A DNA stretch of 64,000 bases, taken from assembly GCF_004302915.1 (NCBI RefSeq), contig NZ_QQBI01000002.1, positions 1-64,000 of the forward strand, given 5' to 3'. The position numbers were made by a program, and so were the translations under genes. This DNA is from Komagataeibacter xylinus (lineage in GTDB: Bacteria; Pseudomonadota; Alphaproteobacteria; Acetobacterales; Acetobacteraceae). The notes under the pieces were generated by a model that was not told the origin of the DNA, did no database searches, and saw only the letters and a list, made by a program, of their open reading frames with translations. This document shows positions 1-64,000 of this stretch, one piece after another (the stretch's first letter is position 1; each line of letters begins with the position of its first letter).

Positions 1-31
1 ATGAAGCGCTCCATATGGCCTTTGAATCATA

Positions 32-106
32 TTTAGAGACTTCAAAAAAGCATAATTCCCAACAGGCCCTGAAAAAAGCTTCACCAAAAACTTTTATCTT
101 TTTACT
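32..106. repeat. Partial copy of intergenic palindromic element (copy A)
   Basis: This is a half copy of a repeat found in five other places in the window. Bases 71-97 carry the right half of one inner hairpin (GAAAAAAGCTTC) and the outer arm ACCAAAAACTTTTAT. A TTTAGAGAC end lies at about 33-41 and is also seen, inverted, at the right end of the 57.5 kb copy. The GCCGCC hairpin of complete copies is missing. It abuts the stop codon of the hydrogenase-like small subunit gene. The boundaries are approximate. Confidence 0.6.
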
Positions 107-547
107 TCAGGACTCTCCAGCAGCCTGCCAGCGCACCAGGGCTGTCAGGATTTCATCCGGCGCGGGCGGGCATCCGGGTAGCGACACGGTGGTGCGCGCC
201 CGCACGCCCACGCCGCCCAGCACGGCGTAATTGCCGCCAAACAGCCCCCCATCCACCGCGCAGTCTCCCACCACGGCCAGCACGCGCGGACCGGGCATGG
301 CCTGCCAGGCCAGTTCGACCACGGGCGCCATGCCCACCGTCAGGCTGCCGGTCAGCAGCAGCATGCCCGCCTGCCGGGGCGTGGGCACGAAGCGGATGGG
401 GTGATTGCCTGCCAGCAAGGCGCGTGACAGGCTGGCCAGTTCAAGCGCGCAGCCGGTGCAGCCGCCACTTTCGATATGAAAGACATCCAGCGCCTCAAGT
501 CGCGGCAGCGGCGTGCCTTCGGGCCAGAACAGGTGCAGTTGCGCCAT
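107..547 (-). CDS. NuoB/HyfI-like small subunit of a hydrogenase-related membrane complex
   Basis: The 146-residue protein belongs to the 20-kDa subunit family (NuoB, HycG, HyfI, Ehr small subunit), which carries the proximal [4Fe-4S] cluster next to the large subunit. All four expected ligands are visible: C30 and C33 in GGCTGCALE, C96 in VVGDCAVDGG and C126 in LPGCPP. The CxxC spacing is hydrogenase-like rather than the adjacent CC of complex I. It is the last gene of the six-gene operon; its ATG overlaps the upstream stop by one base (TAATG), which implies translational coupling. The intact cluster site suggests electron transfer is still its role, although the large subunit has lost its NiFe ligands. 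The family assignment is firm; the physiological role is unknown. Confidence 0.85.
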   Translation of the reverse strand: MAQLHLFWPEGTPLPRLEALDVFHIESGGCTGCALELASLSRALLAGNHPIRFVPTPRQAGMLLLTGSLTVGMAPVVELAWQAMPGPRVLAVVGDCAVDGGLFGGNYAVLGGVGVRARTTVSLPGCPPAPDEILTALVRWQAAGES

Positions 548-1947
548 TACAGGTCCGCCCCGGTGGCTGACAGGCCCAGCGAGACCAGAATCAGCTCCAC
601 ATCCTCACAGGCCGCGCCCGACAGGATCGTGGGCAATGCCTGCACCAGCGCCAGTGACGGGTCACCACACCACCAGGCCGCAACATGCCCCGCCTCAAGG
701 CGCAGCCAGTGCCAGACCGGGCCTGCCGGGCCATCGGCCCGGCCCAGACCTTCCCCCCCTCCGCCTTCGACCTCCATGACAGGGCTTTCGGGCAAGGCTG
801 CAAGCAGGGACAGGCTTTCCCCGATCTCGCTCAGGCGGGCATCAAGCCGGTCGGTCACATCGCCCTGCCCCCTTTCCGCCGCCCGTGCGTTACAGCCCAT
901 GATGCCCCAGCGGGCAGCCGTTGCGGCTGATAGCACGCCCTTGCCACGCGCCTGCGCCGCAAGGCCACGGGGCCGCCAGAACAGCCGGTGCAGGGCGGTG
1001 TGCCCTGCTGCCAGCATGGTCAGTTGCGTGTCATCCATACGCGGCTTCAGGGCGGCCGGGGGCGGGATGACATCGAACAGCAGGCGCCGCCCGCACAGAT
1101 CCCGGCAGGCCTGCCGCACCTGCTCCAGCATGGTGGCGGCCAGGGTGGCGCTGCGTCCATCGCCCAGCATCGAGCCGGCCTGTGCCAACACATCCAGATG
1201 GGTGGCAATCCGCTCCACATGACCCAGCATCACGCCTGCCGCCACGCCCTGCGCGGGCATGGGGGTGCCGGTGGCGTTGTGCAGGGCACGGGCAAAGGCA
1301 AGCTGGTGCGCGACGGTTGCTGTCGCATCAATCCGGGCGACCAGCCTGACTGCCTGCTGTGGCGCAAGCCCCCGCAGCCGCGCGGCCAGACCCCGATGCG
1401 CGTAGCCCATGCAGGGCTGCACTGCCACAATGCGCTCGCCCGGCAGGCCGAGCCGCAGATGGAACGGGGCGCGAAAATTCCCTTCCGCCGGACCATGACC
1501 CAGCACAGTGCCGCCTGCCTGCATCACTGCCGGTCCATCAATGAACTCCCGCCCCTCCGGCAGGCCAGGCGTGGGGGCGGGATGGGCCGCCAGCGGGGTT
1601 GCCACCGGCCATCGGCCCTGATCCAGCCACGGATCGCACCGCCCCCCGATGGCCGGAATACCCCACAGCTCATGGATGATGCGCTCGGGCGCCTGGGCCC
1701 CCACCCGCACGGGCGACAGGGCGGGATAGCCATCGGGTGATACCGCAACGCTGGCAACCAGCGGTGTTGGGCCATGGCGGAACAGGGCATGCACCTGCAC
1801 GCCGTCAGACCATAGCCCCAGCAGGGGCAGGTCGGTCGCGCGCAACCCCGCGATCATGGCCTGCCACGCATCAGCCTCCAGCACAAAGCGCCCGGCGCAG
1901 GGCGTGGGGGCACCGTGCCGAATGAGGGCTGCGGCATCGGCGCTCAT
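547..1947 (-). CDS. HyfG-like (NuoC-NuoD fused) large subunit lacking NiFe ligands
   Basis: The 466-residue protein has an N-terminal NuoC-like domain (about 1-125, with ERIIHELWGIP) fused to a NuoD/hydrogenase large-subunit domain (about 155-460, with NFRAPFHLRLGLPGE and GYAHRG). This is the layout of HycE/HyfG. In NiFe hydrogenases the segment after GYxHRG carries RxCxxC; here the aligned stretch reads R205-I-D-A-T-A-T, so both cysteines are replaced. The C-terminal DPCxxC motif is also absent: the protein ends in a hydrophobic tail with no CxxC. Retained bulk with all four ligands lost is the hallmark of Ehr (energy-converting hydrogenase related) complexes. The ATG at 1947 overlaps the upstream stop (ATGA). 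Classical hydrogenase activity is therefore unlikely. Confidence 0.85.
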   Translation of the reverse strand: MSADAAALIRHGAPTPCAGRFVLEADAWQAMIAGLRATDLPLLGLWSDGVQVHALFRHGPTPLVASVAVSPDGYPALSPVRVGAQAPERIIHELWGIPAIGGRCDPWLDQGRWPVATPLAAHPAPTPGLPEGREFIDGPAVMQAGGTVLGHGPAEGNFRAPFHLRLGLPGERIVAVQPCMGYAHRGLAARLRGLAPQQAVRLVARIDATATVAHQLAFARALHNATGTPMPAQGVAAGVMLGHVERIATHLDVLAQAGSMLGDGRSATLAATMLEQVRQACRDLCGRRLLFDVIPPPAALKPRMDDTQLTMLAAGHTALHRLFWRPRGLAAQARGKGVLSAATAARWGIMGCNARAAERGQGDVTDRLDARLSEIGESLSLLAALPESPVMEVEGGGGEGLGRADGPAGPVWHWLRLEAGHVAAWWCGDPSLALVQALPTILSGAACEDVELILVSLGLSATGADL

Positions 1948-3008
1948 GCCAGCACCATCCCGCCACGCAGGGCCAGCGCCAGCACCATGCAGCCCAGTGC
2001 CAGCGCCAGACCTGCCCGCGCCCGTGCCGCCGGGTCCGGTTCTGTCCCGGCAGGCGCAGCACCGGTGAACACTGGCCACAGGCAGGCCCCGGCCAGAAGG
2101 GCCACCCCCGGCGTGGCCTCCATCTCGGCCAGCAGCAACAGGGCCAGCGCCACCCCGGGCAGGAAAGGTGGCCACAACAGGCCCGGAGCCCCGGCCCCGC
2201 GCCCGGCCCTGCCACCACAGGCCAGCGCCAGCAGGCAGGCCGCAAGCGGCAGGGATGCCGTAGCAGAGGGCAGCCCCGCAGCCAGCACGGCACAGCCCGA
2301 CCAGTCCACACCGCCTGAAGGTGCGCGGAACCGGGGCAGGAGCGACCACAGCAGGCACACGCCGCCCAGAAAGGTCAGCGCGGCATGAAGGGCAGGCCAC
2401 GTTATCGCCGCCTGCGCCAGCACTGCCGTCGTGGCCAGCAGCGCCATCTGCCCCTCTGGCGCCCCCGCCGGGCGCTCCTTGCCCGACAGCACGCCACAGG
2501 CCAGCAGCAGCCCGCCTGCCAGCAGCACCGCACCGGCCTGCTCCTGCCGCGCGCCCCACCCGGCCTGCAGCACGAACAGCCCGCCCTGCGCCATGACCAG
2601 CCCCCCCAGCCCCACGCGCAGCGCGGTCCAGTCGCCCTGCCTGCCCAAGGCGAGATGCACGCCCAGCCCCAGCCCGATGAACATGACCAGCAGGTCGCAC
2701 CGCCCGCATGACAGGGCCAGCGTGGCATTGCCTGCCAGGAGAAAGGGCCCAAGCCCCGCCATGCCGCCTGCTTCCCGCGCCACAGTTTCCGGCATGAAAA
2801 CACGCACGCACAGCGCCAGCGCCGGGCTGGCCAGCATCAGCGCCTGCACCATGGTGTGGGCAGGCTGGCAGCCAACAGCGCACAACCCCATGAGCAGCAC
2901 GGCCAGCAGGCCACGCAACGCCTGTGAGCCGCCGGTTGCCAGCAGGGCAGTAAACGCCAGCACCATCCAGCCCGTCACCAGGCTGATGAAAAGAGCGGGC
3001 GACATCAT
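1944..3008 (-). CDS. HyfF/NuoN-like membrane subunit, short and divergent
   Basis: The 354-residue protein is almost entirely hydrophobic, with many predicted transmembrane segments. By its place between the HyfE-like and HyfG-like genes it should be the second antiporter-type subunit, but it is well below the roughly 500 residues of HyfF/NuoN. It has one lysine, in a hydrophilic loop (SGKERP), so the membrane-buried lysines of proton channels are missing. No PLHxWLPxAH-like signature is visible. It starts at ATGATG overlapping the upstream stop. The assignment rests on position and hydrophobicity more than on motif, so it could be a divergent NuoN-like or a lineage-specific membrane subunit. 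Confidence 0.6.
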   Translation of the reverse strand: MMSPALFISLVTGWMVLAFTALLATGGSQALRGLLAVLLMGLCAVGCQPAHTMVQALMLASPALALCVRVFMPETVAREAGGMAGLGPFLLAGNATLALSCGRCDLLVMFIGLGLGVHLALGRQGDWTALRVGLGGLVMAQGGLFVLQAGWGARQEQAGAVLLAGGLLLACGVLSGKERPAGAPEGQMALLATTAVLAQAAITWPALHAALTFLGGVCLLWSLLPRFRAPSGGVDWSGCAVLAAGLPSATASLPLAACLLALACGGRAGRGAGAPGLLWPPFLPGVALALLLLAEMEATPGVALLAGACLWPVFTGAAPAGTEPDPAARARAGLALALGCMVLALALRGGMVLA

Positions 3009-3550
3009 GATGCTGACCCTCCGGACCGGCGCGCGCGCAGCAGCATGAGGTTGAGGGCCGCTGCCGCCACGAGTGTTTCCGCCATGACCAGCGGGCTATC
3101 GGCCAGCCCCGCCAGCAGCATGACGCCATCAAGCCCGCAGGCCAGCCCCGCGCACAGGGCGGGAGCCGCCCGCGCAATGCACGCGCCCCACACCCCGCAC
3201 ATGATGGCGGATAGCCCCGCCAGGCCCATGAGCCGCCCCGTCATGCCGCCGGGCATGCCGGGCACGATCACCTGCGCCAGCACCGCAACACAGACCAGCC
3301 CACCGGCAAGGCGCAGGCCAGTGCGCTCACGCGGGCCTGCCTGCCCGTACAGGAGTTGCAGGCCCAGCAGGCCGACCATCCCCGCCTGCGCCACCGCCAG
3401 CAGGCATGCGACCCCCACCCTGCCCTGTGCCCATTGCCACAGCCACACGCATGCCGCCGCAAGCCCCGCATGCCAGGCAAGGCCGCCGCCTCGCCCCCCG
3501 GAGCCCGAAAGCGACAGGATCACCACCATGCCCAGCAACAGCACCAGCAT
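3005..3550 (-). CDS. HyfE-like small membrane subunit
   Basis: The protein has 181 residues, beginning MLVLLLGMVV at 3550, with several hydrophobic helices spread over the whole length. HyfE of hydrogenase-4 is about 216 residues and has a NuoK-like part. The position between the NuoH-like and NuoN-like genes matches hyfE and ehr operons. I chose the ATG at 3550 because it lies 2 bp after the upstream stop, whereas the longer open frame runs back into the NuoH-like gene with low-complexity sequence. It probably forms part of the membrane arm. The assignment is mainly positional. Confidence 0.6.
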   Translation of the reverse strand: MLVLLLGMVVILSLSGSGGRGGGLAWHAGLAAACVWLWQWAQGRVGVACLLAVAQAGMVGLLGLQLLYGQAGPRERTGLRLAGGLVCVAVLAQVIVPGMPGGMTGRLMGLAGLSAIMCGVWGACIARAAPALCAGLACGLDGVMLLAGLADSPLVMAETLVAAAALNLMLLRARRSGGSAS

Positions 3551-3552
3551 GC

Positions 3553-4518
3553 TCAATCCGCCCCCCGGCCCGCAAACAGCAGCACCCCGGCCATCAGCGC
3601 GCATAACAGGGCAAGCCCGGCCCGCCAGCCCGCATGCTGCCTGCCCGCCGCGACCACGAATACCCGCAGCCCCGCAACACATCCGCACGCCAGCAGCATA
3701 TGCCCGGCCCACACCCCCATTGCCTCCAGCAGCGACACACCCCGCCATGAGCGGGCCATGAGATCGGGCTCCACGATCGCTTCGGGCCAGACCAGATCAC
3801 GCGCCACCATCATCCACACCACCGCCAGCAGGTCACGTGCATACAGCGCCACCGCGCGGTCGGGGCCTGCCAGATCCTCCAGCATGGTGGCAAACAGGCG
3901 TAATGCCGCGCCATCGCTTTCCTCCACCCCCGCCAGCACCAGTGCAGCCGCCACCAGCGCCAGCGGCACGCGCACCACGTTCATATCCGCCACATGCGCC
4001 TGCCGCACCAGCCCCGCCAGCGTGCCATCGGGCAGGCACAGCCCCAGCACCACGCACACCAGCAGCAGCACGGGCTGGATCATGATGCCCATGCACGCCG
4101 CCTTCAGCCCCGCATGGCCGGGCCGGGCCAGCCCTGCCGCAAGCGCCGTGACCACAAGGGCCAGAAACGCCATTTCCAGCAACCCGCCCACGATCAGCAG
4201 GTCCGACAGGTCGCTGCCGGGCAGGCCGATGCAGAACGAAGGCACCAGCCCTGCCGCAGCCAGGCCTGCCGCAAGGCCCAGCCAGGGCGCCACCGCCGTA
4301 ACCTGCGCGCCCGCGGCCGAGCGCACCCCCGCCTGCCGCCATGCATGGCGCAGCACGCGCCAGTGGGCCAGCGGGGCGGGCGGGCGGCGCTCGCCTTCCA
4401 TGCAGGCTGCCATCCAGCGCAGCAGGGCAATCCAGACCGGCGCCATCAGTGCAACCAGCGCCATGTGCCAGCCCGCCAGCAACAGCGCCTGCATGCGTGC
4501 CGCAAGGAACGGTGCCAT
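3553..4518 (-). CDS. HyfC/NuoH-like membrane subunit
   Basis: The 321-residue polytopic protein is close to HyfC (about 315). This subunit joins the membrane arm to the peripheral arm in complex I and in group-4 hydrogenases. A stretch around GVEESDGAALRLFATMLEDLAGPDRAV resembles the acidic loop region (E/D-rich, followed by SGP-like) of HycD/HyfC. The ATG at 4518 overlaps the stop of the preceding gene by one base (TGATG). Only one lysine is present in the whole protein. The homology is reasonably clear from order, size and this loop; whether it still conducts protons cannot be told. Confidence 0.7.
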   Translation of the reverse strand: MAPFLAARMQALLLAGWHMALVALMAPVWIALLRWMAACMEGERRPPAPLAHWRVLRHAWRQAGVRSAAGAQVTAVAPWLGLAAGLAAAGLVPSFCIGLPGSDLSDLLIVGGLLEMAFLALVVTALAAGLARPGHAGLKAACMGIMIQPVLLLVCVVLGLCLPDGTLAGLVRQAHVADMNVVRVPLALVAAALVLAGVEESDGAALRLFATMLEDLAGPDRAVALYARDLLAVVWMMVARDLVWPEAIVEPDLMARSWRGVSLLEAMGVWAGHMLLACGCVAGLRVFVVAAGRQHAGWRAGLALLCALMAGVLLFAGRGAD

Positions 4519-6251
4519 CACCCCTGCCCCCGCCACGCAATGAACATGAGCGCCCCTACGCAGGCCGCCAACAGCACTACCGGCCCCGGCACCCGCCGCC
4601 AGCATGCTGCGCCTGCCACCCGGCCCGCGCCCACCCGCACGAGCCTGCGCGCCAGCCGCAGGCCATGCGCGTAATCGCGCACGAAATACTGCCGCGCCGG
4701 TGCGGCCGCGACCATATCGAGCAGCATGCGCGCGGGGTTGCCCGGCCCCACCTGCGTGAGCGGATCACCAAATACCATCCACGGTGGCACCCCGGGCGCA
4801 CCCTGCTGCCACCCTGCCACCTGCCGCGTGGGCGCGCGGCAGGCCAGCCAACGCACCACCGCCACAACGCCCCCCACCAACGCTACAAACAGGCACAGGC
4901 GGGCGGGATGCAGGGCTGCGCCCCCATCGGGCGATGTCAGGGCAACCACCGCAAGGCCGGACCATCCGCCTGCCCCCCCCGCGCCCTGCATCAACGCCAG
5001 CCACCAGCCGGGCCAGATGGAAACCAGCACGATCGGCAGCCCTGCCACCAGCACGGCCCACTGCTCCTGCGCGGGCGGGTCCGCCGCCCCCGCGCCGCGC
5101 GGCGTGCGCGGCCTGCCACACAGCATGACTGCCACAATGCGCACAAGGGCGAGCATGCGCACCGCCCAGCCCACGCCCAGCACGGCCAGAGCCAGCAGCA
5201 GTGGCGCCTCGCCCGCCAGCCCGCCCGCATGCGGCATGGAGGCCAGCAGGCGCAGCAGCATCCAGATAATGGAAAACCCCAGCAGCGGCGGCAGCCCGCT
5301 TTCGGCCAGCAGCGCCAGCGCAAACAGCGCGGACAGGCGCGGCATGAGCACCCCAAGCCCGCCCAGCCTGCCCAGCGAGAGCGCGCCCGCCTCGCATTCC
5401 ATCACATCAAGCGCGCGGGCGCCCAGCACGCCAGCAAGCAGCAGCCCCGCCACCAGCAGGTAGGTGCGCTGGGCGCAAGCGGCCATGCCCGGCAGGTCAT
5501 CGGCGCGCGCCAGCAGCATGAGGCCCGCGAGCGTGATAATGATGGCCCCCGTGCCGCCCGCCAGCCCGGTCAGGACCCGGCGCGCATCAGGAGCCCGCAG
5601 CGCCCGCCACGAGGCGGTCATGTAAAACAGGCACCCCGCCACGATCAGCACGCCACCCCAGCGCATGTCGGCCACCGCCGTGCCCGCGGGCAGGCGCGCC
5701 CACAGGCTCATGGCGGCGATCATCGCGGCGATATCGGCCATGTGGAACGGCCGCAGGCCACGCGGGGCCACGCGCAGGGAGAGCGAAAGCCCCAGCAGCC
5801 CCCGCGTGGCCAGCCAGCACAGCCCCGGCAGCAGATAATCGACGTGACCGGGCGACCGGCTGCCCGCCGCCACCAGCAGCAGGGCCATCATGTCGGGCGC
5901 GTGCCGCCTGCCTGCCTGTGGCGTGCGGCACAGCGCCAGCAGGACCCACCCCGCCCCGATGGATGACACGACGCCCCCCCCGATTACCACAAGGGCCGCG
6001 CCAAAGCTGGCCGAACAGTCACGCGGGGTGCGGGCCAAAGCTGCGACAAGCCCGAGCGGCACCAGCAGCATCACATCGGGGCCACCAGCAAAAACGCCCG
6101 GCCATGCCACCACCCCGCCGGGCAGGGCACACCCGTGCGAACAGGCCATGGCCATGCCGCACACCACCAGCCAGCCCGCCGCCAGCACGGGCCTTGCCCA
6201 GCGCGCCTGCCGCGGCAGGCCGACGCACAAAGCAGTTGCCAGCCCTACCAC
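4518..6251 (-). CDS. HyfB/NuoN-like antiporter subunit without lysine; start uncertain
   Basis: The 577-residue membrane protein is the first gene of the operon and is related to Mrp-type antiporter subunits (HyfB, NuoL/M/N). The signature GLPPLLGF (from about residue 320) matches the family GxPPxxGF motif. The position usually occupied by lysine a few residues later is isoleucine/tryptophan (SIIWML), and no lysine occurs anywhere in the protein. GTG 6251 is the first conventional start, but the open frame continues upstream for 25 codons to TGA 6329-6327 and encodes a hydrophobic IIIPVILVVALLV segment. A GGAGG lies at about 6292-6296, just before ATT 6287. Translation may therefore begin at a non-canonical AUU/AUC near 6281-6287. 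Confidence 0.7.
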   Translation of the reverse strand: MVGLATALCVGLPRQARWARPVLAAGWLVVCGMAMACSHGCALPGGVVAWPGVFAGGPDVMLLVPLGLVAALARTPRDCSASFGAALVVIGGGVVSSIGAGWVLLALCRTPQAGRRHAPDMMALLLVAAGSRSPGHVDYLLPGLCWLATRGLLGLSLSLRVAPRGLRPFHMADIAAMIAAMSLWARLPAGTAVADMRWGGVLIVAGCLFYMTASWRALRAPDARRVLTGLAGGTGAIIITLAGLMLLARADDLPGMAACAQRTYLLVAGLLLAGVLGARALDVMECEAGALSLGRLGGLGVLMPRLSALFALALLAESGLPPLLGFSIIWMLLRLLASMPHAGGLAGEAPLLLALAVLGVGWAVRMLALVRIVAVMLCGRPRTPRGAGAADPPAQEQWAVLVAGLPIVLVSIWPGWWLALMQGAGGAGGWSGLAVVALTSPDGGAALHPARLCLFVALVGGVVAVVRWLACRAPTRQVAGWQQGAPGVPPWMVFGDPLTQVGPGNPARMLLDMVAAAPARQYFVRDYAHGLRLARRLVRVGAGRVAGAACWRRVPGPVVLLAACVGALMFIAWRGQG

Positions 6252-6321
6252 AAGCAGGGCAACGACAAGGATGACAGGAATGATAATGGCCCTCCGGCTT
6301 GCTCCCGGCTGGCCGGGTGGA

Positions 6322-6428
6322 TCAGATCATGGCCGGCGGCCCCTTGCGGCGCGGCGGCGCGATGCTCCATCAATCTCCGCCAGACCGTCGCGCGTCAAGA
6401 TGATCGCGGTTGCGCTGGCGGTTTCATG
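6322..6428 (-). pseudogene. 3' remnant of an aldo/keto reductase gene
   Basis: Read on the minus strand, this stretch encodes a decayed copy of the C-terminus of the aldo/keto reductase at 7629-8486: HE..., LTRDGLAEID, then after a one-base deletion APPRRKGPPAMI and TGA at 6324-6322. The intact gene reads HENFAAAEI, LTRDDLAEID, APPRRKEPLAMI. Only about 35 codons are recognisable; the rest of the gene is absent. It sits directly upstream of the hydrogenase-like operon, suggesting an old duplication cut by a rearrangement. Confidence 0.8.
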
Positions 6429-6904
6429 CGGGCAGCACGCTGACCGGCCATCATGTCATGCGGCTCCTCCCGCCACGACACGGCGGGCGGCCCACGCATG
6501 GCGAGACATCGCCCCCAGCGGTGCCGGTCTCTAAAGCAGGCACATGCCACGCCCGCACAGGCCCGCCCGGCCACGATACCGACCGGCGGCACGTCTCCGT
6601 GGCCGACATGTTCTCTCGCAGTGCTCTTTGGGCATGGAAGGGTTCAGGTTTTGCGGGCACTTTACTTTCATGGCGGGCCGCATGTCACGGTGACCGGGCC
6701 GGTTCATTCCGGCCATGCCTGCGCATGGATGCCCATGACCGGACAGGCGCGACTTGGTCGGTTCATGAATAGGTTTGTGGCGGATATATAAAATTTTGGT
6801 TTGTTCAGCCTGATCGGCCTGCTCTGCGCCCTTGCCCCCTGGGGTGCGCGCCCTGGCTTAACAGCCCGTTTGCGCGTTTTCTGAATCTTGGCCCGCTGGT
6901 AACC
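6429..6904. other. Intergenic region, presumed promoter of the hydrogenase-like operon
   Basis: I see no credible gene in these 476 bases. Short open frames on both strands have no recognisable product or convincing ribosome binding site. An AT-rich patch (ATATATAAAATTTTGG, 6784-6799) stands out from the GC-rich surroundings and may hold a promoter for the small gene at 6905. From about 6791 the plus strand is open in the frame of that gene but has no start codon. Confidence 0.4.
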
Positions 6905-7123
6905 GTGGTTCTTGCTTTCTTTTACTACAGGCGGGGCCTCAACGCCCTGACGGAGAAGGCAACCGGAGCCTTCAGTGGGCTTGGCGGATCGTTCGCATCT
7001 TCAATGGCTGATGAATTAACAAAGCGAATCCATGATTCCGTATCATTGGGGTTCGGTTTCTATATCTGCACCCTGACCGCGATCATCATCGCCGTCTCCG
7101 GGATGAAAAGCAGAAACGACTGA
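6905..7123 (+). CDS. Small membrane protein, unknown
   Basis: The protein has 72 residues from GTG 6905. It has a hydrophobic N-terminus (VLAFFYYRRG), an amphipathic middle (LTEKATGAFSGLGGSFASSM) and a C-terminal transmembrane helix (FYICTLTAIIIAVSGM) ending in a positive tail. The frame stays open upstream to about 6785, where residues such as FLNLGPLVTV look membrane-like but no ATG, GTG or TTG occurs. The gene may therefore be the remainder of a longer one, or may start as given. I do not recognise a family. A 10-bp inverted repeat follows it at 7146-7180. Confidence 0.45.
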   Translation: MVLAFFYYRRGLNALTEKATGAFSGLGGSFASSMADELTKRIHDSVSLGFGFYICTLTAIIIAVSGMKSRND

Positions 7124-7145
7124 TACAACCTGCAATGGCATAAGC

Positions 7146-7180
7146 ATAAGGCTGTGCAGGCACGATCTGTACAGCCTTAT
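7146..7180. promoter_or_regulatory. Inverted repeat upstream of lipoprotein gene
   Basis: ATAAGGCTGT (7146-7155) and ACAGCCTTAT (7171-7180) form a perfect 10-bp inverted repeat with a 15-base loop. It lies 22 bases after the upstream stop and about 21 bases before the lipoprotein ATG. No T-run follows it, so it is not a classical terminator. It could be a weak terminator of the upstream gene, an operator or a leader hairpin. Confidence 0.45.
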
Positions 7181-7201
7181 CCTGCATTCCATATCGTGCA
7201 A

Positions 7202-7519
7202 ATGAGTAAAGACATGCGCCTCAATACCAGACATATCCGCAGCCTGATGTTCGCCCTGCCCGTTGTCGCCCTTTCCGCCTGTGGTGACAAAGCCCCTGAG
7301 CCACAGGACCTCAAGCAGGTCGCGCAGGAGTATATCAATCAGAAATTCAGCTATGACAAACCCGTCGTGACCGAAGTCAGGGATTGCGCCTTCGCTGACG
7401 AGAACAAGAAAATTTTTAAATGCCATATTGTCATGCAGTTCCCCAACCAGGCCACTGATGAACGTGTTCAGTTTTTCAGGCAGGATGACAAGAAGCAGTG
7501 GGTTGCATCAGACCAGTAA
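7202..7519 (+). CDS. Small putative lipoprotein
   Basis: The protein has 105 residues from ATG 7202 (MSKDMRLNTRH...). A basic N-region, a hydrophobic stretch SLMFALPVVA and a lipobox LSAC followed by GDKAPEP mark a lipoprotein signal peptide, with the acylated cysteine at about residue 27. The mature part has about 75 residues, is hydrophilic and has two further cysteines (DCAFAD, FKCHIV) that could form a disulfide. MRLNT at 7214 is an alternative start. The family is unknown. A strong hairpin terminator follows. Confidence 0.65.
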   Translation: MSKDMRLNTRHIRSLMFALPVVALSACGDKAPEPQDLKQVAQEYINQKFSYDKPVVTEVRDCAFADENKKIFKCHIVMQFPNQATDERVQFFRQDDKKQWVASDQ

Positions 7520-7570
7520 ACTGGCCATCACGCTTACTGCCCATAGAGCAGAATAATAAATAAGGTTTTC

Positions 7571-7607
7571 AAACGCCGCCTTTATTAAAGTAAAGACGGC
7601 GTCTTAT
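7571..7607. terminator. Bidirectional terminator
   Basis: The dyad ACGCCG-CCTTTA ... TAAAG-ACGGCGT is followed by CTTATTT on the plus strand and preceded by an AAAAC-type run (GTTTT on the minus strand). It sits between the convergent lipoprotein and aldo/keto reductase genes and can serve both. Confidence 0.65.
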
Positions 7608-7628
7608 TTATCCAGACCTGCGGGCCTG

Positions 7629-8486
7629 TCAGATCATGGCCAGCGGTTCCTTGCGGCGCGGCGGGGCGATGGCGGCGTCAATCTCGGCAAGATCATCACG
7701 CGTCAGGGTAATTTCGGCTGCGGCAAAGTTTTCGTGCTGGTGCTTCGGGCTACCTGCCTTGGGTATGGCCAGCACGTTCTCCTGCCGCAACACCCATGCC
7801 AGCGCAATCTGGGCGGGGCTTGCCGGGCCGAGCGAGGTCTTGTGCCGTGCAGCCACCCGGCCCAGCACCGGCGCACGCAGCAGGTCGCCGCCCTGTCCCA
7901 GTGGCGAGTAGGCCATGGTTACGATGCCCGCTTCACGGTCACGCGCCAGCAGGTCGAATTCCGCACCGCGGTAGTCAAGGCTGTACAGCACCTGATTGGC
8001 GGCGCACGGCGTGGTGGCCTTTATGCTTTCCACCTCGCGCATGGCGTCGGTATCGAAATTGGAAACACCCCAGCTACCGATCAGGTCCGCTGCCACCAGG
8101 TCATCAAAGCCTGCTATGGTTTCCTCCAGCGGCTCGCTGCCTTCCCAGTGCAGCAGGTAGAGGTCGAGATATTCGGTGCCCAGCCGTTTGAGCGAGGCCT
8201 CGCACGCGCGGCGCACGCCCTTGCGCGAGGCGTTCGAGGGCAGCACCTTGCTGACCAGGAACACATCATCGCGCCGCCCGCGTATCGCCTCGCCCACCAG
8301 TTTTTCCGACCGGCCAGAGCCATACATCTCCGCGGTGTCGACAACGCGGATACCGGCCTCGAGCCCTGCATGGATGCTTTTTATTTCATCCGCACGGCGG
8401 CTGTCGCTGTCCCCCATGTTCCATGTGCCCATGCCTAGGGCCGGGACGGTGGTGCCGTTGGGGAAAGTGACCGTTTTCATACGCAA
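7629..8486 (-). CDS. Aldo/keto reductase
   Basis: The 285-residue NADPH-dependent aldo/keto reductase resembles the YeaE/2,5-diketogluconate reductase branch. The catalytic tetrad is visible: Asp and Tyr in VVDTAEMYGSGRSEKLVGEAI (split here as VVDTAEMYGSG and RSEKLVGEAI), Lys in VFLVSKVLP and His in YLDLYLLHWEG. Other family landmarks are GVSNFD and, near the C-terminus, IPKAGSPKHQHENF for the cofactor phosphate. It probably reduces small aldehydes or ketoses; the substrate cannot be read from the sequence. A degraded 3' fragment of a second copy lies 1.3 kb away at 6322-6428. Confidence 0.9.
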   Translation of the reverse strand: MRMKTVTFPNGTTVPALGMGTWNMGDSDSRRADEIKSIHAGLEAGIRVVDTAEMYGSGRSEKLVGEAIRGRRDDVFLVSKVLPSNASRKGVRRACEASLKRLGTEYLDLYLLHWEGSEPLEETIAGFDDLVAADLIGSWGVSNFDTDAMREVESIKATTPCAANQVLYSLDYRGAEFDLLARDREAGIVTMAYSPLGQGGDLLRAPVLGRVAARHKTSLGPASPAQIALAWVLRQENVLAIPKAGSPKHQHENFAAAEITLTRDDLAEIDAAIAPPRRKEPLAMI

Positions 8487-8532
8487 CCTGCCTTTCGTCC
8501 ATGCCGCGCGGGATTGCCCCGCGCGATGGTGC

Positions 8533-8979
8533 CTATTTGCGACGCGCCCAGCCTTTTGGCTGCTGTTGCCAGTAGCTCAGCTCATGCCCGGCCTCGCGCC
8601 ACGCCACCCAGCGCGCGCGGGCGCCCGCCACGGCGGCCTCGTCATGGCCATCGAACAGGTCGAACACCCGCTCGAAGGGAGAAAGATCGGGCATTTCCAC
8701 CCCATCGAGCAGGAAGGCGAAGGTTGCGCCATTGGGCACGTCCTCGCCCTCCGTCAGCCAGATGGGCTGCCATTCCCCGTGCCCCATGGCCTTTGTGCCA
8801 TGGGGCAGCCACAGCGGGTTGGCGGAGCGCCATAGCCCGTCATCGAGTTCGGCCACCCGCTCGGCCGTGCCACAGCGGATGACCGCGCGCCTGCTGGCTG
8901 CAAGCGTGCGGCCAAGCAGCGCGGGCAGTACTTCCACCGCCTTGGAACGCGTCAGGTGATAGAAGCCGATCTGCGCCAT
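8533..8979 (-). CDS. holC: DNA polymerase III subunit chi
   Basis: The 148-residue protein begins MAQIGFYHLTRSKAVEVLPALL, the usual start of alphaproteobacterial HolC (quoted in two parts: MAQIGFYHLTRSK, AVEVLPALL). Chi links the clamp-loader complex to single-strand binding protein. The body shows the Rossmann-like LWLPHGTKAMG and the conserved PIWLTEGEDVPNGA pattern. It lies just downstream of pepA, the normal holC partner in proteobacteria. Ten more in-frame codons upstream (MAGQGRTGNS) look non-conserved, so the ATG at 8979 is preferred. Confidence 0.9.
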   Translation of the reverse strand: MAQIGFYHLTRSKAVEVLPALLGRTLAASRRAVIRCGTAERVAELDDGLWRSANPLWLPHGTKAMGHGEWQPIWLTEGEDVPNGATFAFLLDGVEMPDLSPFERVFDLFDGHDEAAVAGARARWVAWREAGHELSYWQQQPKGWARRK

Positions 8980-9021
8980 GGAGTTCCCTGTCCTGCCCTG
9001 TCCTGCCACGCGGGGCAGGCA

Positions 9022-10491
9022 TTACCCCTCGTAATGCGTGCTGACCAGACGGTCGAGCAGGCGCACGCCAAAGCCGGTCGCCCCTTTGGGCGCGTGCGAG
9101 GTGGCGCGGGATGAAAACACCGTGCCCGCAATGTCGAGATGCGCCCAGGGCACTTCGTTGACAAAACATTCAAGGAACTTGGCCGCCGTGATCGACCCGC
9201 CGGGGCGGCCGCCGATGTTCTTGAGGTCGGCAATGTCCGAGCGCAGCAGTTCAAGGTAGGCGGCATCGAGCGGCATGCGCCACAGCTTCTCGCCCGTCGC
9301 CTCGCCCGTGCCGGACAGGTGGCCTGCCAGTTCATCATTGTTCGAGAACAGGCCTGCGCGTTCCACGCCAAGGCTGACCACGATCGCACCGGTGAGGGTT
9401 GCGAGGTTGACCATGAAGCGCGGCTTGAAGCGGTCCTGCGTGTACCACAGCACATCGGCCAGCACGAGGCGGCCTTCGGCATCGGTGTTGAGCACCTCCA
9501 CCGTCTGGCCTGCCGCCGTGCGCACCACGTCACCGGGGCGCTGGGCATTGCCGGACAGCATGTTCTCCACCAGCCCCACCACGCCCACGGCGTTGACCCT
9601 GGCCTTGCGCCCGGCCAGGGCGGCCATGGTGCCAACCACGGCGGCGGCACCGCCCATGTCGGTCTTCATCTCGTCCATGCCGGCGGCGGGCTTGATCGAG
9701 ATGCCGCCGGAGTCAAACGTGACCCCCTTGCCCACGAAGGCCACCGGGGCTTCGCCTTCCACGCCGCCATTCCAGCGCATGATGACGGTGCGGGGCGGCG
9801 CATCGCTGCCCTGGGCCACGCCAAGCAGCGCGCCAAAGCCCAGCTTGTGCATGGCGTCGCGGTCGAGCACCTCCACTTCCACGCCAAGGCCGCGCAGGGC
9901 GAGGATGCGCTGTTCGAATTCCGGCGGGCGCAGCATGTTGGCGGGCTCGGATACGAGGTCACGGCACAGGAACACGCCCCGCGCCACCGCCAGCAGCGGC
10001 TGCCACGCGGCCTGCGCCGCTGCGGGGTCTGCTGCCAGCACGCTCACCGTTGCCAGCCTGTCGGCCTCGCCCTTGCGCGGGGTGGTGCGATACGAATCGA
10101 AGCGGTAGCTGCCCAGAACGGCGCCGAGTGCGGCATGGGCGGCAAGGCCGGGGGAGAGGCTGTCGGCCACGATCGCACCCTGCGCGCCACCCTGCGCCAG
10201 GGTGCGTGCGGCGGCGACGCCCGCGCGTTCGGCCCCGGTCGCGCACAGCTCGCCCATCGCACCCAGCCCGACAAGGATCACGCGGTCATAGCCTGCGCCG
10301 GGTGCCAGCACCACGCAGGTCTTGGCCAGCTCGAAGCCAAAGCGGGCGGCACGGGCGGCTCGTGCCAGCGCCCCGCCGGTGGCGGCATCGATCTGGGCAA
10401 ACAGGCCCGCGGGCGCCGTGCCGGAGGGCGCGAGGATGGCGATCGTGCCGCCGGCAGGCGCCGTGGCATCGGAAAAGGCAATATCGAGCAT
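9022..10491 (-). CDS. pepA: Leucyl aminopeptidase
   Basis: The 489-residue enzyme is an M17 cytosol aminopeptidase, a two-metal hexameric enzyme that removes N-terminal residues. Diagnostic segments are GKGVTFDSGGISIKP (metal-binding Lys and Asp) and NTDAEGRLVLAD (the PROSITE signature), in the C-terminal half. The N-terminal third is the poorly conserved regulatory domain. The start MLDIAFSDA at 10491 fits the family length; the open frame extends far upstream but overlaps the divergent cysQ gene. It is probably transcribed with holC from the 10.5 kb intergenic region. Confidence 0.95.
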   Translation of the reverse strand: MLDIAFSDATAPAGGTIAILAPSGTAPAGLFAQIDAATGGALARAARAARFGFELAKTCVVLAPGAGYDRVILVGLGAMGELCATGAERAGVAAARTLAQGGAQGAIVADSLSPGLAAHAALGAVLGSYRFDSYRTTPRKGEADRLATVSVLAADPAAAQAAWQPLLAVARGVFLCRDLVSEPANMLRPPEFEQRILALRGLGVEVEVLDRDAMHKLGFGALLGVAQGSDAPPRTVIMRWNGGVEGEAPVAFVGKGVTFDSGGISIKPAAGMDEMKTDMGGAAAVVGTMAALAGRKARVNAVGVVGLVENMLSGNAQRPGDVVRTAAGQTVEVLNTDAEGRLVLADVLWYTQDRFKPRFMVNLATLTGAIVVSLGVERAGLFSNNDELAGHLSGTGEATGEKLWRMPLDAAYLELLRSDIADLKNIGGRPGGSITAAKFLECFVNEVPWAHLDIAGTVFSSRATSHAPKGATGFGVRLLDRLVSTHYEG

Positions 10492-10644
10492 GGGGGTCAC
10501 GGGGCTCCGCTTTGACAAAGGGTGGATGAACGGCGCGAAATCCTGCCCCGCCCCATGCGGGAAAAGGCCGGTTTTTCGCCATCGTGCACCATCAGGGCCG
10601 ATAAAGGCATGACGGCGCGGCACGAGTAAGCTAATGCGAACAGC

Positions 10645-11430
10645 ATGAATACGCCATCCATGCCAGCTTATGAGGACAGATTCCTTCTGGATCTGGCCCT
10701 GCGCCTTGCCGATGAAGCAGCGGAGCTGATCCGCGCCATCCGCGCGCGCGGCTTCGCCACCACGGTCAAGACCGACAGCTCCCCCGTAACCGAGGCCGAC
10801 CACGCGGCGGAGGCGCATATTCTCAAGGGCCTGCGCGCCCATGCGCCCGCCATCCCCGTCGTGGCGGAGGAGGAGATGGCCGCGGGCATCCGCATCGATC
10901 CCGGCAGCGAGTTCTGGCTGGTCGACCCGCTTGATGGCACGCGCGAATTTGCCGCGGGCCGCGATGATTTTACCGTCAATATCGGCCTGATCCGCCATAA
11001 CCGCCCGGTGCTCGGCGCCGTGGCCCTGCCCGCCTACCACCAGCTTTATGGCGCGGGTGCGGGGCGCGGGGCCTTCCGCATCGACAAAAATGGTGAGCAG
11101 GCGATCCATGTCCGCCACCCCCCGGCACAGGGGCTGACCGTGCTGGCCTCGCGCCATTATGCCGATGACCCGCGGCTGAAGGAATTCCTGGGCGGCCATC
11201 CCGTCGCCCACCTGGGCAATATCGGCTCGGCGGCCAAGTTCATCCGCGTGGCGGAAGGGCTGGCCGATCTCTACCCCCGCCTCGGCACCACCATGGAGTG
11301 GGACACCGCCGCCCCGCAGGCCGTGGTCGAGGCCGCCGGTGGCGCCATCCTCACACCCGATGGCAGGCCGCTGGCCTATGGCAAGCCGGAATGGCGCAAC
11401 CCGCACTTCGTGTGCCGTGGGGCGCGGTAG
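10645..11430 (+). CDS. cysQ: 3'(2'),5'-bisphosphate nucleotidase
   Basis: The 261-residue protein is a lithium-sensitive phosphatase of the inositol monophosphatase superfamily, which removes 3'-phosphate from PAP/PAPS during sulfate assimilation. The metal-binding motif WLVDPLDGTREF and the second motif EWDTAAPQAVVEAAGG are intact, and VAEEE supplies the upstream glutamate. It is divergent from pepA and is followed 11 bp later by a Sua5-type gene, so the two probably form an operon. The DGTREF ending is typical of CysQ rather than SuhB (DGTxNF). Confidence 0.9.
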   Translation: MNTPSMPAYEDRFLLDLALRLADEAAELIRAIRARGFATTVKTDSSPVTEADHAAEAHILKGLRAHAPAIPVVAEEEMAAGIRIDPGSEFWLVDPLDGTREFAAGRDDFTVNIGLIRHNRPVLGAVALPAYHQLYGAGAGRGAFRIDKNGEQAIHVRHPPAQGLTVLASRHYADDPRLKEFLGGHPVAHLGNIGSAAKFIRVAEGLADLYPRLGTTMEWDTAAPQAVVEAAGGAILTPDGRPLAYGKPEWRNPHFVCRGAR

Positions 11431-11441
11431 GTCCGGCCCGC

Positions 11442-12419
11442 ATGCAAACCCGCCTGCTCCCTGACACCCCCGCCGGGATCGAGACCGCAAGCGCGATTTT
11501 GCGCGCGGGCGGCCTCGTGGCCTTTGGCACCGAGACGGTTTACGGCCTTGGCGCGGATGCGGGCAATGACCGGGCGGTGGCCGCCATCTATGCCGCCAAG
11601 GGCAGGCCGGGGCGCAACCCGCTCATCAGCCACTTCGCCAGCGCGCAGGCCGCCTTCGCGCAGGTCGTGGCAACGGAACTGGCCCATGCGCTGGCCGCAC
11701 GGTTCTGGCCCGGCCCGCTGACCATGGTGCTGCCCCGCGCGCCCGGCTGCGCCATCTCGCCCATTGCCACGGCAGGGCTGGGCACCGCCGCCGTGCGGGT
11801 ACCCGCAGGCGCCACCACGCTGGCGCTGCTGCAGGCGTGCGGCTTTCCCGTCGTGGCCCCCTCGGCCAACCCTTCGGGCAAGGTCAGCCCATCGGATGCG
11901 CAGCATGTCATGGCGGGACTTGCCGGGCGGATTGACGCGGTGCTTGACTGCGGCCCCTGCACTGTTGGTGTGGAGAGCACGATCATCGACCTCAGCGGCC
12001 CCGTTCCGGTGCTGCTGCGCCCCGGCGGCATCACGCTCGAAGCGCTGGAGGAAGCCTGTGCCATGCCCCTCGCCCTGCCGCAGGCCGCAAGCAACGATGC
12101 CCGCCCTTCCGCCCCCGGCCAGCTTTCATCGCATTACGCGCCCGGCCTGCCGGTACGGCTTGACGCCACGAGCGTGGGCGCGGATGAAGCCCTGCTGGCC
12201 TTTGGCGCCCCGCTGCCGGGCAGCAGGCTGGTGTGGAACCTGAGCGAAGGCGAAGATTTGCATGAAGCGGCAGCCCGCCTCTTCGCGGGGCTGCGGTTTC
12301 TTGATATGGAGGGGCAGCGCCGGGGACTGGTCGGGATTGCCGTGCAGCCCGTGCCCCGGCACGCGCTGGGGCGGGCCATCCGCGACCGGCTGACCCGTGC
12401 GGCCTGTCCGCGTTCGTAA
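11442..12419 (+). CDS. L-threonylcarbamoyladenylate synthase (Sua5/YwlC type)
   Basis: The 325-residue protein makes threonylcarbamoyl-AMP for the t6A modification of ANN-decoding tRNAs. It has the YrdC domain (about 1-205: GTETVYGLGADA, KGRPGRNPL, PSANPSG, VESTIIDLSG) plus a C-terminal Sua5 domain (about 230-325), preceded by the linker SSHYAPGLPVRL. This makes it the two-domain Sua5/YwlC form, not the short TsaC. ATG 11442 begins 11 bp after the cysQ stop. Confidence 0.92.
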   Translation: MQTRLLPDTPAGIETASAILRAGGLVAFGTETVYGLGADAGNDRAVAAIYAAKGRPGRNPLISHFASAQAAFAQVVATELAHALAARFWPGPLTMVLPRAPGCAISPIATAGLGTAAVRVPAGATTLALLQACGFPVVAPSANPSGKVSPSDAQHVMAGLAGRIDAVLDCGPCTVGVESTIIDLSGPVPVLLRPGGITLEALEEACAMPLALPQAASNDARPSAPGQLSSHYAPGLPVRLDATSVGADEALLAFGAPLPGSRLVWNLSEGEDLHEAAARLFAGLRFLDMEGQRRGLVGIAVQPVPRHALGRAIRDRLTRAACPRS

Positions 12420-12457
12420 TGATTTCAACCGCATGATCCGACCCTGGTGCAGCTGAC

Positions 12458-13111
12458 ATGAGCGATACACAGACAATCGACCCAAGGGAACTGAGAATCC
12501 TTTCGGATATTCTCGCCCTTGTTCTGGATGAGAATGCTGGCCAGTCGGAAGCAGCGCTGGCAACCATCCGCACGCGCGCTGGCAAGAACCAGGTCACGGG
12601 CGGCGCGCTCAAGAACCTGTTCACCGCGATCGCGCCCAACCCGCCGCCCAGGGCAGCCCCCAAGCCCCGCGCGCCGCGCGCCACCAAGGCCAGCGCCGCC
12701 GCCAAGAAAGAGATCGAGGAGTCGCACGCCCGCATTGCCGAAATGGCGGAAAGCATCCGCACGCTCGATGCGACGCTGCGCGACACGCGGGTTGAACTGC
12801 GCGCCTCCCTTGCCCGCAACGACGCGCTGACCGCCGAGTTGCGCCAGACCCAGCAGGCCCGCGCCGAGACACTGACCGCCCTCTCGGTCGCGCACAACAA
12901 CACCCGCCCGGCCGGCCGCCGCTCATCGGGCCTGATCGTGGCCGCCGCCGTGGGCGCGCTGACCGGCTTCGCGCTGACCGAGGCCTTTCACCTGCTGGCC
13001 CAGCCCAGCCCAGCGCAGGCCAGCGCCACCTACCCGCCGGTGCGCCACCATGGGCAGGCATGGCTCGTGCCCTCATCCTTCCCCTCCCATACAGGACACA
13101 TGCTGTCATGA
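12458..13111 (+). CDS. Coiled-coil protein with one membrane segment, unknown
   Basis: The protein has 217 residues. The N-terminal 50 residues (RELRILSDILALVLDENAG and a GGALKNLFTAI end) form a compact helical region. A Pro/Ala/Lys-rich linker follows, then a predicted coiled coil (about 80-145: KKEIEESHARIAEMAESIR, TLRDTRVELRASLA). One transmembrane helix (about 155-178, LIVAAAVGALTGFALTEAF) and a short tail complete it. The topology suggests a cytoplasmic coiled coil anchored at the inner membrane. I do not recognise a named family. Its stop overlaps the start of the flavoprotein gene by four bases (ATGA), so the two are probably cotranslated. Confidence 0.6.
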   Translation: MSDTQTIDPRELRILSDILALVLDENAGQSEAALATIRTRAGKNQVTGGALKNLFTAIAPNPPPRAAPKPRAPRATKASAAAKKEIEESHARIAEMAESIRTLDATLRDTRVELRASLARNDALTAELRQTQQARAETLTALSVAHNNTRPAGRRSSGLIVAAAVGALTGFALTEAFHLLAQPSPAQASATYPPVRHHGQAWLVPSSFPSHTGHMLS

Positions 13112-14565
13112 CCGTATCCCCCTCGCCCGCGCCCACGCGCCCTGACCTGATCGCGCGCTTTACCGATCTGCTCGGCCCGGTTGGCGTGCTGGTGGATGCG
13201 ACCGATACCGACAGTTTCTGCACCGACTGGCGCGACCTGTACCATGGCCGCGCGCTGGCCGTGCTCCGGCCCGCCAATACGGCGGAACTGGCCGCCATCG
13301 TGCGCCTGTGCAACGAGCACGACGTGCCCATGGTGCCGCAGGGGGGCAATACCAGCATGGTCGGCGGCGCCACACCTGACGGGAGCGGGCGCGAGGTGGT
13401 GATCTGCCTGACACGCATGAACCGCGTGCGCGCCATCGACCCCGCCGACCTGACCATGGAGGTGGAAGCGGGTGTGACGCTGAAAGCCGCGCAGGATGCC
13501 GCGCGTGAGGCAGGCTTCATGCTGCCGCTTTCCATCTCATCGGAAGGATCGGCGCAGATGGGCGGCGTGCTGGCCACCAATGCGGGCGGCAACAACACGC
13601 TGCGCTATGGCAATGCGCGTGAACTCACGCTGGGCATCGAGGCGGTCATGCCCGATGGCAGCGTGTTCCATGGCCTGCGCCGCCTGCGCAAGGACAATAC
13701 CGGCTACGCGCTGCGCCAGCTGCTCATCGGCTCGGAAGGCACGCTGGGCATCATCACCACCGCCATCATCCAGCTCCACCCCCAGCCCCGCGCCATCGAG
13801 GCCGCCCTGTGCGCGGTGGACGACGCCGATGCGGCGCTGAAGCTGCTCGGCCTGCTGCGCGCGCGCGACCCGGCCCTGGTGCAGGCGTTCGAGTTCATGT
13901 CCGGCACCGGCATGGACCTCGTGACCAGCCTGATCGCGGGCGCCACCGTGCCGCTGGGCGAGCGCGCGCCGGCCTACGTGCTGGTTGAACTCGCCACCCC
14001 CCGCCCCGATGCCGACCTGCGTGAATACACCGAGGAAGTGCTGGGCGAGGCGCTGGAGGAAGGCATCATCACCGATGCCGTGATTGCCGAGAGCGAAGGC
14101 CAGCGCGCGGGCCTGTGGAAGCTGCGCGAGGAACATGCCGAAGCCCAGCGCCGCGCGGGGGCGAGTGTGAAAAACGATGTCTCGGTGCCGGTCACGCACG
14201 TGCCGGAACTGATCCGCCGCGCAACAGCGGCGTGCGAGGCGCTGATACCGGGCATCCGCCCCGCCCCGTTCGGCCACATGGGCGATGGCAACATCCACTT
14301 CAACCTTGTCCAGCCCGAGGGCATGGACCCTGCCGCCTTCCTGGCGCGCAGCCATGACATCATGGATACGGTGGCCGATATCGTGAAGGACCTTGATGGC
14401 TCTTTCTCGGCCGAGCATGGGGTGGGGCAGCTCAAGCCCTACATGATGCCCGCATGGCGCGGCGGCGCGGAGCTTGCGGCCATGCGCCACATCAAGGCCG
14501 CCCTCGACCCCAAAAACCTCATGAACCCCGGCAAGGTCCTGCCACCCGCGCAACCGGGCGCATGA
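13108..14565 (+). CDS. FAD-linked oxidoreductase (GlcD / D-2-hydroxyglutarate dehydrogenase-like)
   Basis: The 485-residue flavoprotein is of the VAO/PCMH type. The FAD-binding segment PQGGNTSMVGGATPDG lies near residue 75, NAGGNNTLRYGN and GSEGTLGIIT follow, and the C-terminal FAD-oxidase domain carries FGHMGDGNIHFNL and EHGVGQLK. These mark the D-lactate / D-2-hydroxyglutarate / GlcD group, which oxidises D-2-hydroxyacids and passes electrons to an acceptor. The substrate cannot be decided from motifs. The start at 13108 overlaps the upstream gene; the frame opens earlier, but that part duplicates the neighbour's coding region. Confidence 0.85.
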   Translation: MTVSPSPAPTRPDLIARFTDLLGPVGVLVDATDTDSFCTDWRDLYHGRALAVLRPANTAELAAIVRLCNEHDVPMVPQGGNTSMVGGATPDGSGREVVICLTRMNRVRAIDPADLTMEVEAGVTLKAAQDAAREAGFMLPLSISSEGSAQMGGVLATNAGGNNTLRYGNARELTLGIEAVMPDGSVFHGLRRLRKDNTGYALRQLLIGSEGTLGIITTAIIQLHPQPRAIEAALCAVDDADAALKLLGLLRARDPALVQAFEFMSGTGMDLVTSLIAGATVPLGERAPAYVLVELATPRPDADLREYTEEVLGEALEEGIITDAVIAESEGQRAGLWKLREEHAEAQRRAGASVKNDVSVPVTHVPELIRRATAACEALIPGIRPAPFGHMGDGNIHFNLVQPEGMDPAAFLARSHDIMDTVADIVKDLDGSFSAEHGVGQLKPYMMPAWRGGAELAAMRHIKAALDPKNLMNPGKVLPPAQPGA

Positions 14566-14665
14566 CCCCACGCCCCGCCGTGCCGCGCGTAACAGACTGT
14601 TCCACCCCCCCATCCGGGCGGGGTTCACCCCTTTTGCCCCGGCGCGAACAGGGTTAGACAGGGGC

Positions 14666-15832
14666 ATGCCTGCCCTCCGCCCTGGTCCCGATCGCCTCGC
14701 GCCGCGCCTGTCGATTCTGGATCGTTACATGCTGCGCCAGCTCCTGCTGGCGCTGGCGGCAAGCACGGGCGCGCTGGCAACCCTGATCTGGCTCACCCAG
14801 TCGCTGCATTTCGTCTCGCTGGTGGTGGGGCGCGGGCTGTCGCTGCGCGTGTTCCTGGAACTGACCGGCCTGCTCATCCCGTCCTTCGTGGCGGTGATCC
14901 TGCCCATCACCACCTTTGTGGTGGTGCAGTTCATCTACCAGCGCTTCGGCACCGACCGCGAACTGACCGTGATGCAGGCGGCCGGCCTCTCGCCCTTCAT
15001 GATGGCGCGGCCGGGGCTGATATGCGCGGCCATTGCCACCGGGGCGTGCCTGCTGCTCAACGTATGGGTGGTGCCGGTTTCGTACCACGCCTTCCGCCAG
15101 TACGAATTCCAGATCCGCAACCGCATGGCCGCCTTCCTGATCCAGGATGGCGTCTTCACGCAGGTGTCGGACAGCATGACGGTCTATATCCGCACGCGCG
15201 ACAAGGACGGCACGCTGCATGGCATCATGGTGGAAGATGACCGCACGCCGGGTGCGGAAGCCACCATCCTGGCCGAGGAAGGCAACCTCGTGATTGTGGG
15301 CGACCAGCCGCGCGTGGTACTGTTCAACGGCTCGCGCCAGGAAATCGATGCCCATACCGGCCGGCTGAACGTGCTGACATTCGCGCGCAACACCATCGAC
15401 CTGTCCAGCCCGCACGGCAACCATACCCGCCAGCCCGATGCCAATGAACTGCCGATCGCCCAGCTGCTGCACCCGGACATGCACCTCTATTCCCGCCGTG
15501 ATGAAAGCAAGATGGTCATCGAGGCCTGGCGCAGGCTCAGCACGCCGTTCTGCGCCTTCTCGTTCGCCATGATCGGGCTGCTTGGGGCCATGGGGGGCAA
15601 TTATTCGCGCCAGGCCAGCATCATCCGCCCCGTGCTGGCCATACTGGGCGTGGTGGCCGTGCAGGCGCTCACGCTTGCGGTGCAGAACCTCGCCTCACGC
15701 AACCTGCAGCTCATGCCGCTGATGTGGATCTGCACGCTCACCCCCGGCCTGGTCTGTGCGGCGATCCTGTTCTGGCCCGAGATCCGCACCGAGCGCGAAA
15801 AGCCTGCCCCGGCGGGCAGTTCCAGCCCATGA
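14666..15832 (+). CDS. lptF: LPS export ABC transporter permease LptF
   Basis: The 388-residue inner-membrane permease (YjgP/YjgQ family) pairs with LptG and LptB2 to extract LPS from the inner membrane. Transmembrane helices cluster at the N-terminus (LLLALAASTGALATLIW) and the C-terminus, with a periplasmic beta-jellyroll-like domain between (about 140-270). The start MPALRPGPD lies about 100 bp after the previous gene. Its stop overlaps the lptG start (ATGA), so the two permease subunits are coupled. Confidence 0.9.
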   Translation: MPALRPGPDRLAPRLSILDRYMLRQLLLALAASTGALATLIWLTQSLHFVSLVVGRGLSLRVFLELTGLLIPSFVAVILPITTFVVVQFIYQRFGTDRELTVMQAAGLSPFMMARPGLICAAIATGACLLLNVWVVPVSYHAFRQYEFQIRNRMAAFLIQDGVFTQVSDSMTVYIRTRDKDGTLHGIMVEDDRTPGAEATILAEEGNLVIVGDQPRVVLFNGSRQEIDAHTGRLNVLTFARNTIDLSSPHGNHTRQPDANELPIAQLLHPDMHLYSRRDESKMVIEAWRRLSTPFCAFSFAMIGLLGAMGGNYSRQASIIRPVLAILGVVAVQALTLAVQNLASRNLQLMPLMWICTLTPGLVCAAILFWPEIRTEREKPAPAGSSSP

Positions 15833-16944
15833 ACATGGCCTTTACGCTCTCGCTCTACATCGCGCGGCAGTTCACCTATGCCACGCTGGCCGTGATCGCC
15901 TTCCTGACCGGGCTGATCACGATGTTCGATTTCATCGACCTGCTGCGCCGGGTCTCGACGCGCCCCAACGTACCGACATCGCTGGTCAGCGAGATCGCGT
16001 TCCTGCACATTCCCTTCGCCTGCCTCGAGATCCTGCCCTTTGGCGTGCTGCTGGGCGGCATCATCTGCTTCTGGCGGCTTGCGCGCACGTCGGAGCTGGT
16101 GGTGGCGCGGGCGGCGGGCATCTCGGCATGGCAGTTCCTGGCGGGCCCGGTCATCTGCGCCGTGCTGATCGGCACGGTGGCCACCACCGCCATCTCGCCC
16201 CTTTCCTCCGTCATGTATCGCCGCGCGGAGGCGCTCGACCGGCAGTACCTGCGCGACAATAACGGCAAGTCGCTCAACATGACCGGCGGCACGCTGTGGC
16301 TGCGCCAGAGCGATAACGGGCTGGTCAGCCACGGCACGGCCATCATCCATGCCCGCCGGGTCAGGCTCAGTGGCGGCATGCTGCATGTGGGGGCTGTCAC
16401 CGTCTTCCGCATGGGGCCCGATGATGACCTGATCACCCGCATCGAGGCCGAGAGCGGCTATCTGGGCAAGGGGCGGTGGATCCTGACCACGGCCCGCCTG
16501 CTGCGCCCCGACGAACTGCCCGAGGCGATGGGCGAGATCACGCTCCCCGCTGACCTAACCCTGGCCGGGGTGGAGGAGAGCTTCGCCTCGCCCGATACGC
16601 TGTCGGTCTGGGCGCTGCCGGGCTTCATCCGCCAGCTCAGGCGCTCGGGCTTTTCCACCATCCGCCACCGGCTGCATTTCCAGACCCTGCTCACGCTGCC
16701 GGTGCTGTCGGGCACCATGGCGCTCGTGGCCGCCGGTTTTTCCATGCGGCCCGCGCGGCGCGGCGGCGTGGTGCGCATGATCAGCTTTGGCGTGGCCGCC
16801 GGTTTTGCGCTGTTCGCCATCTCCAAGATCGCGGCGCAGTTTGGTGAAACGGGAACCCTGCCGCCCCTTCTGGCCGCATGGGCGCCCACCGTGGCCGGGC
16901 TTTGTCTTGCAGTCACGCTACTTCTTCATCTAGAGGACGGTTGA
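15829..16944 (+). CDS. lptG: LPS export ABC transporter permease LptG
   Basis: The 371-residue partner permease of LptF starts MNMAFTLSLYIARQF at the four-base overlap. N-terminal helices include the conserved FDFIDLLRRVS region. A periplasmic domain and a C-terminal helical bundle (FQTLLTLPVLSGTMALVAAGF, quoted here as FQTLLTLPVLSG and TMALVAAGF; RRGGVVRMISFGVAAGF) follow. The lptF-lptG-lptD order is standard in Alphaproteobacteria. Its stop TGA shares a base with the lptD ATG. Confidence 0.9.
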   Translation: MNMAFTLSLYIARQFTYATLAVIAFLTGLITMFDFIDLLRRVSTRPNVPTSLVSEIAFLHIPFACLEILPFGVLLGGIICFWRLARTSELVVARAAGISAWQFLAGPVICAVLIGTVATTAISPLSSVMYRRAEALDRQYLRDNNGKSLNMTGGTLWLRQSDNGLVSHGTAIIHARRVRLSGGMLHVGAVTVFRMGPDDDLITRIEAESGYLGKGRWILTTARLLRPDELPEAMGEITLPADLTLAGVEESFASPDTLSVWALPGFIRQLRRSGFSTIRHRLHFQTLLTLPVLSGTMALVAAGFSMRPARRGGVVRMISFGVAAGFALFAISKIAAQFGETGTLPPLLAAWAPTVAGLCLAVTLLLHLEDG

Positions 16945-19322
16945 TGTCCCGTCCCGCCCCTTCCCCGCGCGCGCCGTCACCTGTGCGGCTCCCCGCCGCC
17001 ATGCGGCGGTTTTCGCGCGGGCTGCTGCTTGCGGCCACGGCACTGGGCGGGCTCATGTTCGGGGCGGATGCACGGGCGGACGGGCCGGTGCGCGCCATGC
17101 CCATCCATGCGCCCAAGAGCCAGCCCGAACCCCCGGCCTCGTTTACCGGCACGGTCTCGAATACCGACCCGATGACCTTCCAGGCCGACCATGTGGCCTA
17201 TGACAGCAAGAACGGCATCGCCACATGGACCGGCAACGTGCAGCTGTGGCAGAATGACCAGATCATGCGCGCCGACAAGGTCGTATACGACCGCAACACC
17301 GGCATTGCCGCGGCGCGGGGCAACGTGGCACTCGTCGAGCCTGACGGCACCGTGCTGTTTACCGAATATGCCGAGCTGAGCAACGGCATGCGCGATGGCA
17401 TCATGACGCGCATGTACGCCCAGATGTATGACAACGCCCGCCTTGCCGCCAACGGCCTGCGGCGCACCAACAGCAAGGTCAATGACCTCACGCGCGTGGT
17501 CTATACCGCATGCGAGATCTGTGCCCGCCACCCCGAGCGCGCGCCGTTCTGGCAGTTCCGCTCCTTTGACGCCACGCATGACCTGCAGCACAAGCGGCTG
17601 GAATTCCGCGATGTGTTCTTTGATTTCTTTGGCGTGCCGGTTTTCTACCTGCCCGCCTTCTCCATGACCGACCCGTCCGTGCGGCGGCAGAGCGGGTTCC
17701 TCACCCCCGGCTTCACCCCGCATGACCGCTACCTGGGCACGTATGTCACCATCCCGTATTACTGGGTGATCGACCGCTTCTCCGATCTTACGGCAACCGG
17801 GCTGTTCGCCACGCGCACCGGGCCGGAACTCATGATGAATTTCCGCCGGTATTTCAAAACCGCGCGCCTCAACGTCAATGGCAACATCGCCTATGACACC
17901 CACCATGACAGCACATACGTCAATACATTTGGCGATACGGTGGACAGCTCGAACAATCACGGCGTGCAGGGCTATATCTCGGCCAGCGGGCAGGTGAACA
18001 TCAACAAGTCCTGGCGCGCGGGCGGCAACATCCGCTGGGCCAGTTCGCCCAACTACATGCGCGACTACCGCGTGAGCGGCTACGGGCAGGATACGCTCAA
18101 TTCCAACCTCTACCTCGAAGGCTTCGGCACGGGCTCGTATTCGCGCATCGATGCCGAGGGCTATCAGGGCATGAACCAGGGCATCATCAACAACAAGGAC
18201 CTGCCCTGGGTCCTGCCGCGCTACACCTACAGCTATTTTGGCCAGCCCGATGCGCTGGGCGGCCGCTTCGCGCTTGATACGACGGATTTCTATGTCTATC
18301 GCCAGAACGGCACATCCGACCAGCGCGGCCAGCTCTCGCTCAACTGGGACCGCCCCTTCCACAATTCCCTGGGGCAGATCTGGAACCTGACGCTGCATGT
18401 CGAATCCGCCGTCCATCGCGCGACCGACCTCAACGCCCAGCCCAATTTTGGCCGCACGGCGCGCGCGCAGGTGCAGGGCCAGGTGGAGCCTACGGTGGCG
18501 CTGAAGATGAACTGGCCCTTCCTGCGCAGCTTCAACCACAATACCGGCACCCAGATCCTCGAGCCGATCGTGCAGTTCATCGCCGCCCCCAACACCGGCA
18601 ACAGCACGTCACGCAATATCCCCAACGAGGACAGCCTGACCTACGAGTTCACCGATTCCACGCTGTTCGCCATCAACCGCTACGCGGGCACCGACCGGCT
18701 CGATGGCGGCCTGCGCGCCAATGTGGGGCTGCATAACAACTGGACCTGGAACGGCCACCAGATCGACGTGCTGATCGGCGAGAGCTTCCAGGAACATATC
18801 GACCATAACCGCATCCCCTATTCGGGGCTGAACCATCACCTGTCGGATGTGGTGATGGGCACGCACATGGTGCCCAACCAGTATTTCGATTTTGACGGCA
18901 AGATGCGGCTCGACCCCTATGCGGGCAAGGTCGACTTTGCCGATGCGCTGGGCAGCGCGGGGTTCCGCCATTTCCGCGTAACGGGTGGCTACCTGTTCGA
19001 GCCGGTGACGCCGTACTACTATTACGCCCAGCGCTCCTATGCCTCGGTGCCGCCAGCCATTTACTACAAGCCGGTGAGCGAACTCACGGTGGGCGCCGCC
19101 TCCAACTGGGATAACTGGCACATCGCCGCCTACCTGCGCCGCAGCCTGTCGCGCAAGGAAAGCGTGGCGGTGGGTGGCGATGCGGGCTATCAGAATGACT
19201 GCTTCGGGCTGGATGTCATGTATCTCAAGCAGTACACCACGATTGGTGGCCAACAGAGCAATTCGACCGTAATGTTCTCCCTTACGTTCAAAACCATCGG
19301 CACGTTTGGTATAAATGGCTGA
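16944..19322 (+). CDS. lptD: LPS assembly outer-membrane protein LptD
   Basis: The 792-residue protein starts with a basic region and signal peptide (RRFSRGLLLAATALGGLMFG, cleavage near ADARA). The periplasmic OstA-like domain comes next (about 60-200: FQADHVAYDSKNGIATWTG, VYDRNTGIAAARGNV). The C-terminal part is a long beta-barrel rich in alternating aromatic/polar residues. A C-E-I-C motif (TACEICARHPERAPFW) could take part in the inter-domain disulfides known for LptD. It receives LPS from the Lpt bridge and inserts it into the outer leaflet. Translation is coupled to lptG (TGATG) and surA (8-bp overlap). Confidence 0.92.
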   Translation: MSRPAPSPRAPSPVRLPAAMRRFSRGLLLAATALGGLMFGADARADGPVRAMPIHAPKSQPEPPASFTGTVSNTDPMTFQADHVAYDSKNGIATWTGNVQLWQNDQIMRADKVVYDRNTGIAAARGNVALVEPDGTVLFTEYAELSNGMRDGIMTRMYAQMYDNARLAANGLRRTNSKVNDLTRVVYTACEICARHPERAPFWQFRSFDATHDLQHKRLEFRDVFFDFFGVPVFYLPAFSMTDPSVRRQSGFLTPGFTPHDRYLGTYVTIPYYWVIDRFSDLTATGLFATRTGPELMMNFRRYFKTARLNVNGNIAYDTHHDSTYVNTFGDTVDSSNNHGVQGYISASGQVNINKSWRAGGNIRWASSPNYMRDYRVSGYGQDTLNSNLYLEGFGTGSYSRIDAEGYQGMNQGIINNKDLPWVLPRYTYSYFGQPDALGGRFALDTTDFYVYRQNGTSDQRGQLSLNWDRPFHNSLGQIWNLTLHVESAVHRATDLNAQPNFGRTARAQVQGQVEPTVALKMNWPFLRSFNHNTGTQILEPIVQFIAAPNTGNSTSRNIPNEDSLTYEFTDSTLFAINRYAGTDRLDGGLRANVGLHNNWTWNGHQIDVLIGESFQEHIDHNRIPYSGLNHHLSDVVMGTHMVPNQYFDFDGKMRLDPYAGKVDFADALGSAGFRHFRVTGGYLFEPVTPYYYYAQRSYASVPPAIYYKPVSELTVGAASNWDNWHIAAYLRRSLSRKESVAVGGDAGYQNDCFGLDVMYLKQYTTIGGQQSNSTVMFSLTFKTIGTFGING

Positions 19323-20724
19323 CCTGATGCGCGAAAGACCGAGCCGGATGTCCCTCTTCCCCGCCACCCGTGGCACAGCCTTCCCCCCCGCACCCCGCAG
19401 CCGTGGCCCGCGCCGTACGCTGGCGGCCACCCTGCTGGCCTGCCTGGCGCTGGTGGGGCACCAGCCCGTGGCCAATGCCCGCAGCGCCCATGCCATTGCC
19501 CAGCAGGCCCAGGCGGCGGAAGATCAGGATGCCATTGTTGCCACCGTCAATGGCGCGGTGCTGACCAAGCGCGACATCGACACGCGCGGACGGCTTTTTG
19601 CGCTCTCCTCGGGGCTGGATGTGAGCGATGATGTGATGCAGCGCCTGCGCCCGCAGATCGTGCGCCAGCTGATCGATGAAAAGCTGCGCATGCAGGAAAT
19701 GCTCGATCGCCACATCAACGTACCCCTCCAGCAGATCGCGGATGCCATTGCCGGCATCGAGCAGCGCAATGGCATGCCCCAGAACGCGCTGCGCAACAAG
19801 CTGGCGGAAGATGGCGTGTCGCTTACCACGCTGATCGACCAGATCCGCGTGCAGCTTGGCTGGTCGCAGGTGCTGCGGCAGGAAACGGCGGAGCATGGGC
19901 GCATTACCGCAGCCGAGATCGAACAGCGCATGGCCGCGCTCAAGCGCGAAGACGGCAAGCCGGAATACATGATCAGCGAGATCTTCATTCCCGTCGAGGA
20001 CCAGCGCCACCCCGAAGGCGAACTGAAATTCACCGAGACCATCATTCAGGAACTGCGCGAGGGCGCGCCCTTCCCCATTGTCGCGGCCCAGTTCTCGCAG
20101 GGGCAGAGCGCGCTTGACGGCGGCATGATGGGCTGGACGCAGGAAGACGGACTCGACCCGCAGGTGGTGACCGTCGCGCGCCAGATGCCCGATGGCGCCA
20201 TTTCCAACCCCATCCGGGTGGCGGGGGGTTACGTGATCGCCACCATCGCCGAGCGCCGCACGGTGGGCCACCAGATGGTGACCGTGCTGTCCATCCGGCA
20301 GGCCTTCTTCCCCTTCGATGCGCCGCTCGACCCCGAGAACCCGACGGACCAGCAGAAGCAGACGCTCGATGCCGCCAATGCCTTTTCCACCACGGCCAAG
20401 AACTGCGACCAGGTGGAAGCGCAGAACAAGAAAAACGGCGAAAAGCACCCCTCTGACCCCGGCGACCTGATGCTGAACCACCTCAACCCGCAGATGCGCG
20501 AGGTGCTCGAGCCGCTCCCGCCCGGCAAGCCCAGCCACCCGCTGGTTTCGGTGGATGGCATTCTAGTGCTGATGGTCTGTTCGCGTGAAGAGCGCAACAT
20601 CGCCATCCAGACGCCCAGCCAGATTGCCGATCACCTGCTGAGCGAGCGCGTGGAGCAGACCTCGCGCCAGCTCAACCGCGACCTGCAGCGCCGTGCGATC
20701 ATCGACATGCGCTCCAAGACCTGA
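19315..20724 (+). CDS. surA: Periplasmic peptidyl-prolyl isomerase SurA
   Basis: The 469-residue protein has a signal sequence at about residues 33-57 (RRTLAATLLACLALVG), then the SurA N-terminal chaperone domain (AIVATVNGAVLTKRDID, RQLIDEKLRMQEML). One parvulin domain is clear (about 215-320: YMISEIFIPVEDQ, FSQGQSALDGGMMGW, ISNPIRVAGGYVI). SurA chaperones outer-membrane proteins, LptD in particular, which fits its overlap with lptD. Later starts (ATG 19327 or 19348) would shorten the unusually long N-region. Confidence 0.88.
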   Translation: MADLMRERPSRMSLFPATRGTAFPPAPRSRGPRRTLAATLLACLALVGHQPVANARSAHAIAQQAQAAEDQDAIVATVNGAVLTKRDIDTRGRLFALSSGLDVSDDVMQRLRPQIVRQLIDEKLRMQEMLDRHINVPLQQIADAIAGIEQRNGMPQNALRNKLAEDGVSLTTLIDQIRVQLGWSQVLRQETAEHGRITAAEIEQRMAALKREDGKPEYMISEIFIPVEDQRHPEGELKFTETIIQELREGAPFPIVAAQFSQGQSALDGGMMGWTQEDGLDPQVVTVARQMPDGAISNPIRVAGGYVIATIAERRTVGHQMVTVLSIRQAFFPFDAPLDPENPTDQQKQTLDAANAFSTTAKNCDQVEAQNKKNGEKHPSDPGDLMLNHLNPQMREVLEPLPPGKPSHPLVSVDGILVLMVCSREERNIAIQTPSQIADHLLSERVEQTSRQLNRDLQRRAIIDMRSKT

Positions 20725-20732
20725 GTGCTTTC

Positions 20733-21584
20733 ATGACCATGCCACAACGCCCCCACGGGCTTGAGCCGCTGCGCGATACCATCGCGCGGCATGGGCTGGA
20801 TGCCCGCAAGGCGCTTGGGCAGCACTTCCTGCTTGATCCGGGCATTACGGCGCGGATCGCGGCCCTGGCGGGCGACCTTGCGGGGCAGCATGTGGTCGAG
20901 GTCGGCCCCGGCCCCGGCGGCCTGACCCGCGCGCTGCTTGACACGAAGGCGGCCAGCGTCATCGCCGTCGAGGTCGATCCACGCGCAGTGGCGGTCATTA
21001 CCGAGCTTGCGGCGCACGCACCGGACCGCCTGCAGATCATCGAGGCGGACGCCATGCGCCGGGATCTCGCCACGCTGTGCCCCGCCCCGCGCCAGATCAT
21101 TGCCAACCTGCCCTACAATGTGGGCACACCGCTGCTGGTGGGCTGGCTGCGGCAGGCAAGCGCGTGGTCGCGGCTGACGCTCATGTTCCAGCAGGAAGTG
21201 GCCGAGCGTATCTGCGCCGCCCCCGGCTCCGACCATTACGGCCGGCTGGGCGTGCTGGCGCAGTGGACATGCCGCTGCGGGGTCATGATGCATATTCCCC
21301 CCGGCGCGTTCTCGCCGCCGCCCAAGGTCCACTCCGCCGTGGTGGGGCTGATCCCGCATGCCGAGCAGCCCGATGCGGCCCTGTTCCGCGCCATGGAGCA
21401 GGTCACGGCCGCAGCCTTCGGGCAGCGGCGCAAGATGCTGCGCGGGTCGCTGAAATCCATTGGCGGCGAAGCACTTCTGGCCGAAGCGGGAATTGAGGGC
21501 AGCCGCCGGGCGGAGACGCTCGAGATCGCGGATTTCGACCGCCTCGCCCGCCTGCATGCCCGCCGCAGCGCCGCCGTAACCTGA
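20733..21584 (+). CDS. rsmA: 16S rRNA (adenine1518/1519-N6)-dimethyltransferase
   Basis: The 283-residue KsgA/RsmA enzyme dimethylates two adenines in helix 45 of 16S rRNA during 30S maturation. KALGQHFLLDP opens the fold, VVEVGPGPGGLTRALL binds SAM and NLPYNVGTPLL is the catalytic NLPY motif. The gene lies 8 bp after surA. In enterobacteria pdxA separates surA and rsmA; here it is absent. A palindromic intergenic repeat follows. Confidence 0.93.
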   Translation: MTMPQRPHGLEPLRDTIARHGLDARKALGQHFLLDPGITARIAALAGDLAGQHVVEVGPGPGGLTRALLDTKAASVIAVEVDPRAVAVITELAAHAPDRLQIIEADAMRRDLATLCPAPRQIIANLPYNVGTPLLVGWLRQASAWSRLTLMFQQEVAERICAAPGSDHYGRLGVLAQWTCRCGVMMHIPPGAFSPPPKVHSAVVGLIPHAEQPDAALFRAMEQVTAAAFGQRRKMLRGSLKSIGGEALLAEAGIEGSRRAETLEIADFDRLARLHARRSAAVT

Positions 21585-21588
21585 AGAG

Positions 21589-21673
21589 ATAAAAGTTTTT
21601 GGTGAAGCTTTTTGCAAAAAGCTTCAGGAGAATGCCGCCTTTCTGAAAAAAGGCAGCGCCCGAAAACTTTTAT
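21589..21673. repeat. Intergenic palindromic element (copy B, complete core)
   Basis: An outer pair AAAAGTTTTTGG (21591-21602) / CCGAAAACTTTTAT (21660-21673) encloses two hairpins: GAAGCTTTTT / AAAAAGCTTC (21604-21625) and GCCGCCTTTC / GAAAAAAGGCAGC (21634-21657). It lies between the convergent rsmA and cfa genes, where it may also stop transcription from both sides. Confidence 0.8.
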
Positions 21674-21684
21674 TCTGTTGCGGC

Positions 21685-22908
21685 TTACGCAGCACTTTCC
21701 ACCCGCTGCCCGCGCGCCATCATATAGTCACGCGCCAGCGGCAGGGCATCGATTTCACGCGAGAGCGTGAGCTGGAAGTTCATGTGCCCCTGCACGCGAA
21801 ATGCCAGTTCCGACACCACCAGATAGAACTCGAACATGCGGCAGAAACGCTCATCATACAGCCGGGCGATCTGGGCGCGCCGGGCTGCGAACCGGGTGCG
21901 CCAGTGAGCGATGGTGCGGGCATAATGCAGGCGCCATATCTCGCAGTCAGCCAGCCACAGCCCGGCCCGTTCCACCGCCCCCACCACCTCGCTCACGGCG
22001 GGGGAATAGCCACCGGGAAAGATGTAGCGGTCAATCCACGGATTGGTCACGCCCGGGCCTTCCCTCCGGCCTATGGCGTGCAGCACCATCACGCCATCGG
22101 GCCGGAGCGCGCGGCGCATGGCGGCAAAGAAGGCAGGATAATGCGCCACCCCCACATGCTCGAACATGCCGACTGAAATGATCCGGTCATACTGCCGGGC
22201 CACGGTGCGGTAATCGAGCAGCTCGAAGCGCACCCTGCCCTCCAGCCCGGCAGCACGCGCCCGGCCCTGGGCAATGTGCAACTGCTCGCGCGACAGGGTA
22301 ATGCCGGTGACATACGCGCCGTAATCACGCGCCAGCGTCAGCCCCAGGCCACCCCAGCCACAGCCGACATCCAGCACGCTCATGCCGGGGCGGTGCAGGT
22401 ACAGCTTGGCGGCAAGATGATGCTTCTTGGCCGCCTGCGCCTCGGCCAGCGTTTCGTGCCCGGTGGGAAAATAGCCGCAGGAATACTGCATGTCCTCATC
22501 AAGGAAATGCCGGTACAGCGTGCTGTCGAGGTCATAATGGTGGGCGACATTACGCCGGGCGCGCTGGCTGGTATTATTTTGCAGCCACGACCGCGCCATG
22601 TAGCGCAGGGTGGAAAACACGCGCTCGCCCGCCGGGCTCCGCTCCATCACGTTGCGCATGAGCACATGCATCAGCTCATACAGCGTGCAGCCCACGGGGT
22701 ATAACGTGCCCGCCATGTAGGCCTCGCCCACCTTCAGCGCGGGATCGAGCAGCAGGGCACGCGCGGTGGCCGGATCGGCAAGGCGCATGGCGGCCTCCGG
22801 GCCGGGCCTGCCCACGTAGATGCGCCGGTCTCCATCAGGGTAATAGACCTCGAGCCGGCCTGATGTGATGAAATGGGCGAACGCCCGGTCCAGCAGTACA
22901 GGCGCCAT
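21685..22908 (-). CDS. cfa: Cyclopropane-fatty-acyl-phospholipid synthase
   Basis: The 407-residue SAM-dependent enzyme adds a methylene group across cis double bonds of membrane lipids, which is linked to acid and ethanol tolerance. The SAM site VLDVGCGWGGLGLTLARDYG lies near the middle; it is preceded by NVAHHYDLDSTLYRHFLD and MQYSCGYF and followed by SVGMFEHVG, all typical of Cfa. An N-terminal lipid-binding domain of about 90 residues is present. I chose ATG 22908 because GGGGAGAAG precedes it at good spacing; ATG 22932 adds eight residues. Confidence 0.92.
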   Translation of the reverse strand: MAPVLLDRAFAHFITSGRLEVYYPDGDRRIYVGRPGPEAAMRLADPATARALLLDPALKVGEAYMAGTLYPVGCTLYELMHVLMRNVMERSPAGERVFSTLRYMARSWLQNNTSQRARRNVAHHYDLDSTLYRHFLDEDMQYSCGYFPTGHETLAEAQAAKKHHLAAKLYLHRPGMSVLDVGCGWGGLGLTLARDYGAYVTGITLSREQLHIAQGRARAAGLEGRVRFELLDYRTVARQYDRIISVGMFEHVGVAHYPAFFAAMRRALRPDGVMVLHAIGRREGPGVTNPWIDRYIFPGGYSPAVSEVVGAVERAGLWLADCEIWRLHYARTIAHWRTRFAARRAQIARLYDERFCRMFEFYLVVSELAFRVQGHMNFQLTLSREIDALPLARDYMMARGQRVESAA

Positions 22909-22950
22909 CGGTCTTCTCCCCGCATGCCTCATGCTGCAACCCGAACGGCA

Positions 22951-22982
22951 AAAGCCCGGAAGAGTTTCCTCTTCCGGGCTTT
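22951..22982. terminator. Rho-independent terminator of the rpsF-rpsR-rplI operon
   Basis: A perfect 14-bp stem (AAAGCCCGGAAGAG / CTCTTCCGGGCTTT) has a four-base loop. On the minus strand the stem ends in TTTT. It lies about 50 bp beyond the rplI stop and just upstream of cfa, insulating the two units. Confidence 0.85.
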
Positions 22983-23029
22983 CACAACCACTCCAGCCAC
23001 CCGCCAGGCGGGTTGCAGGGTCAGGTCAA

Positions 23030-23620
23030 TCAGACAGCCGGGGTTTCCTCGATGGCGGTCTCTTCCGAAACTTCGCCCTCGGTTACCACGCCTTCGTCAG
23101 CCAGTGTGGGTTCGTCGTCGATATCAACGCCGATTTCCTCGCCACGGGCCTGACGCTCTGCTTCTTCCTCAGAGCGGGCAACATTCACGGTGACCTGCAT
23201 GGACACTTCCGGGTGCAGGGCAACGCTTACGTCATACAGGCCAAGCTGCTTGATCGGCTCGGGCAGGATCACCTGGTTGCGGGTGATGGTCAGGCCGGCC
23301 TTGGTCGCCGCTTCAGCGATGTCACGGGTCGTGACCGAGCCGTACAGGCTGCCGCTGTCACCCGCCTGGCGGATCAGGATGACCGACAGGCCGTGCATGC
23401 GCTCGGACAGGCGCTCGGCCTCCTCGCGGTTCTTGAGGTTCTGGGCCTCAAGCTGCACGCGCTCACGCTCGAAACGCTCGCGGTTATGTGCGTTGGCGCG
23501 GATCGCCTTGCCCTGGGGCAGCAGGAAGTTACGGGCATAGCCCGGCTTCACCGTGACGATCTCGCCCATCTGGCCCAGCTTCTCGACGCGCTGGAGCAGG
23601 ATGAGTTCTACTGCGGACAT
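23030..23620 (-). CDS. rplI: 50S ribosomal protein L9
   Basis: The 196-residue L9 shows the signature [20 protein letters not shown], the central helix region rich in E/R ([15 protein letters not shown]) and the C-terminal rRNA-binding domain. An acidic tail of about 45 residues (from [14 protein letters not shown] on) extends it beyond the usual 150 residues, as often seen in Alphaproteobacteria. It is the last gene of the S6-S18-L9 operon, followed by a strong terminator. Confidence 0.97.
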
Positions 23621-23633
23621 GATTCTGCCTCCC

Positions 23634-23909
23634 TCAGCTTACAATGTAGGGCAGCAAAGCCAGGAAACGCGCACGCTTGATGGCCTGGGCCAGTTCACGC
23701 TGCTTCTTGGCGGAGACTGCCGTGATGCGGCTGGGAACGATCTTGCCACGCTCGGACAGGAAGCGGCTCAGCAGGCGCACGTCCTTGTAGTCGATCTTCG
23801 GCGCGTTGGGGCCGGAGAACGGGCAGGACTTGCGACGACGGTAGAACGGACGGCGCGCGCCAACCGCAACGCGGCGGGCGGCGGGGTTGATCTCGGTGGT
23901 TTCAGACAT
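23634..23909 (-). CDS. rpsR: 30S ribosomal protein S18
   Basis: The 91-residue S18 has the conserved core [20 protein letters not shown] followed by [20 protein letters not shown] (quoted in parts). It binds next to S6 in the 30S platform. It lies 6 bp downstream of rpsF and 13 bp upstream of rplI on the same strand. [13 protein letters not shown] near the N-terminus is the usual S18 lead-in. Confidence 0.97.
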
Positions 23910-23915
23910 CAGCTC

Positions 23916-24401
23916 TTACTCCGCTTCGGCGCTGGCAGTGGCGTTGGCGCGCTGCTGTTCTTCACGCTCGTTACGGGCGCGGAACTCCTCGCGGTCATCG
24001 AAATTGCGGCGCGTGCCACGACCGCTCTCGAAACGGCCGGTGGGCTTGGGCCCACGGAAGCCACGCTCACGCTCATCGCCCTTGCGCGACAGGATGACCG
24101 AGGGAGCCTCGTCGATCTCGTCGATGCGCAGGGTCAGGACGCGCAGGATATCTTCGTTCAGGCCGAGCTGGCGCTCGATTTCCTTGACCGCGGCAGAAGG
24201 CGCATCAAGGCCGAGGAGCATGTAATGGCCCTTGCGGTTCTTCTTGATACGGTAAGCCAGCGTACGCAGGCCCCAGTATTCGCGCTTCTTGATGGAGCCG
24301 GACTCGGCTTCCAGATAGGTGGCGATGCCATCAGCAATGGCTTCGACCTGCTGCTGCGACACGTCATTACGTGCAATCAGCACGGTTTCATACAACGGCA
24401 T
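23916..24401 (-). CDS. rpsF: 30S ribosomal protein S6
   Basis: The protein has 161 residues. The S6 fold occupies about 1-100 (MPLYETVLIARNDVSQQQVE, YWGLRTLAYRIKKNRKGHY). An extended charged C-terminal tail is rich in R, E and A (RFESGRGTRRNFDDREEF). S6 forms a heterodimer with S18. First gene of the operon; a leader with paired segments lies upstream (24421-24523). Confidence 0.97.
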   Translation of the reverse strand: MPLYETVLIARNDVSQQQVEAIADGIATYLEAESGSIKKREYWGLRTLAYRIKKNRKGHYMLLGLDAPSAAVKEIERQLGLNEDILRVLTLRIDEIDEAPSVILSRKGDERERGFRGPKPTGRFESGRGTRRNFDDREEFRARNEREEQQRANATASAEAE

Positions 24402-24420
24402 TGGAACTCCCTTCGGATCA

Positions 24421-24523
24421 CTTCAACCCCCGCATGGACGGACACGGTCCGCCATGTTGCCCATAGGGCACGGGTATAGCCGGGAGCGATGCCACGCACC
24501 CGGCAGGGAAGGAGCGGGTTGAA
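24421..24523 (-). promoter_or_regulatory. Candidate structured leader of rpsF mRNA
   Basis: On the plus strand TTCAACCC (24422-24429) is complementary to GGGTTGAA (24516-24523), which would close a loop of about 90 bases ending near the rpsF ribosome binding site. Inside it, ATGG-a-CGGAC / GTCCG-CCAT (24434-24455) forms a nine-pair hairpin with one bulged base. S6:S18 leaders that autoregulate this operon are known in many bacteria; whether this is one is inference. Confidence 0.4.
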
Positions 24524-24560
24524 ACACAAACCCCGTCCCTGCACAAGGAAAAAGTACGGT

Positions 24561-25115
24561 TTACTTCGGATCTTTCGGCGCCAGCCACGTAAAGACGGGC
24601 TCGGGCGAGACAAGCTGCGGCTCATCATGGCGGAACCCCGTGACCGACTTGACCACCGCGAGCGGCACGTCAAGCATCGGGCCGGGGTCACGGGTCTCGC
24701 CCTGCGCCATCAGGGCGCGGGTGGCGGCAAAGGCCTCCTTGTGCAGCATGGGCACGGCGGGCGGGGCCTCGCCGCGTATGTCGAGCGCGAGCATCTCCCC
24801 TCCGCGCCCGTCATGCACCACGCTCCAGCGCTCCTCGCCCGCCTCATAGCCCTGGGCCTGGCTGACGGGGTCGACGCTCCCGACATCGCATGTGACCAGC
24901 TTGCCCTCGCGCACCAGGGTCCTGCGGTCATAATCGGCCAGAAGACCGCTATCGTTATCAACGCGGATAACAAACCACCCGTTGGGCAGGTCGGCTATGG
25001 CATAAGGCGCCTCACCACCCGGGTCCGGCGTGCCGGTGTCACGCAGGCCAAGCGCATCGATCAGGGCAGCCCGATCAACGCCGTGGAATTTGTAATAGGA
25101 TACGTCGAACTCCAT
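24561..25115 (-). CDS. Conserved-looking protein of unknown function
   Basis: The 184-residue soluble protein is acidic, with no signal peptide or membrane segment. Its frame has normal high-GC coding character and a balanced composition (for example YKFHGVDRAALIDALGLRD at the N-terminus and LAVVKSVTGFRHDEPQ near the end). The pattern IADLPNGWFVIRVDND suggests a mixed alpha/beta fold. I recognise no family motif. It is transcribed towards the rpsF operon and starts about 90 bp from the GNAT gene. Confidence 0.7.
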   Translation of the reverse strand: MEFDVSYYKFHGVDRAALIDALGLRDTGTPDPGGEAPYAIADLPNGWFVIRVDNDSGLLADYDRRTLVREGKLVTCDVGSVDPVSQAQGYEAGEERWSVVHDGRGGEMLALDIRGEAPPAVPMLHKEAFAATRALMAQGETRDPGPMLDVPLAVVKSVTGFRHDEPQLVSPEPVFTWLAPKDPK

Positions 25116-25208
25116 TTCCCTCTCTCCAATTATGGGACAGGAAGGAAATGGTAACGGTTTTGTGTTATAACAATATCTGGAATACTATTTTTATGCGCAT
25201 GCCTGCAT

Positions 25209-25800
25209 TCAGGCCAGCCGCAGCCGCGCGGGCGGCACAAGGCCGAGCGCATGCGGGATGGTCCATACCTCATGCAGGGTGCGCACCTTGCGAAAGCCTG
25301 CCCGCAGGTAATTGGGCAGGGCGCGCGGATGGTCGGCCGAGCAGGTATTGACCCTGACCACGGCAGGCCGCAGCCCCCAGGCCCGCGCCACCATGTTGTG
25401 CAGGAAGGCCTGCCCCACCCCGCGCCCGATCCATGCGGGCAACAGGCCGAAATAGGCGATGTTCACGTCAGGCGCGTAGCGGCTGTCAAGTTCGCAGAAA
25501 CCGGCGGGCTCACCGCCATCATAAAGCACATGCACGGCAATGCCGGGGCCCGAGAGCAGGCGGGCAAGCTCGGCATCGGGCATGACGCGGCGCAGCCACC
25601 AGCAGTAATCCTGCCCCACCGCATCATACAGGGCGCGGTACCACGCCACCCCGGGGCGGAAGGTCTGGCGGATGCTGTAGCCCGGCGGCAGCGCCGGGGG
25701 GATCCCTGGTGGCGGGCGGTCCATGCACAGGAACGTCACATCCACCCCGATCCGTGTTCCACCCCCATCCGGCTCATCGCGGCTGGGGGCACATGGAACC

Positions 25801-25814
<14 letters not shown>
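25209..25814 (-). CDS. GNAT-family N-acetyltransferase
   Basis: The protein has 201 residues (about 170 if started at MDRPPPG, 25724). The acetyl-CoA binding segment appears as [21 protein letters not shown] (quoted in parts: [21 protein letters not shown]), an R-x-x-G-x-G/A pattern preceded by a beta strand (VNIAYF). [22 protein letters not shown] is the usual C-terminal half with the ARxxY-like YLRAGF. The substrate is unknown. The longer start overlaps the rpoD stop by 14 bp, so coupling to rpoD is possible. Confidence 0.8.
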
Positions 25815-27780
<1,966 letters not shown>

Positions 27781-28000
27781 GCCCGATCAATCCCTACCCA
27801 GCAAATCCGTTTACTCGCGTGCGCCCGAACCGGCCCGCGCACAGGGGCCGCGCCCTTGTTCCCGCCCCCTTCGCGCAGCGGGACAGGATACGGCCAATCA
27901 TACCGTTTTCATCTGCATTTGTCTGGTGCAGGTGGTCGATAACATGGTCGAAGTCAAGGGCAGGCGCGCCCCATTTCATGCAATCGGCCCATTTTCCGCC

Positions 28001-29794
28001 TCATTCCTCCTCCTCATCGCCGCCGCGGCGCAGGGCGTCGAGGGCGATAAGGCGGGTGCGCAGGCTGTTCCATTGTGCCTCATCCGGCGTGCCCGCGCAC
28101 AGGCGCTCGGTATCGGCGCGCAGCTCGGCGGCGAAGCGCTCGACGTCAAGCAGCCCGTAGAAATGCCACCACTCCTGCACGGGGTCGGTGTCAAACAGGT
28201 CGGCATCGGCGGCCTGCCCCCGCCGCCCGCGCGTGGCGTCCACGCGCTGGCGCACATCGGCAAGGCCCGCTTCGGCCAGCCGGGACGCGAGTTCGTCCGC
28301 ATCGGGCAGTGCGCCATTGCGGTCATACAGGTCGAGCAGTTCCTCGCGCAGGGCGGCGAGGTCGGGGGGCAGCTCAAGGCTGCAATAGGCATCCTGCACC
28401 ACGTCAAGCACGCTGGGCTGCTCGATCAGGATGGCGCTGAGAATGCACTGGCGCTGCAGGTCGGCGGCCATGGGGGCGACCGGGGCCGTGGCCACGGGCA
28501 CCCTTTTTGCGCCACCGCGCCCATCGCGGCGGAAGGTCTGGAAAAAGCTGTCGAGCAGGGTCGAGCGGTATTCGGCCGCCAGCGTCTTGTCGGGTATGAG
28601 GGCCGCCACCGCCACGAGCCTGCGCCGTAGGGCCGCGCGCTGCTCGGGGCCGGGGTCGCGCACGCCCTCGCTCATCAGCCCGAACAGCACCTGCCCCATC
28701 GGGCGCGCGCCCTCGATCATGGCGGCCATGGCGGCACTGCCATGGCGGCGCACGAGGCTGTCGGGGTCTTCGCCCTCGGGCAGGGTGCAAAAGCGCAGCG
28801 TGCGCTCGACATTGAGCAGCGGCAGCGCGGTCTCCGCCGCCTTCACCGCCGCGCGCTGGCCCGCGCCATCGCCATCGAAGCACAGCACGGGGGCGGGGGC
28901 GACCTGCCACAGCGCCTCAAGCTGCTCGGCGGTGAGCGCCGTGCCCAGCGGGGCGACCGCGCCATGAAAGCCTGCCTGATGCAGTGCGATCACATCCATG
29001 TAGCCTTCAACCACCAGCAGCTCGGCCCCTGCCCCGCTGCCGCGCACGCCCTCGCGCGCGCGGTCCAGGCCGAACAGCACCCGGCGCTTGGAGAAGATCG
29101 CGGTCTCCGGCCCGTTGAGGTATTTGGGCTGGCCATCACCCAGAATGCGCCCGCCAAACGAGACCAGCCGCCCGCGCCGGTCGCGGATGGGAAAGGTCAC
29201 GCGGTTGAAGAACAGCTCGCGCTGCGGCGCGCCACTCTCATCGGCGCGCATCACCCCCGCATCACGCAGCATGGCGGGTGTTATGTCGAGCCTGGCCATT
29301 TCGGCCACCAGTTCGCCCCGCCCGGCACCCGACCAGCCCAGGCCGAAGGCGGCGATGGTCTCATCGGTCAGGCCACGGCCGCGCAGGTAGGCCAGCCCCT
29401 CGCGCCCTTCGGGTTCATGCAGGCGGCGCTGCCATGACTGCTGCACGGCCTCGAGCACATCGCCCAGCGTGCGGGCCTGCTCGGCACGTTCGCGCCGCAC
29501 CGGGTCGGGCTTTGGCATGTCCATGCCCGCCGCGGTGGCCAGTTCCTCCACCGCCTCGGGGAAGGAGCGGCCCTCGCTCTGCATGACAAATGTAATGACA
29601 TCGCCATGCGCCTGGCAGCCAAAGCAGTGGTAGTGGTCGTCATAGACGTAGAACGATGGCGTCTTTTCCCCGTGGAAGGGGCAGCACGCCTTCCAGTTCT
29701 TCCCCGAGCGCACCAGCTTGGTGCGCCGCCCGATCACGGGGGCGATGGGCGTGCGGGCACGCAGTTCGTCAAGGAATGCGGGGTCAAGCGCCAT
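28001..29794 (-). CDS. dnaG: DNA primase
   Basis: The 597-residue primase has an N-terminal CHC2 zinc finger (CCPFHGEKTPSF ... HYHCFGC, residues about 38-63). The catalytic TOPRIM core carries LVVEGYMDVIAL and CFDGDGAGQRAA, and a C-terminal DnaB-interaction region follows (about 430-597). It makes RNA primers at the replication fork. It lies between yqeY and rpoD on the minus strand. Confidence 0.97.
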   Translation of the reverse strand: MALDPAFLDELRARTPIAPVIGRRTKLVRSGKNWKACCPFHGEKTPSFYVYDDHYHCFGCQAHGDVITFVMQSEGRSFPEAVEELATAAGMDMPKPDPVRRERAEQARTLGDVLEAVQQSWQRRLHEPEGREGLAYLRGRGLTDETIAAFGLGWSGAGRGELVAEMARLDITPAMLRDAGVMRADESGAPQRELFFNRVTFPIRDRRGRLVSFGGRILGDGQPKYLNGPETAIFSKRRVLFGLDRAREGVRGSGAGAELLVVEGYMDVIALHQAGFHGAVAPLGTALTAEQLEALWQVAPAPVLCFDGDGAGQRAAVKAAETALPLLNVERTLRFCTLPEGEDPDSLVRRHGSAAMAAMIEGARPMGQVLFGLMSEGVRDPGPEQRAALRRRLVAVAALIPDKTLAAEYRSTLLDSFFQTFRRDGRGGAKRVPVATAPVAPMAADLQRQCILSAILIEQPSVLDVVQDAYCSLELPPDLAALREELLDLYDRNGALPDADELASRLAEAGLADVRQRVDATRGRRGQAADADLFDTDPVQEWWHFYGLLDVERFAAELRADTERLCAGTPDEAQWNSLRTRLIALDALRRGGDEEEE

Positions 29795-29815
29795 CGTATC
29801 CGGACTCCGGCGCGA

Positions 29816-30274
29816 TCAGGCCGAAAGCCGCGCGCGCACGACAGCCGAGGCGCTGGCCGGGTTGAGCGCCGCGCCAAACTGCTCCTTGAGGGCTGCCATG
29901 ACCTTGCCCATGTCCTTCATGGAGGTGGCATCGGTGCGCGCGATGGCTTCGCGCACGGCGGCCTCGATGGTGGCGTCATCCAGATCGGGGGGCAGGTAGT
30001 CGCGGATGATCGCGATCTCGGCCTCTTCCTTCTCGGCCAGTTCGGGGCGGCCGCCCTTGATGTACATCGCCGCCGATTCCGTGCGGGACTTGATCATGCC
30101 GCGCAGCATGGAAATCACCGCCTCATCGCTCACCTGGTCCTCGCCCTTGGCGCGGCCTGCGATATCGACATCCTTCAGCTTTGCCGTAATCATGCGGATG
30201 GTGCCGACCTTTTCGCTCTGGCCAGCCTTCATGGCGGTTTTCAGGTCATCCATGAAACGTGCGCGCAGGGACAT
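29816..30274 (-). CDS. GatB/YqeY domain protein
   Basis: The 152-residue protein starts MSLRARFMDDLKTAMKAGQ. The YqeY family resembles the tRNA-binding tail of GatB, and the gene commonly precedes dnaG. Conserved points are VGTIRMITAKLKDVDI, the MIKSRTESAAMY helix and DYLPPDLDDATIEAAV. Frames extending upstream cover the two dyads of the carA control region and are not preferred. It is divergent from carA. Confidence 0.92.
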   Translation of the reverse strand: MSLRARFMDDLKTAMKAGQSEKVGTIRMITAKLKDVDIAGRAKGEDQVSDEAVISMLRGMIKSRTESAAMYIKGGRPELAEKEEAEIAIIRDYLPPDLDDATIEAAVREAIARTDATSMKDMGKVMAALKEQFGAALNPASASAVVRARLSA

Positions 30275-30324
30275 GCTGTCAACTCCTCTGCCCGGCGGGA
30301 GGGCACGATGCCCCCTTGCATGCC

Positions 30325-30342
30325 GGGAATAATTTTCCCAAT
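30325..30342. promoter_or_regulatory. Operator-like dyad 1 upstream of HTH-carA
   Basis: GGGAATAATTTTCCCAAT has GGGAA/TTCCC half-sites. A second, nearly identical 18-mer begins 38 bp further on. It lies in the divergent yqeY/carA intergenic region, 85 bp before the carA fusion start. Confidence 0.6.
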
Positions 30343-30362
30343 GTCTCGGTGCAAGGGTATGT

Positions 30363-30380
30363 GGGAATTTTCTTCCCAAT
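30363..30380. promoter_or_regulatory. Operator-like dyad 2 upstream of HTH-carA
   Basis: GGGAATTTTCTTCCCAAT matches dyad 1 at 15 of 18 positions, and both half-sites GGGAA and TTCCC are intact. It lies 47 bp before ATG 30427. The fused HTH domain of the downstream protein is the obvious candidate ligand, by inference. Confidence 0.6.
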
Positions 30381-30426
30381 TACCAGAGACGCTGTTAGGC
30401 AATACTCCCGGAAGGGACATCATCCA

Positions 30427-31824
30427 ATGCCGATGACGATAGAAAGTATTATCGAACGCCTTGGCGGGGCCGAACAGGCCGCGAAGCTGGCTGGCGTCAG
30501 CACCGAGGCCATTCGCAAATGGCGGCAGGCCCGCGCCATTCCGCCCAAGCACTGGACCACCGTGCTGCGCGCCACCGGCCTGTCACTGTCCGACCTGCAA
30601 CCCGCTACAGAATCCGACCGACCGGAGCCCCCGATGAGCACGTCAAACCCGATCGCACCGGCCGACAGGCCCAAAGCTGCGACAGCCGCCCTGATCCTGG
30701 CCGATGGCACCATCCTGTGGGGGCGCGGATTCGGTGCGCACAGCACGGAGCGCGCGCTGGGCGAGATCTGCTTTTCCACCGGCATGACCGGCTACCAGGA
30801 AACGCTGACCGACCCCTCCTTCGCAGGCCAGATCATTACCTTCACCTTCCCCCATATCGGCAATACCGGCACCACGCCGGAGGATGATGAGGCCACCGCC
30901 ATCAACGCCCGCGCGCTGGTGGTCAAGGAAGACCTGACCGCGCCCGCCAACTGGCGCGCGACCGAATCGCTCGATGCATGGCTCAAGGCGCAGGGCGTGC
31001 CGGGCATCTGCGGCATCGACACCCGCGCCATCACCCGCCGCATCCGCGAGGGCGGACCGCAGACGGCCATCGTGGCCTATCCCGCCGATGGCGAGTTCGA
31101 CATCGCGGCCCTGCAGGCACAGGCCCGCGCCTGGCCGGGGCTGGAGGGCATGGACCTTGCGCGTGAAGTGACCTGCGCCAAGGCTTACGGGTGGAGCGAA
31201 GGCGTGTGGCAGTGGCCGCATGGCACCGCCCCCCTGCCCGCCAAGCGCCGCAAGGTGGTGGCCGTTGATTATGGCGCCAAGCGCAACATCCTGCGCTGCC
31301 TCGCCTCGGCTGGCTGTGACGTGACCGTGGTGCCCGCCACCACCACGGCGGAGGAAATCCTCGCACTCGACCCCGCGGGCGTGTTCCTGTCCAACGGGCC
31401 GGGCGACCCGGCGGCCACCGCCACCTATGCCGTGCCCGCCATCAGGGGCGTGCTGGAGGCGGGCAAGCCGGTCTTTGGCATCTGCCTCGGCCACCAGCTT
31501 CTGGCCCTCGCACTCGGTGCGAAAACCTACAAGCTGGCGCGCGGCCACCGGGGTGCCAACCAGCCGGTGAAAGACCTTGAAACCGGCAAGGTGGAAATCA
31601 CCAGCCAGAACCACGGCTTTGCGGTGGATGACAAGTCGCTGCCCGCTGACGTGCGCGCCACCCATACAAGCCTGTTTGACGGCTCGAACGAGGGCATCGC
31701 CACCAGCCGCTACCCGGCGTTCTCGGTGCAGTACCACCCCGAGGCCAGCCCCGGCCCGTCAGACAGCCACTACCTGTTCCGCCGTTTTGTCGACCTGATC
31801 GACACCACAACCAAGACCGCGTGA
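30427..31824 (+). CDS. carA: Carbamoyl-phosphate synthase small subunit with N-terminal HTH domain
   Basis: The protein has 465 residues from ATG 30427. Residues about 3-60 form a helix-turn-helix-like domain ([38 protein letters not shown]), followed by a short linker. Residues 70-465 are a complete CarA: an N-terminal ammonia-tunnel domain ([18 protein letters not shown]) and a class-I glutaminase with [15 protein letters not shown] (nucleophile Cys) and [10 protein letters not shown]. CarA gives CarB ammonia from glutamine for pyrimidine and arginine synthesis. ATG 30634 (MSTSNP), with GGAG six bases upstream, could allow internal initiation of an HTH-free CarA. No stop separates the two parts. 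carB follows after 13 bp. Confidence 0.9.
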
Positions 31825-31837
31825 AAGCCGACCCGAC

Positions 31838-34800
31838 ATGCCCAAACGGACAGACATCAGCTCCATCCTGATTATTGGCGCCGGCCCGATCGTGATCGGC
31901 CAGGCGTGCGAATTCGACTATTCCGGCGCACAGGCGTGCAAGGCCCTGAAGGAAGAGGGCTACCGCGTCATTCTGGTCAACTCCAACCCCGCCACGATCA
32001 TGACCGATCCGGGGCTGGCGGATGCGACCTATATCGAGCCCATCACCCCGGAATTCGTCGAGCGCATCATACTGCGTGAAAAGCCCGATGCGGTGCTGCC
32101 CACCATGGGCGGCCAGACGGCGCTCAACACCGCCATGGCGCTCGACAAGTCCGGCTTCCTCAAGAAGCACAATGTCGAGCTGATCGGCGCGAACGCCGAG
32201 GTGATCGACCGCGCCGAGGACCGCCAGAAATTCCGCGAGGCGATGGACGAGATCGGCATCGAGAGTCCGCGCAGCCTGATCGCCCATACGCTGGATGAGG
32301 CCCGCGCGGCCCTTGCCACCGTGGGCCTGCCTTCGGTCATCCGCCCGTCCTTCACCATGGGCGGGTCGGGCGGCGGCATTGCCTACAACAAGGAGGAGTT
32401 CGACCGCATCGTCACCTCCGGGCTTGATGCCTCCCCCACCACGGAAGTCCTGATCGAGGAATCCGTGCTGGGCTGGAAGGAGTATGAGATGGAGGTCGTG
32501 CGCGACACGGCTGACAACTGCATCATCATCTGCTCCATCGAGAACATCGACCCGATGGGCGTGCATACCGGTGATTCCATCACCGTCGCCCCCGCCCTGA
32601 CCCTGACCGACAAGGAATACCAGCGCCTGCGCGACATGTCGCTGGCCTGCCTGCGCAAGATCGGGGTGGAGACTGGCGGCTCGAACGTGCAGTTCGGCAT
32701 CAACCCGGCCGATGGCCGCGTGGTCGTGATCGAAATGAACCCGCGCGTGTCGCGCTCCTCTGCACTGGCATCCAAGGCCACGGGCTTCCCCATTGCCAAG
32801 ATCGCGGCCAAGCTGGCAGTGGGCTACACGCTCGATGAACTGACCAACGACATTACCGGCAGCACGCCTGCCTCGTTCGAGCCCACGATCGACTACGTGG
32901 TGGTCAAGATCCCGCGCTTCACGTTCGAGAAGTTCCCCGGCACGCCGGCCCTGCTGTCGACCAGCATGAAATCGGTTGGCGAGGCGATGGCCATTGGCCG
33001 CTCCTTCCCCGAGGCCATGCAGAAGGGCCTGCGCTCGATGGAAATCGGGCTGGCGGGTCTGGACCCGGTCGAGGCGCCGGGCGATGGCGGGCCGGATGCG
33101 TTCCGCGCTGCACTTTCGCAGCCGCGCCCCGAGCGCATCCTCATGGCAGCCCAGGCCCTGCGCGCGGGGCTGAGCGTTGAAGACATTCACGATGCCTGCC
33201 GCTTCGAGCCGTGGTTCCTGCGCGAACTGGCCAAGATCGTGGCTGCCGAGCACGCGGTAGTGCGTGACGGCCTGCCCGAGGATGCCGACAGCCTGCGCGC
33301 ACTCAAGGCCATGGGCTTCTCCGACATCCAACTTGCCCGCCTGTCGGGCACGCAGGCCGAAGAAGTTGCCAGGCTGCGCGAAGGCCGGGGTGTTACCCCG
33401 GTGTACAAGCGCATCGACACCTGTGCCGGTGAGTTCGCCTCCCCCACGCCCTACATGTATTCCACCTATGAAGGCGGTTACGGCGTGCCGGAATGCGAAA
33501 GCAGGCCGACGGACCGCAGGAAGATCGTCATCCTTGGTGGCGGGCCGAACCGCATCGGCCAGGGCATCGAGTTTGACTACTGCTGCGTCCATGCCGCCTA
33601 CGCCCTGCGCGAGGCCGGGTTCGAGACCATCATGGTCAACTGCAACCCCGAGACCGTCTCGACCGACTATGACACATCGGACCGCCTGTATTTCGAACCG
33701 CTGACCGCCGAGGACGTGATCGCCCTGATCCGCCGCGAGCAGGAGAACGGCACGGTTCTGGGCTGCATCGTGCAGTATGGCGGGCAGACCCCGCTCAAGC
33801 TGTCGCGCGCGCTCGAGGCCGCGGGCATTCCGCTGCTCGGCACCCCGGCTGATGCGATTGACCGGGCCGAGGACCGCGAGCGCTTCCAGGCCATGCTGCA
33901 CAAGCTCGGCCTGCGCCAGCCCGCCAACGGCATCGCCCGCAGCCCGGCGGAGGCCGAGGCCGTGGCCGAGAAGATCGGCTACCCGGTCGTGGTCCGCCCG
34001 TCCTACGTGCTGGGAGGGCGGGCAATGGAGATCGTGCATGACCGTGCGAGCCTGCAGCGCTACATGCGCGTGGCGCTCCAGCTTGCGGGGGCCGAAGTGG
34101 CCAACGGCCCGGTGCTGATCGACCATTACCTCAATGATGCGATCGAGGCCGACGTGGACTGCATTGCCGATGGCAGGGAAGTCTATGTGGCAGGCGTGAT
34201 GGAACACATCGAGGAGGCGGGCATCCATTCGGGTGACAGCGCCTGCTCGCTGCCGCCCTACACGCTCTCGCCCGCCATCGTGACCGAGCTCAAGGCCCAG
34301 ACCGAGGCCATGGCGCGCGAACTGGGCATTGTGGGCCTGATGAACGTGCAGTACGCGATCAAGGGGCAGGAGATCTTCGTGCTCGAGGTCAATCCCCGCG
34401 CCTCGCGCACCGTGCCCTTCGTGGCCAAGGCGACCGGCGTGCCGGTGGCCAAGATCGGCGCGCGCGTCATGGCTGGTGCCAAGCTGGCCGAGTTCCGGCT
34501 TGATGACCGTGCCGTGGCCCCGCATGTGGCGGTGAAGGAGGCGGTGTTCCCCTTCAACCGCTTCCCCGACGTGGACACGATCCTCGGCCCCGAGATGCGC
34601 TCGACGGGTGAAGTCATGGGGCTTGATGCCTCGTTTGAGCGGGCCTTCGCCAAGTCGCAGCTTGCGGCAGGCGTGAAGCTGCCGCTTTCGGGCACGGTGT
34701 TCCTGTCGGTGCGCGACAGCGACAAGGCTGCAGTCAAGTCGATTGGCCGCCTGCTGGTCGAGATGGGCTTCAGGGTCGTGGCAACCCGCGGCACCGCCAA

Positions 34801-35092
34801 ATACCTGCGTGAAGCCGGTGTTGCGGTGGACGTGATCAACAAGGTGCTCGAAGGCCGCCCCAACTGTGTCGATGCCATCCGCTCGGGCGAGATCCAGATG
34901 GTCATCAACACCGCCCAGGGCGCCCAGGCGGTGAGCGACAGCTTTGACATCCGCCGCTCCGCACTCACCCACGGCATTCCGCACTACACCACCATTGCGG
35001 GAGCCAGGGCTGCAACGCATGCCATTTCGGCCATGCGCGAGGGGGTTCTTGAAGTCGCGCCGCTTCAATCCTATTTTAAGGGATCATTCTGA
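31838..35092 (+). CDS. carB: Carbamoyl-phosphate synthase large subunit
   Basis: The 1084-residue protein is full length. Two homologous ATP-grasp halves are visible: the first with [20 protein letters not shown] (N-terminus), the second with [19 protein letters not shown] (from about residue 565). A C-terminal MGS-like allosteric domain (from about 945, [20 protein letters not shown]) ends the protein. It combines bicarbonate, ammonia from CarA and two ATP. It is cotranscribed with the HTH-carA gene. Confidence 0.97.
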
Positions 35093-35226
35093 GCGCATCG
35101 CCACAACGCGGGTGGTCTGCTGGTCCCTGGGCTGGCAGGCTGCCCGCGTCGTATTACAGGCAATACGCCCGGACACAGCAACCAACCGTCAGTTGCGGAA
35201 ACTGACCTTCACCTCGGGGACAAACC

Positions 35227-35700
35227 TTGCAGAAATTTCCGATGACAGCCCCCGGGCTCGAACGGCTTGAAGACGAACTGCGCAAGCTCAAGAGTGAAGA
35301 ACGCCCCGCGATCATACGCGCCATTGCCGAAGCGCGGAGCCACGGCGACCTTTCGGAAAACGCGGAATACCATGCCGCGCGTGAGCGCCAGTCCTTTACC
35401 GAAGGCCGCATTCAGGAACTTGAGGAAATCGTCTCCTCCGTGGAGGTGATTGACCCGGCCTCGCTCTCGGGCGACCAGGTCAAATTCGGCGCGCGCGTCA
35501 AGCTGGTGGATGAGGAAACCGACAAGGAAGCCACCTACCAGATCGTGGGCGTGTACGAGGCCGACATCAAGCAGGGGCTCCTGTCCATCTCCTCGCCGCT
35601 GGCCAAGTCGCTGATTGGCAAGAGCGTGGGCGACAGCGTGTCCGTGCCCGCCCCCGGCGGTGACCGGACCTACGAAATCCTGGAAGTTACCTACGGCTAG
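35227..35700 (+). CDS. greA: Transcription elongation factor GreA
   Basis: The 157-residue GreA starts at TTG 35227 (MQKFPMTAPGLERLEDEL), which matches the usual GreA N-terminus. The coiled coil carries GDLSENAEYHAARERQ with the acidic tip that rescues backtracked RNA polymerase; the C-terminal domain contains GKSVGDSVSVPAPGGDRTYE. The placement after carB is typical of Alphaproteobacteria. A gap of 134 bp separates it from carB. Confidence 0.96.
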   Translation: MQKFPMTAPGLERLEDELRKLKSEERPAIIRAIAEARSHGDLSENAEYHAARERQSFTEGRIQELEEIVSSVEVIDPASLSGDQVKFGARVKLVDEETDKEATYQIVGVYEADIKQGLLSISSPLAKSLIGKSVGDSVSVPAPGGDRTYEILEVTYG

Positions 35701-35711
35701 GCCATAAACCC

Positions 35712-36908
35712 GTGATCACGCTTGAAGATATCACCGCCGCCGCACAGCGGATAAAGGGGCGCGTACTCCACACGCCCACCATACCGTGCCAGACCCTCTC
35801 GCGCGCAACCGGCGCGGATATCGTGCTCAAGCTCGATAACCTGCAGGCGGTGGGTTCGTTCAAGGAGCGCGGGGCAGCCAACAAGCTTGCCCTGCTCACC
35901 CCACGCGAGCGCGAGCGTGGCGTGATTACCGTCTCGGCAGGCAACCATGCGCAGGGCGTGGCCCGCCATGCTTCCCTGCTTGGCATTGACGCGGTGATTG
36001 TCATGCCGCGCTTCACGCCCGCCGCCAAGGTCACGCGCACGGCTGCGTGGGGGGCGACCGTTGTGCTTGAGGGCGACAACTTCGCCGAGGCCACGGCGCA
36101 TGCCAACATGCTGTGCCAGCGCGAGGGGCGGGTATTCGTCCACCCCTATGATGACCCCGAGATCATGGCCGGACAGGGCACGTTCGCACTCGAACTGTTC
36201 GAGGATGCAGGCCCGCTTGACACCTTCGTCTGCCCCATTGGCGGCGGCGGTCTGCTCTCGGGCTGCGCCGTGGCCGGGCGGGCGCTCCAGCCGGGCATGG
36301 ACATCATTGGCGTGCAGGTGGAAAACTTCTCATCGCTCGCGGGCTTCCCCGGTGATGAGGTGATGCCGCCGGGTGGCGCCACCATTGCCGAGGGCATTGC
36401 GGTGCTGCAGATCGGCCGCCAGCCGCTCGAGGTCATCCGTGAACTCGTATCAAGCGTGCTGGTCGTGCCTGAAAGTGCGATCGAGACCGCCATCACCATG
36501 CTGGCCGAAGGAGCCAAGCAGGTGAGCGAGGGTGCGGGCGCCACGGCCCTTGCCGCCGTGCTGACCTACCCCGAACTGTTCCGGGGCAAGCGCGTGGCGC
36601 TGCCCATTACGGGTGGCAACATCGACAGCCGCATCCTGGCCAATACCCTGCTGCGCTCGCTGCTGCGCGACGGGCGGCTTTTGTGCCTGAAGATGGAAAT
36701 ACCCGACCGCCCCGGCGTACTGGCCGACATCTCGCGCAAGATTGGCGATGAGGGCGGCAACATCATCGAGGTCTCGCACCAGCGCCTGTTTACCACGCCC
36801 AGCGTGCAGGCCGCCGAGCTTGAGGTCATGATCGAGGCCCGCGACCCCGAGCATGCCCGCGCACTCGAGGCCGAACTGGCCAAGACCTATATCGTGCGCC
36901 GCGCCTGA
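35712..36908 (+). CDS. Threonine ammonia-lyase (biodegradative type, with ACT domain)
   Basis: The 398-residue PLP enzyme starts at GTG 35712, 11 bp after greA. GSFKERGAANKL carries the PLP lysine, TVSAGNHAQGVARHA is the asparagine-containing substrate loop and GGGGLLSGCA binds the PLP phosphate. The last 75 residues (MEIPDRPGVLADISRKIGDE) form an ACT domain. This layout (about 400 residues, single ACT) is the TdcB/serine-threonine dehydratase form rather than the 510-residue biosynthetic IlvA, although annotators often call it ilvA. It makes 2-oxobutanoate from threonine. Confidence 0.88.
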   Translation: MITLEDITAAAQRIKGRVLHTPTIPCQTLSRATGADIVLKLDNLQAVGSFKERGAANKLALLTPRERERGVITVSAGNHAQGVARHASLLGIDAVIVMPRFTPAAKVTRTAAWGATVVLEGDNFAEATAHANMLCQREGRVFVHPYDDPEIMAGQGTFALELFEDAGPLDTFVCPIGGGGLLSGCAVAGRALQPGMDIIGVQVENFSSLAGFPGDEVMPPGGATIAEGIAVLQIGRQPLEVIRELVSSVLVVPESAIETAITMLAEGAKQVSEGAGATALAAVLTYPELFRGKRVALPITGGNIDSRILANTLLRSLLRDGRLLCLKMEIPDRPGVLADISRKIGDEGGNIIEVSHQRLFTTPSVQAAELEVMIEARDPEHARALEAELAKTYIVRRA

Positions 36909-36919
36909 CGCGGGCACTC

Positions 36920-37020
36920 AAAAAGCTTCGAAGAATGCCGCCTTTTTGAAAAAAGGCGGCACCCAAAAACTTTTATCGTTTTTTATCAAGGAATTGTTTT
37001 CAAGCAGTTTCTTGAAATCA
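36920..37020. repeat. Intergenic palindromic element (copy C, left arm truncated)
   Basis: The stretch AAAAAGCTTCGAAGAATGC, then the GCCGCCTTTTT / AAAAAAGGCGGC hairpin (36938-36960) and the outer arm CCAAAAACTTTTAT (36963-36976), match the right two thirds of complete copies. The following TCAAGGAATTGTTTTCAAG also resembles the flank of copy F. It lies between the convergent threonine dehydratase and upp genes. Confidence 0.75.
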
Positions 37021-37054
37021 CAGACCTGCGGGGCAGCATATAGCTCCGTGGGTT

Positions 37055-37708
37055 TCATTTCGTGCCGAACAGGCGGTCGCCCGCATCGCCAAGGCCCGGG
37101 CGGATATAGCCGTGCTCATCCAGCCCGCGATCAATGGCGCAGGTCACGATCCGCACATCAGGGTGTGCGCGGCGCAGGCAGGCCACCCCTTCGGGCGAGG
37201 CGAGCAGGCACACGAACACCATCCTGTTGCACCCGGCCTGCTTCAGCCGGTCAATGGCCGCCACGGCGCTGTGGCCCGTGGCCAGCATGGGGTCGACCAC
37301 AAGGCAGATGCGGTTGCCGATATCATCAGGCAGCTTGAGGTAATATTCGACCGGCTCCAGCGTTTCAGGGTCGCGATACAGCCCGACATGGCCAATACGC
37401 GCCGAGGGCACAAGGTCGAGCAACCCGTCAAGGATGCCATTGCCCGCGCGCAGGATGGAAACAAGGCACAGCTTCTTGCCCGCCAGCCGCCGGGCCTCCA
37501 TGCGCTCCATGGGGGTGTCGATTTCCACCGGCTCAAGCGGCAGGTCGCGCATCGCCTCATAGCCAAGCAGCAGGCTGAGTTCACGCGCAAGCCTGCGGAA
37601 TTCCCCGGTCGCGGTCTGGCGTTCGCGCAGCAGCGTCAGCTTGTGCTGCACCAGCGGGTGATCGACAACAACAACACCCGCATCATGCGGGGTGGCAGGC
37701 TCGGTCAT
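37055..37708 (-). CDS. upp: Uracil phosphoribosyltransferase
   Basis: The 217-residue enzyme makes UMP from uracil and PRPP (pyrimidine salvage). The N-terminal [37 protein letters not shown] and the PRPP loop [11 protein letters not shown] are all canonical, as is the C-terminal [16 protein letters not shown]. It is convergent with the threonine dehydratase gene and separated from msrB by a decayed palindromic element. Confidence 0.95.
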
Positions 37709-37730
37709 CTTTATTCCTTCTAAGGGTCAT

Positions 37731-37792
37731 GAAAGTTTCCGGGCGCGGCCTTCTTCGGAGCTGTTTGAAAAACGCTTCGCCAAAAACTTCCT
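37731..37792. repeat. Decayed intergenic palindromic element (copy D)
   Basis: GAAAGTTTCC ... GGAGCTGTTTGAAAAACGCTTC, then GCCAAAAACTTCCTT, is a diverged version of the repeat in the orientation of copy E. The inner GCCGCC hairpin is eroded. It lies between upp and msrB. Confidence 0.6.
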
Positions 37793-37805
37793 TCCGGCGC
37801 ATGCT

Positions 37806-38207
37806 TCAGTCGGCACCGTCACGTGGCACGAATGTCAGGGCCAGCCCGTTCATGCAATAGCGCAGGCCGGTGGGCGGCGGCCCGTCGGGAAAGACATGGC
37901 CCAGATGCCCGTGGCACTGCGCGCAGTGCACCTCCGTGCGGGTCATGCCGTGGCTGGTATCGGTGGTGGTGCCCACCGCGCCGGGAATGGCCTCGAAAAA
38001 CGAAGGCCAGCCGCTGCCGCTTTCATATTTCGCGCCGGAATAAAACAGTGGCGCGCCACAGCCCGCGCAACGATATTCACCGGCACGCTTTTCGTTATTC
38101 AGCGGGCTGGAGCCGGGGCGCTCGGTGCCGTGTTCGCGCAATATGCGCAACTGTTCGGGGCTCAGGCAGCCGCATGCGGCACCTTCCCTGCTTGCGGGAT
38201 CAGACAT
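37806..38207 (-). CDS. msrB: Peptide-methionine (R)-S-oxide reductase
   Basis: The 133-residue MsrB repairs methionine R-sulfoxides. Zinc-binding pairs are CAGCGAPLF and CAQCHGHLGHVF; ESGSGWPSFF lines the active site; RYCMNGLALTF holds the catalytic cysteine (the family usually has RYCxN). An early CGC near residue 12 could supply further thiols. It is divergent from gpmI. Confidence 0.95.
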   Translation of the reverse strand: MSDPASREGAACGCLSPEQLRILREHGTERPGSSPLNNEKRAGEYRCAGCGAPLFYSGAKYESGSGWPSFFEAIPGAVGTTTDTSHGMTRTEVHCAQCHGHLGHVFPDGPPPTGLRYCMNGLALTFVPRDGAD

Positions 38208-38299
38208 GGCTGCTTCCTTCCTTGGCTACAGAGGCATTTGACGCTGAACGCTTTTAGGGCATCATGCCACACAAAATAAAACAGGGAGAAAATAACCCC

Positions 38300-39856
38300 A
38301 TGAACGACCATGAATCGGTGAACAGGCCGCCCCGCCCCGTCATGCTGGTGGTGCTTGATGGATTCGGCTGGCGCGAGGATGAAGCCAATAACGCGGTAAA
38401 AGCCGCGCGTACCCCCGCCTTTGACAAATTATGGGCAACCGGCCCCCGTGCCTTCCTCAAGACGTGTGGCGAGGACGTGGGCCTGCCGGGCGGCCAGATG
38501 GGCAATTCCGAGGTGGGTCACCTCAATATCGGCGCGGGCCGCGTGGTCATGCAGGAACTGCCGCGCATCACCGCAGGCCTGGCTGATGGCACGGTGGCAG
38601 ACAGCGCCGTGATGCGTGATTTCATTGCCGCGCTGAAAAAAACCGGCGGCACCTGCCACCTCATGGGCCTTGTCTCGCCCGGGGGCGTGCATGCCCACCA
38701 GGACCACGCGGTAGCCCTTGCCCACATCGTGCGCGCAGCGGGCGTGCCGGTCACCATGCACCTCTTTACCGATGGGCGCGACACCGCGCCGCAATCCGGG
38801 CACGGCTATGTGTGCAGACTGCTCTCGGCCCTGCCCGAGGGCACGCGCATCGGTACCGTATCGGGCCGCTATTACGCCATGGACCGCGACCGCCGCTGGG
38901 AGCGGGTGGAAAAGACCTACAACGCCATCGTGGCCGGTGAAGGCCCGCATGCGGGCGATGCGCTCGATGTGCTCGACAAGGCCTATGAGGCCGGCACTAC
39001 CGATGAGTTCGTGATCCCCACCGTCATTGGCGAATATGGCGGCATGCGCGATGGCGACGGGGTGCTGAGCTTCAATTTCCGCGCCGACCGCATCCGCCAG
39101 CTGCTCGATGCGCTGCTTGAACCCGGCTTCGAGGGCTTCACGCGCGTGAAGCTGGTCAACCTTGCTGCCGTCACCGGCATGACCCGCTACAGCGACCGGC
39201 TGGCCGAGCTGATGACCGTGCTCTTCCCGCCCGAGGCGCTGCATGACCTGCTGGGCGATGTGGTGAGTGCGGCAGGGCTGAAACAGCTGCGCATGGCCGA
39301 GACGGAAAAATACCCGCACGTGACCTACTTCCTCAATGGCGGGCGCGAGGCGCAGCTTGCGGGCGAGGACCGGATCATGGTGCCTTCCCCCAAGGTCGCG
39401 ACCTATGACCTCCAGCCCGAGATGTCGGCTCCCGAACTGACCGACCGCGCGGTCGAGGCGATCGGCAGCGGCAGATACGACCTGATCGTGCTCAACTTCG
39501 CCAATGCCGACATGGTGGGCCATACCGGCGTGCTCGCCGCCGCCATCAAGGCGGTCGAGGCGGTCGATACCGGGCTGGGCCGCATTGCCAGGGCCATCGA
39601 ACACGCAGGCGGGGCATTGCTGGTCACCGCCGATCACGGTAATGCGGAAACCATGTTCGACCCCGAAACCAACGGCCCCCACACCGCCCATACGCTCAAC
39701 GTGGTGCCCGTGGTGCTCGCGGGCGGGCCGCAGGGCGTGGGGCTGCATGATGGCCGCCTGGCCGACCTTGCGCCCACGCTGCTACAGCTCATGCACCTGC
39801 CCCAGCCCGCCGCCATGACCGGGCACTCACTGCTGGATGGGTCCACGCCATCCTGA
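38300..39856 (+). CDS. gpmI: 2,3-bisphosphoglycerate-independent phosphoglycerate mutase
   Basis: The 518-residue, Mn-dependent enzyme interconverts 3- and 2-phosphoglycerate. MLVVLDGFGWRED gives the first metal ligand, QMGNSEVGHLNIGAGR the nucleophilic serine, and HSADG-like regions plus LVTADHGNAETMFDPETNGP the second metal set. ATG 38300 is preceded by GGGAGAA at suitable spacing; an earlier ATG 38264 adds 12 residues. First gene of gpmI-envC-ctpA-rppH. Confidence 0.95.
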   Translation: MNDHESVNRPPRPVMLVVLDGFGWREDEANNAVKAARTPAFDKLWATGPRAFLKTCGEDVGLPGGQMGNSEVGHLNIGAGRVVMQELPRITAGLADGTVADSAVMRDFIAALKKTGGTCHLMGLVSPGGVHAHQDHAVALAHIVRAAGVPVTMHLFTDGRDTAPQSGHGYVCRLLSALPEGTRIGTVSGRYYAMDRDRRWERVEKTYNAIVAGEGPHAGDALDVLDKAYEAGTTDEFVIPTVIGEYGGMRDGDGVLSFNFRADRIRQLLDALLEPGFEGFTRVKLVNLAAVTGMTRYSDRLAELMTVLFPPEALHDLLGDVVSAAGLKQLRMAETEKYPHVTYFLNGGREAQLAGEDRIMVPSPKVATYDLQPEMSAPELTDRAVEAIGSGRYDLIVLNFANADMVGHTGVLAAAIKAVEAVDTGLGRIARAIEHAGGALLVTADHGNAETMFDPETNGPHTAHTLNVVPVVLAGGPQGVGLHDGRLADLAPTLLQLMHLPQPAAMTGHSLLDGSTPS

Positions 39857-41220
39857 CACCACGCCTGCATGCTACAGCCCGCTGGCCGCTCCGCCTGGCC
39901 AGCGGGTTCCTGCTTTCATGCGCAATACACGCACCTGCCGGGGCCGTACCTACCCATGCGGCGGGCGGTACGTCCCATGCCCATACCGGCCATGCCACGC
40001 ACGCAACACCCCATGCCCCCACGGCCAGCGAGCAGCGCATCCGCCAGCAGCTTGAAGCCGCACGCAGCGCGCATGAAAACCTGCTGGCGCGCGAGCAGCA
40101 GCAGGCCCACGACCTCGAGGCCCGTCGCAGGGAGCAGCAGCAGGCCCGCGAGCAGGCCCGCGCGGATGCGGAAAAAGCGGCCAGCCTGTCCGCCGCCACG
40201 GTGGATGCCACGGCACGCCTGCAACAGACCGAGCAGCAGGCCGCCGATATTGACGACCGTATTGGCGACCTGCATGCCGAGCAGGCGGCCCTGCGCCAGC
40301 AGCTTGCCGCCCAGGTCGCCCGCCTCGCCCCCCTGCTGCCGCTGGTCGAGCGCCTGTCGCTCTACCCCGCTGACACATTGCTGGCCGTGCCGCTGCCAGC
40401 CGACCGCGCCGTGACCGGCCTGCTGGTGGTGCATGGCATGATGGCCGATATCGCCCGGCAGGCCCACGCCATACACGACCGCCGCGCCCGCCTGCTCGCC
40501 CTTGATGATGAACTCGGCCGCCAGCAGCAGCAGATGCGCCAGGTGGTCAGCCAGCGCGAAAGCCAGCGCGATGCGGTCAACCGCGCGGCCCGTGCCGCCC
40601 TTGAGGCCCAGCAGCGCTCGAACGCCGCGGCCGAAAGCGCCACCCAGGCGGTGGAAGAGGCCGCCCGCCGCGCCTCAAGCGTGCAGGACGCCATCACCCG
40701 CATCGAGGAAACCGAAGATCAGGCCGAAAAAAAACTCGAGCAGGCCGCCCGCGCTGCCGAGCGCGCGCATAACATGCAGGCCGCCACCGCAGCGCGGCGC
40801 CAGGCGCATGAAATGGCCGATGGCGCAGGCCCCGGCATCAGCACCACGAACGCCAGCGCGGGCGCGCCCGTGGCGGGCACGGTGCTGACCGGTTGGGGCC
40901 ACCCGACCGAAAGCGGGCCCGCCACCGGCATCACCTACGCACCACCTTCACGCGCGAGCGTACGCGCGCCATGCACGGGGCGCATTGATTTTGCCGGGCC
41001 GTTCCGTACCTATGGCCAGATGATGATCCTTGACTGTGGCAAGCATTACCGCTTCGTGCTCGCGGGCCTTGGCGAGATCGCGGTGGCGGCGGGCCAGCAG
41101 GTCAGCCGCGGGGCGGCAGTGGGCCAGATGCCGCAATGGAGCGGCGGCGGCGCGCGCCCCACCCTGTTCGTACAGCTGCGCCACGGGGGGAGCACGGTCA
41201 ATCCGGCGCCATACCTGTAA
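39853..41220 (+). CDS. envC: EnvC-like murein hydrolase activator (M23-fold), non-standard start
   Basis: The protein has about 455 residues if read from CTG 39853, which overlaps the gpmI stop. This frame gives a signal peptide (RWPLRLASGFLLSC), a His/Thr-rich stretch, a long coiled coil (about 60-320, with repeated EQQQ/AREQ) and a C-terminal LytM/M23 domain (VLTGWGHPTESGPATGITY to the end). The metal-binding HxxxD and HxH are missing, as in EnvC, which activates amidases rather than cutting peptidoglycan. No in-frame ATG, GTG or TTG exists before GTG 40201, which would remove the signal peptide. The gpmI-envC-ctpA order supports the call. Confidence 0.8.
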   Translation: MTPRLHATARWPLRLASGFLLSCAIHAPAGAVPTHAAGGTSHAHTGHATHATPHAPTASEQRIRQQLEAARSAHENLLAREQQQAHDLEARRREQQQAREQARADAEKAASLSAATVDATARLQQTEQQAADIDDRIGDLHAEQAALRQQLAAQVARLAPLLPLVERLSLYPADTLLAVPLPADRAVTGLLVVHGMMADIARQAHAIHDRRARLLALDDELGRQQQQMRQVVSQRESQRDAVNRAARAALEAQQRSNAAAESATQAVEEAARRASSVQDAITRIEETEDQAEKKLEQAARAAERAHNMQAATAARRQAHEMADGAGPGISTTNASAGAPVAGTVLTGWGHPTESGPATGITYAPPSRASVRAPCTGRIDFAGPFRTYGQMMILDCGKHYRFVLAGLGEIAVAAGQQVSRGAAVGQMPQWSGGGARPTLFVQLRHGGSTVNPAPYL

Positions 41221-41235
41221 TGGCGCGCAAGGCGG

Positions 41236-41276
41236 TTTTATCCCAGCACGGGTTCGGTATATGCTACCGACCCGTG
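41236..41276 (+). promoter_or_regulatory. Promoter-like sequence over a dyad upstream of ctpA
   Basis: CACGGGT-t-CGGTA (41247-41259) and TACCG-ACCCGTG (41265-41276) form a 12-pair dyad with one bulge and a five-base centre. A -35-like TTTATC (41237-41242) and a -10-like TATGCT (41260-41265) are 17 bp apart across it. No T-run follows, so a terminator is unlikely. Confidence 0.4.
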
Positions 41277-41367
41277 ACGGATGGGCAAGACCACGTTACA
41301 ACGCAACGCGAAGATTACGTGCAGGCCTGCCGGAGCATGGCGGCGGGCACCCAGGAGACAACGACGC

Positions 41368-42972
41368 ATGAAATTCCGTAATGGCCTGCTGATCGGTTGC
41401 GCCTTTCTTGCAGGGATCGTGGCGGCCCCGCAGATTGCCCACTATTCAGCCAGCAGGTGGGGCGGCCTCGCCCCCATGGCCCATGCGGCGGATGCAGTCT
41501 CGAAGGATGACAATTCCCCACAGGAAATCGAACAGCTCATGTTCCTGTTCGGTTACGTGCTGGAGAAGGTGAAGGCCAATTATGTCGAGCCGGTCTCCAC
41601 GCGCGACCTCATCACCAACGCGCTCAACGGCATGCTGAGCGGGCTGGACCCGCACTCCTCCTACATGACCGAGAAGCAGTTCTCGGACCTGCAGGTCCAG
41701 ACCAAGGGCTCGTTTGGCGGCCTCGGCCTGGAAGTGCAGGGCGAGGACGGGCACGTGCGCGTGGTCTCCCCCATTGATGACACGCCTGCAGCGCGCGCAG
41801 GCATCAAGCCCGGTGACTTCATCGTGGCCATTGATGGCAAGAACATCGATGGCCAGCCGCTCGATCAGGTCGTGACCCGCATGCGCGGCAAGCCCGATAC
41901 CCGCATCACCCTGACCCTGATCCGTGAAAAGACGCCCAAGCCCGTTATCGTCACCCTCACGCGCGCCATCATTCCGCTGCAGGTCATCAAGTCCGCGCTG
42001 TATGACAATGTGGGTTATATCCGAATCGCGCAGTTCAACGAGGAAACGCAGTCCGGCCTGATGACAGCCTATAAAAAGCTGCAGGCCCAGACCCATAACA
42101 AGATGGCAGGCCTGATCATCGACCTGCGCTCCGACCCCGGCGGGCTGCTGACACAGGCGATCGACGTGGGCTCCGACTTCATCCGCAGCGGCGAGATCGT
42201 CTCCACCCGCGCCCGCCACACGCAGGACAGCCAGCGCTGGGATGCGCATAACACCGACATTACCGGCGGCCTGCCCATTGTCGTGCTGATCAATGGTGGC
42301 TCGGCCTCGGCCAGTGAAATCGTGGCCGGCGCGCTGCAGGACCACCAGCGCGCCGTGCTGCTGGGCGAGAAGACCTTTGGCAAGGGCTCGGTGCAGACCA
42401 TCCTGCCCATTCCCGGCGAGGGTGCGATCCGCCTGACCACGGCGCGCTACTACACGCCATCGGGCCGTTCCATCCAGGGCCTGGGTATCATCCCCGACAT
42501 TCCCGTGCGCGAGGCGCATGATGATAGCGGCTACAGCATTCACGAGGCCGATCTCGCGCATATCATCAAGAACCGGGGCGGCAACACCGCCCAGCCGCCC
42601 ACGCGCACCGACCTGCCCGCCATAGCCAAGGCCATCCCGACGCAGCCGCCCGCGAACTGGCCCGAATTCGACCCGACCAAGCCCACGACCGACTTCCAGC
42701 TTCAGGAAGGGCTGCGGGTCGTGCGCGCCATGGCCGGGCTGCCGGTGCCCCCCGAGCCGCCCGCACCCCCGGCTGGCAAGGCGCCTGCCACCGCTGCTGC
42801 CACACCAGCCCCCAAGGCCGCGCCGCCTGCCGCCCCGTCGCCTGCGGCCCCCACCACCACGCCGGATGCAACGCCCCCCGCAACCCCTGCCCCTGCGCCC
42901 GCACCGGCGGAGAAGCAGGCCCCCGCGGCCCCGGCAACGCCTGCGGTTCCCGCCGCACCGGCTCACCCCTGA
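41368..42972 (+). CDS. ctpA: C-terminal processing protease (S41 family)
   Basis: The 534-residue periplasmic serine protease starts at ATG 41368 with AGGAGA upstream, followed by an uncleaved-anchor or signal helix (FRNGLLIGCAFLAGIVAA). A PDZ domain (about 110-200: LGLEVQGEDGHVRVVSPIDD) precedes the S41 domain with GGSASASEIVAGAL (Ser) and GEKTFGKGSVQT (Lys). The last 75 residues are Pro/Ala-rich and low-complexity, probably a cell-wall spanning tail. Its partner genes link it to envelope and septal peptidoglycan turnover. Confidence 0.93.
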   Translation: MKFRNGLLIGCAFLAGIVAAPQIAHYSASRWGGLAPMAHAADAVSKDDNSPQEIEQLMFLFGYVLEKVKANYVEPVSTRDLITNALNGMLSGLDPHSSYMTEKQFSDLQVQTKGSFGGLGLEVQGEDGHVRVVSPIDDTPAARAGIKPGDFIVAIDGKNIDGQPLDQVVTRMRGKPDTRITLTLIREKTPKPVIVTLTRAIIPLQVIKSALYDNVGYIRIAQFNEETQSGLMTAYKKLQAQTHNKMAGLIIDLRSDPGGLLTQAIDVGSDFIRSGEIVSTRARHTQDSQRWDAHNTDITGGLPIVVLINGGSASASEIVAGALQDHQRAVLLGEKTFGKGSVQTILPIPGEGAIRLTTARYYTPSGRSIQGLGIIPDIPVREAHDDSGYSIHEADLAHIIKNRGGNTAQPPTRTDLPAIAKAIPTQPPANWPEFDPTKPTTDFQLQEGLRVVRAMAGLPVPPEPPAPPAGKAPATAAATPAPKAAPPAAPSPAAPTTTPDATPPATPAPAPAPAEKQAPAAPATPAVPAAPAHP

Positions 42973-42974
42973 TC

Positions 42975-43496
42975 GTGCCGGAAGACCAGCCTTTGACCAG
43001 CAAGACCACCCTGCCCTACCGCCCCAATGTGGGCGCGCTCGTGTTCAACCCGCGCGGGCAGGTGCTTGTCGCCCGCCGCACCGACATGCCGGGCGCAGGC
43101 GGCCCACCGGAGGAAGGCGTTTGGCAGTGCCCACAGGGCGGCATTGATGAAGGCGAAACCCCGCAGGTTGCCGTCTTGCGCGAACTGCATGAGGAAATCG
43201 GCACCGACAGGGCCGAGATCCTGGCCGCCTACCCCGAATGGCTCAGCTACGACCTGCCCGCCCACCTGATTGGCAAGGCGCTTGGCGGCCGTTACCGGGG
43301 ACAGACGCAGCAGTGGTTCGCCCTACGCTTTACCGGGCAGGACGGGGACATACGGCTGGATACCCACCAGCCCGCCGAATTCGATTTATGGAAATGGGTG
43401 GCGCTTGCGCAGCTACCCCACCTGAATGTTGGCATCAAAAAAGATATTTATGCCAAGCTTGCCACCTATTTCGCGCCTTATGCCACTGCCAGCTGA
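42975..43496 (+). CDS. rppH: RNA pyrophosphohydrolase
   Basis: The 173-residue Nudix protein starts at GTG 42975, two bases after ctpA. LPYRPNVGALVFNPRGQVLV, VWQCPQGGIDEGETP and the Nudix box GGIDEGETPQVAVLRELHEE, then IGT, match RppH/InvA, as does YDLPAHLIGKALGGRYRGQ with QWFALRF. RppH removes pyrophosphate from 5' ends of mRNA and triggers decay. Its 3' end overlaps the convergent Nudix gene by 19 bp. Confidence 0.9.
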   Translation: MPEDQPLTSKTTLPYRPNVGALVFNPRGQVLVARRTDMPGAGGPPEEGVWQCPQGGIDEGETPQVAVLRELHEEIGTDRAEILAAYPEWLSYDLPAHLIGKALGGRYRGQTQQWFALRFTGQDGDIRLDTHQPAEFDLWKWVALAQLPHLNVGIKKDIYAKLATYFAPYATAS

Positions 43497-43897
43497 GGCA
43501 TAAGGCTCGCCTGCGCCAGGGCTGTCCATGTCTTGCCACTGAGCAGCGGAGCGAGGCACAGCGTTGCCGCATCGGCTGCCGTAATCCAGCGCAGTTCGGC
43601 AATCTCGGCCGCGACAGCGGGCGTGCCGTCAAGCCGCCCGGTCCAGATGCGGGCCTGCACGGTATAACCCGGCTCATTGGCGGCGGGCGCTGAAAAATCG
43701 CCAGCCAGTTCTGCCCCCAGTGTCAAGGCGCAGCCCAGTTCCTCATCGATTTCACGCCGTAACGCCTGCTCCGGGCTTTCACCCGCCTCCGGCTTGCCGC
43801 CGGGCAGCATGAAGGCCTTGGTGCCACGCTTGCGCACGACCAGCAGGCGTTCGCGTTCAATAACGGCTGCACAGACAACCCGGATTATGCCTGCCAT
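43478..43897 (-). CDS. Nudix hydrolase
   Basis: The 139-residue protein starts MAGIIRVVCAAVIERERLLV. The Nudix box GGKPEAGESPEQALRREIDE, followed by ELG, is intact, so a pyrophosphate-bond hydrolase is expected; the substrate is unknown (an NTP-pyrophosphatase such as a MutT-like enzyme is possible). The frame is open for 32 more codons upstream, but that extension is the translated palindromic element (copy E), so I reject it. Confidence 0.82.
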   Translation of the reverse strand: MAGIIRVVCAAVIERERLLVVRKRGTKAFMLPGGKPEAGESPEQALRREIDEELGCALTLGAELAGDFSAPAANEPGYTVQARIWTGRLDGTPAVAAEIAELRWITAADAATLCLAPLLSGKTWTALAQASLMPQLAVA

Positions 43898-43919
43898 GAT
43901 CCCTCTTATGCTCAAACTG

Positions 43920-44003
43920 ACAAAAGTTTTTGGGGGCCGCCTTTTTTCAAAAAGGCGGCGTTCTTCGAAGCTTTTTGAAAAAAGCTTCGCCAAAAACTTT
44001 CAT
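43920..44003. repeat. Intergenic palindromic element (copy E, complete, inverted)
   Basis: The outer pair CAAAAGTTTTTGG (43921-43933) / CCAAAAACTTT (43990-44000) encloses the GCCGCCTTTTTT / AAAAAGGCGGC hairpin (43936-43959) and the CGAAGCTTTTT / AAAAAGCTTCG hairpin (43966-43989). The hairpin order is reversed relative to copies B and F, so the element is inverted. It lies just 3' of the MFS pump gene and 5' of the Nudix gene. Confidence 0.82.
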
Positions 44004-44006
44004 ACA

Positions 44007-45581
44007 TTACTTGTCCCCGCCCTTGAGCGGCGACATGAGAAAGCAGAATGGCACGACCAGCATGCACCCGATACCGAGGATCATGAAAACCTCGTTATAG
44101 GCAAGGATCGCAACCTGGCGCTGGAACTCCTTGTACAACCGCCCCATCGCCACGTTATTGAGCGCGCCCTGCGCATAGCCACGCATCACCGCAACGCCCC
44201 GGCTGTGGGCCAGGTATTCGTTGAAGGGCTGATGGTAGGGCGTCATCCAGTGCACCATCTGGTTCTGGTGCGCCTGGCGCAGTTCCGTCACCAGCGCCGT
44301 GGCCCCTGAAATGCTGAGCGAGCCCAGCACGTTACGCGCCATGCTGAACAGCGCCGAACCATCGGCGTTCAGGTTGCGGGGCAAGGTGGCGTAGGTAATG
44401 GTCGAGATCGGCACGAACAGGAAGGCCATCGTGCCCGTCTGGCTCATGCGGAACATCACCAGATGGCGGAAATCAAGGTCAGGCACCAACTGCGCCGACC
44501 AGATCATGGATATGCCCATGAGGAAGAAGCCCAGCGCGATGATATAGCGCAACTGCACATATTTCATCGCAATGCCCACCAGTGGGATGAGCACGATCAC
44601 CACAATGCCGCCGGGCGAGAGAATCAGCCCCGACAGCGTTGCGGTGTAGCCCATGATCTGCTGCGAGAACTGCGGCACGATAATGGCCGAGGAATAGAGC
44701 AGCGCGCCCACCGCCCCCATCAGCCCGGTGCCCACGGCGAAGTTGCGGTCCTTGAACACCCGCAGGTCCACCGCCGGGTTCTTGACCCGCAGCAGCCAGA
44801 TGATGGCGCCGCCTATGCCGAGGAAGGCAAGGATGGCCATGGTGACGATAATGCGCGAGCCGAACCAGTCCTCGTCCTCGCCACGGTCAACCGCCACTTC
44901 AAGGCAGCCAAAGCCGATGGTGATCAGCCCGATGCCCACGAAGTCGAGCGGTGCATGCTGCTTGCGCGCCCATGGCGGGTCATCAACCATGATCGAGACC
45001 GCGATGGTGGCCAGGATACCCACCGGCACGTTGATGAAGAACACCCACCGCCACGAGTAGTTATCCGTAATCCACCCGCCCAGCGACGGACCGAGCACGG
45101 GGGCAACCACGGTGGCGATGGCGGTCAGGCCAAAGGCCGCGGCCCGCTTGTCGGGCGGGAAGGTGTCAAGGATGATGGACTGCTGGTTGGGCTGCAGCCC
45201 GCCGCCAAAAAAGCCCTGCATCAGGCGGAAGAAGATCAGCTCGGGCAGGCTGGTCGCAATGCCGCACAGGAACGACGAGAGCGAGAACATGGCAATGCAG
45301 ATCAGGAAGTAGCGCTTGCGCCCGAACAGCTTGCCCAGCCAGCCCGATATGGTGAGTACGATGCCATTGGCCACCAGGTAGGAGGTGAGCGTCCAGGTCG
45401 CGTCATCATAGGTTGAGGACAGGCTGCCCGCGATATGCGGCAGCGCCACGTTGACGATGGTGGTATCGAGAATTTCCATGAAGGCGGCCACCGTCACAAC
45501 CACGGCGATCAGCCATGGGTTGTGCTTCGGTTTCCAGCCCGCGCCATCCGCCGGGGCCGCGGGCGCTGCCTGTGCGCTCAT
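44007..45581 (-). CDS. MFS multidrug efflux transporter, DHA2/EmrB type
   Basis: The 524-residue, 14-helix drug:H+ antiporter has MEILDTTIVNVALPHIAG in helix 1 (DHA2 motif D1), GKLFGRKRYFLICIAMFSLS in the A-motif loop, and RLMQGFFGGGLQPNQQSI and LGPSLGGWITDNYSWRWVFF in motif C. It pairs with the HlyD-type adaptor encoded just upstream (four-base overlap), forming an EmrAB-like tripartite pump. A TetR-type operator precedes the operon. Substrates are unknown. Confidence 0.92.
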   Translation of the reverse strand: MSAQAAPAAPADGAGWKPKHNPWLIAVVVTVAAFMEILDTTIVNVALPHIAGSLSSTYDDATWTLTSYLVANGIVLTISGWLGKLFGRKRYFLICIAMFSLSSFLCGIATSLPELIFFRLMQGFFGGGLQPNQQSIILDTFPPDKRAAAFGLTAIATVVAPVLGPSLGGWITDNYSWRWVFFINVPVGILATIAVSIMVDDPPWARKQHAPLDFVGIGLITIGFGCLEVAVDRGEDEDWFGSRIIVTMAILAFLGIGGAIIWLLRVKNPAVDLRVFKDRNFAVGTGLMGAVGALLYSSAIIVPQFSQQIMGYTATLSGLILSPGGIVVIVLIPLVGIAMKYVQLRYIIALGFFLMGISMIWSAQLVPDLDFRHLVMFRMSQTGTMAFLFVPISTITYATLPRNLNADGSALFSMARNVLGSLSISGATALVTELRQAHQNQMVHWMTPYHQPFNEYLAHSRGVAVMRGYAQGALNNVAMGRLYKEFQRQVAILAYNEVFMILGIGCMLVVPFCFLMSPLKGGDK

Positions 45582-46666
45582 TCCGTATGGACCGTAGGTT
45601 CAACCGACAGCCCGATGGACAGCGGCAGGTCGCTGCGCAGCCCCTCGTCGATCAGGATCTTGACCGGCACGCGCTGCACGATCTTCACGTAGTTGCCCGT
45701 GGCATTCTCGGGCGGGAAAGCGCTGAAGGTCGCCCCGGTGCCAAGCTGCAGCGAGTCCACATGGCCCCTGAGCTTGAGGAAGGGGTAAGCATCGATCGCG
45801 ATATCCACCTTCTGGCCGGGGCGCATGTGGGTGAGCTGCGTTTCCTTGTAGTTGGCCACGACCCAGATTTCGGGCTCGACCACGGACACCACCGTCTGGC
45901 CTGCGGTGACATACGTGCCACGCTCGATGTTGCGCTGCGAGATCCAGCCATCATGGGGTGCACGGATGGTGGTCCATTCCACGTTCAGTTCTGCCTCGCG
46001 CAGCCTTGCCTCGGCCTGGTTCAGGGTAGCCTGCTGCTCGCTCACGCGGGCCTCGGTGCTGGCGATGTTGGGGATGACGGGCAGCGCGGTTTCAAGGTTG
46101 CCCTGCGCCTCGAGCACCTGCGCCTTGGCCGCGTTCAGCGCTGCCGTGGCGTAATCGATGTTCTGCTGCGATGTCGCCTCACGGGTTACGCCATGCTGGC
46201 GGCGGTAATCGGTCTCGGCCCTGAACTCCTGCGCCTGCGCCTGCTGCAACTGGCCCTGGGCGACCATGAGGTGACCGGGGAAGTTCTTTTTGGCCACTTC
46301 GGCCAGCAGGGTATAATTCTGCACCTGCGCACGCGCGATATCGACGGCAGCCGCTGCCTGGTCACGCTGGGCGCGCCAGTTGCGGTCATCAATCAGGGCA
46401 ATGACATCACCCTGATGGACGAACTGGTTGTCATTGACCAGCAGTTCGGTCACGTAGCCGGACACATGGGGGGCCACCGCCACGGCACGGCCTGCGGTAA
46501 AGGCGTCATCGGTTTCCACCTCGTTGCGGTGCAGGAACCAGTAGAGCGCACCCAGCACCACCACCGCCACGACAAGACCGATCAGGATCAGCTTGCGGCG
46601 CGGCGATACTTCCTTTTTCTTTTTATCCTGTCCGTCTTCAGGTGCGTTGCCTTCGTCCGCGGCCAT
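45578..46666 (-). CDS. HlyD/EmrA-family membrane fusion protein
   Basis: The 362-residue adaptor has a cytoplasmic basic N-terminus, one transmembrane helix (RKLILIGLVVAVVVLGALYW), a biotinyl-lipoyl-like half (VAPHVSGYVTELLVNDNQFV), a coiled-coil hairpin (about 115-230) and the barrel domain (IRAPHDGWISQRNIERGTYV, VVANYKETQLTHMRPGQKV). These are the features of EmrA, linking the MFS pump to an outer-membrane channel. No TolC-like gene is in the window. Confidence 0.92.
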   Translation of the reverse strand: MAADEGNAPEDGQDKKKKEVSPRRKLILIGLVVAVVVLGALYWFLHRNEVETDDAFTAGRAVAVAPHVSGYVTELLVNDNQFVHQGDVIALIDDRNWRAQRDQAAAAVDIARAQVQNYTLLAEVAKKNFPGHLMVAQGQLQQAQAQEFRAETDYRRQHGVTREATSQQNIDYATAALNAAKAQVLEAQGNLETALPVIPNIASTEARVSEQQATLNQAEARLREAELNVEWTTIRAPHDGWISQRNIERGTYVTAGQTVVSVVEPEIWVVANYKETQLTHMRPGQKVDIAIDAYPFLKLRGHVDSLQLGTGATFSAFPPENATGNYVKIVQRVPVKILIDEGLRSDLPLSIGLSVEPTVHTE

Positions 46667-46720
46667 CTGCTTTCCTTATCATCAACTTGATTGCAGCCCC
46701 TGATCCTGTCATCTCGCGCA

Positions 46721-46741
46721 TTGACCGAACGGGTCGGTCAA
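46721..46741. promoter_or_regulatory. TetR-type operator upstream of the emrAB-like operon
   Basis: A perfect 8-bp dyad TTGACCGA-N5-TCGGTCAA lies 55 bp upstream of the adaptor start. Palindromes of this shape (TTGACCG...CGGTCAA) are typical TetR-family operators of efflux genes. No TetR gene is present in the window. The first arm doubles as a -35-like TTGACC, so binding would block initiation. Confidence 0.7.
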
Positions 46742-46809
46742 TCCATTGCACGAAGCTTGCCACACTTCAACCGCCAACCCCGGCCCACATGCACATTCGC
46801 CCGGTCAGG

Positions 46810-48594
46810 TCAGAGCGTGAAGGCCTGATTGCGCACCATGCGGGCGTACAGGCCATCATGATCCATCAGTTCATCATGCGTGCCGCATTCCACCGCCTCC
46901 CCCTGCGCGATCACCACCACCAGATCAGCCGAGCGCACGGTGGAAAGCCTGTGCGCCACCACAATGGTCGTGCGCCCGTGGCGCAGATGGGTCAGGGCCT
47001 CCTGCACGATGGCTTCGCTCTCGCTATCGAGCGCGCTTGTCGCCTCATCAAGCAGCAGCACGCGGGGGTTGCGCAGCAGGGCGCGGGCCAGCGCCACGCG
47101 CTGCCGCTGGCCGCCTGAGAGGCGCTGCCCGCCGGGGCCGACCACCGTGGCATAGCCCTGCGGCAGGGCCTGAATGAACGTATCGGCCGCGGCTGCCCGG
47201 GCGGCTTCATGCACCTGCGCGTCAGTGGCCCTGGGGTTGCCCATGCGGATGTTGTCGATGACCGGCAGGTCGAACAGGAGCGTGTCCTGGCTGACATAGG
47301 CAATGGCATCACGCAGCTCGGCCAGGATCAGGCGGCGCAGGTCCACGCCATCGAGCGTGATGCGCCCTCCGGTGACATCATGCAGGCGCGGAATGAGCGA
47401 AAGCGCTGTCGACTTGCCCGCCCCGGATGGCCCAACAAGGGCCACGGTCAGGCCGGGTGCGGCCACGAAATCCAGCCCGGTCAGCCCCATGCGCCCATCG
47501 GGGTAGCGAAAGGCCACCTGCTCGAAGCGCAGGTCGCCGCCGCCCGCGGGCAGGCTGATGGCATCGGGCGCCTGGGCCACGGCCACGGGCTCGTCAATCA
47601 CGTCAAATACGCGCTGCAGGCCGCCAAGCCCTTCCTGCAGGGCAATGTTGAGCGTGCCGAGCGCGCGCAGCGGGCGGGCGGCGAGCAGCAGGGCCGCCAC
47701 AAAGCCCGAAAAATCACCCAGCGTGGCGCCGCCCTGCGTGGCCCGCCAGCCCGCAAAGCCCAGCACGGCGGCCACGGCAATGCCGCCAAGCACCTCAAGC
47801 ATCGGGTCCACGCGCGCGCGACCGCGCGCAATGCGCAGCAGGCGGTCATGCAGGGTGTCGAGCACGCGGGCGGCGCGGCCTTCCTCCTCGGCTTCAAGGC
47901 GGTAGACGCGGATGGTGCGCGACTGGCCAAAGCTTTCGGCCAGCATGGCGCTGGTCTCGCCAATCTGTTCATGCACGCCACCGGATTCCCGTCGCAGCCG
48001 TTTGCCCAGGCGGCGCACCGGCAGGGCGGCGATGGGGTAGAGCACGGCGGCGATCAGGCTGAGTTCCCAATCCATGTACAGCATGGAGGCGATCAGCCCC
48101 ACCACGGTCACCGCATCGCCCAGCGCATTGGTCGCGCGGATCATGGCCTCGCGAATCGAGACGGCATCGGTGGTGAAGCGCGCCGCGATCTGGGCCGGGG
48201 CCTCGGTTTCGATGCGCGAGATATCGGCATTGACCAGATGGTGGAACATACGCCCCTGCAGGCCCCGGATCACCAGCAGCACCAGCGACTGCACCGCAAT
48301 CGACTGCCCGTACTGCGAGATGGCCTTGGCCACCGTAATCACCACAACCAGAATGGGCACCTGGTACAGGATGCGGGGATCATGATCGGCAAACATGTCG
48401 AGCGCGCGCTGGATCACCAGCGGATAGAGCGCGCTGAAGATGGCCATGAGCGCCGTCAGCACCATGACCGCCATGATACGCAGCTTGTGGCAGGCCAGTT
48501 CATCGCGCCACAGCCGCCGCATGAGGCGGCGTGACGACACCGTTGCATCAGGCGCCGTCGCACGATCAGGCGCGGTCATTTTTATTGCATTCAT
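46810..48594 (-). CDS. MsbA-like ABC transporter, permease-ATPase half-transporter
   Basis: The protein has 594 residues. Six helices in the N-terminal permease domain (about 40-310) are followed by a nucleotide-binding domain with GPSGAGKSTAL (Walker A), LSGGQRQRVALARA (signature), VLLLDEATSALD (Walker B) and VVAHRLSTVR (H-loop). The type-IV homodimeric exporter layout fits lipid A/lipid flippases such as MsbA or related multidrug exporters. ATG 48594 is preferred; ATG 48642 adds 16 residues. No LPS gene is adjacent, so the substrate is inference. Confidence 0.85.
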   Translation of the reverse strand: MNAIKMTAPDRATAPDATVSSRRLMRRLWRDELACHKLRIMAVMVLTALMAIFSALYPLVIQRALDMFADHDPRILYQVPILVVVITVAKAISQYGQSIAVQSLVLLVIRGLQGRMFHHLVNADISRIETEAPAQIAARFTTDAVSIREAMIRATNALGDAVTVVGLIASMLYMDWELSLIAAVLYPIAALPVRRLGKRLRRESGGVHEQIGETSAMLAESFGQSRTIRVYRLEAEEEGRAARVLDTLHDRLLRIARGRARVDPMLEVLGGIAVAAVLGFAGWRATQGGATLGDFSGFVAALLLAARPLRALGTLNIALQEGLGGLQRVFDVIDEPVAVAQAPDAISLPAGGGDLRFEQVAFRYPDGRMGLTGLDFVAAPGLTVALVGPSGAGKSTALSLIPRLHDVTGGRITLDGVDLRRLILAELRDAIAYVSQDTLLFDLPVIDNIRMGNPRATDAQVHEAARAAAADTFIQALPQGYATVVGPGGQRLSGGQRQRVALARALLRNPRVLLLDEATSALDSESEAIVQEALTHLRHGRTTIVVAHRLSTVRSADLVVVIAQGEAVECGTHDELMDHDGLYARMVRNQAFTL

Positions 48595-48653
48595 CAATCG
48601 GCCTATAGCCGCAAGCCTACGCAAAACAAAGCGCTGCGACATGCGGTTACAAA

Positions 48654-49874
48654 TTATGTCGTGCGCGCGGCGTCTTCAGCCAGCACGGCGCGCAGGCGGG
48701 CGATGCAGGCGGCATGGTCCGGCGCGCAGCCCTTTTCAAGCCACCAGTGCCGCACCTGCCCCAGCACCTGCCCCACCATGGCGCCGGGTGGGCAGCCCGC
48801 GCCGATCACGTCGCCACCGTTAAGGGGAAAGACCGGGGGCTGCGTGTGCGCAAGCTGGTGGCGCAGGGCATCCCACCCCGCATCGGGGTGGGCCAGCTGG
48901 TCAGCCTGCCGCAGCCACGCGCGCCAGATCAGGTCGCACGGCGCGTGGTCGGCCAGCAGGCGCAGGATGGCAGGTGCGTCAAGGCCGGGGCACGGCACCG
49001 GCCCGCCGCGCGTGCGGACCAGCGCGCCCGTTTCCGCGCGCGACAGCTTCAGCCGCCGCGCCGCTTCACGCCCGTCGCCCACCACCAGCGCCGCCAGACG
49101 CAGCACCGGCTCATCCGGCGCGCCACAGGCCAGCAGGTGCTCGAGGCGGGGGATGGCGTAGCCTTCGGGCAGGACATGGTCCAGCACGCCGCAATCGTGC
49201 ATCTGCCCAAGCGTGCGCGCCACCTCGGGGCCTGTGAGGATGCGCCGCAGCTCCGACCATATCCGCTCGACCGAGAGGCGGTCGATCAGGCCAGCAAGAC
49301 CCGTCATGGCATCGATCGCCTGCGGGTCAGGCCTGCCGCTGCCATACCGGGCCTGAAAGCGGAAAAACCGCAGGATCCGCAGCGCATCCTCGGTAATGCG
49401 CAGGCGGGCATCGCCCACAAAACGCACCCTTCCTGCCGCCAGGTCAGCCTGGCCGCCAAAATAATCATGCACCACGCCCGCGCTGTCGCACGACATGGCG
49501 TTGATGGTGAAGTCACGCCGTGCCGCATCCTCGCGCCAGTCCTGCGTCCAGGCCACGGTGGCGTGGCGGCCATCGGTTTCCTCATCGCGCCGCAGGGTCG
49601 TGATCTCGAAGGGGCGGCGGTCAATGACGGCGGTGACCGTGCCATGCGCAAGGCCCGTGGGCACGACCCGTATGCCTGCGGCCTTCAGCTTCGCCATCAC
49701 CACATCGGGGGGCGCGGCGCAGGCCAGGTCGATATCGGCCACCGCCTGCCCGCGCAGCAGGTCGCGCACGGCGCCGCCCACCAGCCTTGCATCGGGGAGG
49801 ATGGTCCAGATCCGGCCAAGCTGCTCCAGCACGTCAGGCATGGCATGGCCCAGCGTGGCGAGCGGGCTGGTCAC
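48654..49874 (-). CDS. cca: CCA tRNA nucleotidyltransferase
   Basis: The 406-residue class II nucleotidyltransferase starts at GTG 49874, overlapping the DUF1285 gene by four bases. LVGGAVRDLLRGQAVADIDL is the catalytic G-G-x-V-R-D plus DxD-type motif; RRDFTINAM and ITEDALRILRFFRFQARYG follow. It adds or repairs the 3' CCA of tRNA. No C-terminal HD domain is present. In Alphaproteobacteria cca is often found with DUF1285 and MoxR genes, as here. Confidence 0.9.
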   Translation of the reverse strand: MTSPLATLGHAMPDVLEQLGRIWTILPDARLVGGAVRDLLRGQAVADIDLACAAPPDVVMAKLKAAGIRVVPTGLAHGTVTAVIDRRPFEITTLRRDEETDGRHATVAWTQDWREDAARRDFTINAMSCDSAGVVHDYFGGQADLAAGRVRFVGDARLRITEDALRILRFFRFQARYGSGRPDPQAIDAMTGLAGLIDRLSVERIWSELRRILTGPEVARTLGQMHDCGVLDHVLPEGYAIPRLEHLLACGAPDEPVLRLAALVVGDGREAARRLKLSRAETGALVRTRGGPVPCPGLDAPAILRLLADHAPCDLIWRAWLRQADQLAHPDAGWDALRHQLAHTQPPVFPLNGGDVIGAGCPPGAMVGQVLGQVRHWWLEKGCAPDHAACIARLRAVLAEDAARTT

Positions 49875-50443
49875 GAAGCCGCCTCCATGGCGGAAAGCGG
49901 GAAGAACATATGTTGGCTCCACACGCCAAGGCAGGGCACGCCCTGGTAGTGGCCCTCCACCGCAAGGGCGGCGAGTTCGTAATAGACCGGGCGGGCGATG
50001 CGGGCCTCGATGGGCAGCGCGCCGTCGCCATCGCGCACATGCAGGTAAGGCACGGGGCCGGTGCCGCAGCCTTCGCACGGCACGTTCCAGTCACATCGAA
50101 TCGGGTGGTCGGGGCCTGCGCAGATCACCTGGTCGACATTGGTGCGAAACGAGAGCACCTGCCCCCGCCCGCAGCCGTGCCATTCAAGGTGGTTGGCCAC
50201 GAAGGGGGCATCCTCCACCTCGATCGTGCCCTGCTCCACCGGGGTCTGGAGCCTGAAGCCGCCCTGGGCGTCACGCCGCAGGGTGGAAGCGAACAGGCAG
50301 ACCATCGGCTTGCGGCGGATGGGGGAGCCACGGTACAGCCACGTTCCGTCACGCCTGATCACGAACGGCAGCGCGCCGCATGTTCCCCCCTGCCCCGGCG
50401 AGCGGGCCGGCGGGTTCTGTCCTGTCTCGAAATCGTCCATCAA
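49871..50443 (-). CDS. DUF1285 domain protein
   Basis: The 190-residue protein fits DUF1285, a family conserved in Alphaproteobacteria and Gammaproteobacteria whose function is not established. Recognisable elements are FVIRRDGTWLYRGSPIRRKP, LASTL-like LFASTLRRDAQGGF, and PYLHVRDGDGALPIEARIAR near the C-terminus, together with a YYELAALA helix. It precedes cca with a four-base overlap and is divergent from moxR. Confidence 0.8.
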   Translation of the reverse strand: MMDDFETGQNPPARSPGQGGTCGALPFVIRRDGTWLYRGSPIRRKPMVCLFASTLRRDAQGGFRLQTPVEQGTIEVEDAPFVANHLEWHGCGRGQVLSFRTNVDQVICAGPDHPIRCDWNVPCEGCGTGPVPYLHVRDGDGALPIEARIARPVYYELAALAVEGHYQGVPCLGVWSQHMFFPLSAMEAAS

Positions 50444-50534
50444 TTGCGTTAACCCGACACTATGGAAGCTGCTGGACTTGATATAGGGATCAACACTGCC
50501 TTGATGAAACCCCCGGACCTGTCAGACTGTTGGA

Positions 50535-51587
<1,053 letters not shown>

Positions 51588-51589
51588 CA

Positions 51590-52591
51590 TTGGCCGCCCT
51601 TCCCTCCTTCCTGTCGCGGCTGATCCCGAACACTGCCCGCACGCCCGGCGCGCCCCGCCCCGCGCCGGAGGCTGCGGGGGCGGGGCTCCTGCCGCGCAAC
51701 GCCATTACCGCCACCGCGCTGGCCGATGACCTGGCCCGCAGGCTGCCCGCCCTGCTCATGACCGCCGAGCGCCTTGCCCGCGCCACAGGCCCGGGCAGCC
51801 ATGCGCGGCGCAGGGCGGGCCAGGGCGACGAGTTCTGGCAATACCGCCCCGCAACACAGGGCGAGGCGGCCAGTGCGATTGACTGGCGGCAGTCCGCGCG
51901 GGGCGACCGGGCCTTCGTACGCGAGCGCGAAGCACAGGCCCCGCATACCATATGTATCTGGTGCGATAACAGCGCATCCATGCGCTGGCATTCCGCCCCT
52001 GGCCTGCCGCCCAAGGCCGAGCGGGCCTTCGTGCTGGCGCTGGCCAGTGCGGCCATGCTGCTTGGGCAGGGCGAGCAGATCCGCCTGCTGGCCACCAACC
52101 CCACAACCCCGCCGCTGCGACTGCACGGCCATCGCGCGCTAGAACAGATGGCCCATGCGCTGCTGGCCGCCCTGCGCCATGCGCCCGATGCACCCGACCT
52201 GCCGCTGGCCGCCGCCATACCCGCCCGCAGCCGCGTGCTGCTGTTTGGCGACGGGCTGTACCCGCCCGCGCAACTTGAGACCTTCCTGCGCCAGCTTGCC
52301 ACGTGCCAGGCCACCGCCACGCTGGTGGAAACCCTCGACCCGGCGGAGACCACCCTGCCCTATGCCGGCCCCACCCGCTTCACCGGCGTGGAGGAGGACA
52401 CGGCCCGCCTGCTCCATGGCAGCCCCACACTGCAACAGGACTATGCCGTGATCTGGCAGCGCCACCAGGCGCGGCTGCGCACGCTGTGCATGGCGGCAGG
52501 CAGCCCACCCGTGGTGCACATGACCGACCAGCCGCCGCTTGCGGCGCTGATGGCGCTCCACACCCTGCTCGGGGCGGGAGGACGGCCATGA
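51590..52591 (+). CDS. DUF58 protein
   Basis: The protein has 333 residues from TTG 51590, two bases after moxR. The DUF58 core RARRAGQGDEFWQYRPATQG and IDWRQSARGDRAFVREREAQ is followed by a degenerate vWA-like region (ICIWCDNSASMRWHSAPGLP). DUF58 proteins accompany MoxR ATPases across bacteria; their role is proposed in envelope stress tolerance. Its stop overlaps the next start (ATGA). Confidence 0.88.
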   Translation: MAALPSFLSRLIPNTARTPGAPRPAPEAAGAGLLPRNAITATALADDLARRLPALLMTAERLARATGPGSHARRRAGQGDEFWQYRPATQGEAASAIDWRQSARGDRAFVREREAQAPHTICIWCDNSASMRWHSAPGLPPKAERAFVLALASAAMLLGQGEQIRLLATNPTTPPLRLHGHRALEQMAHALLAALRHAPDAPDLPLAAAIPARSRVLLFGDGLYPPAQLETFLRQLATCQATATLVETLDPAETTLPYAGPTRFTGVEEDTARLLHGSPTLQQDYAVIWQRHQARLRTLCMAAGSPPVVHMTDQPPLAALMALHTLLGAGGRP

Positions 52592-55332
52592 TCCTGCTGG
52601 CACCATGGATGCTGCTGGGCCTGCTGGGCCTGCCCGCCGTGTGGTGGCTGCTGCATGCCCGCCCGCCCGCGCCGCGCACGCAGTCCTTCCCGCCCATGCG
52701 GCTGCTTGCTACGCTTGCGGCCCCGCCGCCTGATGCGACCTCCGCTCCGCTGTGGCGCGTGCTGCTGCGCTGCCTGGCCGTGCTGGGGCTGGTGCTGGGG
52801 CTGGCGCAGCCGGTCTTTCCGCGCGGGCAGGGCGGCCTGCCCGATGCCGACTGCCTGATCGTGCTCGATAACGGCTGGGCGGCTGCGGGCACATGGTCAC
52901 AGCGCATCCACGCGCTCGATGGCCTGCTCGACCACCTTGCCCGCACCGGCCACACAGCCCGCCTGCTGCTCACCGCCCGCAACGACGCGCTCGACCCGAT
53001 CACGGTCCAGCCCGCCATGCAGGCCGACATGCTGCGCAGCCAGATCGACCCGATGCTGCCCCGCGCCTGGCCTGCCGACCGCCTTGCGGCCACCCATGCG
53101 CTCACAACCCTTGCGGGCCAGGGCTGGCGCGGGCCGGTCCTCTACATTGCCGACGGGCTGGCCACGCAGGCCGACACGGGTTTTGCCGCAGCACTCGCTG
53201 GCATTGGCCCCGTGCATGACATGCAGGTGCCGCAATCCGACATCATGCTGCTCGCCCCGCCTGCCAGCGGGCAGGGCAGTCTGGCCACGCGGCTGCGCAC
53301 GGTGCCGCGCGACCATCCGCGCACCGGCCAGCTCCGCCTTGAAACCGCAACCGGCGGCACGCTCGGCCTGCTGCCGGTCAACCTGCCCGCAGGCGCCGAC
53401 CACGCCGACCTTGCCCCCGAACTGCCCGCCGAACTGCGCAACAAGGTCGATCACCTCGCCCTTGAGGGCATGGCCGGGCCCGCGGGCATCCGCCTGCTTG
53501 ACGAGCGCGAGCGCCAGCGCCCGGTGGGGCTGATCGCAACCGGCAGTTCCGACACGCCGCTGATGGGCAGCCTGTTCTACCTGCGCCGCGCGCTGCAACC
53601 CGCCGCCGAACTGCGCGAGGGCGACCTCGATACGCTGCTTGCGCGCCCGCTTTCGGTCATCATCGCGCCCGATGGCACATTGGGCAGCCCCGAAAGCCGC
53701 AAGAAAGTCGCGGCCTGGGTGCGCGCGGGCGGCACGCTGATCCGCTTTGCCGGCCCGCTGCTCATCCAGGGGGCAGATGCCACGGATGGCGGTGGCGATA
53801 CGCCCCAACCGCAGGCCGACCCGCTCCTGCCCGTGCCGCTCATGGCGGGCGCACGTGAACTGGGGGGGGCCATGTCATGGAGCAGGCCTGAGCATCTGGC
53901 CCCCTTCCCCGCCACGTCGCCATTCCATGATCTGGACATCCCGGCCGATGTCACGGTGTCACGGCAGGTGCTGGCCCAGCCCGCCACCGATCTGGACAAC
54001 CATAGCTGGGCGCGGCTCGATGATGGCACGCCGCTTGTCACCCACGCCGCACTGGGCGCCGGGCAGATCGTGCTGTTCCATGTAACCAGCACGGCGGAAT
54101 GGTCGAACCTGCCGCTTTCGGGCCTGTTCGTGGGCATGCTCCAGCACCTGATCGACCAGGCCTCGGGCATCGAAACGCCTGCGGGCACCACCCTGCTGGC
54201 CCCCTACATGGCGCTTGATGGCGATGGCACGCTGGTCGCACCCCCCGCAGGCGCTCAGGCGCTACGGGCCGATGCGTTTGGCCATACCGCGCCCAGCCCC
54301 GAACACCCGCCGGGGCTTTACGGCCCGCGCAACAGCCGCCGCGCGCTCAATGTGGGTGATGACCCGGCAGCCCTTGCGGCCCAGCCCGCCATCGGCACCG
54401 TATCGGACCTGCGCGGGCAGGTGGCCGACCTGTCCATCGGGCCGGTGCTACTCCTGCTGGCGAGCGTGCTGCTCCTGGCCGATGGGCTGGTCAGCATCGT
54501 GCAGCGCGGGCGGCAGTGGCGCGGGCTTGCGGCCCTGGCCCTGTGCTGCGCCATGGGCATGACCGCCGCCCATGCGCAGGCAGCCGACGACATACCGCCC
54601 GACGTGCCGCGTGCCGCCCTTGAAACCCGGCTGGCCTACATCGTGACCGGACATGCCGAGGTCGATGATGTCTCGAAAGAGGGGCTGCAGGGCCTGTCGG
54701 ACTACGTCAACGCCCGCACCTCCGCCGTACTGGGCCACCCTGATGGCGTGACGCCGGAGCATGATGACCTGTCCTATTACCCGCTCATCTACTGGCCGGT
54801 CACAGCGGATGCCGCCACCAGCCCTGCCCGCACGGCGGCGCTGAACACCTATATGCACCATGGCGGCATCCTGCTGATCGACACGCAGGGCCAGGACCCC
54901 GCCACCGCACCCGAAAACGCCAGCAGCTATACCGGCTCGGCGCCGGGTACGGCGGCGGCACTGAGGCGCATGACGGCGGGGCTGGACATTCCGCCTCTCG
55001 CCCGGCTCGACAGCCACCATGTGCTCTCGCACACCTTTTACCTGCTGCATGATTTTCCCGGCCGGTATGAGGGCATGCCCGTATGGGTGGCGCAGGAGGG
55101 CGACAGCACCAATGACGGGGTGAGCCCGGTCATCATCGGCAGCAATGACTGGGCGCATGCCTGGGCGGTGGATGAAACGGGCAACACGCCCTACGCCCCC
55201 GTGCCCGACGGGGCGGAACAGCGCGTCACGGCCTACCGTTTTGGCGTGAATGCCGTGATCTATGCCCTGACCGGCAACTACAAGGCGGACCAGGTGCATG
55301 TGCCTGCCCTGCTCAAACGGCTTGGGGAGTAA
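52588..55332 (+). CDS. BatA-like / DUF4159 membrane protein
   Basis: The 914-residue protein starts MILLAPWMLLGLLGLPAVWW, the N-terminal membrane segment of aerotolerance (BatA-like) proteins, with a second helix near residue 65. A long periplasmic or cytoplasmic middle part lacks strong motifs; a third helix lies near residue 620 (IGPVLLLLASVLLLADGLVS). The last 270 residues (from about 645) match DUF4159: YPLIYWPVTADAATSPARTA, LNTYMHHGGILLIDTQGQD, HVLSHTFYLLHDFPGRYEG. It works presumably with the MoxR-DUF58 pair. Confidence 0.82.
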   Translation: MILLAPWMLLGLLGLPAVWWLLHARPPAPRTQSFPPMRLLATLAAPPPDATSAPLWRVLLRCLAVLGLVLGLAQPVFPRGQGGLPDADCLIVLDNGWAAAGTWSQRIHALDGLLDHLARTGHTARLLLTARNDALDPITVQPAMQADMLRSQIDPMLPRAWPADRLAATHALTTLAGQGWRGPVLYIADGLATQADTGFAAALAGIGPVHDMQVPQSDIMLLAPPASGQGSLATRLRTVPRDHPRTGQLRLETATGGTLGLLPVNLPAGADHADLAPELPAELRNKVDHLALEGMAGPAGIRLLDERERQRPVGLIATGSSDTPLMGSLFYLRRALQPAAELREGDLDTLLARPLSVIIAPDGTLGSPESRKKVAAWVRAGGTLIRFAGPLLIQGADATDGGGDTPQPQADPLLPVPLMAGARELGGAMSWSRPEHLAPFPATSPFHDLDIPADVTVSRQVLAQPATDLDNHSWARLDDGTPLVTHAALGAGQIVLFHVTSTAEWSNLPLSGLFVGMLQHLIDQASGIETPAGTTLLAPYMALDGDGTLVAPPAGAQALRADAFGHTAPSPEHPPGLYGPRNSRRALNVGDDPAALAAQPAIGTVSDLRGQVADLSIGPVLLLLASVLLLADGLVSIVQRGRQWRGLAALALCCAMGMTAAHAQAADDIPPDVPRAALETRLAYIVTGHAEVDDVSKEGLQGLSDYVNARTSAVLGHPDGVTPEHDDLSYYPLIYWPVTADAATSPARTAALNTYMHHGGILLIDTQGQDPATAPENASSYTGSAPGTAAALRRMTAGLDIPPLARLDSHHVLSHTFYLLHDFPGRYEGMPVWVAQEGDSTNDGVSPVIIGSNDWAHAWAVDETGNTPYAPVPDGAEQRVTAYRFGVNAVIYALTGNYKADQVHVPALLKRLGE

Positions 55333-55337
55333 GCGGC

Positions 55338-57473
55338 ATGCCTGACCTGTCGCGCCACATGATGGCACTCAGCCCGCTTGTGCCGCCGTGGTGCATCAAC
55401 CTGCTTCTGGCCGCCTGCGTCGTGCTCGCCCTGTGGGGCCTTGCCCGCCGGGTGCGCGGCAGCGTGTGGCGGCTACTGGCCGGGCTGGGTGTTGCCCTGT
55501 GGCTGTACAACCCCCAGCGCATTACCGAGACATGGCACCCCCTGCCTGAAACGGCACTTGTGGTGGTGGACCAGTCGGCCTCGATGAACGAGCGCAACCG
55601 GGGCGAGATGGCGCGCAATGCGGCGGCAGGCGTGCAGGCCGCCATGAACCGCGTGCCCGGCCTCGTGCCGCGCATCGTGACCGTGCGCGAGGCGCAGCAT
55701 GGCGGCACGCGGCTGTTTGCGGCGTTGCAGCAGGCGGCGGCTGACATTCCCCCTTCCCGCCTGGCGGGCGCCGTGCTGATTACCGATGGCGAGGACCATG
55801 ACGTGCCCGCCACCGTGCCCGACACGCTCAACCCCGATGATGGCCACGGCCACCGCACGCTCCTGCCCCTGCATGTGCTGCTGACCGGCAGGGGCGAGGA
55901 AACCGACCGCCACCTGCGCGTGCTCCAGGCGCCGCCCTTCGCCATCGTGGGCAAGGACGTGACCATACGTGTGCAGATCGATGACCAGGGCGCGCCCCCA
56001 CAGCCGGGGGCCACCACGCAGCTCACGCTCACGCAGGGCGATGGCGCGACCTTCACCCGGCCGGTCAAGATTGGCGAACCACAGGACATTACCCTGCCCG
56101 TCACCCATCCGGGCGAGATGCTGGTGGGCCTGTCGGCACCCGAACTGCCCGGCGAGGTCTCGACGCGCAACAACCATGATGTCATCCGCATCAACGGCGT
56201 GCGCGACCGGCTGCGCGTGCTGCTGGTGTCAGGCACGCCCAACCAGGGCGAGCGCGTATGGCGGCGGCTGCTCAAGGCCGACCCTTCGGTGGACCTCGTG
56301 CACTTCACCATCCTGCGGCCACCCGACCGTGATGACGGCACGCCCCTTTCCGACCTTGCGCTGATCGCCTTCCCCGTCAACGAACTGTTTCAGCAGAAGG
56401 TGGGGCAGTTCGACCTCATCATTCTCGACGGGTTTGAAAACCGCGGCATCCTGCCTGAGGCCTATCTGCGCAACATCGTCAACCACATCCGTGAAGGCGG
56501 CGGGCTGCTGCTGATTGGCGGGCCGGAATTCCTGACCGCGGGCTCCCTGCAGGATACTCCGCTTGCCGATATCCTGCCCGCGCATGTGAGCACGGCCGAT
56601 GGCATGGCCATCCAGCGCTTCAGGCCCGACCTGACCGAGACCGGCATGCGCCACCCTGTCACCTCCGGCCTGCCGGGCTCGCCCGAGCATGCAGGCAGCA
56701 AGCCGGGCTGGGGGCCGTGGTATCGCAGCCTGCGCAGCGATTCCGCCCGGGGCGAGGTACTCATGACCGGCCCCGACCACCAGCCCCTGCTGGTGCTTGA
56801 CCATGCGGACAAGGGGCGCGTGGCCTTCCTCATGTCCGACCAGGCCTGGCTATGGTCGCATGGCGAAGGTGGCGGCGGCCCGCAATCCGAGCTGCTGCGC
56901 CGCATCTCGCACTGGCTGATGAAAGAGCCGGAACTGGAGGAAAACCAGCTTGAGGCCAGCATTGCGGCAGGGCAAATGACCATCACCCGCCGTTCGGTCA
57001 CCACCGGGCCTGCACCGGTGGTGCATGTCACGGCGCCCGATGGCACCAGCCAGCAGGTCACCCTCGAGCCCGCTGGCAATACCGGCCTTGCCCGCGCCCG
57101 CCTGCCCGCGACACAGGAAGGCATATGGACCGTGCGGGATGATGACGGGCATGCAGCCTTTGCCGCCCCGCGCGCGGAAGACCCACTGGAGTTTGCCGAT
57201 TTGCGGGCCACGGCTTCGGTGCTTGGCCCCATGGCGGCGGCGACCGGCGGCGGCGTGCACTGGCTTGGCGCGAATGCGCAGGCCCCTACCGTGCCGGAGA
57301 TGGTGATGGCTGACGGGAGCCATGCTTCATCGGCCAGCCGCTTCGCCTTCCCCGCCCGCAATGCCCACAGCGTATCGGGGCAGCAGGCAAGAGCCATGCT
57401 GCCAGCCTGGGCCATGGGCCTGTTCGTGCTGCTGATGGTGTTCATGGCATGGTGGCGGGAGAGCCGCCCCTGA
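55338..57473 (+). CDS. Large membrane protein with vWA-type and glutaminase-like segments
   Basis: The 711-residue protein has two N-terminal helices (INLLLAACVVLALWGLARR, VWRLLAGLGVALWLYNP) and a C-terminal helix (WAMGLFVLLMVFMAW). LVVVDQSASMNERNRGEMAR has the DxSxS MIDAS form and AVLITDGEDHDVPATVPD the second vWA element. A later segment (LIILDGFENRGILPEAYLRN, HIREGGGLLLIGGPEF) looks like a class-I glutamine-amidotransferase-like fold without an obvious catalytic cysteine. The architecture recurs next to DUF4159 genes. Final gene of the MoxR cluster. Confidence 0.8.
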   Translation: MPDLSRHMMALSPLVPPWCINLLLAACVVLALWGLARRVRGSVWRLLAGLGVALWLYNPQRITETWHPLPETALVVVDQSASMNERNRGEMARNAAAGVQAAMNRVPGLVPRIVTVREAQHGGTRLFAALQQAAADIPPSRLAGAVLITDGEDHDVPATVPDTLNPDDGHGHRTLLPLHVLLTGRGEETDRHLRVLQAPPFAIVGKDVTIRVQIDDQGAPPQPGATTQLTLTQGDGATFTRPVKIGEPQDITLPVTHPGEMLVGLSAPELPGEVSTRNNHDVIRINGVRDRLRVLLVSGTPNQGERVWRRLLKADPSVDLVHFTILRPPDRDDGTPLSDLALIAFPVNELFQQKVGQFDLIILDGFENRGILPEAYLRNIVNHIREGGGLLLIGGPEFLTAGSLQDTPLADILPAHVSTADGMAIQRFRPDLTETGMRHPVTSGLPGSPEHAGSKPGWGPWYRSLRSDSARGEVLMTGPDHQPLLVLDHADKGRVAFLMSDQAWLWSHGEGGGGPQSELLRRISHWLMKEPELEENQLEASIAAGQMTITRRSVTTGPAPVVHVTAPDGTSQQVTLEPAGNTGLARARLPATQEGIWTVRDDDGHAAFAAPRAEDPLEFADLRATASVLGPMAAATGGGVHWLGANAQAPTVPEMVMADGSHASSASRFAFPARNAHSVSGQQARAMLPAWAMGLFVLLMVFMAWWRESRP

Positions 57474-57522
57474 AGGCAGGGACTGCAATCAAGGAACTGA
57501 CAAAGCGGCGGTCCAAGAGACT

Positions 57523-57678
57523 GTTTTGAAAAGTTAGCTCAGCAAACATCCAGAAATCATAAGGAAGTTTTTGGTGAAGCTTTTTTTCAAAAGCTTCAAA
57601 GAACACCGCCTTTTTGAAAAAAGGCGGCACCCAAAAACTTTTATCATTTTTTATCAATGAGTTGTTTTCAGACTGTCT
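57523..57678. repeat. Intergenic palindromic element (copy F, longest)
   Basis: The core is GGAAGTTTTTGG (57563-57574), GAAGCTTTTTTT / AAAAGCTTC (57576-57597), ACCGCCTTTTT / AAAAAAGGCGG (57605-57627) and CCAAAAACTTTTAT (57631-57644). Outside it, AGAGACTGTTTTGAAAA on the left and an inverted AGAGACAGTCTGAAAA on the right look like imperfect terminal repeats, giving a unit of about 155 bp that resembles a MITE. The rest of the 392-bp gap (57474-57865) holds no gene I can support. Confidence 0.75.
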
Positions 57679-57865
57679 CTAAATAAAAATAGCCTCAGAA
57701 CGCCTTGATGATTGCACGCTGTTGAACGGACGGGCTTTTCTGGCCACCATGGCGGGAAAGTGGATTAATCATCGCATCCACCATCATTTTGCGGTAATCA
57801 GCAGAACCGGCAGGCGGCGCAGGGCTGTTGCGCGGCAGGCTGAACGCTCACTCTCGGGACAGGAC

Positions 57866-58462
57866 ATGATTTCCAGATCCGGTATATATCTTCTTGTCGC
57901 CGCCCTGTTCGCGGGCCTTCCTGCCGTGTGCATGCCACTGCACATGGCGCATGCGCAGGATGCCGAAGACGCTGAAGCCGAATCAGAGGCTGCCGATGCC
58001 GCCAAGAAGGCCGAGGCCCGCCGCGCGGCCAAGGCCGCAGCCCCGCCGGCCGCGCTGCCGGGCGCTGAATCGCGCGAGGAAGAGCACGGCCACGCCAATG
58101 CCGACATGAACCCGACCAATGCGCTGTTCGACGCCATCAACCGTGGCAGCCTTGGCGCGGCGAAGGAAGCCCTGAACCGCGGCGCTGACATGACGGCCCA
58201 GAACCAGCTTGGCCAGACGCCGCTTGACATGGCGATCGACCTTAACCGTAACGACATCACCTTCCTGCTGCTGTCGATGCGTACCTTCTCGGATGCCGAC
58301 CCGCATTTCGCCTCCAACAACCTTGAAAGCGGCGAGGACGATACTCCCCCGCTCACCATGCCCAAACATGCCTCGACCACCGCCTCGCCCGACCGGCGCT
58401 ATGATGCCTCGGGCGGCCATGCCGACCCCTCGATCGGGTTCCTTGGCTTTGGCGGCAGCTAG
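57866..58462 (+). CDS. Secreted ankyrin-repeat protein
   Basis: The 198-residue protein starts at ATG 57866 (MISRSGIYLLVAALFAGLPA, a signal peptide, with cleavage likely after AHAQ). An Asp/Glu/Ala/Lys-rich linker (to about residue 65) leads to about two ankyrin-like units (LFDAINRGSLGAAKEALNRG, ADMTAQNQLGQTPLDMAIDL). The tail is polar. It is probably periplasmic and binds a protein partner; the partner is unknown. The open frame upstream of the ATG is non-conserved-looking. Confidence 0.75.
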   Translation: MISRSGIYLLVAALFAGLPAVCMPLHMAHAQDAEDAEAESEAADAAKKAEARRAAKAAAPPAALPGAESREEEHGHANADMNPTNALFDAINRGSLGAAKEALNRGADMTAQNQLGQTPLDMAIDLNRNDITFLLLSMRTFSDADPHFASNNLESGEDDTPPLTMPKHASTTASPDRRYDASGGHADPSIGFLGFGGS

Positions 58463-58482
58463 GCCAGGCGGGGCTGCCTGAT

Positions 58483-59757
58483 TCAGGGCGCCCCGTTCAG
58501 GCTGGCCTCAAGGGTCATGATCTCGTGCCACAGCTCATCGGCCGTGCGTTGCGGCGGGCGGCGGGTATTGGTCAGCACGACGAATTCAAGCGTCATGGGG
58601 CGGGCGGAATAGCGCTGGCGGCTGACGCGGTAGCGCTTGTAGGGGCGGGTAAAGACCTGCACCGCGCCCCGCTCGCAATTGGCCCGCAGCATATCTTTCA
58701 GCGCAATAAAGCCATCGGTGCTGTAGCTCGTGGCGATCCAGCGCGTATCGAGCACCGATAGCAGGTGCCGGTAGGCCGCAAGCGCCTGCCTGCGGTGGTT
58801 GTAGGGGCTGCGCCGCTCGGTGCGCCAGTCCTGGCGTATGGCCGCCTTGTCGCGCCCGGTAATCTTGGGGGCAAGGGGCGGGCTGTCCCACAGGGCGATG
58901 GTGTTGAGCACGTGGTAATTGGCGCCGTAGGGGTGCTGGTTGTAAGGCGGATCGATATAGGCGATGGCGGCCTCGCCCACCTCTCCCGCAAGATTGGCGG
59001 CCAGGGCGTGGGCATCCATGCGCAGCACCCTGTGCTCATGCCCGTTATCAATAAAGCCCGCCGGGCGCAGCGCAAGATCGGCGGCGATGCGATACAGCGC
59101 CGTGCCCGTGCGCCCGCCCCAGCCGTGATGAAACCCCTTGAACAGCCCGCTGGTATTGCTGTTGTAGCTGGCGCTGTACAGCAGCGGGGCCAGCAGGCAG
59201 GCCTTCTGCCCTGCATCAAGCAGGCCATCATGTTCCCACCGGGCGATCTGGGTGCGGATGGCGTCGATGCGCATGCCGTTCTTGCGCATGTAGAACATCC
59301 GGTCACGTGCGGTGTCGTAATGCACGTCATCATCGGGGCACAGGTGGCGGGTGATCCAGCCCTCGAGGGGCGGCAGGGCGTTGAGTTCCGCCATGACCTG
59401 CCCGTAATCACGCCCGCCGTGAAAGACCGGCGCGCGCGACTGGGCCACATAACAGCGGTTGATCTGTTCGCTATAAGGCTCCCAGTCATTGCACAGCACG
59501 CGAAAGCCAAGCCGCTTGGCCAGCCTTGATACCACGCCGGTGCCGGCGAACAGGTCGATGAAATCGGTATGGTGCGGCACCTCGCCCGTGGCCGCGATGG
59601 CCTGAGCGATCAGGCCGAGCAGCTTGCGCTTGTTGCCGATATAGGGAATGAGCTGGCTGAACAGGTATTCCCCGGTCAGCAGCGCCGCATGGCGGCCCGG
59701 GCTCCATTCCATGCCGGGCAGGCCATGCGATCCATCAGGATCGGGGCGCCAGTTCAT
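58483..59757 (-). CDS. D12-class DNA adenine N6-methyltransferase
   Basis: The protein has 424 residues. LIPYIGNKRKLLGLIAQAI resembles the N-terminal FxxxGGKxxL region of Dam/D12 enzymes, DFIDLFAGTGVVSRLAKRLG is the SAM-binding motif I and AYIDPPYNQHPYGANYH the catalytic DPPY motif IV. FTRPYKRYRVSRQRYSA may be part of the target-recognition region. It lies 22 bp downstream of ccrM on the same strand, so the two are probably cotranscribed. No restriction endonuclease gene is adjacent, which points to an orphan methylase. The recognition site is unknown. Confidence 0.85.
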   Translation of the reverse strand: MNWRPDPDGSHGLPGMEWSPGRHAALLTGEYLFSQLIPYIGNKRKLLGLIAQAIAATGEVPHHTDFIDLFAGTGVVSRLAKRLGFRVLCNDWEPYSEQINRCYVAQSRAPVFHGGRDYGQVMAELNALPPLEGWITRHLCPDDDVHYDTARDRMFYMRKNGMRIDAIRTQIARWEHDGLLDAGQKACLLAPLLYSASYNSNTSGLFKGFHHGWGGRTGTALYRIAADLALRPAGFIDNGHEHRVLRMDAHALAANLAGEVGEAAIAYIDPPYNQHPYGANYHVLNTIALWDSPPLAPKITGRDKAAIRQDWRTERRSPYNHRRQALAAYRHLLSVLDTRWIATSYSTDGFIALKDMLRANCERGAVQVFTRPYKRYRVSRQRYSARPMTLEFVVLTNTRRPPQRTADELWHEIMTLEASLNGAP

Positions 59758-59779
59758 GCCACCCTGCCTTCCCCCGCCA

Positions 59780-60868
59780 TCAGGATGCGACGGCTGCCTG
59801 CTCCGCCCGGATCTCGCTGCGCAGCGTATCGAGTTGCACCAGTTCGCCCTCGTGCTCGAAATACCAGAACGTCCAGCCATTGCATGAGGGCGCATTGGTC
59901 AGCGTCGCGCCCATCTTGTGAATGGAGCCCCGGTGCCGCCCGCTGACCAGCGTGCCATCGGGCGAGACGGTGGCGCGCACGCGCTTCTGCCGGTCCATGA
60001 GCACGGTGCCAGCAGGCACCATGCCGCGCTCGACCAGCACGCCAAAGGGCACGCGCGGGCTTTCGCGCCGGGCGGGCGTGGTCAGCACGCTGTCAAGCGG
60101 CACGGGTTTTTCGCGCCGGGCACGGCCGATCGCGGCCTCGGCATAATCAGGGTGGCGCTCGATGCCGATAAAGCGGCGGCGCAGCCTGCGCGCCATGGCC
60201 GTGGTGGTGCCGGTGCCGGTAAAGGGGTCGAGCACCACGTCATCCACATTGGTCGAGGCCACGAGCACGCGGTGCAGCAGGCTTTCGGGCTTCTGGGTGG
60301 GGTGCAGCTTCAGGCCATGCTCGTTGCGCAGCCGCTCGCCGCCGGTGCACAGCGGCAGGTACCAGTCCGAGCGCATCTGCACATCGTCATTGAGCGCCTT
60401 CATGGCCTGGTAGTTGAAGCGGTAGCGGCTGTCCGGCCCGCGCGCCGCCCAGATCAGCGTTTCATGCGCATTGGTGAAGCGCCGTCCGCGGAAGTTGGGC
60501 ATGGGGTTGGACTTGCGCCAGATCACATCATTGAGGATCCAGAACCCGAGGTCCTGCAAAATCGCTCCGATGCGGAAGATGTTGTGATACGAGCCGATGA
60601 CCCAGATCGTGCCATCCTTGCGCAGCACGCGCCGCGCCTCGGTCAGCCAGGCGCGGGTGAATTCATCATAGGCCCGCAGGTCGGCGAATTTGTCCCAGTC
60701 GTCATCCACGCCATCGACCACGCTGTCATCGGGGCGGCGCAGTTCGCCCTTGAGCTGGAGGTTGTATGGCGGATCGGCGAACACGCAGTCGATCGAACCC
60801 GCGGGCAGGGTGCGCATCATCTCCACGCAATCACCGCGCAGCACCTGGTCAAGGGGCAATTCCATCAT
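59780..60868 (-). CDS. ccrM: Cell-cycle regulated GANTC DNA methyltransferase CcrM
   Basis: The protein has 362 residues from ATG 60868 (ATG 60883 would add five). The order is that of a beta-class enzyme: motif IV CVFADPPYNLQLKGELRRPD first, motif I VLDPFTGTGTTTAMARRL later. IWVIGSYHNIFRIG, NDVIWRKSNPMPNF and RFTNAHETLIWA are hallmarks of CcrM. The C-terminal CcrM extension (from about 270: GSIHKMGATL, APSCNGWTFWYFE) is present and needed for DNA binding in the family. It methylates adenine in GANTC, linking replication to gene expression in Alphaproteobacteria. The rnhB-ccrM order is standard. Confidence 0.95.
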   Translation of the reverse strand: MMELPLDQVLRGDCVEMMRTLPAGSIDCVFADPPYNLQLKGELRRPDDSVVDGVDDDWDKFADLRAYDEFTRAWLTEARRVLRKDGTIWVIGSYHNIFRIGAILQDLGFWILNDVIWRKSNPMPNFRGRRFTNAHETLIWAARGPDSRYRFNYQAMKALNDDVQMRSDWYLPLCTGGERLRNEHGLKLHPTQKPESLLHRVLVASTNVDDVVLDPFTGTGTTTAMARRLRRRFIGIERHPDYAEAAIGRARREKPVPLDSVLTTPARRESPRVPFGVLVERGMVPAGTVLMDRQKRVRATVSPDGTLVSGRHRGSIHKMGATLTNAPSCNGWTFWYFEHEGELVQLDTLRSEIRAEQAAVAS

Positions 60869-60890
60869 TACCGCACCGCTCATGAATTGT

Positions 60891-61544
60891 TCAGCATGAT
60901 GGCTGCTCCGCGCTTGAATGTAAGGAAGAAGGACAGGAAGCCTGCATGATGCGCCGCACCGTGCCGAAGGCCGCCCGGTGGTGGGGGCTGACACCGTGGG
61001 CCATGAGCCCCGCGCGGTGTATGGGCGTGCCGTAGCCTGCATTGCGCTCCCAGCCATAGGCGGGCCACCGCCGGGCCAGGCGCTCCATGGCCCGGTCGCG
61101 CACGACCTTGGCCACGACCGAGGCCGCGGCGATGGACAGGCTGATCGCATCGCCCCCCACGACGCATTGCGCCGGGCACCCGAAATCGGGCGCGGCGTTA
61201 CCATCGACCAGGACCAGTTCGGGCCATTGGGGCAGGCGGCCGACCGCACGCTGCATGGCGATCCATGAGGCGCGCAGGATGTTGTGGTGTTCGATTTCGG
61301 CCACGGAGGCCGCCCCCACCCCGATCAGGACATCGGGGGTCTGGTGCAGCGTATCGTAAAGCTGCTGGCGGACCTTTGGCCTGAGCTTTTTTGAATCATC
61401 AAGCGTGTCAGCCAGATGGCCCGGCACGCCCGAGAGGAACATGACCGCCGCCGCCACGACCGGACCGGCCAGCGGGCCGCGACCGACTTCATCGACACCG
61501 GCGACCCGTCCCCCATGGGCGTGCTCAAGCGTGTAATCCGGCAT
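60891..61544 (-). CDS. rnhB: Ribonuclease HII
   Basis: The 217-residue enzyme has [20 protein letters not shown] (the first catalytic Asp-Glu), [23 protein letters not shown] with the third acid, and [20 protein letters not shown] with the fourth. It removes RNA and misincorporated ribonucleotides from DNA. It precedes ccrM, and the shared promoter region upstream is dense in GANTC sites. Confidence 0.95.
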
Positions 61545-61561
61545 CCAGTCCTTCCCGTCAC

Positions 61562-61690
61562 GGTGCGAATCGGGGTTCAGGCCCGATTCGCACCAGATTC
61601 ATGTTCTGGAAGGATGGAAACCATTTTTATGCACGGTTGTGCAAGATGCTGTGGACTCATCGAGTCCCTTAAAATGAAAAAAAACGACTC
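61562..61690. promoter_or_regulatory. GANTC cluster with two dyads upstream of rnhB-ccrM
   Basis: Six GANTC sites lie in about 125 bp: 61567, 61585, 61596, 61654, 61662 and 61686 (start positions). Four form the arms of two dyads: a 13-bp stem GGTGCGAATCGGG / CCCGATTCGCACC (61562-61594, loop of seven) and GGACTC-ATC-GAGTCC (61653-61667). By chance GANTC occurs about once in 256 bp. Methylation-dependent control of ccrM itself is known in Caulobacter; its presence here is inference. Confidence 0.7.
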
Positions 61691-61699
61691 GAGCCGTGA

Positions 61700-62005
61700 T
61701 CAGCCCTTGCGGCGGGGGATGAAAATCAGCCCCATGATGGTGCCGAGCACCGCCGCGATACCGAGGGAAAACAGCGGGCGCTCACGCACGAAGGTCACGG
61801 CGCGCTCGAGCTTGCCTTCGCCTTCATCATACAGATCGGCGAATTCCTGCCGCGCCATGCCCGAAAGCTGGTCGACCTTGCCTTCAGCCTGCATGCCCAC
61901 ATTGCCCGTAAGGCCGCCGGCGGCATCCTTCAGGCGGCCTACGCCCTCATCAACCATGCCTTCAGCCTTGGTCTCGATGTTTTTTGCCTTGTCTTCCGAC
62001 ATCAT
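61700..62005 (-). CDS. CsbD-like stress protein with C-terminal membrane helix
   Basis: The 101-residue protein has a CsbD-type N-terminal part (NIETKAEGMVDEGVGRLKDA, GMQAEGKVDQLSGMARQ), a charged linker, then a membrane helix (FSLGIAAVLGTIMGLIF) ending in IPRRKG. The helix region resembles DUF883/ElaB-type proteins, so the protein is anchored in the membrane. Such proteins are induced in stationary phase or stress. ATG 62005 or 62002 is the start. Confidence 0.8.
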   Translation of the reverse strand: MMSEDKAKNIETKAEGMVDEGVGRLKDAAGGLTGNVGMQAEGKVDQLSGMARQEFADLYDEGEGKLERAVTFVRERPLFSLGIAAVLGTIMGLIFIPRRKG

Positions 62006-62054
62006 TCACACTCCGTAATATCGCTGTTCTGTAGCGTGGACCCATAACGCCACG

Positions 62055-63569
62055 ATGGCGCTTGCAGTTCCGTACCCCCTACTATCATGCATGATGATGC
62101 CGCCCTTGACGACAGCCCAAACCGAACAGCCCGCGCCCGGCACCGACATGCCTCCCCTTTCGCCCCGCCGCACAAGGCTCATGGCGCTGATCGTGTCGAG
62201 CCTGATGATGATGGAACAGCTCGATGGCACGGCGCTGACCACGGCGCTGCCCGCCATGGCAACGGACTTCCATGTCGATATTCCCCAGACCAGCATCACG
62301 CTTACGGTCTACATGCTGGGGCTTGCGGCCCTGATCCCGGCCTCGGGGCGCATTGCCGAGCGGTTTGGCAACCGGGTCACGCTGCGCTGGGCCATTATCG
62401 TGTTCCTTGGCGGCTCGCTGCTGGGCGGGCTTGCGCCCAACCTGCCCGTGCTGGCGCTGGCGCGGCTGGTGCAGGGGCTGGGCGGGGCGATGATGGTGCC
62501 GGTGGGGCGGCTCGTGATCCTGCAGAACGTGCCCAAGTCGGAGCTGATGTCGGTCATGGCATGGGTCATGCTCACCGCCACCATCGGGCCCATGGCGGGC
62601 CCGGTGCTGGGCGGCGTGCTGACCTCGGCACTGTCATGGCGGTGGGTGTTCTACCTCAACATCCCGCTCGGGCTGATCGCCATCGGGCTGATCGGGCGGT
62701 TCATTCCGCAGGTGCGCATGCCCCATCCCCCTCCGTTTGACCTCAAGGGCAACATGTGGTGCGCGCTGGGGCTGGCGGGGCTGATCTTCGGGCTGGAACT
62801 GCTGACCCATTCCGGCACGGCCCGCATCGTGGCCTGCGCCCTGCTCGTGCTGCCACTGGTATGCAGCGTGGCGTATATCCGCCACGCGCGGCGGGTTGCG
62901 CACCCGGTGCTTGACCTGTCGCTGCTGCGGGTGAGCACCTTCCGCATCTCGGTTATCGCGGGCGCATGCACGCGCATCGCCACCGGGGGCATCATCTTTC
63001 TCCTGCCTTCCCTGCTGCAGACCCGCTTTGACGCGAGTGCCGCCCAGAGCGGGCTGATCACCGTCATCGCCCCCGTGGGCGCGCTGGCCATGCGCTTTGC
63101 CACACCCGCGCTGTACCGCGCCCGGGGCTACCGCGCGGTCATGTGCGCAAGCAGCCTGACCCTGCCCGGCGTGTGCCTGCTGCTGGCCCTGTACAACCCC
63201 GCCATGGGCATGCTCGCGCTACTGGCGCTGCTGGCCATGCATGGCATGGGCCAGACCATGGTCTATACCGGCTACAACACCATAGCCTATGCCGACATGC
63301 CGCCTGCACGCATGGGGGCGGCGACAAGCCTGTATTCAACCGCCCAGCAGGTCATGCTCACGCTGGGCATATGCTTTGCGGCAGGCACCCTGACCTCCGC
63401 GCGGCTGGTGCTCCCGCCCTCGCTCCAGATGCAGGACTACCGCCTGACCTTTATCCTGTGCGGCCTTGTCGCCACGATCGCACTGCCCGTCCTGCTGCGG
63501 CTTTCACCCGGTGCGGGGTCGGCGGTGAGTGGTCATGACCACACCGCCGCACAAAAGGACCGGTTATGA
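62055..63569 (+). CDS. MFS transporter, DHA2-type drug exporter
   Basis: The 504-residue protein has about 14 transmembrane segments. MMMEQLDGTALTTALPAMAT is the helix-1 DHA2 motif, SGRIAERFGNRVTLRWAIIV the A-motif loop, and LARLVQGLGGAMMVPVGRLV and GPMAGPVLGGVLTSALSWRW motifs B and C. ATG at 62055 is given; ATG 62091 would remove a 12-residue cytosolic tail. It precedes an RND adaptor gene but has no accompanying EmrA. Confidence 0.88.
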   Translation: MALAVPYPLLSCMMMPPLTTAQTEQPAPGTDMPPLSPRRTRLMALIVSSLMMMEQLDGTALTTALPAMATDFHVDIPQTSITLTVYMLGLAALIPASGRIAERFGNRVTLRWAIIVFLGGSLLGGLAPNLPVLALARLVQGLGGAMMVPVGRLVILQNVPKSELMSVMAWVMLTATIGPMAGPVLGGVLTSALSWRWVFYLNIPLGLIAIGLIGRFIPQVRMPHPPPFDLKGNMWCALGLAGLIFGLELLTHSGTARIVACALLVLPLVCSVAYIRHARRVAHPVLDLSLLRVSTFRISVIAGACTRIATGGIIFLLPSLLQTRFDASAAQSGLITVIAPVGALAMRFATPALYRARGYRAVMCASSLTLPGVCLLLALYNPAMGMLALLALLAMHGMGQTMVYTGYNTIAYADMPPARMGAATSLYSTAQQVMLTLGICFAAGTLTSARLVLPPSLQMQDYRLTFILCGLVATIALPVLLRLSPGAGSAVSGHDHTAAQKDRL

Positions 63570-63652
63570 AACATCAGGAGGTTTTGGCCCTTCCACCCGC
63601 CGCACAGGATGTTACATTCACTAACTTATTCCATTCACGCGCCATGTTAATA

Positions 63653-63667
63653 CTGGGACGATCCCAG
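63653..63667. promoter_or_regulatory. Perfect dyad between MFS and RND genes
   Basis: CTGGGA-CGA-TCCCAG is a 6-bp dyad about 80 bp past the MFS stop and 80 bp before the adaptor start. A CTTTTTTC run follows 15 bases later, so it may be a weak terminator, an operator of the RND operon, or both. Confidence 0.4.
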
Positions 63668-63749
63668 GTTCGACCTTACGCTTTTTTCATAATGGCCCGG
63701 TTATTCACGCGGCCCCCATCCGACAGCAAGCAGGCAGAAACCCGACCGC

Positions 63750-64000
63750 ATGGATACAACGCCCCCCCCGCCCCGCGCCAGCGCCACACCCACGCCCCCG
63801 ACCGACCGACCGCGCCGTGGGCGGCGCGTGCTCTACCTGGCGGGCGGGGCGCTGGCGGTCGTCCTTGCGGTCGCTTTCCTGCGCCCCCATGCCGGCACCC
63901 ACAAGAAGCACGCCACAAGCGGCGACCAGCCGGTGGCGGTCACCGCCGTAAGCAGGGGCGACATGCCCGTGGTGCTGACGGAGCTGGGCACGGTGGTGCC
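63750..64000 (+). CDS. RND efflux periplasmic adaptor (MdtA-like), 5' part
   Basis: At least 83 residues from ATG 63750 are present; the gene runs off the window. A Pro/Thr-rich cytoplasmic start and Arg cluster (RPRRGRRVL) precede a membrane helix (YLAGGALAVVLAVAFL). VAVTAVSRGDMPVVLTELGT then matches the first strand of MdtA/AcrA-like adaptors (VxxGDMPVxLxxLGTV). It should pair with an RND transporter beyond the edge. Confidence 0.8.
   Translation, partial: MDTTPPPPRASATPTPPTDRPRRGRRVLYLAGGALAVVLAVAFLRPHAGTHKKHATSGDQPVAVTAVSRGDMPVVLTELGTVV

Follow-up and report, generated by a model that had tools for sequence, protein, structure and literature searches.

A predicted hydrogenase-related (Ehr) complex without ion-translocation residues is kept under purifying selection in Acetobacteraceae

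Introduction

What role is left for a hydrogenase-like membrane complex that has lost its active-site ligands? Energy-converting hydrogenase related (Ehr) complexes are widespread, lack NiFe ligands, and are of unknown function, with examples in Riflemargulisbacteria, comammox Nitrospira, and the Rv0081-Rv0087 region of M. tuberculosis (PMC6349859, PMC10284858, PMC6728331). The question arises here from an operon at one end of the window, a 64,000-nucleotide stretch of Komagataeibacter xylinus DNA (contig C24 of a 3.63-Mb genome). A sequence-only reading had proposed an Ehr-like complex in an acetic acid bacterium-like genome. Both proposals hold: the organism is Komagataeibacter, the large subunit has a HycE-like fold, NiFe ligands are absent family-wide, and there is no HypD. 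That reading missed that the membrane arm of this Ehr complex is without ion-translocation residues, and the "energy-converting" part of the analogy is thus predicted to fail here. The Ehr group is already described; for the pump-less state, we found no description in the searchable literature, the coverage of which is incomplete.

Results

Six minus-strand ORFs, in the hyfB-C-E-F-G-I order given by the sequence-only reading, occupy window positions 107-6281 (to 6287 with the longer hyfB ORF). All frames are open, as first described, and most junctions overlap or abut (Table 1). The absence of a HyfA/HyfH-like ferredoxin or NuoE/F/G gene beside the operon was also borne out, both in the window and in related loci. 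Across the related loci compared, no gene for a donor, acceptor, or ligand recurs consistently beside the operon. The start of hyfB had been placed at 6290, which is slightly off. The conserved N-terminus has no ATG, GTG, or TTG codon there; GGAGG followed by a conserved ATT or ATC recurs in most Komagataeibacter loci examined (L033, L036, L037, L039, L041, L042, and L045), so translation of hyfB probably begins at the ATT at 6281. This pattern suggests a rare AUU/AUC start codon at the operon head in Komagataeibacter.

Table 1. Features of the operon and the evidence for each assignment.
Feature	Window position	Strand	Evidence or remark
HyfB-like antiporter subunit	4518..6281	-	Pfam Proton_antipo_M E 1.5e-4; NCBIfam hydrogenase 4 subunit B E 5.5e-13; ORF P0001 = 4518-6287
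HyfC/NuoH-like membrane subunit	3553..4518	-	HMM from HyfC references E 1.9e-12
HyfE-like small membrane subunit, 181 aa	3005..3550	-	Operon position; profile link to ordinary HyfE via related groups
HyfF-like antiporter-fold subunit, 354 aa	1944..3008	-	AlphaFold2 model match, length and residue comparison
HyfG-like large subunit, 466 aa	547..1947	-	NCBIfam NuoD model E 3.7e-19; alignment; structure model
HyfI/NuoB-like small subunit, four Cys of proximal [4Fe-4S] cluster	107..547	-	Pfam Oxidored_q6 E 9.6e-20; Cys positions
Shine-Dalgarno-like GGAGG just before non-ATG hyfB start	6287..6295	-	Common to most Komagataeibacter loci examined

The nearest relatives are in Komagataeibacter nataicola, xylinus, and melomenusus (HyfG identity 84-85%). 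HyfG had matches in 170 of 200 Acetobacteraceae genomes, and a profile search of contigs in the genome collection yielded 381 HyfG-related stretches. The contig end, which is also the start of the window, is 106 bp beyond hyfI. A 24-base dispersed repeat, AAGTTTTTGGTGAAGCTTTTTTCA, lies just after hyfI at this end (positions 70-93, minus strand); it has exactly 50 copies in the genome (49 outside the window site) and none in the reversed control. In related Komagataeibacter loci, hyfI is followed by a convergent pssA. Membrane-lipid genes lie on the opposite strand beside the operon in Komagataeibacter (pssA/psd, L033 11930-13636) and in Acidisphaera (hpnD/hpnC, L057 13019-14970), and similar clusters are found near Ehr operons elsewhere in the Acetobacteraceae. 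These neighbours may reflect ancestral synteny or chance.

Mrp antiporter-like membrane subunits are represented by HyfB, identified by profile matches, and HyfF, identified by predicted fold. Komagataeibacter HyfF had no sequence-family match, and no sequence relative was detectable outside its own clade. Sequence profiles gave no direct link from Komagataeibacter HyfE and HyfF to their ordinary counterparts, the link being made via intermediate groups. The AlphaFold2 model of HyfF, of moderate quality (mean pLDDT 69), matched NuoN/ND2/NuoM-type subunits of complex I and Mrp antiporter subunits in a fold search (best Z 19.2). The HyfG model (pLDDT 88) had its best match in HycE of formate hydrogenlyase (7z0s_E; Foldseek E 1.6e-22, TM 0.83).

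In NiFe hydrogenases of this type, the large subunit carries RxCxxC and DPCxxC ligand motifs. The reported replacement of the first by R205-I-D-A-T-A-T (residues 205-211) and loss of the second were confirmed by alignment, the C-terminus of HyfG reading SLGLSATGADL. HyfG holds eight cysteines, none of which is conserved in the family alignment; therefore, the four-cysteine NiFe site that would have undone the earlier interpretation cannot be built. None of the aligned family HyfG sequences has NiFe ligands. Identical replacements in 79 other named loci and in further genomes dispose of sequencing error as their cause. The maturation protein HypD is absent from the host genome and missing in 165 of the 200 Acetobacteraceae genomes. 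Five other HyfG residues (His184, Arg205, Arg246, Arg288, and Asp292) are invariant in 46/46 aligned sequences. The quinone-site Tyr is replaced (RIDA in HyfG vs. RLDY or RIEY in NuoD controls).

The four FeS cysteines of HyfI are at exactly the positions first given (C30, C33, C96, and C126). All four are present in all but two rows of a residue table of about 80 loci, the exceptions being a sequence cut by a contig end and a single C-to-S change, and also in most genomes added later. Genus g100 (G100 and G157; loci L158 and L161) has three of the four replaced in both of its species. Its operon is intact, and hyfG has a dN/dS of 0.14 despite the loss; the hyfI and hyfC values for this genus are unreliable, since the frames used run into non-coding ends. 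Because these ligands are gone while hyfG stays constrained, the role in this genus, at least, is suggested not to be electron transfer through the HyfI cluster.

Ordinary Ehr complexes, compared here from Belnapia, Azospirillum, Rhizobium, Burkholderia, and others, keep nine charged residues in HyfB: E142, K221, H228, H235, K252, K301, H348, K352, and E407 (E. coli HyfB numbering). In window HyfB and its relatives almost all nine are lost. Window HyfB has no lysine in the whole protein, and many conserved arginines remain. The conserved HyfC glutamates E138, E146, E210, E213, E218, and E282 are almost all gone from the pump-less clade, and among alignable pump-less HyfF sequences E143, K232, K351, and E406 are lost in nearly all rows. 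The TM5 Glu, TM7/TM8 Lys, TM12 Glu, and HyfC glutamates have changed together, to gaps or mostly non-polar residues. Over about 80 loci the residue states are nearly all-or-none, giving a sharp two-state split, with some charged residues retained at L053 and L072. Gluconobacter HyfB (about 450 aa) is too divergent to align, and pump loss in that genus is judged from HyfC. The pump-less group also has shorter membrane subunits, with a median of 362 residues vs. 487 in ordinary Ehr for HyfF and 181 vs. 222 for HyfE.

A HyfG tree of 129 rows (57 labelled pump-less and 35 pump-competent) placed the pump-less state as one change on one Acetobacteraceae clade (SH-aLRT 99); the tree is of a quick kind, and some rows are long-branched. 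The clade takes in Rhodopila, Acidisphaera, Gluconacetobacter, Gluconobacter, and Komagataeibacter. The tree indicates that the ion-path residues were lost once, in the ancestor of this clade. Two genomes (G099 and G156) carry a pump-less and an ordinary Ehr operon side by side.

All six genes are under purifying selection. In Komagataeibacter pairs dN/dS was about 0.1-0.4 for every hyf gene and about 0.04-0.18 for most neighbour genes, as estimated by the simple Nei-Gojobori method and with noise added by the overlapping frames. Median values in the pump-less clade vs. ordinary Ehr were 0.11 vs. 0.14 for hyfI (the lowest of the six in the pump-less clade), 0.19 vs. 0.18 for hyfC, 0.22 vs. 0.15 for hyfG, 0.19 vs. 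0.11 for hyfE, 0.28 vs. 0.19 for hyfB, and 0.29 vs. 0.16 for hyfF. Selection on hyfI and hyfC thus matches that in ordinary Ehr and is weaker on the antiporter subunits, which places the constraint on the FeS head together with its docking subunit.

Small genomes offer a second view of retention. Eleven genomes from five genera (G032, G054, G061, G070, G101, G118, G131, G136, G158, G170, and G180), 1.9-2.6 Mb in size and about 99-100% complete, appear to be without complex I because their sole NuoD-family match is the weak one expected of HyfG. All eleven have HyfG. The Komagataeibacter host also has a separate true NuoD (L001). The operon is present in five sampled small genomes (L147-L151), where Gluconobacter profiles picked out HyfB, HyfE, and HyfF; in L148 the profile search found no HyfC, though a right-sized ORF is in place. 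Frame loss in related strains would have pointed to a dying operon, and all six frames are open across several genera, including the 1.9-2.6 Mb genomes without apparent complex I. The original argument against simple decay thus gains from both the open frames and the dN/dS values, and a simple pseudogene is rejected on the same grounds.

Discussion

The operon very probably encodes a pump-less Ehr variant of the complex I/group 4 hydrogenase superfamily. As in other Ehr complexes, the large subunit is related to group 4 NiFe hydrogenases and NuoD and has no NiFe-coordinating cysteines, the FeS small subunit has four cysteines, and the membrane subunits are antiporter-like. Unlike them, the window clade is without the conserved charged residues of antiporter and NuoH type, and has shorter HyfE and HyfF subunits. 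The Ehr assignment was made within a tree set of proteobacterial hyfBCEFGI relatives.

A close comparison is with ordinary proteobacterial Ehr (Azospirillum, Methylovirgula, Burkholderia, Rhizobium, and Belnapia; L143-L146 and L074), which shares the six genes, their order, the absence of NiFe ligands, and the absence of a dedicated electron-input subunit. Annotations of Azospirillum, Methylovirgula, Burkholderia, and Rhizobium plasmids show the six-gene hyfBCEFGI set and add no ferredoxin-like or NuoE/F/G gene to it (the Azospirillum feature table has no hyfE entry). However, all pump residues tested are kept in ordinary Ehr (EKHHKKHKE in HyfB, DDEEEDEEEE in HyfC), and nearly all are lost from the window complex. 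E. coli hydrogenase 4 and formate hydrogenlyase (HyfG, HycE; 7z0s) are alike in fold and in the order of shared subunits, but the window has no RxCxxC/DPCxxC ligands, HyfA, HyfD, HyfH, HyfJ, Hyp maturation, or pump residues. Respiratory complex I is likewise related through NuoB, NuoD, NuoH, and NuoL/M/N-like subunits and the quinone-pocket His; unlike it, the window complex has no N-module, quinone-site Tyr, or pump residues.

Since the NiFe site and ion-path residues are gone while the genes are kept, the complex is predicted to work neither as a hydrogenase nor as a proton pump. Tentatively, we prefer to read it as an FeS/ligand module that is anchored in the membrane and does not pump. The HyfG/HyfI head would hold one [4Fe-4S] cluster beside a pocket that keeps His184 and Arg205, and would, at the membrane surface, bind a small ligand or take an electron from a soluble donor. 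Instead of pumping, the reduced membrane arm would act as an anchor and relay a signal, so that the complex would either sense redox state or a ligand or transfer electrons without coupling. We count for this reading the invariant pocket residues of HyfG and the near-constant cysteines of HyfI, together with the two-state pump split on one clade, the dN/dS pattern, and retention in genomes without complex I. Counted against it are the FeS loss in genus g100, the lack of a linked donor, acceptor, or ligand gene, and the replaced quinone-site Tyr.

A broader reading, somewhat more doubtful, is that an assembly of this superfamily lost in steps its NiFe site, its ion path, and in one genus its FeS cluster, and was turned in this way into a conserved membrane machine with no energetic role, such as a sensor or scaffold. 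In a rival reading, which we consider rather unlikely, the complex would be a scaffold or regulatory complex without redox chemistry that binds partner proteins, lipids, or a ligand at the membrane, with a mainly structural FeS cluster. The succession of losses under continued purifying selection fits this, as does the lack of a linked electron donor; however, the FeS ligands are kept almost everywhere outside the one genus, and hyfI is the most constrained gene.

Less likely again is a slowly decaying relic, in which Ehr function was lost in the ancestor and the genes eroded one by one, antiporters first. The shortened HyfE and HyfF, the raised dN/dS of hyfB and hyfF, the faster evolution of hyf genes than of housekeeping neighbours, and the FeS loss in one genus are what such erosion would give. 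Set against these are six open frames across several genera, even in small genomes without complex I, dN/dS well below 1 in all genes with hyfI and hyfC constrained as in ordinary Ehr, and coexistence with ordinary Ehr in two genomes. An Ehr complex that still translocates ions along different residues is very improbable: the antiporter fold persists in the HyfF model and HyfB has many conserved arginines, but the usual glutamates and lysines of the path were replaced together and HyfB has no lysine at all. A working NiFe hydrogenase misread by sequence, to which overall homology with hydrogenase 4 subunits might point, is refuted by the alignment, with ligands in none of the homologues examined and no HypD in the genome.

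The FeS/ligand module remains the reading we prefer, and literature searches gave no expression or phenotype data on the operon in acetic acid bacteria. Whatever its exact role, the complex probably does a job nobody has described, because the operon is kept intact across much of the Acetobacteraceae despite its lost active site and pump residues. The pump-less clade is a natural experiment in which a six-subunit complex has been selected after its proton path vanished, and some genomes keep it even after complex I loss. Ion pumping can have no part in its role, and this leaves fewer possible functions for Ehr complexes as a whole. Acetic acid bacteria are genetically tractable, so the role of pump-less Ehr is testable there.
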